64,000 nt of DNA from Hesseltinella vesiculosa (taxonomy: Eukaryota; Mucoromycota; Mucoromycetes; Mucorales; Cunninghamellaceae). The notes below the pieces were generated by a model. It was given only the letters and a program-made list of their open reading frames with translations, was not told the DNA's origin and made no database searches. Below, piece by piece: positions 1 to 64,000 of this stretch. The stretch spans positions 1-64,000 of the forward strand of contig MCGT01000022.1 in the NCBI GenBank assembly GCA_002104935.1, written 5' to 3'. The position numbers were made by a program, and so were the translations under genes. The stretch's first letter is position 1; each line of letters begins with the position of its first letter.

Positions 1-952
1 GCCACAGCTGTCAATATCATCACCACTGGATCTCGCAAGTACACCCGACGTTGCCGAGACAAGCGTAAGACAAGGAAAAATCGGAAGCAACGAAAGCGAC
101 AGATGCAACGAAAATGGCATACTCGTTTGTTGCAAATCAAGGATGAGTATAGCAAGACGAAATCACGCTTGGAAAATCTTCGGCGCTTAAGCGAACGACA
201 TGATGAGTTGATGGACCAGATGAAGCGCATAACCTTGGACCAGCCACTTGGTATGCACCCTGAAACTCGACCCGAAGAAGGACCAGCACCAATTTGCTCG
301 AGAAATGAACCATGCACTAGATCGACATGGCACAGCGCATGATCTTGCTACAGCTGCCATTAACACCGAAATTGGAGCCTTGGAACACCATCTCGTGTCA
401 CTCCAACAAAAATACCTCGACCCCCCTCAGCAACCAACGTAATACAAAAATGGGCTATTTGCATTATCTCACGCTCCTTTTTATGTATACTCTAGCCGCA
501 TGCGAGCCAGCAAGTTGCCATATCACGGCTCCCAACAAACAGTGGATGGCCTGCCACTGATCTCGTTCGGTGATGCCATGGTTGGTCGAGATGCCCAACA
601 TTTTCGTGGGCACGCAGTGGGCAGAACGAACAACATCAGACAGCACTTGATCAAACGACAGCACCAGGCGTTGTGCATGGTTGCCCACACCAACGAGTTC
701 TGGACCAGCCAGGTAAGATGGCCAAAAAAAAAATAAGAGCGTGGTGGGCATATCTAATTTGCTTATCCAAACTAGAACTGCAGCACCTGTGGTGGGCAAC
801 TGTCGCCCGTGCGCACGCAAGATCAGTCGTCGATCTTTGCCTTGAAGTTCTGCACCACTTGCCAAATGGTGTGGGATCGAGACGTGTCCGCCGCTGCCAA
901 CATGTTCTGGATTCTTAGGCGTAAAAGTCGATTACGTCGAGCCATAAGGTGA
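1..952 (+). CDS. Fanzor-like (eukaryotic TnpB-family) nuclease, 3' part, frame-broken
   Basis: Only the C-terminal part lies in the window; the RuvC-I region is upstream of base 1. I read exons 1-438, 496-712 and 776-952 (stop TGA 950-952), with introns 439-495 (gtaata..tag) and 713-775 (gtaaga..tag). The spliced C-terminus has the family signature: NEFWTSQ, then CSTCGG, about 25 residues later CTTC, then WDRDVSAAANM. This is the TnpB/Fanzor zinc ribbon followed by the RuvC-III Asp. An upstream block (ISFGDA, then GRTNNIRQ) matches the strand before the ribbon in the second copy. The part after RuvC-I is very basic and helical. Reading moves from frame 1 to frame 2 between about 207 and 340 without a good intron, so the copy is probably broken. 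It is strongly diverged from the copy at 1616-4749, so it is not a recent duplicate. Confidence 0.75.
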
Positions 953-1615
953 GGTGTTTGACGTTCGAGCACCGAGGGACGACTTCGCATGAATCTCTGG
1001 GCAGTATCTTTTGCAGGAACTGACCAATTCTGGAGTAGAGGTGTTGGACAAACTCTGGGATAGACTCAGGGTGGGGTTTCGCGCGCCAACACGGGCTGAG
1101 GCCATGAGAGGAGCCTAATCGCCATTAGCATATGAGCAGGCGATCTGCTGCCGTGTGCGATATTTCAATTTCAGGAGAGTGAGCCTATTAGACTTTTACC
1201 TGGCCATCGCAGTGCAAAATGAAATTACATTCTTTTTTTTTTTTTTTTTTTTTTTTTTGAAACCACATTCTGACTCTGATTTGCTTACCGTGATTAGCGA
1301 AGGCTCGGTGGAGACACAGAAATAGCGAAGCAGCTGAAGGGGAGCTGCTACCGTCTATGAATTTCAGATGGTCGAACTAAATAATCAACGAGGTTCAGTG
1401 TCCACCGCTCGTAAAAAGATGCAGAGGAAAAGCCCATGGGCACAAAAAAAAAAAGGTGAAAATCACAACCCACGCCTCGCCCCTTTCTAGTTTTTTTTTT
1501 TTTGTTTCACGTTTTCCTCTTCTTTCACCTTTTTTTTCCACTTCCCAATCCCTGTCATCTCTGCTAGTACTTTTTCGATTTTTACTATTCCTCATCTTAC
1601 CCTCTACTGTTGAAT
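953..1615. other. Spacer between the two Fanzor-like genes
   Basis: No gene seen. It holds a T run of about 28 bases near 1231-1258 and pyrimidine-rich tracts at 1490-1560 just before the next gene. Around 1115-1155 there is a small inverted repeat (ATCGCC / GGCGAT around a 16-base loop). In TnpB-type systems the guide RNA often starts at or just past the 3' end of the nuclease gene, so this stretch is a candidate for a guide RNA scaffold or element end. The sequence alone does not prove that. Confidence 0.3.
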
Positions 1616-4600
1616 ATGGACACCGTACAGGAGCAGCGAATATACTTGGAAAGTTTGAAAAGAAGGAAAATACAACGACGCGAAGAAGAAGAGCAAAGAG
1701 GTAATAGGCGCAGTAAAACAACAAAACTAGATGAGCTGAACAAATGCTTCATTTCAAAACATACAGGAAGAGTACCTTGCCCAAGATGCGGTGGATCAAA
1801 CCATAATAATGCAAGATCTCGTCTCTGTCCTTTCAATCGTAAGTCAATCTGAAGAGTGCCTGGTCTAATTTTTTTTTTTTTTACTGAAGGCTATTTCGGG
1901 GTTCCAACGGCAGCCATGGTTCGGCAGCAGAATAGACAAGGTCGGGCCGCTGGACAAGAGCGGCTTCGTTTGGAGCAAGCCAACCCTGATGTTCCACGCT
2001 GTCAACGCTGTATCCTTCCCGATGGCACCAATGATGGCTGTCTGCACCATGGCAACACGGCAAGCCACCTGTGCCATGCACACAAGACCAGCATGGATGA
2101 TATTGTCAATAACGTCCTTGGTCCAAGGTACCATAGCTTTGTGCGACGATGTACGTTGAAGCGAACACTGACTTGTTTTGGTCGAACCCGGCGCCAGCGA
2201 CTTTCCGCAAAAATCAAGGTTATCCGGGAGGTTGAACGCGTAGTCGATCATGTGCGCAACGTGTCCATCAAGGCCATGCTCTTTGTCCAACACCATGTGC
2301 TCAAGATGCTCAGTGCCGGCGAACCAATCCCTCCAACGCTTGGCATGCAAGGGTACGTGTACGGGGTGATGCAACTTGTCATCGGCAAGCAGGTCACGAA
2401 CACCAACCCCAACTTGCCTCAGGACGCCGCGACTGCTTTCCAAGCCTATGTGGAACAATTCGACGCTGCCGGTCTTCCAACTGTTGACCCCCTTCCCGGG
2501 TACTCGCAATGCTATGCGCATATGGCCAAGACTCTGGCAACAACAATCAAGGACTGCCTTACCGAGGCATTTGAGCCTCGCTGCAAGGCATACATAGCAT
2601 TTAAATTGCGTACCTTGATCTCTCGGACTGTAAGTGGGAAAAAATAGGAGTACAGGAGTGACGATCTCTAATATACTTGTATATATATATGAATGATGCA
2701 GGACAAACCAAAAAAGAAGGAGCTCAAGAAATTGGTGAACTATGTCTATTCCAAGCTATCTGGTGAAGACCCCGCCAATGAGCCAGCCTATGCTCGCCAA
2801 TCTTGGGAGCGAGCTGTAGTCACAGTTCTGGAGACAACTTCCCTTGGTCCACAACCAGTAACTTTTGAAAACTTGACAGCCAAGTTTTATGAATACCTCC
2901 CAGTGATGTACAAGTTCCTAGGTAAATATACATAGAGCCTAGTCTGCAAGAAGATGGCTCATTTTTTTTAAAAGAGGAAATGGAAGCACACAGCACAGCA
3001 CAAACTGGCCAGCCATCCGAATGGGTCATTGTTGACGAAGCTGATTCCCAATACTGTCGTGAACTGTTGGGCGCAGTGGGTGGATTTGACGATCTTGGAC
3101 GACGACAGAAAGCACAGGTTCAGCGTGCCACGCATAAATTCATGAATAGCCCGGCCCTCCCACTGAACTTTGGTCCCCGTATGGAAGACGATATGCGCCA
3201 AGCCATCACAGCCTTGATTAGGGCGACACGCTTTCAACTATCGATGTCCCACCAATACCTGCAAGGCAATGACTTGATCGACCCGTCGCTCTGTTTCAAA
3301 TCCCAGTCAGCCTCGCTCTATCAAGCCACAAAAATGTACACCCTCCTTCCAACCCTCCGCTTTACACGCAAGTTCATCACTATGGATCATCAATGCTGGT
3401 CCCGAGTATTCTCTCAAGCCGGGGTGCAACCAAGGCTAGTTGACGACCAGCTGTTTTTAACCCAGCTTGGAGAACACACTCAGCAAGAATCTGACCTCCA
3501 GCAAGTCGGGAAGAAGTTCTTAGTGTTTTGGAAGACGCTCAACTTCAAAAAAGCGAACCTTAGCAAAGTGTAAGTTTGGAAGTGGCAAGGAAAAAAAAAG
3601 TGGTTAGTGCAGACTTTTTACTCCTTTTTGTCGATAGCTTTGACACACTAGGCACTTACAACACAGATCTCCCTCCTGAAGAAACCGATACCGCGTTCAC
3701 CAACTTGATTCGAACGGACGGTCATACAGTTGAATTCATTTGTTCGAAGAAAGCTGCCGAATTACTTCCTGACTTGGTGATGAGCGATCTGGATGATGAA
3801 GACATGGAAGTTTTTAAGCCTATGGGTGTGGACCCTGGACACTCGGTGCTTTTTACTTCAATGGATACCAATCGCCAATGCCTCCGACTCACAAATCCTG
3901 AATTTTACCATCGCATCGGGCACATGCGCCGACGATACACACGCCAGAACAACGCCGAGCAACTTGGCATCAATTCTATCATTTTCAATCCTACCGACCA
4001 AGAAAACCATCTCTGTTCCAAGGTGGATGGCCTATTGCCGTCAACTATGCCTTTGCCTGCCTTCCCTGACAAATTTCTACGGAAGTGCATTTACCAACAA
4101 TCGCTTTCTTGCATATGTCAGCAAGCAGAAGATACTGGATGAAGCTGTGAACATCTTTGTATCAGGCGGTAGGAAATACAAGAAAAGCAAGGCTAGGTAA
4201 GCTAGAGGTGTGGGGGTGCGTAAGTGCAATGGAGCAATATTGCTCATTTTTATTTTTAGGAGGGGTGTGGATGTGGACGACGACGAGAACGACGAGGGCG
4301 ACGAAGACGGCGAGGATGAGCGTCCAAATATACCATTGCTTATGCTTGGATCAGGTGTCTTTGGTTTCACTCGCCAAGGGAAAAAAACCCGTATGTCGAT
4401 CATCCCGAAACTGAAGGCAGCCGAAAAGGAGGGCCGTCTGCTTGTTTGTGTGGTGAACGAAGCGTACACCAGCCAGGTAATAGTGGCAAGACATGGACGG
4501 TAAAAAAAAACGAGGGCTCATAATTATCTCTGGTTGTAGGTTTGCTGCTTCTGCCATCACCGATCATTATCCACGAAAAGAGCACTGGATCCACTGACGA

Positions 4601-4749
4601 ACGCTACCTTTGGTCTTTGGGCTGTCAAGTATTGCCGGGTGTGCAGGACAAACGTGAACCGAGATAAGTCAGCCGCCACCAACATCCTCCACTTGGGCTT
4701 GCGTGAACAAGAGCACCTGGATCGGCCAGCTGTGTTTTGTCGCCATTGA
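1616..4749 (+). CDS. Fanzor-like RNA-guided nuclease (TnpB family), near complete, one frameshift
   Basis: Exons: 1616-1838, 1890-2629, 2702-2921, 2975-3569, 3638-4196, 4260-4476, 4540-4749. They total 2764 nt, which becomes 921 codons once a single surplus base is allowed near 3990. Upstream of it the frame is open through GINSIIFN; downstream the +1 frame continues PTKKTISVPRW and FYGSAF, the region that follows RuvC-I in this family. Visible parts, N to C: a basic N-terminus; a CPRCGG..H..CPFN zinc-knuckle-like motif; CQRC/CLHH/CHAH cysteines and histidines; a helical middle; RuvC-I with MGVDPG; GSGVFG; NEAYTSQ; zinc ribbon CCFC..CRVC; RuvC-III NRDKSAATNI. Fanzor proteins are known RNA-guided DNA endonucleases in fungi and other eukaryotes. 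The catalytic Asp residues and a candidate Glu are intact, so decay is recent, or the extra base is an assembly error. An acidic linker (GVDVDDDENDEG) precedes the ribbon. Confidence 0.85.
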
Positions 4750-5598
4750 AACCCAAAAAGGTTTTGTGCTTACACTATCAACAGAGTAGATAGCAATGCT
4801 CCTGGTGATTATTGTTGGTCCTCTAGTAAGTCATGAAAAAGCGCGGAGTCAACAAAATACCCACTCATTTTTTATTTTCTATAGGGTAACTTCTCTCAAC
4901 GCAAATCCATGAAAGATACAGTGCGCTGACCAATTTCCTCTTTTGTTTTGTTGCTTCATTCTCGGTATCCCTGCAACTTTTGCTTTTTTCGCGTCATCCC
5001 ATATTTGACTTTGCGTTGGGATATTTGGTAAGCGGTCTGGTATTCGCCACTCTATACTAAACTTACCCCTCGTATTTCTATTTTTATCAGATCTTTTTGT
5101 GACATTTTGTTTCTTTCACTTACGACATTACTTTGTGAATAAAGTGTACTCGCACCTTTCAAAAAATTGGGTACTTCAGTGTCTTCACCATCTACCACCC
5201 AAATCAAACCATTTTGGTAAGCAAGAGCCAAACAACCCAGCCATGATTAAGCTTGTCCACGATGCTGAATTAAGCGACGGAAAACGCCTTGGTACCACCG
5301 AACTTAAGACCCTTCTGTGATTTTTAATCTTTAGCCATGCTCCAGAGCGAAGAAAAAGCGCCTATCCATATCATTCTATGGCATGCGCCTTGTGTAAGTA
5401 AAGCCTCAATGTCACCAGGGTGGGCGACGGAGAAAAAAAAACTAAACCTCCCACAAACTCACATGACCACGGCCTGCTGTTTGACGTTGATCGGCAGCGC
5501 AACAAAGAAAGGGAATCGGGCGCTTTATTTTCCGCACACAGCTGGGAATGGTATCAAACACGTTTCCATTTCAAATGGTAGTGCTCGTTAAGCAGAGT
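4750..5598. other. Gene-poor spacer after the Fanzor-like gene
   Basis: Short ORFs at 5099-5320 and 5337-5591 show no recognisable motif, and I do not call them genes. A spliced-looking gtaagt..tatag pair occurs at about 4827-4885, so the Fanzor transcript may carry a 3' untranslated intron, or a guide RNA locus may lie here. No terminal inverted repeat matching the 5' flank was found by eye. Confidence 0.3.
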
Positions 5599-5896
5599 CT
5601 ATGAAATGACACAACACGAGGTTGTGCTAGGAGCATAAGGATCATCTTCTTTCTCCACTTTGCCCCATATGGAAGGTAGCAGCGGATCATTCGTGGCATT
5701 GCAGTACCGAATCAAACTATTAAATCCAAGTGAGTGATGGCCGAGGCAGTTGGCGTATTTTAGAATTCTACCTTTCAGAGGCCTCGCTTGTGGCAATGCA
5801 CTGCATATTGAGCTGGTCCGTCAGCCGCTTGTTATATTCCTCGATTTTCTGTAATTTGGATTGGCTGATTTGTAGTCGTTTATTACTTAAGCTCAT
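5599..5896 (-). CDS. Heterotrimeric G-protein gamma subunit
   Basis: Two exons on the minus strand, 5896-5772 and 5716-5599, joined by a 55-nt intron. They encode about 80 residues, the normal size for fungal G-gamma. The N-terminal half is a coiled coil of the G-gamma type (SKLQKIEEYNKRLTDQL, with the usual SEASESLIRYC). The C-terminal half carries NDPLLPSIWGKVEKEDDPY, the segment that packs on the G-beta propeller. The last five residues are CCVIS, so the Cys of the CVIS CaaX box is the prenylation site and the preceding Cys a likely palmitoylation site. The protein should act as a G-beta/gamma dimer at the plasma membrane. Its start is the only ATG at the beginning of the coiled coil. The match over both halves makes this call firm. 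Confidence 0.9.
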
Positions 5897-6355
5897 CGAT
5901 ATGTTATTGCAAGGAAGCGAGAGAACAAAAAAAAAAGAAGGAAAAATAAAAAAATGGCATTTCACTCGCATAAAAATGATCGCATGAAAAAAAAAAAAAA
6001 AAAAGCATACGTTTTTTCTATTGTCACATTTGCATTTACCTCCCAAGAATTTTCTCTCCAGACCAGCTCTGCCACTTTACTTTTATCAGCCATTCCACGC
6101 CAAGGCATAAATACCCTGGCTTGGTATTAGCGGTTGATGCAAACGACTCCATTTTCCCCAGCGCACCTTGGTTTCACCTTGCAAACGGACCCTTCGGTTT
6201 CTATCTCAGCCTGAATTGATCACGTCCAAAAGGCACCTCGGTTTTTTTTTTGAATACGTTCTCATCATCCATTGTATGAAACCAATGGACGAAGGATCAG
6301 GAGGCATCTAGATAGATACGAAATTGTGCCTTGGACGTATTTTTCAAAAGCGGAT
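5897..6355. other. Intergenic region upstream of the G-gamma gene
   Basis: No gene seen. It contains an A run of about 18 bases at 5986-6003 and a T run at 6242-6250. It lies 5' of the G-gamma start and 3' of the next minus-strand gene, so it should hold the G-gamma promoter. Confidence 0.4.
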
Positions 6356-6682
6356 TTATCGGTGTGTGTTATGTGCTTGGCCGAGGCCGAGGGTGATAAT
6401 AATGATGGCGAGCAAAATCACAGTGATGCAACAACAAGCGCCGAAAACGGCACGGCCTTCATAAAGCACTTGGGCCCAGCTTTGGAGAACGAAGTGGCAA
6501 CGGCGATGGAATGGTTGTGACATAATGGCACTCCACTCGTCGTCTGTCACTTTTCGGTGCTGCGCACCAGTGCTGTAACATGGAGGTGGGGGTAGGTTCT
6601 TGTCTAGGTGTAGATGGTGGTAGGCAGGAGGTGGCACAGGTATTTCAATGACATTTTCACAATCGTCTTTTTTCATTGGCAT
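6356..6682 (-). CDS. Small single-span membrane protein with two PPxY motifs
   Basis: Uninterrupted 108-codon ORF starting at ATG 6682. The N-terminal part is proline rich and carries two PPxY sequences, PPAY and PPCY, which bind WW domains. A single strongly hydrophobic segment near the C-terminus (ACCCITVILLAIIIITLGLG) is a convincing membrane helix, leaving a short polar tail. Small membrane proteins with PPxY motifs commonly act as adaptors for Rsp5/Nedd4 ubiquitin ligases at endosomes and the Golgi. That role is inferred from layout only; I do not recognise a specific family. The ORF could be extended or trimmed by an unrecognised intron. Confidence 0.5.
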   Translation of the reverse strand: MPMKKDDCENVIEIPVPPPAYHHLHLDKNLPPPPCYSTGAQHRKVTDDEWSAIMSQPFHRRCHFVLQSWAQVLYEGRAVFGACCCITVILLAIIIITLGLGQAHNTHR

Positions 6683-7105
6683 TAGAAAGAATGAGAAAGA
6701 AGTAACCTATTTTTTTTTTTTTTGGCTTGATACTCTCTATTTGTTTACAGGCATGTTTTTCATTTTGCTCTCCTTTTCATCATCAAGGAACCGGTTCAGT
6801 GATCGGCCCTTTTTCTTTTGAGGAAAAAAAATCATCGAGTAAACAAATGAGTGAGCTAACGTGCACAGAGATTTTGAAACCCTATGGCTAACCAAATGGA
6901 TAAAAAGGAGGCCATAATAAGAAGGAATATCTGGATCAATACCAGACGCCTGAAAATCTTGCAGCTGAACGTGATGCATGGTGGGTGACACCGAGAAAAA
7001 AGCCTTCCGATCTGGGTTCGAAAACGTGCCCAAAGCAAATTTTTTTTTTTTTTGACCTCTTCCCTTCCCTTCTTTTTTTGATCCTTTCACCCTATACTTT
7101 TCAAG
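6683..7105. promoter_or_regulatory. Divergent intergenic region before PRMT1
   Basis: Separates the minus-strand PPxY gene from the plus-strand PRMT1 gene, so it should contain both promoters. A TATA-like ggataaaaagg lies near 6898. A pyrimidine-rich stretch with a T run runs up to the PRMT1 ATG. An ORF across 6737-7183 on the minus strand shows no coding character. Confidence 0.4.
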
Positions 7106-8443
<1,338 letters not shown>

Positions 8444-8804
8444 AATTCCCTCGCCTTTTCTCTCTTCATTTCACTTGTTTGCTTTATGCTTTATATTTGC
8501 CTTCATTAAATCATTCATCCATCATCCCCTTCTCCTTCTCTCTGGACTGCGAACTCGCGCTTATGTGGGTCCTTTCCTCGTTAGGCTGGCCAGATCTTGC
8601 ACTCATCAGGTGCAATAAAAGCTGCTCATTGTAGAGATAATGGGACGTGCAGGAAGGAAGAGCAAGGGGGGCATGGTCCATTCTGCTTTCATCAGATGGA
8701 TACTTGTAAAGCTAAGCTGTCTTTTTTTTTTTTTTTTTTTTTTTTTTTATGGTAGCATTATCTGGTCAACGCCATGTTTAAACATCTTTTTTTTTTTTTT
8801 AATT
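8444..8804. other. Convergent 3' region with two long T runs
   Basis: No gene. It lies between the 3' ends of PRMT1 (+) and the LisH-WD40 gene (-). Two T runs (8721-8748 and 8787-8800) and an aataaa-like signal near 8614 suit transcript ends in both directions. Confidence 0.4.
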
Positions 8805-10165
8805 TCAACGAAGGTTTTGCTGTGAGAAAGGTTCTCCCCAAAGCTTGACAGTGTGATCGTACCCACAGGTCAGTAGGTGATCGTGATGTAGAGTGAGTGA
8901 CCGAATCATGGCGGAGTGACCCGTCAGCGAGGCCACCACTTGACCCGAGCCGGTCTCAACCACCTTGATCGCATTGTCTAGTTCGCTGCCGATGGCATAA
9001 AAACACGTGCCGGAGGGATGGAAGACGTGACGTCTGGTGAGGAATTCGTTATTAGACGGGTGCACATAGTAATTCTGTATCTGCTTTCCAGAGGTAGTGT
9101 CGAGTAAGATCATACGTCCGCTGCTGTGATTCGTTGAAACCAGAACCAGGGAGCCCAGAGGGTCGTTCCTGTCATCCTTCGCTCCCGAGGAAGTGGGGGC
9201 GGCGGGGTACATGCTTATCCACACAGGGCTAAATGAAATCCAGTCATCCCCGTTGGCATTCATGTTGATCTTTCGGGTCAACTGCACGCCTTGTGGCTGC
9301 AAGGAAAGGACGTGCAGGTAATTGTCGTTCTGGACAGCCACCAACATATGTTGGGCATCCTGCGCATCCACGGGCGAGCGAGGCAAGAAGCAGATGGATT
9401 CAACGTTGCCAGCAAAGGGACCGACCTTGCCGATGGACTGGTAGTGGACATCCCCATCGGGGTCGTTCCAATGATAGACACGGACAGTGCGGTCATAGGA
9501 GGCTGTGCAAAGGTAGTGCTGAGGGGACGTTGAAGGGGAGAAGACGCCTTGGACCACGTACCGTTGGTGATCTCGAAAACGCTGGACCAAGGCGTCGTCA
9601 GGGTTCTGTCGTGAAAGGTCGACGAGGGCAGCTGAGCCGTCCATGGATGTGGTGAGCATCAAATTGGTATAAGCAGGGTGGAAGGCGATACTGAGCACAG
9701 GGGCATCGTGATGGCGATAGACTTGAGCTGGCTGAGATCCATCGAGATGATGCACTTTTACGGTTTTGTCAATGGCGCTGGTCGCCACGATGTTGTTTGT
9801 TGGTTCTGAGCTCACAGTCAGGATATTCACGCCGTGCCAATGATCATGGGTGGTGTGCAACGTGCTGCAGAAATGGCCATCACATGGAGGCAGGGTGACT
9901 GTTCTATCGAAGAGAATGGTCAGAGACAAATGTGTAGAATGCGGGCAGGAAATCATGGAGAGGGCATTTACCTTTGCTCGCCAAGAGTCAGCTGTGAGAC
10001 AGCTTGCAGTACGGTGTCCAAATCGTTTGATGGTAGGCTGGTTTGCGAAGGGTCCGTGAAGTAGGCTGCAGCTTCTTCCTGAAATGCCTCCAGGGTGGTA
10101 TTGTAATTGTAATATTGCATAAATCTTGCAACCAATGCATGAGCTTGTGCTTCGGTGACAGGCAT
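8805..10165 (-). CDS. LisH domain and WD40-repeat protein
   Basis: Two exons, 10165-9972 and 9903-8805, encode about 430 residues. The N-terminus is a LisH-type dimerisation helix pair (VARFMQYYNYNTTLEAFQEE). The rest is a WD40 propeller: blade signatures include ATSAIDKTVKVHHLDG, TTSMDGSAALVD, TASYDRTVRVYHW and the terminal TCGYDHTVKLWG, spaced about 45-60 residues apart as expected for six or seven blades. LisH plus WD40 is the architecture of scaffold subunits such as Lis1, TBL1 and E3-ligase adaptors. The sequence between is unlike Lis1, and I cannot assign it to one orthologue group. The ATG chosen is the one directly before the LisH helix. Confidence 0.8.
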
Positions 10166-10433
10166 TAGAGGCAATGGGTGCAATGCAATCGATGCGCAAG
10201 ATGGAGACAAAGTAGAAAAAAGGGCCAGAAAAAAAAACCCCCCCTCCTGGCGTTTCATCGGTTTCACGCTCCGCATCTTTTCCGGAGGTGTCCAGTTCGC
10301 CAGAAGGGTGGTGAAGAGAAAGATTTGTTTTCTTTGAATAAAGCAAGGCGCGATCGCCTGGTTTTGTTCGAGGTGAAGGTATGAAATGTACAACCGTGGT
10401 TGACTTTTTTTTTTTTTTTTTTTTTTATTTGCA

Positions 10434-12216
10434 CTAATGCTGGGCATGAGAGGAGGAATGATTGAGGGGGTGTCCTAGGGGCATAGGTAATGGGGGATGA
10501 GATGGGGCAGGCAGTTGCCAGTGCGACTTGTTGATTGTATGGATGTCTTCGTTGTTCATGATGGGACGCAAGGGCGGCAGTTTGGAGCCCCATTCGTGAT
10601 CTTCTTTAGCAATGGAGAGGGTAGAGATGCTTGGTAAAGGAGGTGGAGTGATAGGTTGGTAGGTCGGATCGACCGAAGTTCGTTGAGACGGTAGTTTGGA
10701 GGAGGCATCCAGATGGTAAAACAAGAGGGAACTCGTAGATTGCGTGGGATGAGATGGTGGTGACGAACAATATTGATGGGTGCTGTAGGTGGGAGATGGA
10801 GGGGCGGTAGGGTGGGGTGTGAAGGATATTGGTCGGGCGTGGGAGGAGGCCAGGAGTCTGAGGAGGAAGGCGTTTCGGTGGAGGATTGGGGGGACAGGTA
10901 CAATGGCCGGGATGGGGACCGGTAGTGTCGAAAGGCTGTTGGGGGTGAATGGTGATGAGGGTAGCCATGGTCGGCCAGGGAAAGGTCGTGGTGGATGGAA
11001 GTCTCCACAGAAGGATGGTCATGGTGGATTGGTTCAGGGCTCAATTTGGGGCTCTTTTTCTTGGAGCGGCGTTCGGCTTTGTTGGTATTGATCTTGAAGA
11101 CATCTTCTCCTGTTTCTTTAAAGGTATCTATTTTGCGTTTCCTGGAGCTTGAGCTAAAAAAAATAAAATAAAATTAAAAGTGAGCTAGGAAAAAAAAAAA
11201 AAAAACAACCTACGTTTGCAGACGATGTTCTTTTCGGATGCGCATTTTTACACCTTGATCAGAAAAGGTACGCGATAAAAAGGTAGCTTCCAAAGCACCA
11301 GGGAACTGCTTAGGAAGGTAGACGGTGAATGGATCAGACAAGGTGGTGTTCCGGTTTTCTACCACGCCACTGTGTAACAAGAGAAATGGTAAGCAAAGAG
11401 TCCAGCCCAAAATATACTTTTTTCTTATTTACTCTCTAATTTCAAACAGACAAAATTGAAGTTTGAATTTGCCTTGCTTCTTGACCGACAAATCACCAAA
11501 AATAAAGAAGCCTCCATCTAAAAAAAAAAAAAAGAGGATGTGAGCGGGGGTTGATTCGGGTGGTTCTGGGAGGCTACCTTGATTGTCGATGTCTCGTAGT
11601 TTATACAAAGAAGAGACGGTGGCACCTGACAAATAATCTTGGGTGGGTAGTAAAAGCTGATCATGCTTATTGGCGTCAACCAAGTTGGCGACCACAAAAT
11701 AAAACGGGCTCTGCAGGTATTTCCTAAAACAAAAAAAAAAAAAAAGGAGATCAGTCAGGCTATTTTTTATTTTTATTTTATTTTTTTGGGTACTTTGTTT
11801 CTTCTTGAGAACATTGGAGCCATTTCATTTGTAGAATGGGTGGTGGTTCGATAGGTCGCCGATCTAAAATACAAAAGAGTTACTCAAAGGATACATTTTT
11901 GGGTGGGTGGGTAAGGGAGCCAGATGGTGTTGACGGGTGAAGGTTCAAAAGGAGGGCCGTTCTCAACTTGTAGGTGACTTACCTCGTTCGCTAATAACAC
12001 TCATTTTTGCTCGTTGCGGCTGTTGTCGGATTTGCAGGTCATATCCCCTAGAACATGGGGAAAAGAAATGAAGGTGAGAAGCCGAAAGAGGATGTCGATC
12101 CTTTTTTTTTTTTTCATGGGGAGTTACCTGGTCTGGATAGGCTGCATGGTTAGATAACTGGGGATAAATCGATAAGAACATGACGTTTGATCATCCTCCA
12201 TGCCTGGTGAAGCCAT
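10434..12216 (-). CDS. Velvet-domain developmental regulator
   Basis: Exons on the minus strand: 12216-12128, 12047-11983, 11863-11794, 11723-11578, 11517-11433, 11369-11214, and a last exon from 11153. The joined exons give a classic velvet domain: [69 protein letters not shown] and [22 protein letters not shown]. Velvet proteins are fungal DNA-binding regulators coupling development and secondary metabolism. A basic RKRK stretch follows the domain, a likely nuclear signal, then a Pro/Ser/His-rich tail. In the tail the frame in use from the last splice site closes at 10556. The most protein-like C-terminus ([20 protein letters not shown]) is in another frame ending at 10434, so a short intron or an indel lies near 10750-10850. 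VelB or VosA type cannot be decided. Confidence 0.88.
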
Positions 12217-13253
12217 TTGTTGATCTGGTGTGAGGAGAAAGAAGAAGAAGGGAAAAGAAAAGAGAAGAAGAGAAAATAAAGATGGAAAAAAGGCAGATTT
12301 TCACGATCATTGCATTTGGTGAAATTGTCAGCTTTTGGTTTTATCTGTTTTCGGGTTTCAAGTTGAGCCAATCAACGCACATTACCAAAATACCAACAAA
12401 AAAGCAAGCCCTTTTTTTGAAGTGCTCATCACACGTTTGCTCATCATCTTTTGTAACTAAATGCCTCTATATGAATAATTTTTCCCAAAAAGGCATGCCA
12501 AGACTTTTTTTTTCCAAGTTTGGCGTCGTACAAAGGCCAACACCAGGATTCCAACTTCAGCCTGAAAAAAAAAAAAAAAAAAATACCGCAACATGACTGC
12601 ACCTTACTTTTCCTGGGTTACATTTTTTCTTTTCAAGAGAGCCAGGTCTGTGAAAAATAAAGGTCATGCTGGTGAGCCATCTCCTTTTTTGAACAATGAA
12701 CCACAAATGGGAAAGACTCCCCAGCACCGACGAAAAAAAAAAAAAAAAAAAGAGTGCTTTGTCATGATCTTTGGCTTGGTTCATGTTGATTGTTTTATTT
12801 TTGGGGCTCTCTTTTGACACTTTGGCTTTTGAAAAGAAAGAAAAGCCCTGATCGCCCACAAATGGAGGGCAACATGGGGCAACCTTTTATTTTTTTTTTA
12901 CTATGATCTTTTCGTGTAACAATCGTTTCAAAAAGTAAATGAAACGTGGAACATGTAGGCCATTTCAAGCAATAAACAAAAAAGTGGTGATCTTTTTCCA
13001 ATTGACATGATACAGTGATCCTTTCTTTTGCAAGTTTTTAAATAGAGATCCATTTGAGACCGCCAAAAGATGTAGTGAAGCACATGTCATGCTCGTTTTA
13101 TAGGAATGGGTGGGCTCCGTCCTCCTTTTCCTGATCTTCCTCCCCCCAATTTTATAATTTTCCATTATCAGAAATTTCCAACATGGAAGCCAGGTTTGTT
13201 TAGTTTTTTCTTGGCATACGCAAAAAAAGAAATTTTTATTTCACCGCTGAAGT
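12217..13253. other. Intergenic region upstream of the velvet gene
   Basis: About 1 kb with no coding signal, A/T rich, with several A or T runs (12565-12582, 12733-12751, 12890-12899). It should contain the velvet promoter, and near 13253 the 3' untranslated region of the BAG gene. Small ORFs here are homopolymer driven. Confidence 0.4.
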
Positions 13254-14270
13254 CTACAGATTCAAAATCAAAAAGCCTTGATCGTCCACGTCTTGTGACA
13301 AAGCATCGTTCTCCGAATCCGTCAGGTGGCCATGGTCACTCAGAGGAGTGCCGGCTTGTGAGGAGGTTTCCGAGTGGCGTTCCCATTCTTCGAGCTTGTG
13401 TTGGTCCAGATCCGACAGGAGAGCTTCGGCCAATCCGACAATGGCTTTGCGTTGGTCACGTACAACTTGATCGCCGTCCGACTGGATGGTATCCAGCTGC
13501 AGCAGGAGTCGCATGATGTCGTCTTCGTACTTTAAAAATTCCCGGTTATGTGCGCTGGCTGGGACTTGCAGAGAAGAGCCCGAGTCTTCCGAGTCGCTGA
13601 GCGTATCAAAAGCAAGGTGGGCCGCTAGAGCCTGTTGGTGATATTGTTCCGTCATGTCATCCAGGTGATGGCGAAGGGTGGCCAAGCTATGCAGTTTTTC
13701 TGATCGCAGGGGATGGTCTTGCTCCAGAGTCACCCAGTCGTCTTGTTCTTCATCCATGTCTTCTTGTGTTTCTTGTGGATCGGGTATCAGTGCATGCACC
13801 TGGTTTGTGGGTGACGCTTCTTCGTCCTTGTCATGGACCATCGATCCCAGTTCATTGTCCGACGCCTCCCTCTCATCGTCGTCCTGGCCATCATCGTCGT
13901 CCTGATCACCTTCGTCTTGATCATGGTCTTCCCAAGAGGAGCGAGTGACAAGTTGTAAAAGGTCGGTCCAATCCAAAGGCTGCTCACTGGCTAGTTCTTC
14001 TGAAGCGAAAAGCTGTTCCAAATGCGAAGCCAAACATTGCTCACGGCGCTTCCGCTGGGCACGTTCTTGCAAGGCCAAAAGGGCGGTAGCTAAAGCACGC
14101 TGCTGTTGACGTCGGCGCTGCATTTGCATATACCGCTGGCGTTGCTGTTCAAGGCGCAGAGCATGCTGGCGACGAGCTTGTTGTTCTTGCTGCCAAGCAC
14201 GGTAGCTCAGGTAGTCATCCAATGAAAGCAAAGAGGTAGCTGGTTGAATCCAAACAGGGCCTTGGTACAT
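13254..14270 (-). CDS. BAG-domain Hsp70 co-chaperone
   Basis: Single uninterrupted ORF of 338 codons. The N-terminal third is a long Gln/Arg-rich helix (RRQHALRLEQQRQRYMQMQR), followed by an acidic low-complexity block (DQDEGDQDDDDGQDDDE) and an EEQDDWVTLE segment. The C-terminal half contains a BAG-type three-helix domain: REFLKYEDDIMRLLLQLDTI, then GDQVVRDQRKAIVGLAEALL, ending LDQHKLEEWER. BAG domains bind the Hsp70 ATPase domain and act as nucleotide-exchange factors. The gene has no visible ubiquitin-like domain. Assignment rests on the BAG-like helices, so the family call is good but the exact orthologue is open. Confidence 0.7.
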   Translation of the reverse strand: MYQGPVWIQPATSLLSLDDYLSYRAWQQEQQARRQHALRLEQQRQRYMQMQRRRQQQRALATALLALQERAQRKRREQCLASHLEQLFASEELASEQPLDWTDLLQLVTRSSWEDHDQDEGDQDDDDGQDDDEREASDNELGSMVHDKDEEASPTNQVHALIPDPQETQEDMDEEQDDWVTLEQDHPLRSEKLHSLATLRHHLDDMTEQYHQQALAAHLAFDTLSDSEDSGSSLQVPASAHNREFLKYEDDIMRLLLQLDTIQSDGDQVVRDQRKAIVGLAEALLSDLDQHKLEEWERHSETSSQAGTPLSDHGHLTDSENDALSQDVDDQGFLILNL

Positions 14271-14443
14271 GGTTGATCCAATAAAAGAGGTAGGTAGAGA
14301 GTGTGTGTAGGTGAGAAATTGAAAAAAAAAAAAAAACCAGTGCCAGGGACGGTCCTTTTATGCAAAATGCTTTCGTGAGGGTGGAAGGCACTGGCAACAT
14401 CCAGAGGAAGCCGGCGGAATTGGAAAAGAACTTTCTGGAGTTT

Positions 14444-14964
14444 TCACCGCCGGCCAAATCGAAGCTGGGTGCCATGACGAATCCCCAATTTGCTGACCAA
14501 TGCGTCATCCTTGACCAAGCGTTGCTGATTCAACATCAAACAATAATTTTGCCAAACATGCTTACTAGAACAAAACAAAAAAAAAAAAAAAGGCGAACAA
14601 TCAAAATCAAAAAGAGACAAAACAAGAGACTTCCTTACAAGTTCAGCTGACGTGGGCAACTCGGGCTTTGTTTCAATGCTGTCTGAAATGCTTTTTTCAA
14701 TTGCTTGACAGTGTCGGATTGGCGAACAGTAACATCTGCAAAGATCAGAGAAATGATGAGCTGATAAGCTGTGGTCCATCGCGTTCTCTTTTTACCAACG
14801 GCAGGGAAAGGATCCCGGAGAATCTGGATCTTGAAGGCACGATGCTGCTCAAGAGCAACCAGCAAATCCAGCTCTTCGATGGTTGTTATAGAGCTGACAT
14901 CAGATAATAAAGGATCTTGAAGTAGACTGTTTGTTTGCTGTTGAATATCATCCAGTGTCGTCAT
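14444..14964 (-). CDS. SNRNP25: U11/U12 small nuclear ribonucleoprotein 25 kDa-like protein (minor spliceosome)
   Basis: Exons 14964-14796, 14735-14639 and 14564-14444 encode 128 residues. The N-terminus (LLQDPLLSDV, then TIEELDLLVALEQ) and the ubiquitin-like fold (VTVRQSDTVKQLKKAFQ; VWQNYCLMLNQQRLVKDDALVSKLGIRHGTQLRF) follow the SNRNP25 pattern from end to end. SNRNP25 is specific to the U11/U12 di-snRNP, which recognises U12-type introns. Its presence implies a working minor spliceosome in this fungus, whereas many Dikarya have lost it. The gene's own introns are ordinary GT-AG. A generic ubiquitin-like protein is the alternative, but the N-terminal match makes that less likely. Confidence 0.8.
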
Positions 14965-15995
14965 GATTCAGCACACACGCACACACAAAAACACAACGAA
15001 AAAAAAATAAAAATAAAAGCGAGCCAGTGCTGGTTTTTTTATGGACTTTTTATTGGTTCAACACATTTTATTCCTTGCATGTTGTCTTGATGGTGCCCAC
15101 CTTGCCCAGGGCTGCTGTGAAAGTGCATCATTTAAAGTTTAAAATCGAGGAAGGCCTTCCGGAGCCAATAGAGATCGGAAAGGGAGAAGACTTTCGTCCT
15201 ACAAGGAGAGGCAAAATCCGCCTTCTCCCGTGCCTGATGCGATCAACATTCTTTTTTTTTCATTTTCATTAGACGATGGATAACATGCTCCGTTCTTTTT
15301 TTTTTTTTTTTTTAAAAAAAAGGAGCTAATGCAAAAATTGGATGAGGTCATTTTCTGACAATCACATATCGACTAGGTGAAAAACACCCGACATTCGATA
15401 CTATTCTTGACGTGAAAAAAGTGTCGGAACCCTTTTTTTGTTTTTGGCCAAAAATAATGATGTCAACTTCGCTGGTCACCATCCAACGGTGGATTCCTAT
15501 TGGAAACCGCATTTGTCATTGGTTGAAACTCCATCGAAAATGCGGGGAAGCAAAAATAGTAGAAAGGGCTGATTTTTCCCTCGGGATCAAGTCATTTTTG
15601 AAAATGGATGAAAAAAATGCCTTCGGGCCAACGCCCAAGAAAGCCAAACAAAATGGAAGCACCTCGTTCTCATTGAGATGCGTATTTTATTTTATTTTTG
15701 TATCACATGCAGTGGAAGCAATAAAGAATCCCTCGGTTTTGGAAGGTGGAAAAAAACGGAAGGAGGAGCTTGCTGTCTGTCCGTTCTTGCCCGAAAGTCC
15801 AAAACCAAGCACTCCCGTGGAGACCCATTTTCAAGCCTATTTAGGCTCGGGCTTTGAAACACAGCCTTCCGGTTTTCCCTTCTTTTCACGCGCGGAAAAG
15901 GAGTTCGAAAAAGAACATATAAAGCGGTGCAAAATCTTCCTCCAACTCTTCTTCTTTACTTTTTTTAATACACACACACACACACACTTAAAAAA
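14965..15995. promoter_or_regulatory. Upstream region of the PEPCK gene
   Basis: About 1 kb without a supported gene. A TATA-like acatataaagc lies at about 15917-15927, some 70-80 bases before the PEPCK ATG. A CA-dinucleotide run (15970-15987) sits in the presumed 5' untranslated region. T/A runs occur at 15252-15260 and 15295-15321. An ORF across 15412-16116 overlaps the promoter and PEPCK exon 1 in the wrong frame and is not a gene. Confidence 0.5.
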
Positions 15996-17890
15996 ATGGT
16001 TGCCACTCCCAGACCCGGTTCTCCTTACCACGGACGCCCTACTAGCTCCATGTCTACCCACAGCAAGATTGAAGAAGACTTGCACGACGTCGCTGGTATT
16101 GACTATGACAAGGTAAAAAAAAAAAAAAATAAAACAAAGAAAGTTAATGAGACCAACTCAACCTCTTTTCATTAGGTCACTATCAAGCGTAACCCTTCCG
16201 TTGCCGTCTTGTACGAAGAAGCTTTGACTTATGAACAAGGTACCGTCATCTCTTCTGCTGGTGCACTGTGTGCCTACTCTGGCAAGAAGACCGGTCGTTC
16301 CCCCTTGGACAAGCGTATTGTCCAAGAAGAAACCTCTGACAAGGACATCTGGTGGGGTCCCGTCAACACCCCCATCTCTGAACATGTGTTCTCCATCAAC
16401 CGTGAACGTGCCATCGATTACTTGAACACCCGTCCCCGTCTCTACGTCTTTGACGGTTTCGCCGGCTGGGATCCCAAGTACCGCATCAAGGTCCGTGTGG
16501 TTGCCTCCCGTGCCTACCACTTGTTGTTCATGCGCAACATGTTGATCCGTCCCACTGACGAAGAATTGGAAAACTTTGGCAACCCCGACTTCACCATCTT
16601 CAACGCTGGTGAATTCCCTGCCAACCGTTACACCACCGGCATGACCTCCACCACCTCTGTCTCCGTTAACTTCAAGCGCAACGAAATGGTCATCCTCGGC
16701 ACTGAATATGCTGGTGAAATGAAGAAGGGTGTAAGTCTTTTTTTTTTTTTTCCGTGCGGCGATACAAAAGTGACATGTGAAAAGTGCCGGGATACCAAAC
16801 CTTATTTTCTACTTTTTTAGATCTTCACTGTCATGCACTACTTGATGCCCAAGGCTGGTGTGTTGTCTCTCCACTCCTCTGCCAACGAAGGCCCCGATGG
16901 CGATGTTTCCTTGTTCTTTGGTCTCTCCGGCACTGGCAAGACCACCTTGTCTGCTGACCCCAAGCGTCAATTGATCGGTGATGACGAACACTGCTGGTCC
17001 GATGAAGGTGTCTTCAACATCGAAGGTGGCTGTTACGCCAAGTGTATCGACTTGTCTGCTGAAAAGGAACCCGCTATCTTCAACGCCATCCGTTTCGGCT
17101 CCGTCTTGGAAAACGTTGTGTTGGATGAAGAAACCCGTGTGGTCGACTTCTCCGACGACTTCTTGACCGAAAACACTCGTTGCTCTTACCCCATTGGTAA
17201 GTTCTTGGACAAGCTGGAGAGAGATCCATCAGGCATCAACGATACTCACTCGCTTTTTGTCGCTCTCTAGACTACATTCCCAACGCCAAGCTCCCTTGCA
17301 TGGGCGGCCACCCCAAGAACATCATCTTGCTGACCTGCGATGCCTTTGGTGTCCTCCCCCCTGTCTCCAAGCTGACTCCCGAACAAGTCTCTTACCACTT
17401 CATCTCTGGTTACACCACCAAGGTTGCTGGTACCGAAGATGGTTTGACCGAACCCACCCCCACCTTCTCTGCCTGTTTCGGCTCCCCCTTCTTGGTCTTG
17501 CACCCTCAACGCTATGCCACCATGTTGGCTGACAAGATGAGCCAACACAAGGCCAACGCCTGGTTGATTAACACTGGCTGGATCGGTGGTTCTGCTGCCT
17601 CTGGCGCCAAGCGTTGCCCCTTGAAGTACACTCGCATGTTGTTGGATGCTATCCACGACGGTTCCTTGGAAAAGGGCAACTTTGAAACCTTTGAAGTCTT
17701 CGGTTTCCAAGTCCCCACTGACGTTCCCGGCGTTCCCTCTGAATTGTTGAACCCTCGCAAGGCCTGGACTGGTGACGATGCTGAATTCACCGCCTCCTTG
17801 AACAAGGTTGCTGGTATGTTCCAAGAAAACTTCAAGACTTACGAATCCGGTGCCACCGCCGAAACTATCGCTGCTGGCCCCAAGGCTTAA
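15996..17890 (+). CDS. PCK1: Phosphoenolpyruvate carboxykinase (ATP)
   Basis: Exons 15996-16112, 16176-16730, 16821-17196 and 17271-17890 give 555 residues, the usual size for fungal ATP-dependent PEPCK. The enzyme converts oxaloacetate and ATP to phosphoenolpyruvate, CO2 and ADP, the committed step of gluconeogenesis, in the cytosol. Visible motifs: [29 protein letters not shown], the P-loop GLSGTGKTT at about residues 258-266, the metal-binding [11 protein letters not shown], and [10 protein letters not shown] near the adenine site. Codon use is strikingly biased to C-ending and selected codons (CCC, ACC, GAA, AAG) compared with neighbours, as expected for a very highly expressed gene. A TATA-like box lies just upstream. 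All catalytic motifs are intact. Confidence 0.97.
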
Positions 17891-18798
17891 ATCCTTTCTG
17901 CATAACTCCCCACCTCTTTATTACCACCACCCCCCCCAAATGCATTTTTATGTTTTGTAAATAAAAAATAATACAATCGATATCATTCCATCTTACCCTA
18001 GCTCTTTGCTTTTTTAAGAAAAAAAAAACAAACCCGCGTGCCTGGCCACCCTGTAAAAAGACCTGGGAGGGATCAAAAAATCCGAGCGAGCTCAAGACCA
18101 CCGGGTGTTACTTGTGTTGGGAAAAATGCTTGTCAAACCACGCCATGTTGTAGCCCGTTATTACATCCTGGCAGCGGAAATGGCCATCTGCTTTATCTCG
18201 CCTCTCAATGACATGGGTGCTATTACAACGGCCCATCTTTTCATTTCTCTTTTTTATTTTTAGCGAGATTTGGAGACGCCCCTGATCAGATCGCTCTGAG
18301 GGGGGTTCCCTGGCGAAAATGGCCGATTTTTCATGTTTTTTAGCAGGGGAGTCGGCGGTGTCAGAATGAAACGGATCAAAAGTTGGCTGGGTGACCTTCA
18401 CCAATCGGCTTGATTTTTTCAGCACCATTATCATTTGTGCCCTTGCACACTCATACAGAATTTCACATCGATCCAATCACTCCTATGTGCTGTGCTGCGA
18501 TTCCGTTTTTTTCTTTCATTTTGAAAAAAAATTGGGAGGACCCAATTCAGTCTCCGCACAGTGCCCTGCGATTCTTGACGATCAGCGAAAGTGCTGATTT
18601 AGTGTCTTGGCCAAGTTGGATCGCATTTGACAAGTGCGACATTGATCAAGGTGCTCGCGACCCACTTCTTCATCAAAGTGGCTCAAACTATCTGTGCAGC
18701 CATTTTATTTTTTTTTGCAAACAGCTGGGGGACTGTTGTGTCAAAAAAACCACCGTCGGCTGCGGCCTTCTTTTCATTTTCTTTTCTTCTTCTTCTTC
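17891..18798. other. Intergenic region holding a dispersed repeat copy
   Basis: PEPCK 3' untranslated sequence with aataaa at about 17959, then a copy of the dispersed repeat (separate entry), then about 230 bases before the REV7 start. No independent gene seen. Confidence 0.45.
18165..18570 (+). repeat. Dispersed repeat, copy A
   Basis: Shares with copies near 31.7, 32.9, 49.7 and 57.0 kb a string of blocks in fixed order: ggttccctggcgaaaatggc, gccgatttt, agc(t/a)gggga, ttggctgggtgacc, gattttttcagca, tgctgtgctgcg and ctccgca(ca)gtgc. Same strand sense as the copies at 31.7 and 57.0 kb. No protein-like conservation pattern is visible; indels between copies ignore frame. The limits are approximate. 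Confidence 0.75.
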
Positions 18799-19690
18799 AT
18801 GTTCGACGCTGTGGATACTTTATGTGAATTCCGTAATCAGTGATTTCCATTGTCCATGGAATTACAAATGCAAGGCTAATACTAGCTCCTTGCATATAGT
18901 TCAAGTTTGGATCCATCAAGTCCTCTACCAAAGAGACATATACCCAAAAGGTTCCGTTTGGAGAAAAGAGAAGATGAAGGCTAACTTGCTTATTTGTATG
19001 TGCGCTAGATTCGTTTGAGCTACGAAATCAGTATGATGTGCCTGCTGCCATGTCCATCCATCCAGATGTTTGCCAGTACATTAGCCGGTTTGTCACTTCT
19101 GTTCGACCCATGATTGAAAAGGTACTTTTTTTTTGTTGCGCCTCTGTTTGATTAGACCGAGACGGTTAGGTTCACAACGTTTCATTTTTTTTACAGGAAA
19201 CGTGCCAACTGGTTAGTGTGGTAGTCCTAACATCAGACAACAAAGTGCTTGAACGCCATGTATGCCAATTGACCTATTCTCTAGCAACAACGGATCAACA
19301 AGAAAACGCCCAGGCCACGGTCTTCCAATACTTTCGCGCAACTCTTTTGAAGCTCAATTCGCTCAGTTCTTCCTTGCCCATGCCATCCCTACCTCTGTAT
19401 CCAACTTTTAGACTGACGATGGAGCTTGCGCAACACGCTGACCATCCATTGAAACAGGACAAGGTACAACAACGCGTCGCACTTCGTAACGTCACTCACC
19501 CTCCCTTCCTTCATTTCTATGCGTGGTTCAGTTTTGCACTTACTGGATGCCAGAAGATCAGCAACCACCTACAAGAATAGATGGCCAAGGTCAACTCTTA
19601 CCCGTCAAGACAATCACCATTCCGTCGATCAAGGTAACAAAGAGGGCAGCAGCTTTACGTGCAGGTGGGTTCATCAGTATTTCGCGTTAG
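18799..19690 (+). CDS. REV7: REV7/Mad2B HORMA-domain protein (DNA polymerase zeta subunit)
   Basis: Five exons: 18799-18832, 18900-18950, 19009-19121, 19197-19463, 19532-19690, encoding about 207 residues. The joined N-terminus reads MFDAVDTLCEFLQVWIHQVL, then YQRDIYPKDSFELRNQYDVP, AAMSIHPDVCQYI and VRPMIEK, exactly the REV7 arrangement. The C-terminal part has FCTYWMPEDQQPP, then LLPVKTITIPSIK, the REV7 safety-belt region. REV7 binds Rev3 and Rev1 for translesion synthesis, and in other eukaryotes also acts in end-protection complexes. The two 5' exons are only 34 and 51 nt and are easily missed; they were found by frame continuity across gt/ag pairs. The 3' end may hold one more intron (GTAACAAAG..CAG), so the last 15 residues are less certain. 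Confidence 0.85.
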
Positions 19691-20926
19691 ATAAACCTGT
19701 TTGTGACAACCGACAATCAAGACTTGACAATAAAAAAATAATTCCAAATGGTACGGATAAATTCTGAGAAGAGAAGCGTGACCACACATCGTATTTGCAG
19801 GCAATCGTACCTGCAATTCACCGATCAAAAAAGTCTCTACCCTTTCCATCGGAGTTTTTCCCAGCTTGGTACCTCGGTTCACCCGCCATCAAGTTTCTTC
19901 TTGCAAACTTGAGAAAAGTCAAGTATCTCGTTTCTGGTGTCTGTTGTCGCTTGCTTTGCAGCCATTTGTACGTCCAGAGACAATGGCATGCTGTCACAAA
20001 TGAAATAGTAGAGATGAGATGAGGCTTTGGAATCCTGGTTGGTTGAATGAAAATCCTTGATGCGGTGTCGCCTTCGACCCTCGTCAAGCCAGGGCTGCCG
20101 AATAAAAATGCTTACAAACCGACTACAGCTAAAGGATGCATTGATCACTCCTTGCAGAAAAAGAAGCCCAGGAGGAAACGATCCTTTTACACCGAAAAAA
20201 TAGTGCAGCTGAGTAGCCAAAGTGTTGGTTCATCCCCAGAGAGAAAGGTCTGGCCCATTTTTGGGTGATGGGAGGAGACAAATTTGCCTTTTTTTTTTTT
20301 TTTTTTTTTTTCCATGGTTTCATTTAAACATTTGAATAGAGTGAGCAACAGTTGCCACCTGATTGGATTTTCTCCTAGAGGATGTGTCCCAAAAAAAAAA
20401 AAAAATAACAAAGAGAAGCGATCGCATTACTCGGTGTTCACGCTCAATTTTGGCAAAGGCTCCCCCAAACAATGTTTTTTAAGTTCACCCCCTGTTCGGA
20501 ATACGAGTCTCTTTTGTTCATGGGGCGCTAAAATAAGTTTTTTTTCTTGCATTGACTTTTAATGTAGCCACACGTCTTCTTATTTTAGGTGATTCTGATT
20601 GCAGCCTCGGCGGTAAAATATTTATGAAAAGGTGCAAGATGGGGAAAAAAGGGAAGGAATCCACTGACCTTCCCCTTGTTTGTTGAAATGTCGATAGCCT
20701 TCATGATTTGAGGATGACAGATCACTTTGTGTGGAGAAAGAAACTTTTTCATTATTGAGATGAGATCGCTTTTTTTTTTTATTTATTTACTTTGCTAATT
20801 TTAGTTTAGGTGTAAGAGAGAGCATAATAAAAAAAAAAAAAAAGAGGATGGGAACATTTACAAGTGGGAAGAGAAGGGGAGAGGGTAAGCCCAAACGGGC
20901 TAAATTACATAATAAAAAGGAAAGGA
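19691..20926. other. Intergenic region, no gene recognised
   Basis: About 1.2 kb. T runs at 20290-20310 and 20771-20780, A runs at 20392-20405 and 20829-20843. No ORF has plausible coding character. It contains the 3' ends of REV7 (+) and the WOPR gene (-). Confidence 0.4.
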
Positions 20927-21784
20927 TTATAAGCGTAGCAAGCCTTGCAGGGCTTCCAATTGACGTTGATCTTCAGAGCAGGGTATTTTCCCCCAAGCAA
21001 TGTCTTGGGTGGGTAAAAGCGCCAAAGAGGACGAGAAGGCTAGGCAATCGGTGGTGATAAAATCCATGGCTAGATCTTCATCGGAGGTACAAGGTGAGGA
21101 GGACAAAGACGGTGGGGAGGAAGAAGCGGAAGATGAAGAGGACTGGGAGATGTCGGGGCTAGCCATGATGATGGAGGGCTGCTGATCGACAAGGTCAAGG
21201 TTGTGAAGTTGCTGGCGCATATTGTGTAACGTGGACGAATGGCCACCGCTGGTATCTAATGGGTTCATGTCAGGATAGAGACCTTTGGGGACGACGATGT
21301 TGTTCAAAGCTGGGTCCAGGGTAGGTTGCTTTAAACGGCCGCTCATGACATCTCGTTTGCTATAATAAGAGATGAGGTGTAATTTTTGGTGGTTGGCGGT
21401 GCAGATGGAGAAAGACTGTTTAATCAGGCCGTCGGCTTTGTAAGAGCAGAGAGCAGCGGCCAAGGCTGCAGCGTTAGATTTATGTGGAGGTGTATGGTAA
21501 GGGAGCTGTTTGCGGACTCGTCGAGGTCGGCGCTTGGTGTCCAATTCACGGTAGGTTAAAAAACTACCCAAGACACGGCTTGGTGACCAGGTCTTGCCAT
21601 CTGTCCAACGTCGCATCCCAGCTTCATTTTCATCCCAAACAAATATCGAACCTGATTTGATGTAGACTCGTTCTTTGGTAGATAGCCGACGTTGTACCCT
21701 GCTTAATTGACCGAGTCGACAAGCTTCGAATATAACAAGGGCGTCTTGTGGTGATTTGATATAACCATGGTATGTTTCTAACAT
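20927..21784 (-). CDS. WOPR-family (Gti1/Pac2) transcriptional regulator
   Basis: Single-exon gene; I take ATG 21784, directly before the conserved start of the domain (METYHGYI-like), giving 285 residues. An in-frame upstream Met at 21829 is possible. WOPRa is clear: ETYHGYIKSPQDALVIFEAC, RRLSTKERVYIKSGSIFVWD, AGMRRWTDGKTWSPSRV, GSFLTYREL. WOPRb follows after a basic linker: GLIKQSFSICT, HQKLHLISYYSK. The C-terminus is Ser/Pro rich and acidic. WOPR proteins (Wor1, Ryp1, Gti1, Pac2) are DNA-binding switches controlling morphology, spore production and nutrient responses. Which of the two fungal subfamilies this is cannot be settled. Confidence 0.93.
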   Translation of the reverse strand: MLETYHGYIKSPQDALVIFEACRLGQLSRVQRRLSTKERVYIKSGSIFVWDENEAGMRRWTDGKTWSPSRVLGSFLTYRELDTKRRPRRVRKQLPYHTPPHKSNAAALAAALCSYKADGLIKQSFSICTANHQKLHLISYYSKRDVMSGRLKQPTLDPALNNIVVPKGLYPDMNPLDTSGGHSSTLHNMRQQLHNLDLVDQQPSIIMASPDISQSSSSSASSSPPSLSSSPCTSDEDLAMDFITTDCLAFSSSLALLPTQDIAWGKIPCSEDQRQLEALQGLLRL

Positions 21785-23166
21785 GCTGATAATTCTGTAA
21801 AGTTTAGAATATAATAAAAGAGTAAACAATGAGAGAAAGGAAGAAAAAAAAAAAAAGGTCTTTATTTATAGACGTATTTTTTTTAAGCTTTTTTTTCTTG
21901 ATCAGCATTTTATTGTGTCATTTGAACTGTTTGTTTCATGCAAAGAGGGAAAATAATTTGTATGGCAAATAATAAAAAATAATAATAAAAAAAAGGGGGG
22001 AGAGGAAAGGGGGAGGTAAAGGATTGAAAAGGAAGGTTAAAAAGCAGTTCATTCTTTGTCGTTGTTTTCGGGGGGAGAGAAGCAACACATACACTTACGA
22101 AAGGGCCTTCCTCCCCCTTTTTCAAGTGCTACGCAATTTACAGATCGGAAAAAAAATCTCGATTACTCTCGACCCCCCCCCTTTTTTTTTTCTTTTTTTC
22201 AAAAAAACGGCATACAAACTTGGGAAATGGTCGCCAACCTAAAGGTCATGGGTCCAAATTTGTTGCTAACACTTTTTCATTATCGACCTTTTTTATTTTA
22301 CCTTCCATCTTCCAGTAAAGGAAAACAAACATTGTACAGCACACGCTACGTTTCCATGTGGTCTAGAACGTAAAGAAAAAAGTAAAAAACCAAAAAAAAT
22401 AAAAATAAAAAACGTTGTAATTGAACCTCCACAAAGCTGTGCAACCTTTTTTTCTCTGAGAGTCCAAAAAAAAAAGCATTTATTTTTTCCCTGGCAAGCA
22501 AGTCCTATTGGTTTGTTTAGAGAAAGCGACACCCATGTTGTGTTCTTAAATAAAAAACTATTAAAAGGGAGCAGCGCCTAAAAAGATTAGCATTCTGTTT
22601 TTTGTTTTGATTTCAACCTAAATTGCTCGTTATTAAAATGAAAATTCAATTGCGATCTTTCTACTCTTTTTCATTCAAGACAAAAGCGACAAACTCCAGC
22701 AACAGTATTAAACATCCGCACGAATAAGCGCTGTGTCTCCCTTTAAACTTTTTGAAGGTAGTGTGCTTAGGACTCTTTCTCTCCCCCCCCCCAAAAAAAA
22801 AGAAAACGAATCGCATATATCCAATTTGACTTGTCTGTTGTTGAGGTGTTTCATCTGCCCTTTTTTTTTTCTAAAAGCTTAAAATAAACAAACTGTCACA
22901 ATTGGGCCACCCATCCTCCGGTTTTTCTCGGAGACATTCTTTAATGTGAACGATGCTCAGGGCTGGTTTTTTTATTCTTTACCAACTAAAAACGATCACC
23001 AATGTTGGTGAATCGTAAGCGTCGAAAATAGAATTTGTTGCAATTGCTTTTTAAGATTTTTTAAATCAAGAATGACAAGGATTAAAAAATAACGATGGAT
23101 TTCAAGGGGTGCAGCATTCCAAAAAAAATAAGGGAAGGAGGCACTGTTTACAAAAACTGAAAAAAT
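21785..23166. promoter_or_regulatory. Long upstream region of the WOPR gene
   Basis: About 1.4 kb, A/T rich with many homopolymer runs and no coding signal. Long upstream regions are usual for WOPR master regulators, so most of it may be regulatory. The final part should hold the promoter of the plus-strand FYVE-RING gene. Confidence 0.4.
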
Positions 23167-24624
23167 ATGCTATCGTTCCCATTTTTCGGTAAGAGGACGA
23201 GGGTGTTGCCGACGACGCTGAGCAGGTCACGTGGTCCACTTACAAAAAAAAAAAGAGGCAGTTCACTCCGCAGGTGAGCATTTTTCTCCTGACTTGTTTT
23301 TTTTTTCACGCTGGCGTCATCTCATTCTTATGGTCCCGGGGGGATCTTTACAGTTCCCAAACTAAAGCCTTTCTCTAAAGCAAAAGCCTGTTCAGAATGC
23401 AAAGAACACTTTAACTTGTTTCGACAAAAATACCATTGTAGAAATTGTGGTAAATACATAATGAAATAAATATTATCTCTGGAGGACTCACGATTCTTTT
23501 GCAGGTGTTGTTGCATGTAGCGATTGTTCTCAGCAGCGCCATGCATTACCCAAGTTTGGCTACGATAGGTAAGAGCAGTATTGTCAGAAAAAGAAGACAA
23601 TGTTTGACGGTTTGTATATATACATATGTTTAGCAACGTCCGATGTTGCGACACTTGTCACAAACTAATCGAGATGCAGCAAAGCAATTCTACCGCCTTG
23701 GCAAATCTACATCTTAAACAACTCAAGCAGTACATCTCCTACTATGAATTGCCTGATCGATTTGTCATTGAAAAGGATGATTTGGTACGATTGATCTTCA
23801 ACACCCGGCCTTTAACCAACGATAATGAGCTTGCCTACCGACGGCACCGTGACATTGATTACCAGAAAATCCAACAAACCACCAATACCCGAACCACACC
23901 CGCTTATCAGACGAATCAGCCTCCCAATCCCTTGGCAACAGCCTATAACCGAGTCAGCGATTTCATCTCTACTGCGGCGACGGCCTTTGAACCCTCCTCA
24001 CCCACCCAACCTTCCAGACCTGCTCCTGGGCCATTTTATACACCCCAGCCGTCCACCAGACCCCATCCCCGCCCAACGGCCAACCCCGCCCCAGCTGTGC
24101 CCCGCTCTACCTCTCGGCCCTCTCCGCCCACACCTCGGCAGCCCACCCGCCCTAGCCCAACGCCTCCTCCCTCTTCGTCCGCGCCCTCTCACAAACCGAA
24201 CGACATCACACTAAAAGAGATTGTCCAGAAAAACATTTCTGTGTCTGCACTGCCTGTCAAGACCCTCAAAGCTCTTTTGGTCGCCAATCGAGTCGAATTG
24301 AGCCATGCACTAGAGAAGCAAGAACTGGTGAAACGTGTTCAGCAGCTGGTCGAGGATGAACAGAAACGGGCCAGCATGGCAATGGATGATGATAGCGATG
24401 ATCTGTGCCGAATCTGCTGCGAAGCACAACAAAACGCCCTGTTCCTCGATTGTTGCCACATGGTTGCTTGCACAGACTGTGGCATGAAGGTAAAAATAAC
24501 AGCAGAAAGGTCCAAAGGAAAGTCGAGGCATTGATTTTATATCCCATAGCTGGTGCAAACCAAGAACGAATGCCCAATTTGCCGTGCCCCCATTCTCAAA
24601 GTTGTACGCGTCTTTCGGTCTTGA
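23167..24624 (+). CDS. FYVE-like and RING zinc-finger E3 ubiquitin ligase (RNF34/rififylin-like)
   Basis: Exons 23167-23188, 23354-23449, 23505-23568, 23634-24489 and 24550-24624, about 370 residues. The N-terminus is a FYVE-type finger: CSECKEHFNLFRQKYHCRNCG, VVACSDCSQQ, RCCDTC. A SAP-like helical stretch follows (HLKQLKQYISYYELPD), then about 110 Pro/Ser/Thr-rich residues, a second SAP-like segment (LPVKTLKALLVANRVE) and a C-terminal RING: CRICCEAQQNALFLDCCHMV, CTDCGMK, CPICRAPI. FYVE, SAP-like, RING in that order is the RNF34/rififylin (CARP) layout, endosome-linked ligases. The first exon is short (MLSFPFF) and the least certain part. The FYVE finger lacks the full basic PI3P pocket, as in rififylin. 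Confidence 0.85.
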
Positions 24625-24775
24625 CTGGGCAGCACTGCTCTTGGATTAAACATTTTCTGTATCACAAGCTTCCGTGTTTATTGCCAATACGGCGATTCTA
24701 AACGAAAAAAAGAGAGGGGATGAAAGATGAATAGAAAAGTTGAACCGGATGGGGGAGAGATAGGCAACGCGACCG

Positions 24776-27379
24776 TTATAGACTGTTGTCATAGAGGTGG
24801 GTCCAGAAACCGCGGGACGTGCCAGTCACCAGGTCATACACATACACCAAATTTCGAATCATTTCACGCAGGCTCCAAAAGCCAATCTGCTTCAGCCGGC
24901 GATTGCGTTCTTGCTGGTCCAACGTCAAATCCACAAAACCTTTGCCCAACTGTTCAGACATTCGGTCGACCAAGGTCGAATCGTAACCCGTCCAGGCACC
25001 ATCAAAGTTGGACAGATCCATGACGACACGGCACTTGATAGGCACAATGGTCTTGTTACGATTGATATAGGCAACGACAGGGCGGACGGTGGCATGGGTG
25101 ACGTACGACAGATCATGTGTCAGCAGCGGCACCGAGGCTTTGCTGTCCTTGAACCGGAAGAGAAAATCCATGACGAATTTCTTGGCATGGTCATGCTTGT
25201 CGCCTGGGCTGGCATGGGTTTTGTGGTTCTTGCCGCCCACCACAAGTACTTCTTCACCATTGCCCACACCCAATGTCACAGGCTGAGGAAGGTCAATGCG
25301 ATCGGTCAGCTCATACACAAGCTGGCGCAGCAACTCTGTCGAATCGGCTTCCGATGCTTCTTGAGGAATGTAAATGTCAGCCGTCACATCCACCGTGCCA
25401 GACACAATCCAACCAGCTGGACCTTGCACGCCACGGTTGATGTGATCAATGGGAACCCCATCAATACGCAAACGGGACTTTTAGCCAATCATAAAATGAA
25501 TGAGTCATTCCTTGTTCGTCCCTCTCTTTTATGAGACTCACTTTTCGCTTGTAGCCTTGTTTCCGCATGGCATTGTCTGTCAGGACACCAAAGCGCGAAG
25601 ATTCACCACCGACAAGCACACCATTGGGGTCCGGGCGTTTGAATGGATAATAATGGTAGATATCATGACTGCGGAACACAAGCTGGCTTTGATCAATATG
25701 GCCCGCTTGTTCCAAGACACTCTTCTCCAATTGTGGGGTATGCACGCTAAATAAACACTTGTCAAAAGCACCTACAATCGACGTTGCACAAAGGAGATCG
25801 TAAAAAAGCCTAGCGTTAAGAAAAAAACAATCAACAAATGTCATCCTCCATTGCTTTTCGTTTTGGTAACTTTACCATTGTTTGCGGAAACGATCTAATT
25901 GCGCTTGGAAAATCGACACAGGGAAAGGACGGAAACCTTTGGGTTGATAAACAGTGACAAGCAAGTCTTCCAACGTAAGCTTTTCTAATTCAAAATCACC
26001 CGGGGTATACTTGTGTCGCGACGCCTTGGGGTCATACTTGGCACTGCGATCCCATCGAACATGGCGTCGGTCCACCACGCCACGTACGCCTTGCACATCC
26101 ACACTTTGCACCAGACCCTTGCCATCCATCCAACGGATCAGACTCAGGGTGCATTCTACTCGATCCAACGTCAGATCAAACCACATCCAATGCTTCAGCA
26201 CATCATTCTGTTGCTCGTCTTCGTCCAAGGTCACGCCCGCGAGCGGGTCGTCGTCTCCCATGAGGTTTGTCATCAGTGCCAGCTGACGCTTGTCATCACG
26301 CTGCAGAGCTGCATTGATTTCTTGCTCAGGGTATCCCAGTTCCGCCAGATGGGCATGCCGCTGGAATTTCTCGCGCTCAGAGCGAGGCATGCGATGGATG
26401 CGAACATTTGTGAACCGGATCTTGCCATCCTTCCAGTTTGGTACAATGGCAGAATCGAACACCACCGTTGCGCCCGTCGCCGATGTCAAATACTTGCCAA
26501 TTTGATAGGCCACCCAACCTACGGAAAAAAAAAAAAAAAAAAAAACAGGTAAACCCTTTTTCATTCTTGTTTGTTTGTTTTCCTACCTTGGACCTGGAGT
26601 GAGTTCGCTAACCAAAGTATCAAGGAAACAAAGCTGGTGGTGCCGACTAGGAGCCAGACAGTGTGACCCAGAAAGAGCCAAGAGAACAGCGCCGTAACAT
26701 CGTTCAATGTCCAGGGCCGCATTTGTCGCATTAGCGGCCATTTGATCCGTACCTTGAGTCGGCCAAAAAACGTCCTTGTTTGCGCCAGAAGCTCATCCTT
26801 ACTAGGCGGATGAGGGAAATGTGGCATGGGCTGGCCATGGTTTTGACTGGTGTGAAGCGAACGGAACTGCTGCAACGGCCGATGACGGACGGACGGCTGA
26901 CGTAAGGACTGTGTGGCATGCCAGCATCGACGGTAATAAGACTGTCGCATGCGCCGGCGATCGATGTGAAGTTGCTCTTGTTCCTTGAGAAGCTGTTTCA
27001 GGTGGTGTCGAAACGTGGAGTAAAGCGAGCGCACGCCCTGAGCAGTGTCCCATTCCATAACGACATGCAGCATAGCTCGCAGAGTCACCAAGGAGGGCGA
27101 GCTGGGTAATGATCGGCGAAAGGCTAGTGGATTTGTTTGGGCATGAGTGGAGGGTGTGGCGGTGGCTGTGTTGGACGCTGCCGTTTGCCATGTGGTGGAG
27201 GTGGAAGTAGCAGCAGCAGCTGACGAGTTAGAAAGTTGGTGGTAACAAGCCGTATCGACATTGTAAGCTGCCATCCCAGGGCCGAGCGACCGATAGAAAA
27301 AGGCTCGTTTCTTTGTTGACAACGTTGCATATTGTCCTTGATGAAACAACGAGGTTTGATATATCCTCTTCAGTGCCAT
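24776..27379 (-). CDS. MDM31: Mdm31/Mdm32-family mitochondrial inner-membrane protein
   Basis: Exons 27379-26587, 26518-25876, 25809-25542 and 25477-24776, about 801 residues, longer than yeast Mdm31 because of a low-complexity N-terminus. That N-terminus (MALKRIYQTSLFHQGQYATL, many Ser/Thr/Ala) suits a mitochondrial presequence. A hydrophobic span (LFLGHTVWLLVGTTSFVSLI) is followed by the family core: GATVVFDSAIVPNWKDGKIR, FTNVRIHR, FDLTLDRVECTLSLIRWMDG, GVRGVVDRRHV. The C-terminal part holds GVPIDHINRGVQGPAGWIVS, GTVDVTADI, NFDGAWTGYDSTLVDRMSEQ. Mdm31/32 act in the inner membrane in mitochondrial shape, mtDNA inheritance and lipid homeostasis, in genetic cooperation with Mdm10, also in this window. 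The plus-strand ORF at 24797-25534 is its shadow. Confidence 0.92.
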
Positions 27380-28032
27380 CGTTCACTCTATAGCAAAAAT
27401 AATAAGAATAACAATAATAAAGAAAAAAAAAACAAAGAACCCTGGTTAGATCGCTACCAACCAATCGTTTAAAAACTTGCCTCTCTTCTAAAACAATTAT
27501 TCTAGTATCCCACTTGCTGTACCCAACAAGTTTTTGTGTATACTTTATCTATTCTTTGATGACTGATAGAGATTTGGAAGTGAAAAGAAACTAGAATGTC
27601 TCTCGTCGCATAGCAGACGGACTTTCCAAAACCAGCCACCAAGGCCTTTTTTTTTTTTTTTTTTTTTTTGGCTTTTTCAGCTCACTTTGTTTTCGATTGG
27701 AAAAGTGAAAAAGCGCCGTAGATCACTTTTGAACGGATGGAACCCATTCGGAATATTCCCGGGTACCGAAGCTGACAAAAGCTGACGTTCGTGAAAAAAC
27801 CACTTCGATTGAACAAGCTTGCCCAGCCAAAGTTCGAAGAAGCATGATTTTCTCCGATCTCCAAGCTCAACAAGCGCGAAAAACGGGGAAAATCAAGCGA
27901 AGTCTGGTCACTTGGGATAACGACTTTTTGTATTCCTTTGGTGTTTTATTATATGGTAATCCATGTGCTTATCAGCTTATGGCCCAAAGAGGACAGTGTA
28001 GATGATGAAAACTTTAGCAAATCAAAGACGTT
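27380..28032. other. Intergenic region upstream of MDM31
   Basis: About 650 bases, no gene. A T run of 23 bases at 27646-27668. It should hold the MDM31 promoter and the 3' untranslated region of the transglutaminase-like gene. Confidence 0.4.
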
Positions 28033-31000
28033 TTAAGAGGATAAAGGGTGGGTGCACATCCAGGTAGCCACGACCAGCCAGCCTGTGGAGTTGTGAGTCA
28101 GGCAAATCAGGGTCCATTTTCCAACTTCAGACAGCGTCACACTGCCGTCATACAAGTGATCTTGAGGGTAATACATAAGCTTAAAGAGCTTGCCACCAGG
28201 GCTTCGGATAGCCAGCTTGTGATGCGACTCTCCACCACGGATAAAAAAGTTGTAGGTTTGTAGCGGATACAAGTAGTAACATTGAGGCTCTTGAACATTG
28301 AATTCGTATTGACAAGGATGCAAGTGAACAAATCCAAACGGGTGCTCGGGCAAGGCCGACCGAACGTGGCCAGAGACATGCTGGGTAAGAGGGAACACCG
28401 CGGCTAAATCGGGCACTTGCAATGTCAAGGTCATTGCCGTCGATGAGGACATATGGCCACCGTTGCCAGAGTAGTTGTCTACCATGCTGTTGATATCATT
28501 TGAAGGCATGTCTGGTCGATAAAACATATGGGTATCCAGCCATTCTAAAGGCGCGACAAACAATTTCAGCCAACCATGAGGCGCGTTTTTGGGAAGCACA
28601 GCTTTGATTTTGTACACCTTCTCGGGATGGCCATCGATGGTTTGGGCAAAACGGCATTGGGCCAATGCGCGCATCACTTGGCCATCTTCTGTTTCCACCA
28701 TGGCTATGCAAATGGTATTGGGGTCTACACGGATGGTTAAGTGGCACATCTGGTCGTCTGTAACGATTAAAGTGTCTGGATTATATCGGATCATTTTCAA
28801 CCGATGAGCGAAAAAGGTTGGCCATACGTACGGCAGGGCAAAAAAGGTTTCCAATGAGATGGCTGGCTCGAGACATTGGTCATGAGGTTCGCAAGGAAAG
28901 TGGGTGTAGATCATGTCGGGAGGTTTGGTCAGGAACCAGTGCTCTTCTATCTGATACTTGTTTTGGGGTTGCGAAGGAAAGGCCAGCCAGCAGTCGACAA
29001 ACCGGTATTCCCCCTCTATTTTGACGCAGCACCAAGCATGGCTTTGCACCACCAACATCGTATCGTCATCATCTTCGGTTGTTGTTGAGTTCGACCTGGC
29101 ATTTTCGATTGTATCCTTTGGCGCTAAAAGCAAGTCCAAAACAAAGTATGAGAGGGAATCCACCTTCTTTTTTTTTTTGGGGGGGGGAAAGAGAGGGACT
29201 ACCTCGCAAATAACCAAAGACAACTCGAGCTTCTTCCATACCAGCAGCCAAGGCCATTTCACAAAACAAGTTGGCCATGCCGATAGAAGAGGAGCATTTG
29301 CGGCGATGAAACACTTGCTGCGCCGATTCTGAATGCAACCAGTCTTCAAAAACCTCGGCGGACCCATCGCCTTGCGGGAGAACACCTTGTCCAGTCATGA
29401 CATCCATCAGAGGCAGCTCCAGTTCGCATTCGTCTGGAGGTTGCTGTGTCTGGCGCTTGCTTGTTGACCAGCGTCGTTTACTCAAAGGCCGATAATTGTT
29501 ACTGGTGCTGTTGTTGGGATTGCTTCCTAAAGGGACGCCGAAAGTGGTGGAAGACGACATGCGGATCTGTTGTTCCAGTTGATCAATTTCTTCAGCGAGT
29601 CGCCGTTCTTCTGGATTTCGTTGGTCGATGATGGATATGTTCAGCATGATCCAGGTAAAGACAGCGCGGAGACGATCCAATTCACGACGATAAGGTCTGA
29701 TTAGACTTTTGAGAGTCAGCAATTTGGGCGTCAAAGCCTGGCCCTGCTGCTGCACATTGGAAGCATAGGTGTCTATTTGGGTGAAGTCTTCGTGTTCCAC
29801 ATCCAGGCTGATGGCTCCACCGACGGTCCAAGATCGGCTAGTTTCATGAGAGAGGAGGTCAGTTCCAGATCCGGTTGACATCGTTCCTTTTTTACCTGAT
29901 CATGTAAAAAGGGTTGTTAATCGTGCCATTGTCTAGTTCGTCGAGAAGAGCAATGTTGTAAAAGTCAATATCGTCAAGGGGAGTCATGGGTCGGGCAACA
30001 CTCCATTGCTGATGGACCAAATGCTGATCCTTGATAGCACCGTCCAGTTTGCTCTTTTGGGGAAGCAACAAGCCGCGGAGACGGCGACTGATGGTACGTT
30101 TGACAGGCATGATATCCGTTTCCGTGCGAGGATTCCAAAACGAAGGCTTCAATTTGGCAGGCGAATCTGTGTGAGCGTCGGCGTCGTCATGCGTACAAGG
30201 TGGGGTGTCCATGTTATCCGGCTCGTAGGTGGAAAAAAGCGTTCCCCGTGACTTCAAGTCGTCTGCAGGTAGTGCGACAGGTTTCACACAAGGTTTTGCT
30301 GACAGCACTCGCCGAAGTTTGGGGGTGGAGGCACGTTTTTCCAAGAGAACAGGGGGGTCAGCACCGAGAGCATCTCCTTGCGAATATCGTCGAGGTCTTG
30401 GGATGGTGGGCAAGTCATGTGAGTGAGGCAGGGATGAGGATAAACAGGAGGAAGACGGCTGAGACGTGGTGTCATCTTTCACACTTCCAGAAGGGCAAGC
30501 AGCAGCATCTCTGAATGCAGCGGGGTGTTTCAAAGTCATCCGATTTACATGTGAACTAGAAGGAGGAGGCATCGGAGGCCAATCGCTTGAGACAGTGGAT
30601 GTGGTCATTGGATGGTGGCGGATGCCTTTCGAAGATCTTGAGTCAGATGTGGAAGTGGTCGAAGATGAGTTGCTATCGAACGTATAAGAAGGGGCAGGAG
30701 ACAGTGGCGAGCGTAGTTTGATATGGTCATACTGATGCAGCTTCCAGCCAGGTTCCGCAGGTGCATAGGCAGTCGAGGGCAGCGGTATAGACGAATTGAC
30801 CGGCGGAGGGGTAGACGGGGATAAAGGATTACGTACGGGCTTTCGTTGAATCTTGTAAAGCGTTAGTTCTTGTTGGCGAAGAAGATCAGATGAAGCACTG
30901 GGAATCTGTGGATTGCGGCGATGCTGATGGTTTGACGGTTGCCGGCTGACAACGGGCTGCCGACTGCGAGATTGCCGTGGATGGGGGTTGTGCGCGGGCT

Positions 31001-31229
31001 GGTAATCAAGGGAGGGTGAACGATGATGGTAATAGCTGGCAGGTCTGCGTTTCTCATTAAACTCTATGGGTTCTAAAACAGCTGTCTTGGTGGCGGACCT
31101 GCTGGGTGGAGAGTAAAGCTTTTTGTGAGAAGAGGGCTTTCTTGGCAAGCTATGTGGAGGGCATTGATCCCAGTATGGAAGACTATAAGAAAAGTCATTT
31201 AGTGCAAACGGGTGTATACGATCTTCCAT
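28033..31229 (-). CDS. Large protein with transglutaminase-like domain lacking the catalytic Cys (Cyk3/KY-like)
   Basis: Three exons, 31229-29896, 29837-29203 and 29123-28033, about 1019 residues. The first 440 residues are Pro/Ser/Arg-rich and look disordered. The core is a transglutaminase-like fold: LDRLRAVFTWIMLNIS, RRKCSSSIGMANLFCEMALA, GMEEARVVFGYL, QSHAWCCVKIEGEYRFVDCW. In active members the nucleophile sits in a C-x-G-(Y)-A-x-L-F pattern; here that position is Ser (SIGMANLF), while the His (SHAW) and Asp (FVDCW) remain. The C-terminal 250 residues look like the beta-sandwich regions of KY-type proteins. The pattern resembles fungal cytokinesis protein Cyk3, whose domain is also non-catalytic, but no SH3 domain is visible. 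The intron at 29838-29895 contains an in-frame-looking ATG, which can mislead prediction into two genes. Confidence 0.75.
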
Positions 31230-31474
31230 TGCTAAAGATCAAGTAAGAAGTTTCAGGAGAAAGCCAAAAAAAATAAACATCACAAAAGAAGGGATCATGC
31301 AGATGACCACCTGGCATATTTCAACCTCCGTTTCTTCGTCCAAAATTGAACAGTTGTTTTTTTCCAAACGAAGGCAGCATGGTAAGGCAAAGGTTACACC
31401 AACATTTGCATTCATTGGACATTCCTTCTTTGGGCCAGTGCTGTTCAAGTGAGTGTGCTATAGTTAAAATGTGA

Positions 31475-31968
31475 AAGATAGATTTTCGCCACCATTTGAC
31501 GACTACCAGGCTTATTCTCATGTGCGAAAAAATCAAATCTTTTTTCAGTGCATTTGCCAGTCTTCAATTGCTTCCACCCACTGTCCCAGAGAGTGGCCAT
31601 TCTAATCGTACTCATCTCTCGACATTTTGTACTCGTATGAAGAGTTTGGGGTGAATTGATTTTGAGCAATTTTGCACTGCGATTTTTGGTCAGATCGCTC
31701 TGGGGGTTCCCTGGCGAAAATGGCCGATTTTCGATTTTTTTTAGCTGGGGAATTGGAGATGTCAACACGACACTGATTAAACGTTGGCTGGGTGACCTCC
31801 ACCAATCGACATCATTTTTTCAGCATTATCATCATTCATGATATTGTGCTTCCATACAAAATTTCAGATATATTCAATCACTCAAAAGTGCTATTCAGCG
31901 ATCGCTTTTTTTTTTTCAGAAACGAGGAAAGAAGATAATAGGTGATTCAACTTCCGCGCAGTGCCTGC
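31475..31968 (+). repeat. Dispersed repeat, copy B (left arm of inverted pair)
   Basis: Forms a long imperfect inverted repeat with 32728-33205. The inner ends match through gcgcagtgcct, and a core of about 380 bases is over 90 percent alike by eye. Outside the core the arms still match (AAAGATTTGATTTTTTC), with a 29-base insertion in this arm near 31560-31588. Same blocks as copy A. A minus-strand ORF in it (31445-31768) mirrors one in the other arm but reflects repeat identity, not proven coding. Confidence 0.8.
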
Positions 31969-32727
31969 TGATGTCGCGCCTCGAGCATTGCAGTTACCTT
32001 GCCATCGGGATAGATTTGCTCTTTGGCGTCGAGGCCCACTAAAAAAAAAGAGAAAAAGATGTTACTCATGCTTGTTTTATATATTGACAAAATCTAACCG
32101 AACCTCACTGTCGTTATGCAAGCTGGTTCTACGTTGGCATCGAAAGAAAAGTGGAAAAGTGAGTTGGCGGTTTGCTTTAGATCTGTCACTTACGGCTTGC
32201 GTTGTAGATACTAGAAGGTGGTATGGTCGTCGCCTGCTTTTAATCATATGCAAATGAAATAGCCTTTGGCTATCAAGAACGTGCTAGTGAACATATTAAT
32301 TAAATTTCATGACTTTGATCCTTGCTGCGACGTCAATGCGGCTGATTCCAAAACCGGTGGCCATCAGAGAACCAAGTTGCAGATCTTTCAGTGATGTGAT
32401 GCTGCTTTGGAAGCGGAAAAGGGGGTTGCTTTCATTTCAGATGGATTTGAGTTATTTTTATAGAATTGTAGGCAGTTGGTACTGTAATCAGGAAGTGCAG
32501 CTGAAAATTCTAAAAAAAATTATCCAAAAATTCAAAGGATAGAGGCTAACCTTCTCCAAGCTATTCGAGAAACAATCCAAATACTGTATTCAACGTTCCA
32601 ACTTGAACGAAATGGTCGATGTCGTAAGCACATTGACCTATGTCACGCTTGACGTATGCCATCTAAATTTGTCCAAGAGGGCACCTCCTTTTTTCAAAGA
32701 TTGCCAACTGCACGGGCATACCTTTTT
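31969..32727. other. Spacer between the inverted repeat arms
   Basis: About 760 bases with no transposase or other recognisable protein. A short ORF at 32309-32542 has no known motif. If the arms are the ends of one element, this is its cargo and the element is non-autonomous. Confidence 0.35.
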
Positions 32728-33205
32728 AGGCACTGCGCGGAAGTTGAATCACCTAATATCTTCTTTCCTCGTTTCTGAAAAAAAAAAGCGATCGCTGAAT
32801 AGCACTTTTGAGTGATTGAATATATCTGAAATTTTGTATGGAAGCACAATATCATGAATGATGATAATGCTGAAAAAATGATGTCGATTGGTGGAGGTCA
32901 CCCAGCCAACGTTTAATCAGTGTCGTGTTGACATCTCCGATTCCCCAGCTAAAAAAAATCGAAAATCGGCCATTTTCGCCAGGGAACCCCCAGAGCGATC
33001 TGACCAAAAATCAAAGTGCAAAATTGCTCAAAATCAATTCATCCCAAACTCTTCATACGAGTACAAAATGTCGAGAGATGAGTACGATTAGAATGGCCAC
33101 TCTCCCAGACAGTGCATGGATAAAAGATTTGATTTTTTCTCACTTGAGAATGATTTGGCGATTCGTCCGATTGGTTCACCCGCAGAAATATCTACTCACG
33201 ACTCA
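32728..33205 (-). repeat. Dispersed repeat, copy C (right arm of inverted pair)
   Basis: Reverse-complement partner of 31475-31968. The two arms are far more similar to each other than to the copies at 18.2, 49.7 and 57.0 kb, so they arose by one event (an inverted duplication, or one element with long terminal inverted repeats). I could not find a clear target-site duplication. Confidence 0.8.
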
Positions 33206-33751
33206 AGTAGAAGTTGTTTTCATGAAGGATTCTCTATCAATTAGACGAAAGGACCAACTGAGTGAGCAAATTACCAAGACATCCTAAAACTGGTCGCAGG
33301 AAGTCTGACAAGCATGGATAAAAACACTCTTTGACATTCTGATAATATTGGCCATCCTGAACATATCTTATGTAGAAGAACGTCAATGAGCATGGTTAAC
33401 ATACATTAGGAGCATCGTGAGCATGCTCTGTGAGCTGGTGAGTACGCGTTGAAGCATCGTGAACACGCGTCGAACTATTGTGATCACGTAGCGTTGGTCT
33501 TCCTTGGGGGGGGGGTGGTCGACTAGCTATGCATTGAGCTCTATCCAGCTAGTTTTGCCGTAACCTATCATCACTCTACCACGAAGTCTTCCTCTTCACT
33601 TCTACCTAATCGTAGTCGCCCCTGTCGTAAACTTCCTGCTCCTCCTAGACTTTCGTTTTTGGCAAATAAAAAAATTTCTGGTCAGATGCTTCAAAAAAAT
33701 CTTTTTTTTTTTTTTTTTTTTTTTGCTTTCGTTACCTTTTCTTTAATTACC
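33206..33751. other. Upstream region of NDC80
   Basis: No gene. Around 33404-33495 there is a short degenerate tandem repeat built on a gcatcgtgagcatgc-like unit with tgatcacg and acgcgt sub-motifs. A T run of about 24 bases lies at 33701-33724. It should contain the NDC80 promoter. Confidence 0.4.
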
Positions 33752-36042
33752 ATGGACCTATCCAGTAATAACATCGCCGGCCGATTATCAGACCAAGGTA
33801 ACATGCGATATTCTTTGTCAGTAAAACGGCGTCGATCTAGCGCTTTTCAAAGGTAACATCAGAATGATAAAGCAACCACATGATCTCAACACCACATTGT
33901 TTTGTGTTTACAGGCGGGTCAGTACCATGAAGCCCAACTCACCATTCATCAGCACTGCTGCAGAGACCTTTAACAAAGGAGGAAGCTACGCTAGCATTAA
34001 ACTTCATTCCGATCCTCGCGACATCAAAAGCCAAGACTTCCAACGTCCTGCCATCCGATCCATTGTCACGTACCTGAGCGGAGCCGGCTACACTGGAGTA
34101 ATTGGCATCCGTACACTACGGCACATGGCATCGAAAGACTTCCAGGCCATTTTCAAGTTTTTGCATGCCCGGATCGATGTCAACTATGTCTATGGCAAAA
34201 AAAAGTTTGAAGACGAAATCATCGACATTTTGCGTATGCTCAAGTAGGCCGTAGATGAATCCCGTTTTTACTACTTGGACTCACGTTTTCCTTGTCACTA
34301 GGTATCCTCTTGCCGACACTATCAGCTCCAAAGCCATGTATTCCATTGCTGCTCCTCATTCATACCCCACGTTTTTAGCTCTTTTGCTCTGGATGACTGA
34401 TATCTGCAAGGTAGGCAACTCACGGAAAAAGAAGATGACCCAGCAGCTGACACCTTTTTTTTTTCTTTAGATCCACGACAGTTTGGTCAATGAGGTGAAC
34501 TTGGGCATGCAAACGTCCGAGGTCATTGATACCAAGGAAGAACTGGGGCTGGATGAAATGGATATGCTCTTTTTTGACTTTACAACCATGGCCTACAATA
34601 GCTTCATGGACGGTGCCGACGATCTGAAACCGATCGAAGAGGAGCTAAACAGCGTTTTTGAAGCCGTTAATGAAGGTGGAATATCGCGTGTCAAGCAGCT
34701 AGTCTCGGAAAAGGAACAATTGGAGAATCATCTAAACGAAATCTCAGGAAACATGGTGTGTGGATTTTTTTTATGCTTTTTTTTACGTAGACTGACTTGG
34801 GGGTATTTTCTCTTTTTAGTCCCCTTTGGAACAATTGGAGCATGCAAAAAAGATGATGGAAAAGGACATTGCCAATTATAATCAATACATTGAAAGGAAA
34901 AAGCGCAGCATACGCGAGAGCAGCGAAGCAATTACCCGGTGCAATTTGGAAATCGAAAAGCAAGGTAAAAATAGCGTGGATTGGACGGTTGTCGTTAACA
35001 TGAATGTTCCTTCGCTAGGGAACTACATTGCCAGTTTTGAGAAACAGCGCGACGAGCTACAGTTAGTTTTGCAAGATAATGCTATTTCCAACGAGGACAT
35101 TGATCAGCAGAGTCGCCGCCTGGAGAAATTGGAGCAAGAGACGGATGTGCTGCGGAAAAAGTTAGACGAAGCACGACATGAATCTTGGGAAAAGGAACGT
35201 GCCTTGGAACGCATGGTCATCAACGTAAGCGCTCCTTTTTTTTTTTTTTTTGTCCCTGACGATTGTGCTACTTTTAATGTGACCAGGTCCAGCAATTCGT
35301 TGAAGAATACAATGAATTGGCAAGTAAATTAGCCACAATACCCCTGGACCACTTCCATGTGTCTTCGAATTTTGGTTCACAGCTTCAATTTGATGCGTCC
35401 TCGGAAGATCTCGCCAAACTAGTCTCTCTTGATCTGGAAAATGATATCCTGGTAAGACAAGCGTAGCCAAATTTGGGTGTCAACTAACCATTTTTAAAAT
35501 TATTCAGCCGTCCTTGGTTCAATTGGAGCAGACCCTCAAAGCGAGAAACATCGATGACCGGTCGACAGAAATGGAAAAGCAAGACGAATGGCGGACGTTG
35601 CAAAGTTCGTTGCGTGAAAAGAACCAAGAAGCCGAGACATTGGACGAAACCACGGTCAAGAAAAAACGAGACTATGATCGCGCACAGGAAGCCTTACGTA
35701 TTGAATCAGAACGGTACGTCAAAACCATGACCGACACTGATCAGATCATTCGTGATGCGAGAACAAGCAGCGCAAATGATTTGTTTACGTCAAGGCAGAA
35801 AGAAAAGCAGGTGGACATCGAGTAAGCAACGAATATTCAAAAAGGAGGGTGCGCAACAAAGCTTATCCTTGACTCTTTTTTTTAATTCTCTGAAAAGACT
35901 GACTCAGATGGAATACCTTGCCAAAGAACACCGTGCAAATATGGCTCAAACGGTTGCTCAAATCGTTGAAGACGTGAAATCCACGGTGGAGTTTTTTTCT
36001 CAAAAGATGGCTGCCCTGCAGGTAAACGACACGTCTCAATAA
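33752..36042 (+). CDS. NDC80: Kinetochore protein NDC80 (Hec1)
   Basis: Nine exons: 33752-33852, 33914-34243, 34302-34410, 34471-34755, 34820-34964, 35019-35224, 35287-35451, 35508-35821, 35898-36042; about 599 residues, near the usual length. A basic Ser-rich tail (SLSVKRRRSSAFQRR) precedes the calponin-homology-like head: RDIKSQDFQRPAIRSIVTYL, KDFQAIFKFLHARID, AAPHSYPTFLALLLWM. From about residue 230 on it is coiled coil. NDC80 is the microtubule-binding subunit of the NDC80 complex (with Nuf2, Spc24, Spc25) at outer kinetochores. The basic N-tail is the site usually phosphorylated by Aurora kinase. The last codons read through a GTAAAC that could be a donor, so the C-terminal few residues are less sure. 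Confidence 0.93.
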
Positions 36043-36359
36043 ATCATCACTTTTGCCTGGCTTGATTTTTCTTGCATGGTCATGGGTCCTTCACCAGCAT
36101 TTTATTTTGTGCATTGGTCAACAAATTTGTTTTGATCACAAGGAACAAAAGAGAGCTGTGTGACGAGGTGGTTTCTAAAAAAAGAAATGAAGCCTCGATC
36201 AGTCGATGATGCTCCGGATTTTTTTTATATACATCGACTTTTATTTTATTGTATATTGGAAGTATTAGAGTTTTAATATGTCACGGGGTAAATTGGATGG
36301 GTCATGAGATTTAAGAACAGTTAACCCAATTGTATAAAAAAAAAGGTACAAGGGTAATA
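36043..36359. other. Convergent spacer after NDC80
   Basis: 317 bases between the 3' ends of NDC80 (+) and the F-box-like gene (-). Nothing beyond A/T-rich 3' sequence seen. Confidence 0.4.
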
Positions 36360-37307
36360 TCAGTTGGTAGGGAGGAGTTTGCTGAAGAGTTCAACGTTGC
36401 TGTTCAAGACGCTTTCCGTAAACCGGATGTTGCTTCCAGAGGGTCGATCCCAGGCAATCAAGGCATGGCGCTGTGTGTCCAAAATGTATCGAAATTCTCG
36501 ACGGTGCAGGGTGTCCAAGTTGCTACCACGGAAGAAGCGTGCCGACCGTTTCCAAAGCCAAACAGATGCGTTGTGCCGAGTTGCATACCACTGCACATGG
36601 CGAATAAAGGTGGCCAATGGAAAGAGGGCAATCACAATACGACCATCATTGACATTATCCTCGTCCAAGGATAGTCCAGCGGCGGTTTCGTCATTCAAAT
36701 ATGCCTTGGCATCCGTTTTCTTGCTGTCGGTCGTTTTCCGAGAGTAGGAGGAGTGCTTTCCCATTAAGAAGCCGCTGCAACCTGATACAGCGTCATCGTC
36801 CGAGTCTCTGCTCGCCAGTAAAGGGGAACGGGCCTGGCTCGTGGCTCGATGATGTCGCCGCTTGGCTTGTCGAGTACTGGAGAGGGCCATGAACGATGCT
36901 TGTTCAGGGTAGGTGTAGACGGTTTGGCCACCGGGCGAGCCCCAGTACTTGCGTATGCTGGCTGTTGATTCCTGAAGTACCAGGAACGTCTCCGTGCGCT
37001 TCGTGTCCAAGACCGTGGTAATCACTTTTTCCGTCGACATATCCACGGACAAGATGGTAAAGCAGTCGGCGGAGCCTACGGCAACTTTGACAGGCTCAAA
37101 CTGTCGTGGAATCCTATTCAACAGTCGCCACAGTCGCAGTCGTTGATACCGATCTTGCTGAGCAATGTAGTCTTGGAACAAGCGGCCAGTCAACAGTAGC
37201 TGGAATACAGTGGAATAGGTCGATGGAGCAAACACGTGCTGGTAATGCTGCAGTTCTTGCACCAAGACATGGTCTATAATGAGGTAGTATAATTCCAAGG
37301 GCAACAT
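36360..37307 (-). CDS. Hypothetical protein with F-box-like N-terminus
   Basis: Single ORF of 315 codons starting MLPLELYYLIIDHVLVQEL. Pro-x-Glu followed by hydrophobic residues and Ile-x-x-H/Val is the start of many F-boxes (LP-E-I-I). The next helix (VFQLLLTGRLFQDYIAQQD) fits F-box helices two and three. The rest shows a possible beta-rich part (ADCFTILSVD, TETFLVLQES), a Ser/Lys/Arg-rich insert around residues 145-200, and a Trp/Arg-rich C-terminal third (WYATRHNASVWLWKRSARFF). No second known domain was recognised. If the F-box is real, the protein would be a substrate receptor of an SCF ubiquitin ligase. Confidence 0.6.
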   Translation of the reverse strand: MLPLELYYLIIDHVLVQELQHYQHVFAPSTYSTVFQLLLTGRLFQDYIAQQDRYQRLRLWRLLNRIPRQFEPVKVAVGSADCFTILSVDMSTEKVITTVLDTKRTETFLVLQESTASIRKYWGSPGGQTVYTYPEQASFMALSSTRQAKRRHHRATSQARSPLLASRDSDDDAVSGCSGFLMGKHSSYSRKTTDSKKTDAKAYLNDETAAGLSLDEDNVNDGRIVIALFPLATFIRHVQWYATRHNASVWLWKRSARFFRGSNLDTLHRREFRYILDTQRHALIAWDRPSGSNIRFTESVLNSNVELFSKLLPTN

Positions 37308-37552
37308 GGGTAATTTAAAAAACTAAAACAGAAAAAAAAAAGAAGAGCAACGGCTACCAATCTATGGTATCTAGAAAATAGTGTATGTAAAGAGATAATG
37401 ATAATGAGGAGGGGAAAGGTGAATGCAAAAGTGAAAGGAATGAAGAAAGGGGGCAAAAAAAGTGAAAAAAAAAGTCTAATTTATACGCAATGACGGGAGC
37501 AGGGGTTTCCAAATCCAACCAAGCTTGGTCCAAGTCGACGACGATTTTTTTT

Positions 37553-37807
37553 TCACCCAAGAGTGCAACGACCCAAGCCATAGAAACTATCACAGCATCG
37601 ATTGAAATTGGACAAGTTTTCATAATTGTCAAAGTGACAATGGATGGCCCCTTCCGTTCTCACTTGGCCATGGCAGCCTTGACAGCAGTCGACTGTGTAC
37701 AACAACGGGATTTCTTTACAAAAGCAGTTTGCCCCTATGACCTTGTCCACTTGTAACACCAGGTGCACAGTCATGCAGAGGAACACCGTCATCGACATTT
37801 GAACCAT
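37553..37807 (-). CDS. Small cysteine-rich, probably secreted protein
   Basis: 84-codon single-exon ORF. The first 20-26 residues (MSMTVFLCMTVHLVLQVDKV) look like a signal peptide ending near VIGA. The remainder has nine cysteines in about 58 residues, arranged C-x-C, CC, C, C, CC, C, typical of a disulphide-stabilised extracellular peptide. No glycine/alanine repeats or membrane anchor. Function unknown; I do not recognise a named family. It is supported only by the combined signal peptide and Cys pattern, and it may be a fortuitous ORF. Confidence 0.4.
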   Translation of the reverse strand: MVQMSMTVFLCMTVHLVLQVDKVIGANCFCKEIPLLYTVDCCQGCHGQVRTEGAIHCHFDNYENLSNFNRCCDSFYGLGRCTLG

Positions 37808-38310
37808 CTGTAAACAGACCGAACTTCAAAAGAAAAAAGGTGAAAACAAAAACCAGGAAGAGAAGCTGTGAAAAAAGAAATGTTGAGGGTTATTTTTGTC
37901 TCCTTCACTCCTTTTGCTTGTACAACACATTTAGTATTTTTTTGATTCATCAACTCGCTATTTCCCCCTGAAACAAGATGGATTGAGCCTCCTTAATTTT
38001 AAAAAGTTTACAGCAACACTACAAAAAAAAGATACAGTAGTCGCGCAACAATACTGGGCACCGTCGCACACAATTGCAGATTGAGATTCTTTTCAGATTG
38101 GGGACACTGGGCCAAAATGATGTGACAAAGGGAAGACTGGTACGTGCGAAAAATCTGCAGTTGTGTGCGACCTGATTGTGCGCATACTGAATTTCCCCAG
38201 TTTTGATGATCGGCCATCCTCCCATCAGCCATTGGCTTCGAAGGTGGAAAGTGTGGGAGGTACTGCAAATTCTTTTTTATTATTTCAAATTGACTGATCA
38301 AATATTTCGT
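37808..38310. other. Intergenic region upstream of the Cys-rich ORF
   Basis: About 500 bases with no supported gene. Contains a short inverted repeat at 38063-38171 (separate entry) and the 3' untranslated region of CDC5. Confidence 0.4.
38063..38171. repeat. 20-bp inverted repeat around a 69-base spacer
   Basis: Left arm 38063-38082 (GTCGCACACAATTGCAGATT) and right arm 38152-38171 are reverse complements with one mismatch. It could be a tiny terminal-inverted-repeat relic or a hairpin-forming transcript. No flanking target duplication was seen. Confidence 0.55.
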
Positions 38311-41421
<3,111 letters not shown>

Positions 41422-41760
41422 ATGAACTATGATAACAAATGGGTCGATTACACCACAGCCCTCGGCTTGCTAGAACCCATCAAGCCCTCGCTTGCGGAGA
41501 AGACCAAAGTTCGGCGAAGTGTGTGAGAATGCCATCAGATGATCCATCGTAGGAATGACCTTTATTATTTTTTTTTTTTATCTACAGCCAACCTGGGGAT
41601 CCAATTTGACAATGTCGATGAAGCCAATGAGTTCATGATGGAGACTTACGATATCAAGAAACCAAGACCTGCGTTCAAACCTGAAATGTCGTTCATCAAC
41701 CCTCGAGATCCTGAAGAGCTGCCCACTGACTACAGCCGAGACTACTGCACCCTGATGTAG
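41422..41760 (+). CDS. Small protein with C-terminal CaaX box, unknown function
   Basis: Two exons, 41422-41518 and 41588-41760, encode 89 residues ending CTLM. Cys-aliphatic-aliphatic-X at the very C-terminus, preceded by polar DYSRDY, is a prenylation signal. The middle (NLGIQFDNVDEANEFMMETY, then KKPRPAFKPEMSFINPRDPE) is acidic and proline containing, with no coiled coil. It is not the G-gamma fold seen at 5.6 kb. The exact donor (A|GTGTGTGAG) was chosen because it is the only one that keeps frame. Family not recognised; likely a membrane-tethered small protein. Confidence 0.6.
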
Positions 41761-41925
41761 TAACGTTACACGCGGAGCGGGACATGGCGTTTACATTTTT
41801 GGTTCTGTGTTTTTGTTTGCTTCCACAGCGCTCTATTAAAAAACGTTTGCCTTTTTCCTCTTCTCAGCCTGTTTCATTATTTTATATATTCTTGTTAACA
41901 GGCAGCATCATTTGGGAGAGAGAGA

Positions 41926-43265
41926 ATGAGTAGATACCCATCTTACCAGCCTTATGATCAGAGGCAGCGGCACGCTAGTTACTATGGTCAACAGCCATCC
42001 TATTCATACATAGACGATTATGACCGGCCTCCTTCTTATGCAAGCTACAATTACTCGGATCCAGCCCTCTATCACCCATACCATCCAACTGCTATGCCTT
42101 ACCAAAATACCCGACAGACTCATGCTTCCAGGCAGCCACCACAGCCTATCAAGCGCTCCAAATCTTCCCATCGGCATGAAGAACCTCAGTACACCTCCAC
42201 CTCCTATTCACCCTCCGACCGCCCTCCTCCTCAGGTACGTTCCCTACTACACTACAAATGCTATGACTGGCATCAGCCCTTATACCTTCCTTGTTGCTTT
42301 AGCAGCGTCCGTATTCAATTTCCGACATCCCTCTGACACACGAGCCGCATCCTCCTCCACCGCCAATTTCTGTGTACGAACGAACCAATGAGAACGCCCA
42401 CGAGGACGAAGAATCCATCGACGAAAATGAGCTGGAAGCCCAGCAAAATGCTGAGAAAAACAAAACCATACATCGCATGATCGATCCACCCGATAGCCAG
42501 CAGCCAAACTTTGCCACCACTTCCTCCGACCCTCGTCAACATGATGGCATCGCCTTGCCCATGGGAGGGGAAGAGGGGAGGTGGGACCAGCACCAAAACC
42601 TCCCGCATTTGCAGCAAGCAGCCTATCCAGCACACAGTGGCTCGACCGATTTTTTCAGGAACTTTGACCCAGCCACTGGGGAAGGGTATGAAGAAACCGA
42701 CGTGACGCAAGGGACTGGACCGATCAACTGCAAGCTACAAGGTGTCACTTCGATCCTTGCCCGTGCGCGCCAGGCTCTCTCCAAGCTGAAAAGCACCCAT
42801 CACGCCACTCCGCGTATCCAAACCATGGTGGTGTCAGCTCCTCTGGGCGAGGTAATTGATGAGCACCAGCAGAAAGAAATAATGAGTTATCTGGGCCGAC
42901 CAAAGGAGCCGATGATGCCTGTCCATGATGAGTCGGCTCTACGCATTGCCAAACTTGAATTCATTTGGGTGTTTCGCCCACAGCAAGCTCAACGTGAACC
43001 GTTTGTCTGGACCACGTTTGACTATCAAAATCAAAGCAAGCTGGCTGAATACGAACACCACCCTGAAGGCTTGCAGCTGCTCGACTCGCATATTGGCCAA
43101 GGGCAGATCGTCGTCCACGTGTTTCCTTCACAAGGCACTTGCTATTATAATCTGGACAACCACATGAAGTCTCTCCATATCCACTGCATTCCAAACTCTA
43201 GAAAAATCAAATTTGTCTATCGGTTCAAAAACGAGAATCCTGCCGTGCCCTCTACTGCCTTTTAG
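41926..43265 (+). CDS. Tyr/Pro-rich protein with WWE-like C-terminal domain
   Basis: Exons 41926-42234 and 42303-43265 give about 423 residues. The acceptor is a tandem AGCAG, so one residue may be optional. The first 140 residues are Tyr/Pro/Ser/His-rich and look disordered (SYSYIDDYDRPPSYASYNYS), followed by an acidic stretch (ENAHEDEESIDENELEAQQN). From about residue 320 a compact segment resembles a WWE domain: LEFIWVFRPQQ, REPFVWTTFDYQNQSKLAEY, then VHVFPSQGTCYYNLDNHMKS and KIKFVYRF. WWE folds bind poly-ADP-ribose in ubiquitin ligases and PARPs. Here the call rests on the spaced Trp/Tyr residues only, so treat the function as tentative. Confidence 0.65.
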
Positions 43266-43538
43266 CTTTCTCTTTTCATCCCTCGCCCATTTTCCCAGTC
43301 AATACAATGATTATTAAAAGCGTCCGTCACCTCCATAGGAACGGTAGGATTGTCTAGGAGTGCTGACGCCGCACTTTTTTTTCTTTTTTTCTTTTTTTTT
43401 ACGATTTTTGCTTGCTGGTCCTTCTCTATGACAGACGTTCCGTCGTTCACATTTCTCTCATTTAATACCCAAGATTTAGACAATGGCAATGTAATAGTGC
43501 GACCCTGCTTTACGTGATTGTAAAAAAAAAAGGAGCTT

Positions 43539-44494
43539 ATGATTTATTTATCTATGTCGTGGTTTCCACTGGGTGTAATTCAGTTTGACATTGCACTAGA
43601 GCGTATACCTGTCCATGATCATGACAAGATCATGAGATTCAAGTTTGAAAAAGACAGACGGTTAGCCTTGGGGAGCTACCTACTACGATGGTATTACGCT
43701 TGTCATGTCCTTGGACTTCCACGGAAGGACGTGGTGTTTGACACTTTGGCATTCGGCAAGCCGTGTTTGGTAATTATTCTATTTATTTTAGGATTTGACA
43801 TTGATATTGCTTGTCCCCTTGTTTTATTAGAGACTCATGGAGGAAAGGTGGGTTGATTTTAACCTATCCCATGATGGTCATTGGGTGATATTAGGGGGCA
43901 CTGTGGTACCCAATCATCGAGTAGGTGTCGACGTCGTGGACATGACTCAAAGCATAGGTGGTGTTGACGATTTCATTGTTGCCTTTGAGCCGCAGGTAAA
44001 TTGGGTTGGCTAAAATTGGAAATACGTCAAGGGAGAGCGCCACTCAATTTTTTTTTTTTTTCACAACGAAGCTTACGGAGAGAGAGAAGAGTCTCTTGCG
44101 CAATAGGACAGGTTCACAACGACAGCGGACATTTTTCCAAATTTGGGCTCTCAAGGAAAGCTACATCAAGGCAACAGGGCAAGGCCTCTCCTTGGATCTT
44201 GGGCAGCTCTGTTTATTTCCAGAAAAGGTGACCTCACGTGGGACAAATGAAGAAGGAGATTCAAAAGGTTGCAGCCGGTGGCGGATTAGCTTGCACGGCA
44301 AAGACCAAAAAGACTGGTGGGTGTATTTAGGTGATTTGGATGAACAGACCATTGTCGCGGTGAGTCTCGATCATCATAAAGAATGCACCAGTATCCCCTG
44401 CTTCCACCAGCCTAGCCAAGTCATGCTTGGTGATCCCCCTTCGTTAGAAGTCCCGTTATTTCACAGATTAACTTTGAACCAATTGACACAATGA
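43539..44494 (+). CDS. 4'-phosphopantetheinyl transferase (Lys5/Sfp/AASDHPPT type)
   Basis: Exons 43539-43769, 43831-43995 and 44072-44494, about 272 residues (a start at 43554 is also possible). The enzyme moves the phosphopantetheine arm of coenzyme A onto acyl or peptidyl carrier proteins, in fungi including aminoadipate reductase of lysine synthesis. Motifs: RRLALGSYLLRWYYACHVLG, then FNLSHDGHWVILGG (P1), VGVDVVDM (the metal-binding D-x-D-like GVDVV), and ALKESYIKATGQGLSLDL, the W-x-x-K-E-[AS]-x-x-K signature preceded by QIW. All key residues are present. A phase-0 read through AVSLDHH at a possible donor (GTGAGT) keeps the ORF open, so I left it unspliced. Confidence 0.9.
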
Positions 44495-44742
44495 ATCCAG
44501 TGGAAATCCTGTTTTTTGCATTCTTGTGGCACTTGCTCTGTTCCTCTCGTTTTCAAACGGACATTGAATTTGTCGGTGTTGTGTCACCTGCCTGGCTTTT
44601 TTTTTTTTTTTTTTACTTTTTTGTTCCCAACCCTTTCTTCTTTGTGTGTTTCTATTTTTCGATCGTTTTTACTCTTCTTCTTCCTCTCGTTTGTATCACC
44701 TTTTATTCTTGTATTATCTATCGTTGTATTATTCTTGTAGCC

Positions 44743-45918
44743 ATGGGATGTTGTATATCAAGTGAAGACAAAAGTACTGATCATGGTAAGTAGGAACCAC
44801 GGGGATGGCGACTTTCAGTTTTACTCATGGGATTTTTTATCACCTTTTTTATTATTTTTTTCTTTGAATGTATGTAGGGAAACCGTTCAATCGTCAAGCC
44901 ATTACTTGGCATTCGGAAACACCCTTGACTCGGTCAGAGCTACTACAGAAGCGAAATACTTTTTGGGACACTGCTCCGTTTTATGAGGTAAGCTCTTTTA
45001 ATAATTTTTTTTTTTTTTTTTTGCAAATCCGGGGTTTGGATGGGAAGGCTTCTTTTTAGGTTAGTTTTAAAATTTGTTTGCATATTTTATAGGGACGACC
45101 AGAGATTTGGCAGGCTTTGCAAGCAGCAACAGAAACGGACGATTTGACTCTGGCTCAGTCGATATTGGATGCTGCAAATATAAAGTTGCCCACAGGCAAT
45201 CCCGCAGATGGCTGCTACGATGGTAAAAATAGTGTTGGCTGATGTTTAAAGATTGACATGCATTTTTGTTTTGACGATGGACCTCACGTTTTTTTTATTG
45301 TTATGGTACGGCCTTGTGTTATTAGAACTGGGTAACCGCTATGTCATTCCTGATTATTGCCTTGTGGACCCAAGTAATTTGAAAGAAGACGAGTCTAGCT
45401 CGATGATTCCTCCTATGACACCAACATCACCCATCATGAATATCGAACCGGACGACATGATCACCTCCACCATGATCAAAGGCCACCAACGAACACTGAG
45501 TCGTGTGTCTGCATTCGAGCTACCAGACAACCCAAGAATCTCAAGAATCTCAGCTTATTTGTCACCTCCCACCAGCACCGAGGCCATCTCGCCTGGTGAT
45601 TATCCGATCGTGGTGCGATTGTCAACAGGAAAGGACTTACCCCTAAAGATCAACAAGCAACATGAATCTGTACCCACATTACGCGCTCGCATCTACGCCG
45701 ATGCCCACGCCCAACTGTCCTCTGATACCCACTTGTTGCGATTGATATATTTGGGCAAAGTGCTGGATGAAGCAGCTGTGCTGGTTGGCACGGACGAAGA
45801 ACCCGATGACAACTCCACCCCTCCTGCCTACAAGAGCAATCAAGTTCCTATCCGTCCTGGTGGCGTCCTTCAAGCCTTGGTCGTTGAAAAGAAACCAACT
45901 GTCAAGGAGGAAGAATAA
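44743..45918 (+). CDS. UBTD1/UBTD2-like ubiquitin-domain protein
   Basis: Exons 44743-44785, 44878-44987, 45093-45222 and 45326-45918, about 291 residues. The start MGCCISSEDKS is an N-myristoylation and palmitoylation signal. It is followed by the UBTD N-terminal domain: FNRQAITWHSETPLTRSELL, QKRNTFWDTAPFYEGRPEIW, QALQAATETDDLTLAQSILD, YDELGNRYVIPDYCLVDPSN. After a Ser/Thr/Pro-rich linker comes a C-terminal ubiquitin-like domain (YPIVVRLSTGKDLPLKI, LLRLIYLGKVLDE, RPGGVLQALV). UBTD proteins bind E2 enzymes of the UBE2D class. Yeast-like fungi often lack this gene. The order and the lipid signal make the assignment firm. Confidence 0.92.
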
Positions 45919-46062
45919 ATCCTTTTCTTTTTCTAAAAAAAAAAAAAAGCGGGGAAGCAATGTCATGGCTGAGCGAGCAACCAGGGGGTGGAAACGAATG
46001 CGTAGACGTGCTGCGATTTTGTTCTCCTTTTTCGTTCTTTTTTTTTTTTTTTTTTTGCTGCC

Positions 46063-47221
46063 ATGTATGATTTTATGGAATATTGCTTGCGTTGCTATTA
46101 TAAAAGCTCTGGATGGAACAAAGACAATCAGTACTCGAATCTTTGTTCTTGGTCACGATCACTCTTGGATTTTTATACCCCTGTTGGCTTATCCCTTCAT
46201 CTTGCCAAACTTCCTACCCAGCATTTCAAACCGTCGTATACCATGAATGCCCTGCCGTCCTTGAATGGGAGTATCAGCTATCTCTTCACGTCTCGTCCTT
46301 TGCATGTTGGCACCAGTGCCACTGTGGATTTCCATGAAGTGGTCGATCAGTTCATAGCTCATCGTCCAAATGGTGCCTGGACGCATCACCCCTCTGACTA
46401 CTTGGTTTACGGACGAATGTTCTTCCCTGGAGCTGCATTAGAAGCCATGTATGTCCGCCGTCTTTCAAACCAATTGCAATATTTGATCACTGCTGTCAAC
46501 CATCCCAAAAGCACAGGTTTCCCTCAGGTAAAAAAAAAAAAAAATGAACAACCACAGCAATAGGGGCCGTTCTCTTACACACCTTTGTCATAATAGATGG
46601 CTTTCCAGGTACAATACGACGCTCAAAAATGGTGCACCGAATGCTCTTACACCACAGACGATGGCCTCCTCGGTCTTCGTGGCCTGTACAACTTTGGCAA
46701 AGAAGGCTATGGACAGTGGTCTTCAGGAATGGAAATATATTACGGGCTGTTGGACAAGAGTGGTGGATTATCAACTGGTCTACGCTATCAAACGCACCCT
46801 GCCTCCAGTGCGCCTCTCAGTGTCACCTATACGTTGAACCCCATTGTCGGCCACATGTCTACATCCTATGTCGCGCAAGTCTCAGACAACCTCGTGCTTG
46901 GCTCACGTTTTGACTTTAGCATATACTCGTACGACAGTGACCTTGCCTTGGGCTTCGAATGGAACACCAAGAACGAACGAACGGCAGATGATACCCAGCA
47001 ACTAGAAGGATTGCTCAAAGGAAAACTTGGCTTTGCCTCGGTAAGTTCATTCCTCCTCTTTTTCCTTTTTGGGTTCTCATTTTTTATGGCAATAGGGTCT
47101 GGCGCTGATGTGGGAAGGCCGGTACAAAAACGCCTTGTTCAGTCTTGGACTGACTGCCGACCTATCGAATCCTGCAAACCCAATTCGCACGATGGGCATC
47201 GAGGTTCAGTTTTTTTCTTAG
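46063..47221 (+). CDS. MDM10: Mdm10, ERMES and SAM-complex beta-barrel protein
   Basis: Exons 46063-46527, 46597-47040 and 47096-47221, about 344 residues. The start MYDFMEYCLRCYYKSSGWNK, followed by DNQYSNLC and RSLLDFYTPVGLSLHLAKLP, is the near-invariant Mdm10 N-terminus. Later blocks: NGSISYLFTSRPLHVGTSAT, YLVYGRMFFPGAALEAMYVR, CTECSYTTDDGLLGLRGLYN, SYDSDLALGFEWNTKN, and the last strand ending GIEVQFFS, a beta-signal-like end (hydrophobic terminal residues). Mdm10 is an outer-membrane barrel linking mitochondria to the ER (with Mdm12, Mmm1, Mdm34) and helping Tom40/SAM assembly. A partial damaged copy is at 57.2 kb. The spacing from the UBTD gene is only 144 bases. Confidence 0.95.
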
Positions 47222-47360
47222 AGACGGCTACCGGATTCCCACCAACATTTCATCAGGCTTTCTTGTTGTGAATAAACTTCTTTAGAGGGCAAGCCCATCA
47301 GACGAGCTAAAGGACTGTAAATCAAGTGCACGCGCTTGCAAGTTTCTGGGCCTAAAATCG

Positions 47361-48117
47361 AAATAAACGAGGAGGTTCAGAAAATTCACGGACACGAAGT
47401 TGCACTCAGCCTGGGATTGTCCAATAAAATCACTTTTCTGTTTTTGGCAAAAAAAAAGGGGGGATGGGAAGAGAAAAGCTTACTTGCATTTTTTAACACC
47501 TTTTCCTGATATTTCTTTCTCTTCGCTATTTCTTATAATGTCATCACACAGCGCTACGCGCCTGGATAATGCCTCCATTGAACGCTTTATTGCAAGTAAC
47601 TGATCAAGTGCCCATCGCTCGCTGTAGTGATTGCAAATGTAAACGACCTCTAGTGCATTTTGAAGGACGCAGATACTGGCACCTCACTTGCATCCGCTGC
47701 CGAACAGTGCCACCCGCCAATGATCTCCCCCTTCTGAATCAATGATTAACTGGTATGAGCTAGATGAATTTTATGGCCAGTTCCGTCACAACCCTGCTCT
47801 GCCTATCAAAGTGCATCTTCCTGACAACCTTGTCGACTTGCCGGTTGACGACATTTGCGCGTCATTTCATTGTGCATCTCTATGAAACGTCTGGCTTCAT
47901 GTTCTATTTGAAGCTTATCCATGACCCTTCAAGACGCTCAGATATCGCCTTTTACGCTTCCTGTACAAGCTCAAGCGTGTATTGACAACAACTTCCAGGT
48001 AAATGGGAAGGAAATTGGAAAAAAAGAAATCCAAAAACAGAAAAATGATTTTATTGGACAATCCCAGGCTGAGTGTAACTTCGTATCCGTGAATTTTCTG
48101 AACCTCCTCGTTCATAT
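47361..48117. mobile_element. 757-bp terminal-inverted-repeat element with 9-bp target duplication
   Basis: Terminal inverted repeats of about 87 bases (47361-47447 and 48031-48117) share the run CGAGGAGGTTCAGAAAATTC and differ at about six positions, three of them in the outermost six bases. The element is flanked by perfect 9-bp direct repeats CTAAAATCG at 47352-47360 and 48118-48126, a target-site duplication. A 9-bp duplication with TIRs of this length fits Mutator-like elements. No transposase is inside, so it is non-autonomous. Its interior holds a short zinc-ribbon-like ORF. The near identity of the TIRs and the perfect duplication suggest recent insertion. Confidence 0.85.
47569..47745 (+). 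CDS. Short zinc-ribbon-like ORF inside the TIR element
   Basis: 58 codons, too short to pass most cutoffs. It contains CSDCKCKRPLVHF and, 18 residues on, CIRC, i.e. paired CxxC motifs that could bind one zinc. A different frame starting at 47742 continues MINWYELDEFYGQF and reads sensibly for 40 codons (NPALPIKVHLPDNLVDLPVD), so the original protein probably joined the two and has since suffered an indel, or a short intron is present. Function unknown. It may be a host gene fragment carried by the element. Confidence 0.4.
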   Translation: MPPLNALLQVTDQVPIARCSDCKCKRPLVHFEGRRYWHLTCIRCRTVPPANDLPLLNQ

Positions 48118-48168
48118 CTAAAATCGTCTTTCTTTAACTCTCTTCCCAGCAGCGCTTTATTTTTTCAC

Positions 48169-49435
48169 ATGGCCAACCAAGGTACGCAGAATTTGGTCTT
48201 TATTGAGAGCAGTACTTACTCTAGTATAATAGGGAAAGAGGTGCTTGATCTACTTTTTGAATTACCAAAGGATTACTTGCCTGGCACGGACAGAATCAGC
48301 AACAGGTTCTGAAAAGCAAACTTGTCGTGGACATGGTTTCAAAGGCTCTCTTCGAAGTTCCTGCTGGCACATATGCAACAGCTGATGCAGAATGGTGTGA
48401 AGGACATGGCGATTGTCTTTACTTGCCTAATATTGGAATTCAACATTCCCTGCCGTCTATCCTTGTGGAAGTTCAAAGCATTGTGAATGCAACCTTCATG
48501 GCCAGGCCCATACGAAATTGCCAGCAAGTCCAAACTCTCTACCAAGTTGCCAAGGAAGAATACGAAAAACATCATGATATCGAGCAGACGACTGACAAGA
48601 GATGGTAAGTGTGCTTGGGTATGTGAAGCTACCCGAGCTGTTGTGGGCTCACATCCTTCATTATCTTCCCATCAGCACAGCCGCGCATTGTCGCGTTGCT
48701 TCAGCCCGCTGGAACTACGTCATTCAATGATCACCCGCCTGGTTCCATCGCATGTGGCCCGCGCTGCAAAACCGACACATGAGCGTGCAACGATATAAAG
48801 CTGGCCTACTATGCAGGACGTTGCCTTTCCACTGGCTACTGAACTCCTATCAAAACGGGCGACTCATATGCGACCACTGCTTCGCGTATCCCAAATTGAC
48901 GATGCTCAAGCACGGACCCCAAGCCGTGTGAACTTGAAGCCAATCAGCCGCCCTCACATAGCTTCACAGTCAGAGGACTCTGTTATGATTCTTTCTTCTT
49001 CCTTATCTGATTTTCAAATCACTTATAAAAAAACCACTTCGAATCTTCATCGGCCCTCTTCATAGCGAGCGGTACACCGATGTTGATGACGAAGGAATCC
49101 CCATCCCCCCGGCATTCTACATGCCATCGCCTGGCAACCCTTATTTCATCAACCTATGCTTTCCATGCCGCCGGGATTTCTTCTTCTTCCGCCGCCCAGA
49201 ACCCTTGCCAAGTTGCCCGGAGGACATGACGATCACGTTGAAGCAAGCAAGTCAATACTTTGCGGTTTTTAAGTCGCAGATAAACCGCCGTGTATTCAAC
49301 CCAACCGCCATTCCCATCCACCTGGTCATTGATATTGCTCGCCATAAACTTGGAGGAGATATTGGCATCGCTTGTTTTCGCCACTTTGACACCCCACCCC
49401 AAGCTCTCCCTTCCCTCCCCAATTTTTCCGTTTAG
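48169..49435 (+). pseudogene. Decayed hypothetical gene with PD-(D/E)XK-nuclease-like segment
   Basis: Starts MANQ, then an intron (48182-48232), then GKEVLDLLFELPKDYLPGTD. A frame change near 48300 leads into VLKSKLVVDMVSKALFEVPA, DAEWCEGHGDCLYLP, LPSILVEVQSIVN. An Asp followed after about 20 residues by E-x-Q on a hydrophobic strand (ILVEVQ) is the pattern of PD-(D/E)XK nucleases and transposon-linked relatives. Beyond a donor at 48606 the frames are broken by stops; pieces such as ICDHCFAYP (CxxC) and a longer open stretch at 49121-49435 (PPAFYMPSPGNPYFINLCFP) may be later exons. The whole looks like a degenerating single-copy gene or element relic. The TIR element ends only 43 bases before its duplication flank and start codon, in its promoter. 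Confidence 0.45.
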
Positions 49436-50276
49436 TTTGCTCATGATTATTTTTTATCTTCATTATTTTACCATACCCAAACTCTTTAGTTTTTTTTTTA
49501 TCTAGTCCCCCGTGTTACGTAATAAATCATATCAGTTGTTAGTGCTCATCTGTTGCCAAAGATTTGAATAGGAGACCTCGGTCGGAGCGATGCAGCCGTT
49601 GAATAAAAAACGGGCGGCCATCATCGTCACCAAATGTGGATAAAGAAAAAAAGAGTCAGTGCCTAGATGCCTAAGCATGTCAATAGTGCGACAATGAAAT
49701 CACACCGATCTGATCACTCAAAAGTGCTGTGCAGCGTTCCTTTTTTTTTTTTTCATTTTGAGAAAAAATGATTTGGCCGGCCATATTCAGTCTCCGCAGT
49801 GCACCATTCATTCCTACAGGTGTTTCTATGGTTAAATTGCCCCAAGTAATCATGGATTGTCTGCGGATTGCTGTTAATATAACTCTTCAGAACGTGGATG
49901 AGATGAGATCCATTCCTCTTTTTTCGAAAGATTTCTAAAAAATAAAACATGTGTTGCTAGGATCTACGTATAATCGATTATGACCCTCGCATCGACAAGG
50001 TAAGCATCCATCGACAACCCTCTTTGTGGAAATATTCGAGCATGAGCTTTTCGGCTTCGTTGTGCTACCATCTTCGTCAATTGTAACGCGCGAACCAGCC
50101 AACTACAGTAGTTTCAACCTGGCAGCTTATTTTTTTCATACTTTTTCATACGCAAGAATTTTATTAAACATCCAAAAATAAAAAAAAAGACACATTACAC
50201 GCTATTTAACAAGGCAACAAGGGAAAACGGGGTGGGGGTGTATTGAAGAAAATATAAAACAAATCAAAGTGTTTGC
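49436..50276. other. Intergenic region with a truncated dispersed repeat
   Basis: About 840 bases. Holds repeat copy D and the 3' untranslated region of CCT1. No gene seen. Short ORFs have no coding character. Confidence 0.4.
49685..49806 (+). repeat. Dispersed repeat, copy D (truncated)
   Basis: Only the 3' third of the repeat: aatcactcaaaagtgctgtg through a T run, cattttgagaaaa, and ctccgcagtgcacc. Orientation as copies A and B. The upstream blocks found in other copies are absent. Confidence 0.65.
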
Positions 50277-52488
50277 TTAGTGATCATGGCCATGGTCATC
50301 TTGAGGTCTTTCTTGAGGAGCGACTAGAATACAAAGAAAAGGTTGAGATTCAGCATCAGCCAAGCTGGTATATTTCTATCTATACCCTTGATCATATCAT
50401 CAATGCGAAGGATAGCAATGGCAGCTTCGGTGGCGCTCTTGAGAGACTTGATCTTGGACATGGCAGGTTCCAACACACCAGCGCGCAAGTTATCACGCAA
50501 TTCACCCTTGATCAAATCCAACCCATAGTATTTCAATAAGCGTTTTTGATCATCAGCATTGGCGTTCAGAGCTGCATTATGATAGGCGCGAAGCTTGGCC
50601 ACTAATTCAGTAGAATCTGCAAAAAAAAAAAAAAGGGCAAGGTTATATCTCGATTCATTTTCTTCAAGTCGATTGCTTACCTTTGGCAGCATTCACAGCC
50701 AGTGTCTTGGGAATCACCAACAAAGCATTAGCGAATTCAGCAATGGCCAATTGTTCACGAGAGCCCTAAAGAAAATAAAATGTTAGGGTAAGGCTGTTCT
50801 ACGAAATCAATCATTGTGACTAACCAAGCTGGTAGCAAAGTTTTCAAGGTATATGCTAAGAGCGGATTCCACCGAGCCGCCACCAGGAACAACGCTGTTG
50901 CTTTCCAAGGTACGCTTGACCACGCATAAAGAATCATGCAAAGAACGTTCCATTTCATCCAACATATAGTCATTGGCACCCCGCAAGATAATGGAAGCCG
51001 AGTTTTGGATCTTTGTACCCTTGATCAAAATGCATTCGTCGTCCGATATACGTTCTTGGACGACTTCTTCAGCCTGACCCAGGTAAGCAGATTCAAAGGT
51101 CTCTTCACCTTCCAAGTTGGCCAAAGTGGAAAGCAAGGTAGCTAAAAAGAAAAGAGTGAATATCACAACGTTGAGGCACAGCGAGAGGATTCATACCACC
51201 GGTAGCCTTGGCGATACGCTTCAAGTCCTCCTTTTTGCATCTTCGCACAGCCATGGCACCAGCTTCAACAAAGAGTTTCAAGCATAGATCATCAATACCC
51301 TTTGTGGTCAAGATCACATTGGCACCAGTGGCCAAGATTTTTTGAATGCGTTCTGTGGTGATTTCGATTTCTCTACAGGAAATAAAAAAGAACTGGTCAG
51401 GATTGTCCGTTGCTATTTTCCTTCAATTACCTCTTGCGGATGTCTTCCAATTTGTCAGGATCGTCAACGACAATGTTGACACCCAAGTGCATGCGGGCCT
51501 TTTGCAAGTTCATGTCCAAACAAGCAATCTTGGCACCAGTGATGCGGGTTTTCATGGCTTGTGAGGCAACAGTGCAGTTCAAAGCATAACCACGCACAAA
51601 CACGGATTCACGTCCAGACTTGCCGTGTGCTTTGAGAATGTTGACTGCCTTGACAGGATATTTGCTTTCGCCACGGATGTTGGTCGTTTTGACAGCCAGC
51701 ATGGATTCCACAGCAAGGTTGGCAAAGAAATCAGAGTCACTAAATAATAGGTCAGGACCACCCCCTTTTTTTTGCTCATTCGCCCGCAACTTACGAGCCA
51801 ATGATCTTGGAGCTCATGGAGGTCTTGGCAGCGTTGACAAGGCATTCTTTACCCAAGGTATCGACCTTGATAGCCATTTCATTGGCAATGAATTTGCAGG
51901 CTTCCTTGGAGGCCAGGCGGAACCCGGTGATCAAAGTGGTGGGGTGGATCTTATTCTTGACCAATTCGTTGGCTCGTTTCAACAGTTCGGCAGCAATAAT
52001 CACCACGGAGGTCGTACCATCACCCACTTCGCGGTCTTGCTGCTGGGCAAGTTCCACAAGCACTTTACCAGCAGGATGCTCTACTTCCAACAGTTGCAAG
52101 ATAGTGGCGCCGTCATTACTGATGGTCACATCCTGTTCATCATCAAAAAAAAAAAAAGAGAGAGAGAGAGAGGGGTATTAAACATCCACTCGAATAATCT
52201 TTTTGGTTTTCAAAACCTACACCAATTTCATCAACCAACATTTTATCCAAACCAACAGGACCGAGCGAACTCTTCACAATGTTGGCAATGGAGGCAGCAG
52301 CCAGCACTAGATAACACATGAGAATCAAGATGAGATGACTTTTTTTTATCTCTCTTCCCCTAAACCATCTGGCAGCTCTTATTTCCGGCTAATCTGTTGT
52401 CTCACTTACCATTGCTGGATCGAACATCTTGGCCAGTGGTACGTTCACCACCTAGGAAAAGAGATCCACCTTGAGAGGTTTGGAACAT
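50277..52488 (-). CDS. TCP1: Chaperonin TRiC/CCT subunit alpha
   Basis: Nine exons on the minus strand: 52488-52410, 52306-52221, 52132-51795, 51739-51431, 51372-51197, 51141-50825, 50765-50681, 50616-50386, 50323-50277; exactly 555 residues, the normal length. CCT folds actin, tubulin and WD40 proteins in an ATP-driven double ring in the cytosol. Motifs: N-terminal GERTTGQDVRSSN, then KSSLGPVGLDKMLVDEIGDV and TISNDGATIL, the ATPase motif VGDGTTSVV, KLFVEAGAMAVRRCKKEDLK, ANLEGEETFESAYLGQAEEV, and VPGGGSVESALSIYLE. KATGATLLSTLANLEGEE is the alpha-specific form, separating it from the other seven subunits. The C-terminus APQERPQDDHGHDH is on a separate 47-nt exon. It shares a divergent promoter with eRF1. 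Confidence 0.96.
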
Positions 52489-52941
52489 ATTGAATGGATT
52501 ATTATGAAAAAAAGAAAAAAAAAGTGATGGAAGAGATCGCGCTGTCAAAAAAAACAAAAAAACGTCAACGGACCCGCCGTAATGGATGTACCTTTTTTAA
52601 CCGCCGCTCCAGCCAATGACAGAGTTCTTGGAACTAGGCCTTTTAAACATGCTGGAGTTGTCCTAGAAGAGCAAGGCTATCATCATAGGATCGACGAGAT
52701 GATAAATTAAGAACTCTTGTAACATTATCAAGTATAAATTGTCGCAGTCATCGGGAGCTGTGCTCCCTATTTTTCCCCTGTGGAAGACCGTGTGCCTGCG
52801 GAGTTCGGCCGAAGAAGTGGCTTTTTGAACTAATCGAAAAACGTTTTCTGCTCCTTTTTTTTTTTTTTTCTTTCTTTCTTATTCCTGTTTGACCAACCAT
52901 CCTTCTTATTTCAGACAGTCACCTACAATCAATAATACATC
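52489..52941. promoter_or_regulatory. Divergent promoter between TCP1 and SUP45
   Basis: 453 bases between divergently transcribed CCT1 and eRF1. A CCAAT-type box (gccaatgac) lies at about 52612-52620. A T run with pyrimidine tract (52853-52880) precedes the eRF1 start. No gene here. Both genes serve protein synthesis and folding, so co-expression from a shared region is plausible but not shown. Confidence 0.5.
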
Positions 52942-54510
52942 ATGTCTGGCGCTCCTCCCGATGAAACCGACCAAAACATTGAAATTTGGAAGATGAAGAA
53001 GCTCATCAAGAACCTTGAGGCTGCTCGAGGGTAAGCTCCACTCTCATCTTCAGTGTGACAACCCTTTCCACTGGCCTTGATGCTTACAGCTTCCCTTTAT
53101 TTTTACTCTCTCACCTTTTTTAGTAACGGTACTTCCATGATTTCTCTTATTATTCGTAAGTCCTGACTCCTCTCAAGCTTCCTTTTTTTTTTTGCTCCAG
53201 GTCAACTCACTTTATTATATTTTATTTTATTTTTTTTTTTGCCTACAGCCCCCAAGGATCAAATCTCTCGAGTGGGTAAAATGTTGGCTGATGAATATGG
53301 TACTGCCTCCAACATCAAATCTCGTGTGAACCGATTGTCTGTGCTGTCTGCTATTACTTCTACCCAACAACGTTTAAAGCTGTACAACCGAGGTAAGCGC
53401 TTTCCCCCTTGGCTTTTTTTTTATTGACCTTTGTGTGTGTGTGTGTGGTTAGTGCCACCAAATGGCCTGGTTGTGTACTGTGGTACCATTGTGACGGACG
53501 AAGGCAAAGAAAAGAAGGTGAACATTGATTTTGAACCCCACAAGCCCATCAACACATCATTGTACCTTTGTGATAACAAATTCCATACCGAAGCTCTGCA
53601 AGAATTATTAGAAGCAGATGCCAAGTTTGGTTTCATTATCATGGATGGTAACGGTGCTCTGTTCGGTACCCTGTCTGGGAACACCCGAGATGTCATCCAC
53701 AAACTCCAGGTCGATTTGCCCAAGAAGCACGGTCGTGGTGGTCAGTCCGCTCTGCGTTTCTCGCGTCTCCGTGATGAAAAGCGACACAACTATGTGCGCA
53801 AGGTCGCCGAATTGGCTGTCAATTTCTTCATCGCTGGCGACAAGGTCAACGTTGCAGGTTTGGTGTTGGCTGGTTCCGCCGATTTCAAAACTGAACTGTC
53901 GCAATCCGATATGTTTGACGGGCGATTGCAAGCCAAGATCGTCAAGGTGGTCGATGTGTCCTACGGTGGCGAAAACGGCTTCAACCAAGCCATCGAACTA
54001 TCTGCCGAATCTCTTTCCAACGTCAAGTTTGTGCAAGAAAAGAAGCTCATCCAATCCTACTTTGATGAAATCTCCCAAGACACCGGTAAGTACTGTTTCG
54101 GCGTGGAGGACACCCTCAAGGCTCTTGAACTTGGGGCTGTAGAAAGCCTGATTGTGTGGGAAGCCCTTGACACCAATCGCTATGTCTTGCGTGACGCTGA
54201 AGGCACCGAAATTGTCTTCCACCCCAACAAGCAAGAAGAAAAGGATCGATCTTTCTTGATGGACAAGAGCGCCGCGGCCGAACCCAACAAGGAAATGGAA
54301 ATCATTGAATCGCGCCCTCTGCTCGAATGGTTTGCTGACCGTTACAAGGACTTTGGTGCCAACCTGGAATTCGTCACCAACCGCTCTCAGGAAGGTTCCC
54401 AGTTCTGCCGTGGTTTCGGTGGTATCGGTGGCATCTTGCGTTACCGTGTCAACTTTGAACAGTTAAACTACGAATCCGACGAATTCTTTTCGGACGACGA
54501 CTATATCTAA
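52942..54510 (+). CDS. SUP45: Eukaryotic peptide chain release factor eRF1
   Basis: Exons 52942-53030, 53124-53155, 53249-53392 and 53453-54510, 440 residues. eRF1 reads all three stop codons in the ribosomal A site and triggers peptide release. Key elements are intact: the stop-reading NIKS at residues 62-65 within [15 protein letters not shown], the YxCxxxF element (YLCDNKF), and the catalytic GGQ in [17 protein letters not shown]. The C-terminal domain that binds eRF3 ends in an acidic [13 protein letters not shown]. There is no sign of the NIKS changes linked to altered genetic codes, so standard stop-codon use is expected. Strong codon bias suggests high expression. Confidence 0.97.
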
Positions 54511-54775
54511 ATTATCCCTTCTCCTCCCCCATTGTACATTTTCCTCTCCACTTTGCTTACGCCCATAAATTCTACATCATCGTCCACCGATTTTGTTCGC
54601 TGTCTTTTAAAACAATAAACCAGATTTAGTGTAATTCACTTGTCAAATGGTTCCTGAAAAAAAAAAACACTGGCCAAACATGTGATTTTTGACCGTTCGC
54701 TGGGTAAAAAAAAAAATGGGGCATGGAGGCTTTACTCTTTCTTTTCCTTTTCTTTCACAAAACCAAAGTTTGTCA

Positions 54776-56752
54776 ATGAACATGAGCAAGCCTTCGGTTG
54801 GCATTATTGGAGCAGGGTAAGAAGACAACATGACCCATGACATGGCGTTTATAACGTTTTCGTCTTCAAATAGATTCAGCGGCATGATCGCTGCCATTCA
54901 GGTCAGAACGCAACTCGGCATCACCCCAAAAGTATTTGATTACTTACCAGACGTTGGTGGTACCTGGCTTGCCAACCAATACTCAGGCTGTGCTTGTGAC
55001 ATTCCTTCAGGGTAACATGGCAATATAATCCCCCGACAAAAAACCGCCCCTCACTTTTTTTCTCTTTTGGTTAGTTTGTACAACTTCAGCTTTGCTTTGA
55101 ACCCTGGTAAGATTCATGCATATCATACCTAACAAAGCTCATTCATATTTATTCTTCCTCTCAGAGTGGTCGACGACCTACAGCCCTCAACCTGAAATCT
55201 ACGACTACATGCGCTCCGTAGCCCGTCAGCACAAGATGTATGACTACACCCTTTTCAACACTGAGGTGCTCAGCGTCAACTGGCTGGAAGAAAGCAAGCA
55301 GTACAGGGTCGACTATCGCAGTCTGATAGATCCAAGCACGACCACTTCGGAATTCTTCGACATTATGCAAGCGTGAAATCACACAATGACGGCCGTTCTC
55401 ATCCTAACTACTCTTTTCTTTTCTTTTTTTTTTTTTTTTTTTTTGCACGCTCCTTTTAGCTATTGCGGTATTGGTCCCCTACGCATCCCCCATATCCCTG
55501 AAGAATTTAAGTCTTTCACAGGCACCACCATTCACACTGCAGTTTGGAACCCATCCATGGATTTCAAGGATAAGATAGTGGCTGTGATCGGCAACGGTGC
55601 CAGCGCAGTCCAAGCTATCCCTTGCTTGCAAACCAAGGCCAAGCACCTGTACAGCTATCAGCGATCAGCCACTTGGGTAGCCCCTCGCTATCAATACAAG
55701 TATCCTGGCTTTATCAAGTTACTCTTCCGCTGGTTCCCCATTTTGCTTCGGTTGCAACGCTACGTGCTCTTTCTGATTGTAGGTTTGCCTGACAAAAAAA
55801 AAAAAAAAGGATTCACTTTATCTTTCATGCCTTTTAGCACGAAGCCACCTTTCCACTGTTCAAGAATAGCCGATCGTTGCTGGCTCGCTTTGTGCGCTGG
55901 TGGTTCAAGGTCGACATGCGCTTGCGATTGGCACGCCGTGGCCGCACTGACCTCGTACCTGTGTTGACCCCAGATTATGCTGTTGGCTGCAAGCGCATTG
56001 CTCGGTCAGAAAACTATCTCGAAGCCTTGGCCAGCCCTAATGTGACAGTAAAGATGGGCAAGATCACAAAGGTCCAGGGCCAGACCATATATCACGAAGA
56101 TGGCTCTGAGACTCATGCCGATGTGCTCGTCCTTGCCTCTGGATTTGAAGTCAAGGGGTGCCTTGGCAATCTCAAAGGTAAGAAGAGGAAGAGAGGGGTA
56201 TCCCAGTGGCATCCTTGACGTTTTCTCTTGCAGTTCATGGTCGCAATGGTGTGGAATTGAATAGCCTGTGGTCGAAGAACGACTACCCAAGCACCTTCAA
56301 AACGGTGGCTATCCATAATTTTCCCAACTTCTTTTTGCTTCTGGGCCCTAATAGCGGATTGGGACATAACAGTAAGTTTATCGGAATCCCTGAAACCCAA
56401 TACTGAGGGAAAGATGTAAAGTACTCCCAGGATGAAGCTCACCACTGGTTTTTTTCTTTCTTCCGTTTAACCAGGTGTCCTTCTGATGATTGAAATCCAA
56501 GTCAAATACACGCTTGACGCAATCAAATACATGATAAAGAATAAGCTCAAGGCATTAGAGCCTAAATTGGAACACCAAAACGCGTTTTCTCAGCGGATGG
56601 TCAAGGATATGCAAGGGACTACCTGGTTGAATGGCGGGTGTACCAGCTACTACAAGGCCAATGGTGCAGTGTTTGCTCTTTGGCCAAGCTCTGTCATCTC
56701 TTTTTGGATGGAATTGGGCTTCAATAAGAAACATTTTGTCCAACACGTGTAG
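54776..56752 (+). CDS. FAD-dependent monooxygenase, Baeyer-Villiger type
   Basis: Eight exons: 54776-54816, 54874-55011, 55075-55106, 55165-55372, 55460-55778, 55838-56177, 56234-56371, 56475-56752; about 497 residues. Two Rossmann motifs: FAD-binding GIIGAGFSGMIAA near the N-terminus and NADPH-binding VAVIGNGASAVQ in the middle. Just before the second is FTGTTIHTAVWNP, matching the Baeyer-Villiger fingerprint F-x-G-x-x-x-H-T-x-x-W. YLPDVGGTWLANQYSGCACD is the usual FAD-contact region. Such enzymes insert oxygen next to ketones or oxidise other nucleophiles with NADPH and O2. The substrate cannot be told; no biosynthetic cluster surrounds it. The join at 55372/55460 (MQAYCGIGPLRIP) is the weakest, since families usually read SATGPLRIP here. 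Confidence 0.88.
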
Positions 56753-56949
56753 ATGTTTTTTGTCATCTTCCCTTTCCATAGGTGACATCAATGACACTGG
56801 ATTTTCACCAACACTTTGGCGTGTTTCAGTTTTTATAGACCCTTATTATTATTATTATATAGTACTTATTCGGATAAAACTGTCGCAAAGCAAACCGACA
56901 AAAATGGGCGGGTTTCCCATTTTTTCCAAACCGTCCTATTGCCCTGGAG

Positions 56950-57175
56950 GTAAGTCCCTGGCGAAAATGGCCGATTTTTCATTTTTTTTAGCTGGGGAAT
57001 CGGAAGTGTCGAAACGAAAGTGATCAAAATTTGGCTGGGCAACCTTGCTCAATCGACCTGATTTTTTCAGTATCACCATCATTCATGAATTTGCGCATTC
57101 CTTGAAAATCTCACATCGATCAAATCACTCAAAAGTGCTGTGCAGCAAATTGCTTTTTTTTTCATTTTGAAAAAA
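56950..57175 (+). repeat. Dispersed repeat, copy E, fused to the MDM10 fragment
   Basis: Carries all blocks of the repeat core (ccctggcgaaaatggccgat, ttagctggggaatcgg, ttggctgggcaacc, gattttttcag, aatcactcaaaagtgctgtg). The usual ctccgca(ca)gtgc terminus is missing: after the cattttgaaaaa tract the sequence runs straight into aagcggggaagtaa, which matches the flank upstream of MDM10 at about 45948. Confidence 0.75.
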
Positions 57176-57620
57176 AAAAGCGGGGAAGTAAAGGCTGAGC
57201 ATTTGGAGAAGACAATCTGCTGCGGCATTTTTTTTCCGGGCTCATTTGGATTTTTATACCCCTGCTGGCTTATCCCTTCACCTTGCCAAACTTCCTACCC
57301 AGCATTTCAAACCTTCGTATACCTTGAATGCCCTTGTTTGAATGGAAATATCAGTTACCTCTCCTCGTCTCGACCGTTGCACGTTGGTACCAGTGCCACT
57401 GTGGATTTCCATGAAGTGGTTGGTCAGTTCATATCGCATCGTCGAAATCGTTCATGGACACATCAACCCTCTGACTACTTTGGTTTACGCTCGAATGCTG
57501 TTCCTTGGAGTTATTATTGCGCGCATTGCAATTCACTTTCTCATAAACTTGACATCCCATTTGACGGCTCTTCCGCAATATTTTATTCACGGCTTAAAAA
57601 TAACCCCCTTTTCCTAGCGA
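57176..57620 (+). pseudogene. Partial, damaged duplicate of MDM10
   Basis: About 300 bases are clearly similar to MDM10 positions 46160-46450, including runs such as ggatttttatacccctg, cttcctacccagcatttcaa and accagtgccactgtggattt. The 5' coding part (first about 35 codons) is missing, and the sequence upstream resembles the MDM10 5' flank, so an internal deletion occurred. Frame breaks appear within a short distance (cttgaatgcccttgtttgaatgg has lost several bases compared with MDM10). After about 57520 similarity fades. No functional Mdm10 barrel can be made from it. Confidence 0.85.
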
Positions 57621-57899
57621 CAAAAACGCAATTCTTTTTCTTTCCATTTCAACTGAGCGCCCCTTTTGCATTAAAGTGGACAGGTTTGATACAGTAGCAA
57701 TAGGATATTCCTGCTATGCACAACGTTTTGACTCTCTGTTCTCTTCGTTTAGCAATAAATTGCAGTGGAATGTATCGCAATTAGCACTCCGCAGGCCTCC
57801 TATTTTTTTTTTTTTTTTTTTTGGGAAATAAGCGTTGAATTAAACAACCATCTTATTTTTTTTTTCCTTTCAGCTTTCTTCCCTTTGTCCTTTTTGATC

Positions 57900-59383
57900 A
57901 TGGTTTTTATTGATATTCCATACGAAACGCAGAACTTAATCCTTTCATTGCAAGAGCAGATACTAACGCTACAGGACACGAATCTTCGAGTATGTCTCCT
58001 CTCGTATCTTTAACAAGAAGCCGTAGCCCACCTTTTTCACTCACCGAACGATGATTTTTTTTCCTATTGATTTCCAGCTGGAACAATGCACCTGGGAGCT
58101 TACCGACAAATATCAAACCAGCCAGACTGAACTTATGAACACTGAAAACGTAAAAACGATTGGAAGCAGCTCCCTTTTGATAGGCCCCTTGAACTGGCCA
58201 TATTTGGCACGAAGCTGATCTATTTTTTTTTCCGTGGGATTGATTTAGAAATGGCGGCTCCTACAAGCTGAAACTGAACGCCAGGGACTAGACCAAGAAC
58301 GTCTGGAAATGCAATTATACACACGTGAACAAGAAGTCAATGCGCTTCAGAAGGAACTCCAGCAGGCTCAGCGCACTATGAAAGATATAACCAAGACTCG
58401 CGACATTGAGGTACCATGAAAAAGAGGGGCTAGTTCTGCAGATCAAAGGCTTTCGATTGACGTGGCGTACCTCCTTTTTTAATATAATCTCCCAGCGGTT
58501 AGGGTATGAAAACGAAAGGATAGCATGGAAAGAAACCGAAGAAAAGCTACTGGAAAAACAACGGCGCCATTCAACTCCACGAGTGACAAAAAGGGCCTGG
58601 TCCTACACCGAGAAAGTTACGAGGGGTCAGACCGAGGACTCCTCTAAACTCCCATTCTCTTGGGTAGTAGACACGAAGACTTATACCCCTCTGGTAAACC
58701 TGAATCAAAACCAGATGACGCTGGCTACCCAAAAGCGAATCATTGACGAGCTACAGCACACTGTGCACCAACAGATCACCCAACAATCTGAGCAGAGGCG
58801 GTCGTTGCAGCAGGAAATCTCCTACTGGCAAGGCCAAGCCCGACACCTTCAATGTATCAATCAATCGCTGATGGAAGAAAATGAAGCATATCAACGCCTC
58901 ACACAAGAATTCCGAGACCCGGCCCACTTGACACCACCCATCACACCCGTAGACTGCCACCCTCTGGATGCCACCGCCGCCACCCAAGACGCCTTGCATT
59001 TTAATTTGGCAGATGAATTAAACCGGGCAACGGAGCCCAAAGACACTCGTAAAAATGCAAAAAAGGAAACGACAGGGATGATCCTAATTATTTTTCTTTG
59101 ACGATCAGTCATATGTAAAGAGCTTGAAGCCCTAAAAGATACAAACGTGGCCCTGCGGGCCTATGTGGGAAAACTACTGCTTCGCATTGTTGAAAGCAAA
59201 CACACAGTGCACGTGCTGCGTATCAATAACAAGCCTCCCACCACGCTCACCATCAAGCCCCCGCGCCAAAATACCACTTGCGAGAAGATTCATGCAAGCT
59301 CACCATCACCTATGCCGTTTTCTCTGCATTTTTGGCAAAAGCTTATTGGCATTCGACCTTCCGTCTCGCGCGGACCTTTCTGA
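57900..59383 (+). CDS. Coiled-coil protein of unknown function
   Basis: Exons 57900-57989, 58078-58149, 58249-58410, 58496-59048 and 59109-59383, about 383 residues. Nearly the whole protein is heptad-like helix: NLILSLQEQILTLQDTNLRL, KWRLLQAETERQGLDQERLE, MQLYTREQEVNALQKELQQA, then NQNQMTLATQKRIIDELQHT, and near the end LEALKDTNVALRAYVGKLLL. A Pro/Asp-rich spacer interrupts around residue 260. The C-terminal 60 residues (RINNKPPTTLTIKPPRQN onward) are Pro-rich and may include unrecognised intron sequence. The layout resembles spindle-pole or trafficking tethers, but no family was recognised. It ends 101 bases before the Vps54 start. Confidence 0.7.
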
Positions 59384-59484
59384 AAATAAAAAGAGTTGAT
59401 TTCAGGTTCACACTCTTTTTTTTTTTTTTTTCAAACATCTACCTCGCTGTCACTCTGAAAGAAGAAGAGAACACGACAAACAGC

Positions 59485-62400
59485 ATGTCAAGCGATGGAG
59501 ATTCAAGGTCATCACCTAATAGCAGCAAAATTAGTGTCAACAATGGAGCTATGCTGTCGTCCTTGGCTTCACCGCCACTGTCGCATGGCCCGTCACCTTC
59601 CTTTGGCCAGCAGACATCTCCTCTTCTGATGAACACCCATCTTATGTCTCGTGAACGATCATACCCAAGAGATGACCTTATCACCTCCACTAGCCGCCCA
59701 CCTTCTGTAAGATCGGCTTCATCCCACGGCCGCCATCGCCTACTCCATGGCCAACACAACCGGCGCCCGTCGAGCTATTCCAACTTTAGTACCATGAGCG
59801 AAACCTCTTTACCCTGGACGACCAAAGATATTGGCTTCCATGCTATCTCTGGTGAGTACAGAGATAAAGCAAACGCATGATTCTCACCTCCCTCCCTCTT
59901 TTTTTTAAGGTGTTTTGAACGATCCTGCCAAGCGAACGACAGCTTCCGGAAAATCTGCAGACATTGCACCTGTACCTCAAGCCTCTATTTCCAATGTACG
60001 ACGAACTGATTTTGACGCCTACTTGCAGCACATTGTGCCGGTCTTTGAACGATATCAATACAACAAGCTGACGAATCAGGAAGATGGGTCCACGATTTTT
60101 GGTCTCAACACTCAGCAGCCCGCGCTTACCACATCGACATCGACACCTACCACCACCACCACGACACCCTCCCTCACACCTGGTAGCATCTACAATGCCA
60201 AAAGTAGCCGAAACCCCTACAGCCTACCTCAACAGGTCATGTCCACCGACTCGTTGCTCAGCGTGGAGTCGGCGCCTTCACCCCAGCGCGACCTACCCAT
60301 GCTGGAAAACGTACCGTCTGTCTTTTTCGATGAACTCTTCCACCTGGAAAACCCTCGGACGTTCGATGCTGTGACAGAGAGTGCTGACGTCGTAGGAAAC
60401 TCTGGCCCAAATCCTCCGCTCTCCACAAACCATATTTTGCAAGAGAAACTATCCTATTATCTAGACACAGTGGAAATTCATCTCTTGCAGGAAATCGAGA
60501 ACCGCTCGCCATCCTTTTTCGAGGCTCTGTCGAATCTACAGGCTCTTCACCAACAGACGCGCCAATGCGTCGACCAGATTCATGCCTTGCGAGCTAAGAT
60601 GCAACGCCTTGCCGCCGTCGAAGCTCGGCCAGGTCTTGAAGTCATCCGCCTGCACGTGCGCCACCGCAACCTTGTGCTTCTCCACGATGCCCTAACCACG
60701 ATCAAAGATTTGGTGTCAGCACAACCGATGATCCAAATTCTGCTTGGTCAGGGCGATTACTTTGGTGCATTGGATCTGATACGTGAAACCAGAGCTGTCC
60801 TCCATCACCAGCAAGACAGCAGCAATGATGACGAAAAATCCCTCAAGATCGACTGGCGGTCTGTCAAAGCACTGATGCACCTTTCCACCCAGCTCGATGA
60901 AATGGAAAAGGCTGTTGCAGCCATGATGCAGCACGACTTTGTTTCCATCCTAATGGTTGGTACGGACCAGGACCCAACCGCTCTTAAAGACCGTCTGGCC
61001 TCCAGCGTCATGGGTCTCTTATCTACACAAGCTCTGGATGCCAGCTTACAAGACTATAAGGACCAATCTTGTCTTGAAATCAAAGACATGATCCGCAAGG
61101 TAAAAAAAAAAAGAGGGAGGTCAAGCAAGCCATGACTAACAGCAAATGGTTGCTTTGCTTTTTTTTTTTTTTTGACTTGGCAGAGTATTCCAGGAACTTC
61201 ACAGGATGAAGACTCAGAAGAACCAATGGCAAAATCCTTGATATCGATGCCGTTCGGTCAATTCTTTAGCTTGCTAGATGGGCTTCTAGACACACTGCTT
61301 CACCGACTGGACCGAGCAAGCCTGTACGACCGCCAACTGACCGAGCTTATTGACGAATGTTCATCTCACCAATCATCACCACTGGCTTCTCACTCTTTGC
61401 AAAATGGCACCTTTGACGCAGAAGATCAAATTCACCTGAGCAAGGCCACTTCCAACCAAGTGGCATCCACCATGGCCGAAGTAGCGCACGTCCGTCTTGG
61501 AAAAATCCTGGCCTCCCGACACGAATCTCATACCGTGCTGAACCCAACAGATTTCTATCGTCTGTGCCATCGCTTGCAATCTTTCATCCACGACTCCGAG
61601 GCAAGCTGTGGTCGAACATGCTTTGGTCTACGCGGCACCTTCTTGTCCCAAGTAAGTTAACTCACTAAAACAGAGAGTCTCTCACCTGTCCTTTCTTTCC
61701 CTGTAGCAAAAAGCATTTGTGGACCACTTCCATATGGAGCGTCTCAAACAGGAATCTCAATTAATCGATAATGAACAATGGGTCGCCTGTGAAGTGCCAG
61801 GAGATTTCCAGCAGATGGTAGTACAGCTCTGCCAGGGATATCAAGGCAGCGATGCCGACGGACCGTTACCAGACGAAGCTGCACCCGCCACCAAATTGCT
61901 GGTGATCAGCGACCAACCATTCTATGTCGTAGGCTGCACGTTGTTGATCATCAAGCTGCTTGACGACTATTTCCGCTGTGTCCAACAACTGGAGCCCATG
62001 GCCACCGAAGTCATGCAACGCTTGTTTGAGTTGCTCAAAGTATGTCACAGAAAGCCGTACGCTTGAAGCAAGATATTTACAAAGTTTTTTGAACTGTCCA
62101 GCTTTTCAATTCGCGTGTCAACCAAGTCATCCTTGGCGCTGGTGCAATGCGTTCTGCTGGCTTGAAAAACATATCGGCCAAACACCTGGGTAAGAAGGAA
62201 GAGATGTGTTCCACAATTGACCCCCAGTCACTCCTTTTCTTTTAGCACTGGCATCTCAATCCATAGGTGTGATGATTGCTTTAACGCCGGTATTGAAAAC
62301 ATGCATGAGCAAGTACGTGCCTGAAAAACATGGCGTGCTCCTGTCCGAATTCGACCGTGTGGCCAATGACTATCAAAACCACCAAAGGGAGATCCATTTG

Positions 62401-62909
62401 AAGCTGGTGGCCATTATGAACGAACGCTTCGCAGTGCATATCCGTGCCATGAAAGCTGTCCGTTGGGACACTGACGATCTCTCGGGAAAACACGCGAATA
62501 TCTACATGGAAACTCTCGTCAAGGAAACCATGACCTTGCACAAAGTCCTCAACAAATACCTCCCTAGTCTGGATCTACAAGTAAGCGAGTAAAAAGATAT
62601 GTGTTGTGCAACAGCACAAAGACTGAATGATTGATCCTCGAGTCATGCCTTTTTTTTTACTCACTATTCCCTTTATTTTACAAGTTCATCATGGTACAAG
62701 TGTTTCAATCGTTTACCCATCAACTGGCCCATATCATAAGTGAGCTTACCATCCTAACCGAGGCAGGAAAAGCCAGGTTAATCCAAGACGCCTCATACTT
62801 TACCCGCCGACTGTCATCGCTACAAGGTGTTACACCGCCAACTCAAGAGGTCTTGGAAGCTGCTCAAGCCATTACCCTCCCTCCCCCCAACGTCCCAAGT
62901 AACCCATGA
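59485..62909 (+). CDS. VPS54: Vps54, GARP tethering complex subunit
   Basis: Exons 59485-59851, 59910-61099, 61184-61651, 61707-62039, 62102-62189, 62246-62580 and 62685-62909, about 1001 residues. The N-terminal 230 residues are Ser/Thr/Pro-rich. Then follows a CATCHR-type region: FFDELFHLENPRTFDAVTES, LQEKLSYYLDTVEIHLLQEI, and QIHALRAKMQRLAAVEARPG. The C-terminal Vps54 domain shows SAGLKNISAKHLALASQSIG, YVPEKHGVLLSEFDRVANDY and HQREIHLKLVAIMNER. GARP (Vps51-54) tethers endosome-derived vesicles at the trans-Golgi. The last intron's acceptor (acaag) is unusual and the final 75 residues are less sure. Shares direction with the upstream coiled-coil gene. Confidence 0.9.
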
Positions 62910-64000
62910 AGTGTTCCTCTCTTTTAATAGAATAGATGAAAGTGTTTTTTTTTAAACTTAATCAGCATCAGAGAATGGTTTTTATACAAATTTTTATTTC
63001 AAAAACTGGGTAAAGTGTCCAGCTTAACCAAGGGATTCCTATTCCGGAAGATAAAGAGTTAGCTTTCATGAATATAAATCAATCATGGGGAATAAAAGAG
63101 AATCAAGAGCATTCTGAAATGTCGAGTCAGCAAGCGTTTTTTAATCCTAGTAGCCACAGAAAGAATAACCGCCCGAATCCGTCTTTTTTCAGTTCCAGGA
63201 ACATCCGCCCAAAAAGACGTCTGAAAACGGAAAGAAAAAAATTGGAAGCATCTTGAAATTCCCCATCCCATCAACAAGTGACATTGCCCGATCACATGAC
63301 ACACCAGAGAACCCAGTGTGAGGAGATCAAACAACATCGGCGTCAAGTAGGATGTGGACCACATATCATAGAATGGATTTAACTAGGTGTCATCACCCTG
63401 ACATTTCATTTGCCCTCAAAAATGTATCCACTGAGGGAAAGGACGTACCTGGTTAACAATGACATCGTTCCAAGGATAGTCTATCAAAAAAAAAAAAAAG
63501 CAAGCTGTGAGTCTCTGACCAATTCATATCCACGCCAAATTTTCCAACTGCTGCAAGCAGATGCGCTATATGTTGTGCAAAGGATCAGAATCGAGGAATT
63601 CCAAAGTGAGTCTAGTCCACATTGTCGGCCCTTTTTCATATACGTCCATGAATTAGGGATCCAACTTGAGAGTATCAAATACACATTTCTCATCATAAAC
63701 CTTTGCAGACAACAACGGGCAATGCCAGCATCATTTTGCAGCCCTGCTCCAAATGTTTCCCTTTACCTTTTCTTTTCTGATCAAGAATTAACCATGAATG
63801 AAGAGATGAAGGGGAGTGAAAAATACCAGAATTTATATCTAGGCTGAAAAATTTTTAGTGGCTTGGTTTCCCCATTTGTTTGGCTACCCCCGACCTACAA
63901 CAAGAGCAAACACAGCGTCTATATTGGGTGCTATCTCAGCAGCAAGTTTGATTACGGTTGCCGTAATAAAACCAAGACCTGCCTAGAAGAAAAAAGCTGA
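62910..64000. other. Right edge, possible minus-strand exons, nothing firm
   Basis: No gene could be assembled. On the minus strand, gt/ag-bounded stretches could be exons: about 63983-63896 (AGLGFITATVIKLAAEIAPN) and about 63479-63448 (YPWNDVIVNQ). These may be the 3' part of a gene that begins to the right of the window, but no family is recognised and intervening frames are weak. Plus-strand ORFs at 63068-63256 and 63410-63847 show no motif. Confidence 0.25.

Follow-up and report, generated by a model that had tools for sequence, protein, structure and literature searches.

A Fanzor-type nuclease gene with one surplus base in a TA-flanked transposon of Hesseltinella vesiculosa

The window analysed here comprises bases 1–64000 of contig C15, a 64,000-nucleotide stretch of the 27.05-Mb, 85-contig genome of Hesseltinella vesiculosa, a fungus of the Mucorales. 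The reading of its left edge that we favour, with fair confidence, is that the gene at 1616–4749 (g2) is a copy of a Fanzor-type nuclease gene recently inactivated by a single base; that it resides in a DNA transposon with inverted repeats and flanking TA, in the scanned ORFs of which no transposase turned up; and that this element would depend on transposition in trans, on a guide RNA and on cutting at TTTA in the manner proposed below. The window holds the right-hand part of this composite transposon (1–5148, forward strand), the left end of which lies beyond the contig start. A first-pass annotation of the window had identified the gene, its motifs and the single base; it had missed an older nuclease gene upstream (g1, 1–952), the end of the element at 5148, one of the eight exons of g2 and the fact that the ends of the element are common to other nuclease lineages.

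Structure and motifs of g2

The earlier call of a Fanzor-like gene at 1616–4749 holds, with the expected motifs present and the zinc ribbon scoring above the Pfam cut-off. The gene is read on the forward strand in eight exons, at 1616–1700, 1767–1838, 1890–2629, 2702–2921, 2975–3569, 3638–4196, 4260–4476 and 4540–4749. P0001 and P0002 are the H. vesiculosa database proteins that match g2, from contigs C13 and C23. The seven-exon model proposed before has to be replaced: a 66-nt GT–AG intron at 1701–1766 splits what had been its first exon, and the 22 residues it would encode are absent from both database gene models. A TGA in the sibling copy C12a, considered as a premature stop, falls inside this intron and was rejected as such. 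Splicing the seven original exons gives 2,764 nt, in agreement with the 3n+1 sum reported initially, and the new intron, at 22 whole codons, leaves the surplus of one base unchanged. The amino- and carboxy-terminal parts of the protein are open in different frames, which switch within the stretch near 3990 that had been named. The extra base, in exon 6 (exon 5 of the earlier model), is absent from all seven aligned sibling copies; it is either private to the C15 copy or an assembly error.

The catalytic motifs, previously described as intact, are all in place. RuvC-I (MGVDPG, 3822–3839) lies in exon 6; the RuvC-II region in exon 7 reads LLMLGSG and lacks the glutamate, which is found instead in NEAYTS (4450–4470), six residues before the ribbon (NEAYTSQVC); and exon 8 encodes the two CxxC pairs of the zinc ribbon (4543–4560 and 4630–4647), RuvC-III (NRDKSA, 4657–4674) and the stop codon. 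Near the amino terminus, exon 2 encodes a zinc-knuckle-like motif, CPRCG...H...CP (1778–1804 and on). In P0001 the corresponding glutamate is E803 and the first ribbon cysteine C810, again with six residues between them. P0001 and P0002 align at 57% identity and share all three of the acidic residues of the catalytic site. In the accessible part of PMC10711439, the hallmark of Fanzors is DPG together with a RuvC-II glutamate displaced to a position six residues ahead of the zinc ribbon. The DPG motif is found as GVDPG in g2 and GIDPG in g1, while a third lineage, g3, has TDYG and so lacks it; the spacing from glutamate to ribbon is the same in g1 (NEFWTSQNC, a motif whose coding sequence is divided by an intron) and g3 (NEARTSMTC). 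The spacings in P0001, 185 residues from DPG to the glutamate and 26 between the CxxC pairs, lie outside the search pattern given in the same text (120–160 and 12–18), a pattern that was written for TnpBs and is no definition of the family (PMC10711439).

Profile comparison, suggested earlier as a check on family membership, bore out the zinc ribbon and gave no match beyond it. Against a cut-off of 26.3 bits, PF07282 (the TnpB-type zinc ribbon) scored 30.2 bits with the window protein, 30.3 with P0001 and 28.7 with P0002; the ribbon region also gave sub-threshold NCBIfam TnpB matches and PHROGs transposase-family matches, and the RuvC domain of g2 is recognised by motif alone. Searches of solved structures with the g2 protein returned no Fanzor or TnpB among their matches, those with pieces of g1 and g3 reached a best E value of 0.24 with no nuclease of this kind, and an AlphaFold2 model of P0001 with P0002 as the sole other alignment row was unusable (pLDDT 35.7). 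A database of 5.8 billion proteins, queried with the window protein, a P0001/P0002 profile and the carboxy-terminal region of P0001, yielded P0001 and P0002 only. For the window protein and the profile, scoring was confined to 7,999 and 7,994 candidates with words in common; since this search reaches relatives that share short exact words, the absence of g2 relatives elsewhere is weak evidence. No g2 relative was found among viral contigs. Taken at the level of sequence, the motifs support the assignment of g2 as a Fanzor/TnpB-like nuclease gene with its catalytic motifs intact.

Sibling copies and the surplus base

The part of the element in the window recurs in seven sibling copies at 95–98% nucleotide identity over 3.4–5.1 kb, two of them (on C2) truncated, and it is this recurrence that argues against the g2 pattern being a product of chance. 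Among the eight copies, which leave aside a ninth, more diverged one on C67, three are unbroken through all eight exons: C12a and C41 (898 residues each) and C12b (901 residues), the two C12 copies spanning C12:458753–466975 and C12:1090396–1098615. The others are broken, namely the window copy, C13 and C59, both with small frame-breaking indels, and the two C2 copies, which align poorly at their 5′ ends. With the C2 copies excluded, the ratio of nonsynonymous to synonymous change is 0.20–0.39 in the ten pairs among C15, C12a, C12b, C59 and C41 and 0.46–0.64 in the five pairs involving C13; an earlier count that included the C2 copies, and treated the intron at 1701–1766 as coding, gave ratios of up to 0.79.

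Whether the gene was functional until very recently, or the base is an error, had been left as a pair of alternatives. A recent one-base break is the better supported, in a gene whose siblings show purifying selection and are in three cases unbroken. An error of sequencing or assembly, with an intact C15 copy behind it, would be in keeping with the position of this copy at the start of its contig and with the coding frames that are open on both sides of the frame change. Frame-breaking small indels, however, occur likewise in C13 and C59. Moreover, in a count that includes the 1701–1766 intron, the window copy has 17 codon changes of its own, of which 7 are synonymous and 10 are not, compared with 2 in C12a, 2 in C12b, 4 in C41, 8 in C59, 9 in C13 and 12 in C2p; C2m exceeds it with 47, the C2 copies being those that align poorly at the 5′ end. 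We consider an error unlikely, although not so unlikely as to be set aside.

Element boundaries and the right end

A complete sibling, C12:458753–466975, is 8,223 bp long when TTTA and the right TA are counted, and its genes are arranged from left to right as a g3 remnant, g1 and g2. All seven sibling alignments that reach the right end stop at window position 5148 or 5149, and the longest run on towards the left edge of the window, so that an element starting near g2 was rejected. The termini are imperfect inverted repeats, TACAGC... and ...GTGTA, and such repeats at a TA target are features of Tc1/mariner-like transposons; the right end is alike in all eight copies including that of the window, with C13 ending in GTTTA rather than GTGTA.

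The right-end module (5016–5148, forward strand) is related to the right ends of elements that carry other nuclease genes, and is a candidate omega-RNA scaffold. It includes a candidate 63-nt intron of the 3′ untranslated region (5028–5090, GTAAGC...TACTAAAC...TATCAG), read by eye and from the alignment, and closes with the right terminus GTGAATAAAGTG plus TA (5135–5148). Speculatively, an AATAAA at 5138–5143 might cause transcripts to end slightly inside host DNA. By analogy with SpuFz1 (PMC10432273, accessible part), the adjoining host bases 5149–5168 on the same strand are the predicted guide-encoding flank. Folding of the right-end RNA was no better than that of shuffled sequences (z = −0.71, −0.27, +0.46, −0.19 and −1.17), the alignment contained no compensatory pair, and Rfam gave no match to the right end, which is nonetheless conserved across nuclease lineages.

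Older nuclease genes and turnover within a shared frame

Upstream of g2, and in the same orientation, the window opens with the 3′ part of g1 (1–952), truncated at the contig start; the reading frame changes near 272–279, and a zinc-ribbon exon lies at 776–952. This part was mapped onto the window by a tblastn match, and PF07282 scores it weakly, at 22.8 bits, below the cut-off of 26.3. As a gene, g1 carries the motifs GIDPG, NEFWTSQNC and WDRDVSAA, and its similarity to g2 is weak but collinear (phmmer, 35.9 bits in a set of four sequences). A stretch of 17 bases of g1 is present in three copies (C35, the start of C12, and C23) and missing from C12a, C12b, C59, C7 and C51, while C13 is rearranged there. 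The gap breaks the g1 frame in C12a and presumably does so in C12b, C59, C7 and C51 too. Across the portion of g1 compared, C7 and C51 exceed 99% identity to C12a. Because the same 17 bases are missing from several copies alike, g1 was probably broken before the composite spread.

The ends of the element are also found around other nucleases. The genome contains 24 left-end and 14 right-end matches; a separate pattern search gave 53 right-end-like hits against 7 for a reversed control. Over their 134-bp right ends, C12a and C2m show no substitution and two gap columns relative to C57, an element whose Fanzor-like gene belongs to the g3 lineage, but 15 substitutions relative to their own sibling C41; in the preceding 800 bp the distance to C41 is 11 substitutions for C12a and 9 for C2m. 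The left ends before another g3 group (C2, C85 and others) are 83–84% identical to that of the composite, and the first coding exon of the C2-group g3 persists as a 62-residue remnant with stops between the left end and g1, both in C35 and in the composite. The g3 genes of C57, C34 and C8 are 41–46% identical to that of C2 over the part searched, and g3 is for this reason to be understood as a broad lineage. The C2 group was traced at its left ends and the C57 group at its right ends.

Several layouts are intermediate. On the minus strand of C23 (647.6–641.8 kb), a left end (647482–647625) is followed by g3 fragments with stops (646205–647237), g1 (643787–645026), a zinc ribbon (642317–642487) and a right end (641826–641842). 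The same succession of g3 fragments, g1, ribbon and right end is seen at C12:28–5315, which begins at the contig start, and g3 fragments, a g1 relative of 58–63% identity and a right end occupy 107.2–102.3 kb of C33, again on the minus strand. At C23:364.7–370.0 kb and C51:98.6–102.8 kb a left end precedes g3 fragments and g1, and C64:6.8–9.6 kb has g3 fragments and a g1 relative; for these three, the pattern-search list contains no right end. A short g3 remnant, g1 and a right end make up C35:50701–55187, and g3 lies behind a left end at seven places (C1, C2, C7, C18, C33, C34 and C85). Finally, a 4,270-bp g2-type element at C8 (369918 to about 374187) has no g1 match; it ends in GGATAAAGTGTA.

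As related ends flank g3 genes, pairs of g3 remnant and g1, g1, and g2 at different places in the genome, the layouts suggest successive nuclease replacement within one transposon frame. A more specific version, which we regard as evenly poised, is that at least two rounds took place (g3, then g1, then g2), each newcomer adjoining the right end, the expected place of the guide scaffold, while the older genes decayed behind it, and that right-end modules pass from one element to another whose nuclease differs; the order would follow from the layout and not from a dated tree. If this is true, transposons keep renewing their RNA-guided nuclease, and one nuclease may use the right ends of other elements.

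Transposase

No Pfam transposase was found in five upstream ORFs of the element or in one g3 ORF, and all 12 exact left-end matches lie in nuclease elements over the stretches examined. At C1, C8 and C23, DDE_3 fragments occur 0.3–0.6 kb outside the known ends of g2-B copies. Another lies to the left of the g2-B gene at C45:583789, at a distance of about 2 kb, and one at C34:703843 stands to the right of a g3 left end, 4.8 kb from it and beyond the g3 copy, the right end of which was not traced.

Target site and predicted mode of action

Left junctions (17 from the pattern search, that of C13 and five of the g2-B type) show TT before the left terminal TA or its equivalent in 20 of 23 cases. 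The exceptions are C9 (AA), C23B (TG) and C8B (AA, with no TA); C13 has one extra T and was scored as TT, and in L080 (C23) and L081 (C37) the TA is altered to TG and CA, respectively, yet TT precedes. A binomial estimate for the TT preference is 3e-20, a figure that assumes independent junctions and the base composition of the window and serves as a guide only. The mirrored AA follows the right TA at none of 15 right junctions, among which C57 and C34 share one flank.

Two insertion sites could be reconstructed. C12a sits at a GTTTA beside a satellite, all six printed un-inserted units of which have GTTTAC at the corresponding point, although the right flank of C12a is of other sequence. With a single TTTA between them, the two flanks of C12b match, apart from themselves, dispersed repeats at 14 places, and all 13 un-inserted repeats compared align across the junction with no gap at it, the fourteenth (C42) covering the left side only; L085 and L091 have small gaps within the first five bases to the right of the junction. 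The four bases at this site are mostly G, T or C, T, and G or A, and none of the 13 repeats has exact TTTA, the nearest being GTTA (L086) and TTTG (L090). Because the repeats align there without change of length, four target bases were present at the C12b site, which fits a TTTA derived from the target. Together, the C12a and C12b sites indicate that TT is target sequence, the exact word TTTA before insertion being seen at the satellite site only. The empty C12b site is continuous with one TA; the right TA may be a duplication or the element's own end, and the data fit both. A query for the empty site of C35 gave no un-inserted paralog.

On the reading that we favour, a transposase supplied in trans would move the element into TTTA sites, and the nuclease would bind an RNA transcribed from the right end into the flanking host DNA. 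So loaded, it would cut the empty allele at 5′-TTTA followed by that same flank, and repair would copy the element back, resulting in its retention. By analogy with Spu-1, the predicted target-adjacent motif (TAM) is 5′-TTTA, and the guide would be copied from the flank on the right.

Two other accounts of the nuclease were weighed against this one. TTTA could reflect the preference of the transposase alone, with the nuclease a passenger that uses no TAM here. DDE transposases have target preferences, and the abundance of DDE_3 matches in the genome (164) makes a source of transposase in trans plausible. The preference is, however, one-sided, with TT conserved on the left and its mirror image absent on the right, and the layout resembles that of Spu-1, which has CA in front of its left repeat and CATA as its TAM (PMC10432273, accessible part); we hold the passenger account to be improbable, if worth keeping in mind. 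More doubtful still is a loss of RNA-guided cutting, after which the proteins would act for the transposon as ordinary DNA-binding accessory proteins. The great sequence distance of the proteins, the failure to detect a structured right-end RNA and the g3 lineage with TDYG in place of DPG all speak for such a loss, but the three acidic catalytic residues have been conserved while P0001 and P0002 diverged to 57% identity, and they are also present in g1.

Relation to known systems

Comparisons in this section refer to the accessible parts of the papers cited. The first proposal, that the locus is most likely an undescribed system, is not supported: it belongs to a multicopy transposon, of which it is a single copy, and Fanzors in transposons of Mucorales were already known (PMC3627910). 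The closest parallel is Spu-1, the element of SpuFz1 (Fanzor1) in Spizellomyces punctatus, which likewise is multicopy and has inverted repeats, putative TA duplications, gene-less relatives, no transposase found between its repeats and two conserved bases before the left repeat (PMC3627910, PMC10432273). These two bases are CA in Spu-1, where the guide RNA covers the right end and 14–15 nt beyond (PMC10432273), and TT here; moreover, Spu-1 is 2.1 kb long with one gene and one ORF, whereas the present element is 8.2 kb long, with eight exons in g2 and two older, decaying nuclease genes. For the TAM we followed PMC10432273, as PMC11423790 in one place swaps those of SpuFz1 and GtFz1 relative to its own remaining text and to PMC10432273. 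Between g2 and any solved Fanzor there is no detectable sequence similarity.

The exchange of parts has a counterpart in the chimeric Fanzor elements of slime moulds (DFa-1/2/3 and PPa-1/4/5), which share 5′ parts and differ in the 3′ parts that encode Fanzor, but these are of the Sola2 type, with 4-bp duplications stated for PPa (PMC3627910). The accessible text of that paper describes no stacked, tandem, adjacent or multiple Fanzor genes. MCi-2, MCi-4 and MCi-5 of Mucor circinelloides are Fanzor1 elements and, like the present family, come from Mucorales; they differ in having duplications of 11–12, 9 and 6 bp, MCi-2 and MCi-5 lack recognisable inverted repeats, and some carry part of a transposase, of the Crypton type in MCi-2A and of the Harbinger type in MCi-5 (PMC3627910).

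A literature search, from which subscription papers were mostly absent, found nothing on Fanzor in Mucoromycota or in Hesseltinella, the latter searched by titles and abstract openings. We regard the element family as a new variant, Fanzor-carrying transposons of Mucorales being already known. The question why eukaryotic transposons carry and keep RNA-guided nucleases becomes testable in this genome: three nuclease lineages stand behind related ends, intermediate stages survive, some copies are unbroken, empty sites can be recovered and a TAM of four bases is predicted. The genome also offers large and very divergent Fanzor-type enzymes in a mould. Parasitella is likewise a genus of Mucorales. 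PpFz1 of Parasitella parasitica is a Fanzor1 with demonstrated DNA cutting; it differs in its TAM, ATN, and in a RuvC-insertion domain that its authors found only in Parasitella and Rhizopus (PMC11423790).

Genome-wide expansion and layout of copies

Judging from sequence, predicted Fanzor-like genes are greatly expanded in the H. vesiculosa assembly. PF07282, the Pfam zinc-ribbon profile of TnpB/Fanzor-type proteins, matches 46 times, and for two of the three gene lineages, stretches resembling g1 number 123 and those resembling g3 number 103, both figures being tallied per exon. A number of Fanzor-like genes lie at contig starts.

The gene in the window belongs to the g2 lineage. At C2:379462-386289, two g2 copies, each 5'-truncated, stand head-to-head with their right ends pointing outwards, possibly forming an inverted dimer with two right ends. 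A 47-bp sequence at C41:76066-76112 (L082), preceded by TT, consists of a left end fused to a right end and hardly anything else.

Insertion sites and surroundings

The dispersed repeat seen un-inserted in L083-L095 (sequence CTTCGCTCGGCTGCC...GTCATTTCTC) appears to have been struck at separate points by two nuclease elements, namely C12b, a sibling copy of the composite element, and one on contig C7. The left end of C12a, another of the siblings, adjoins a tandem array with units of ~335 bp (L039:610-2758).

On contig C15, an ORF at window positions 7318-7896, starting ~2.2 kb right of the element, presumably resembles a protein arginine methyltransferase. Just right of the window lie a fragment matching the transposase profile DDE_3 (C15:64081-64215) and an additional zinc-ribbon match (C15:64672-64884, minus strand). 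Several nuclease elements elsewhere have DDE_3 transposase fragments nearby (C1:4053, C8:374731, C23:1270110, C45:581520 and C34:703843).
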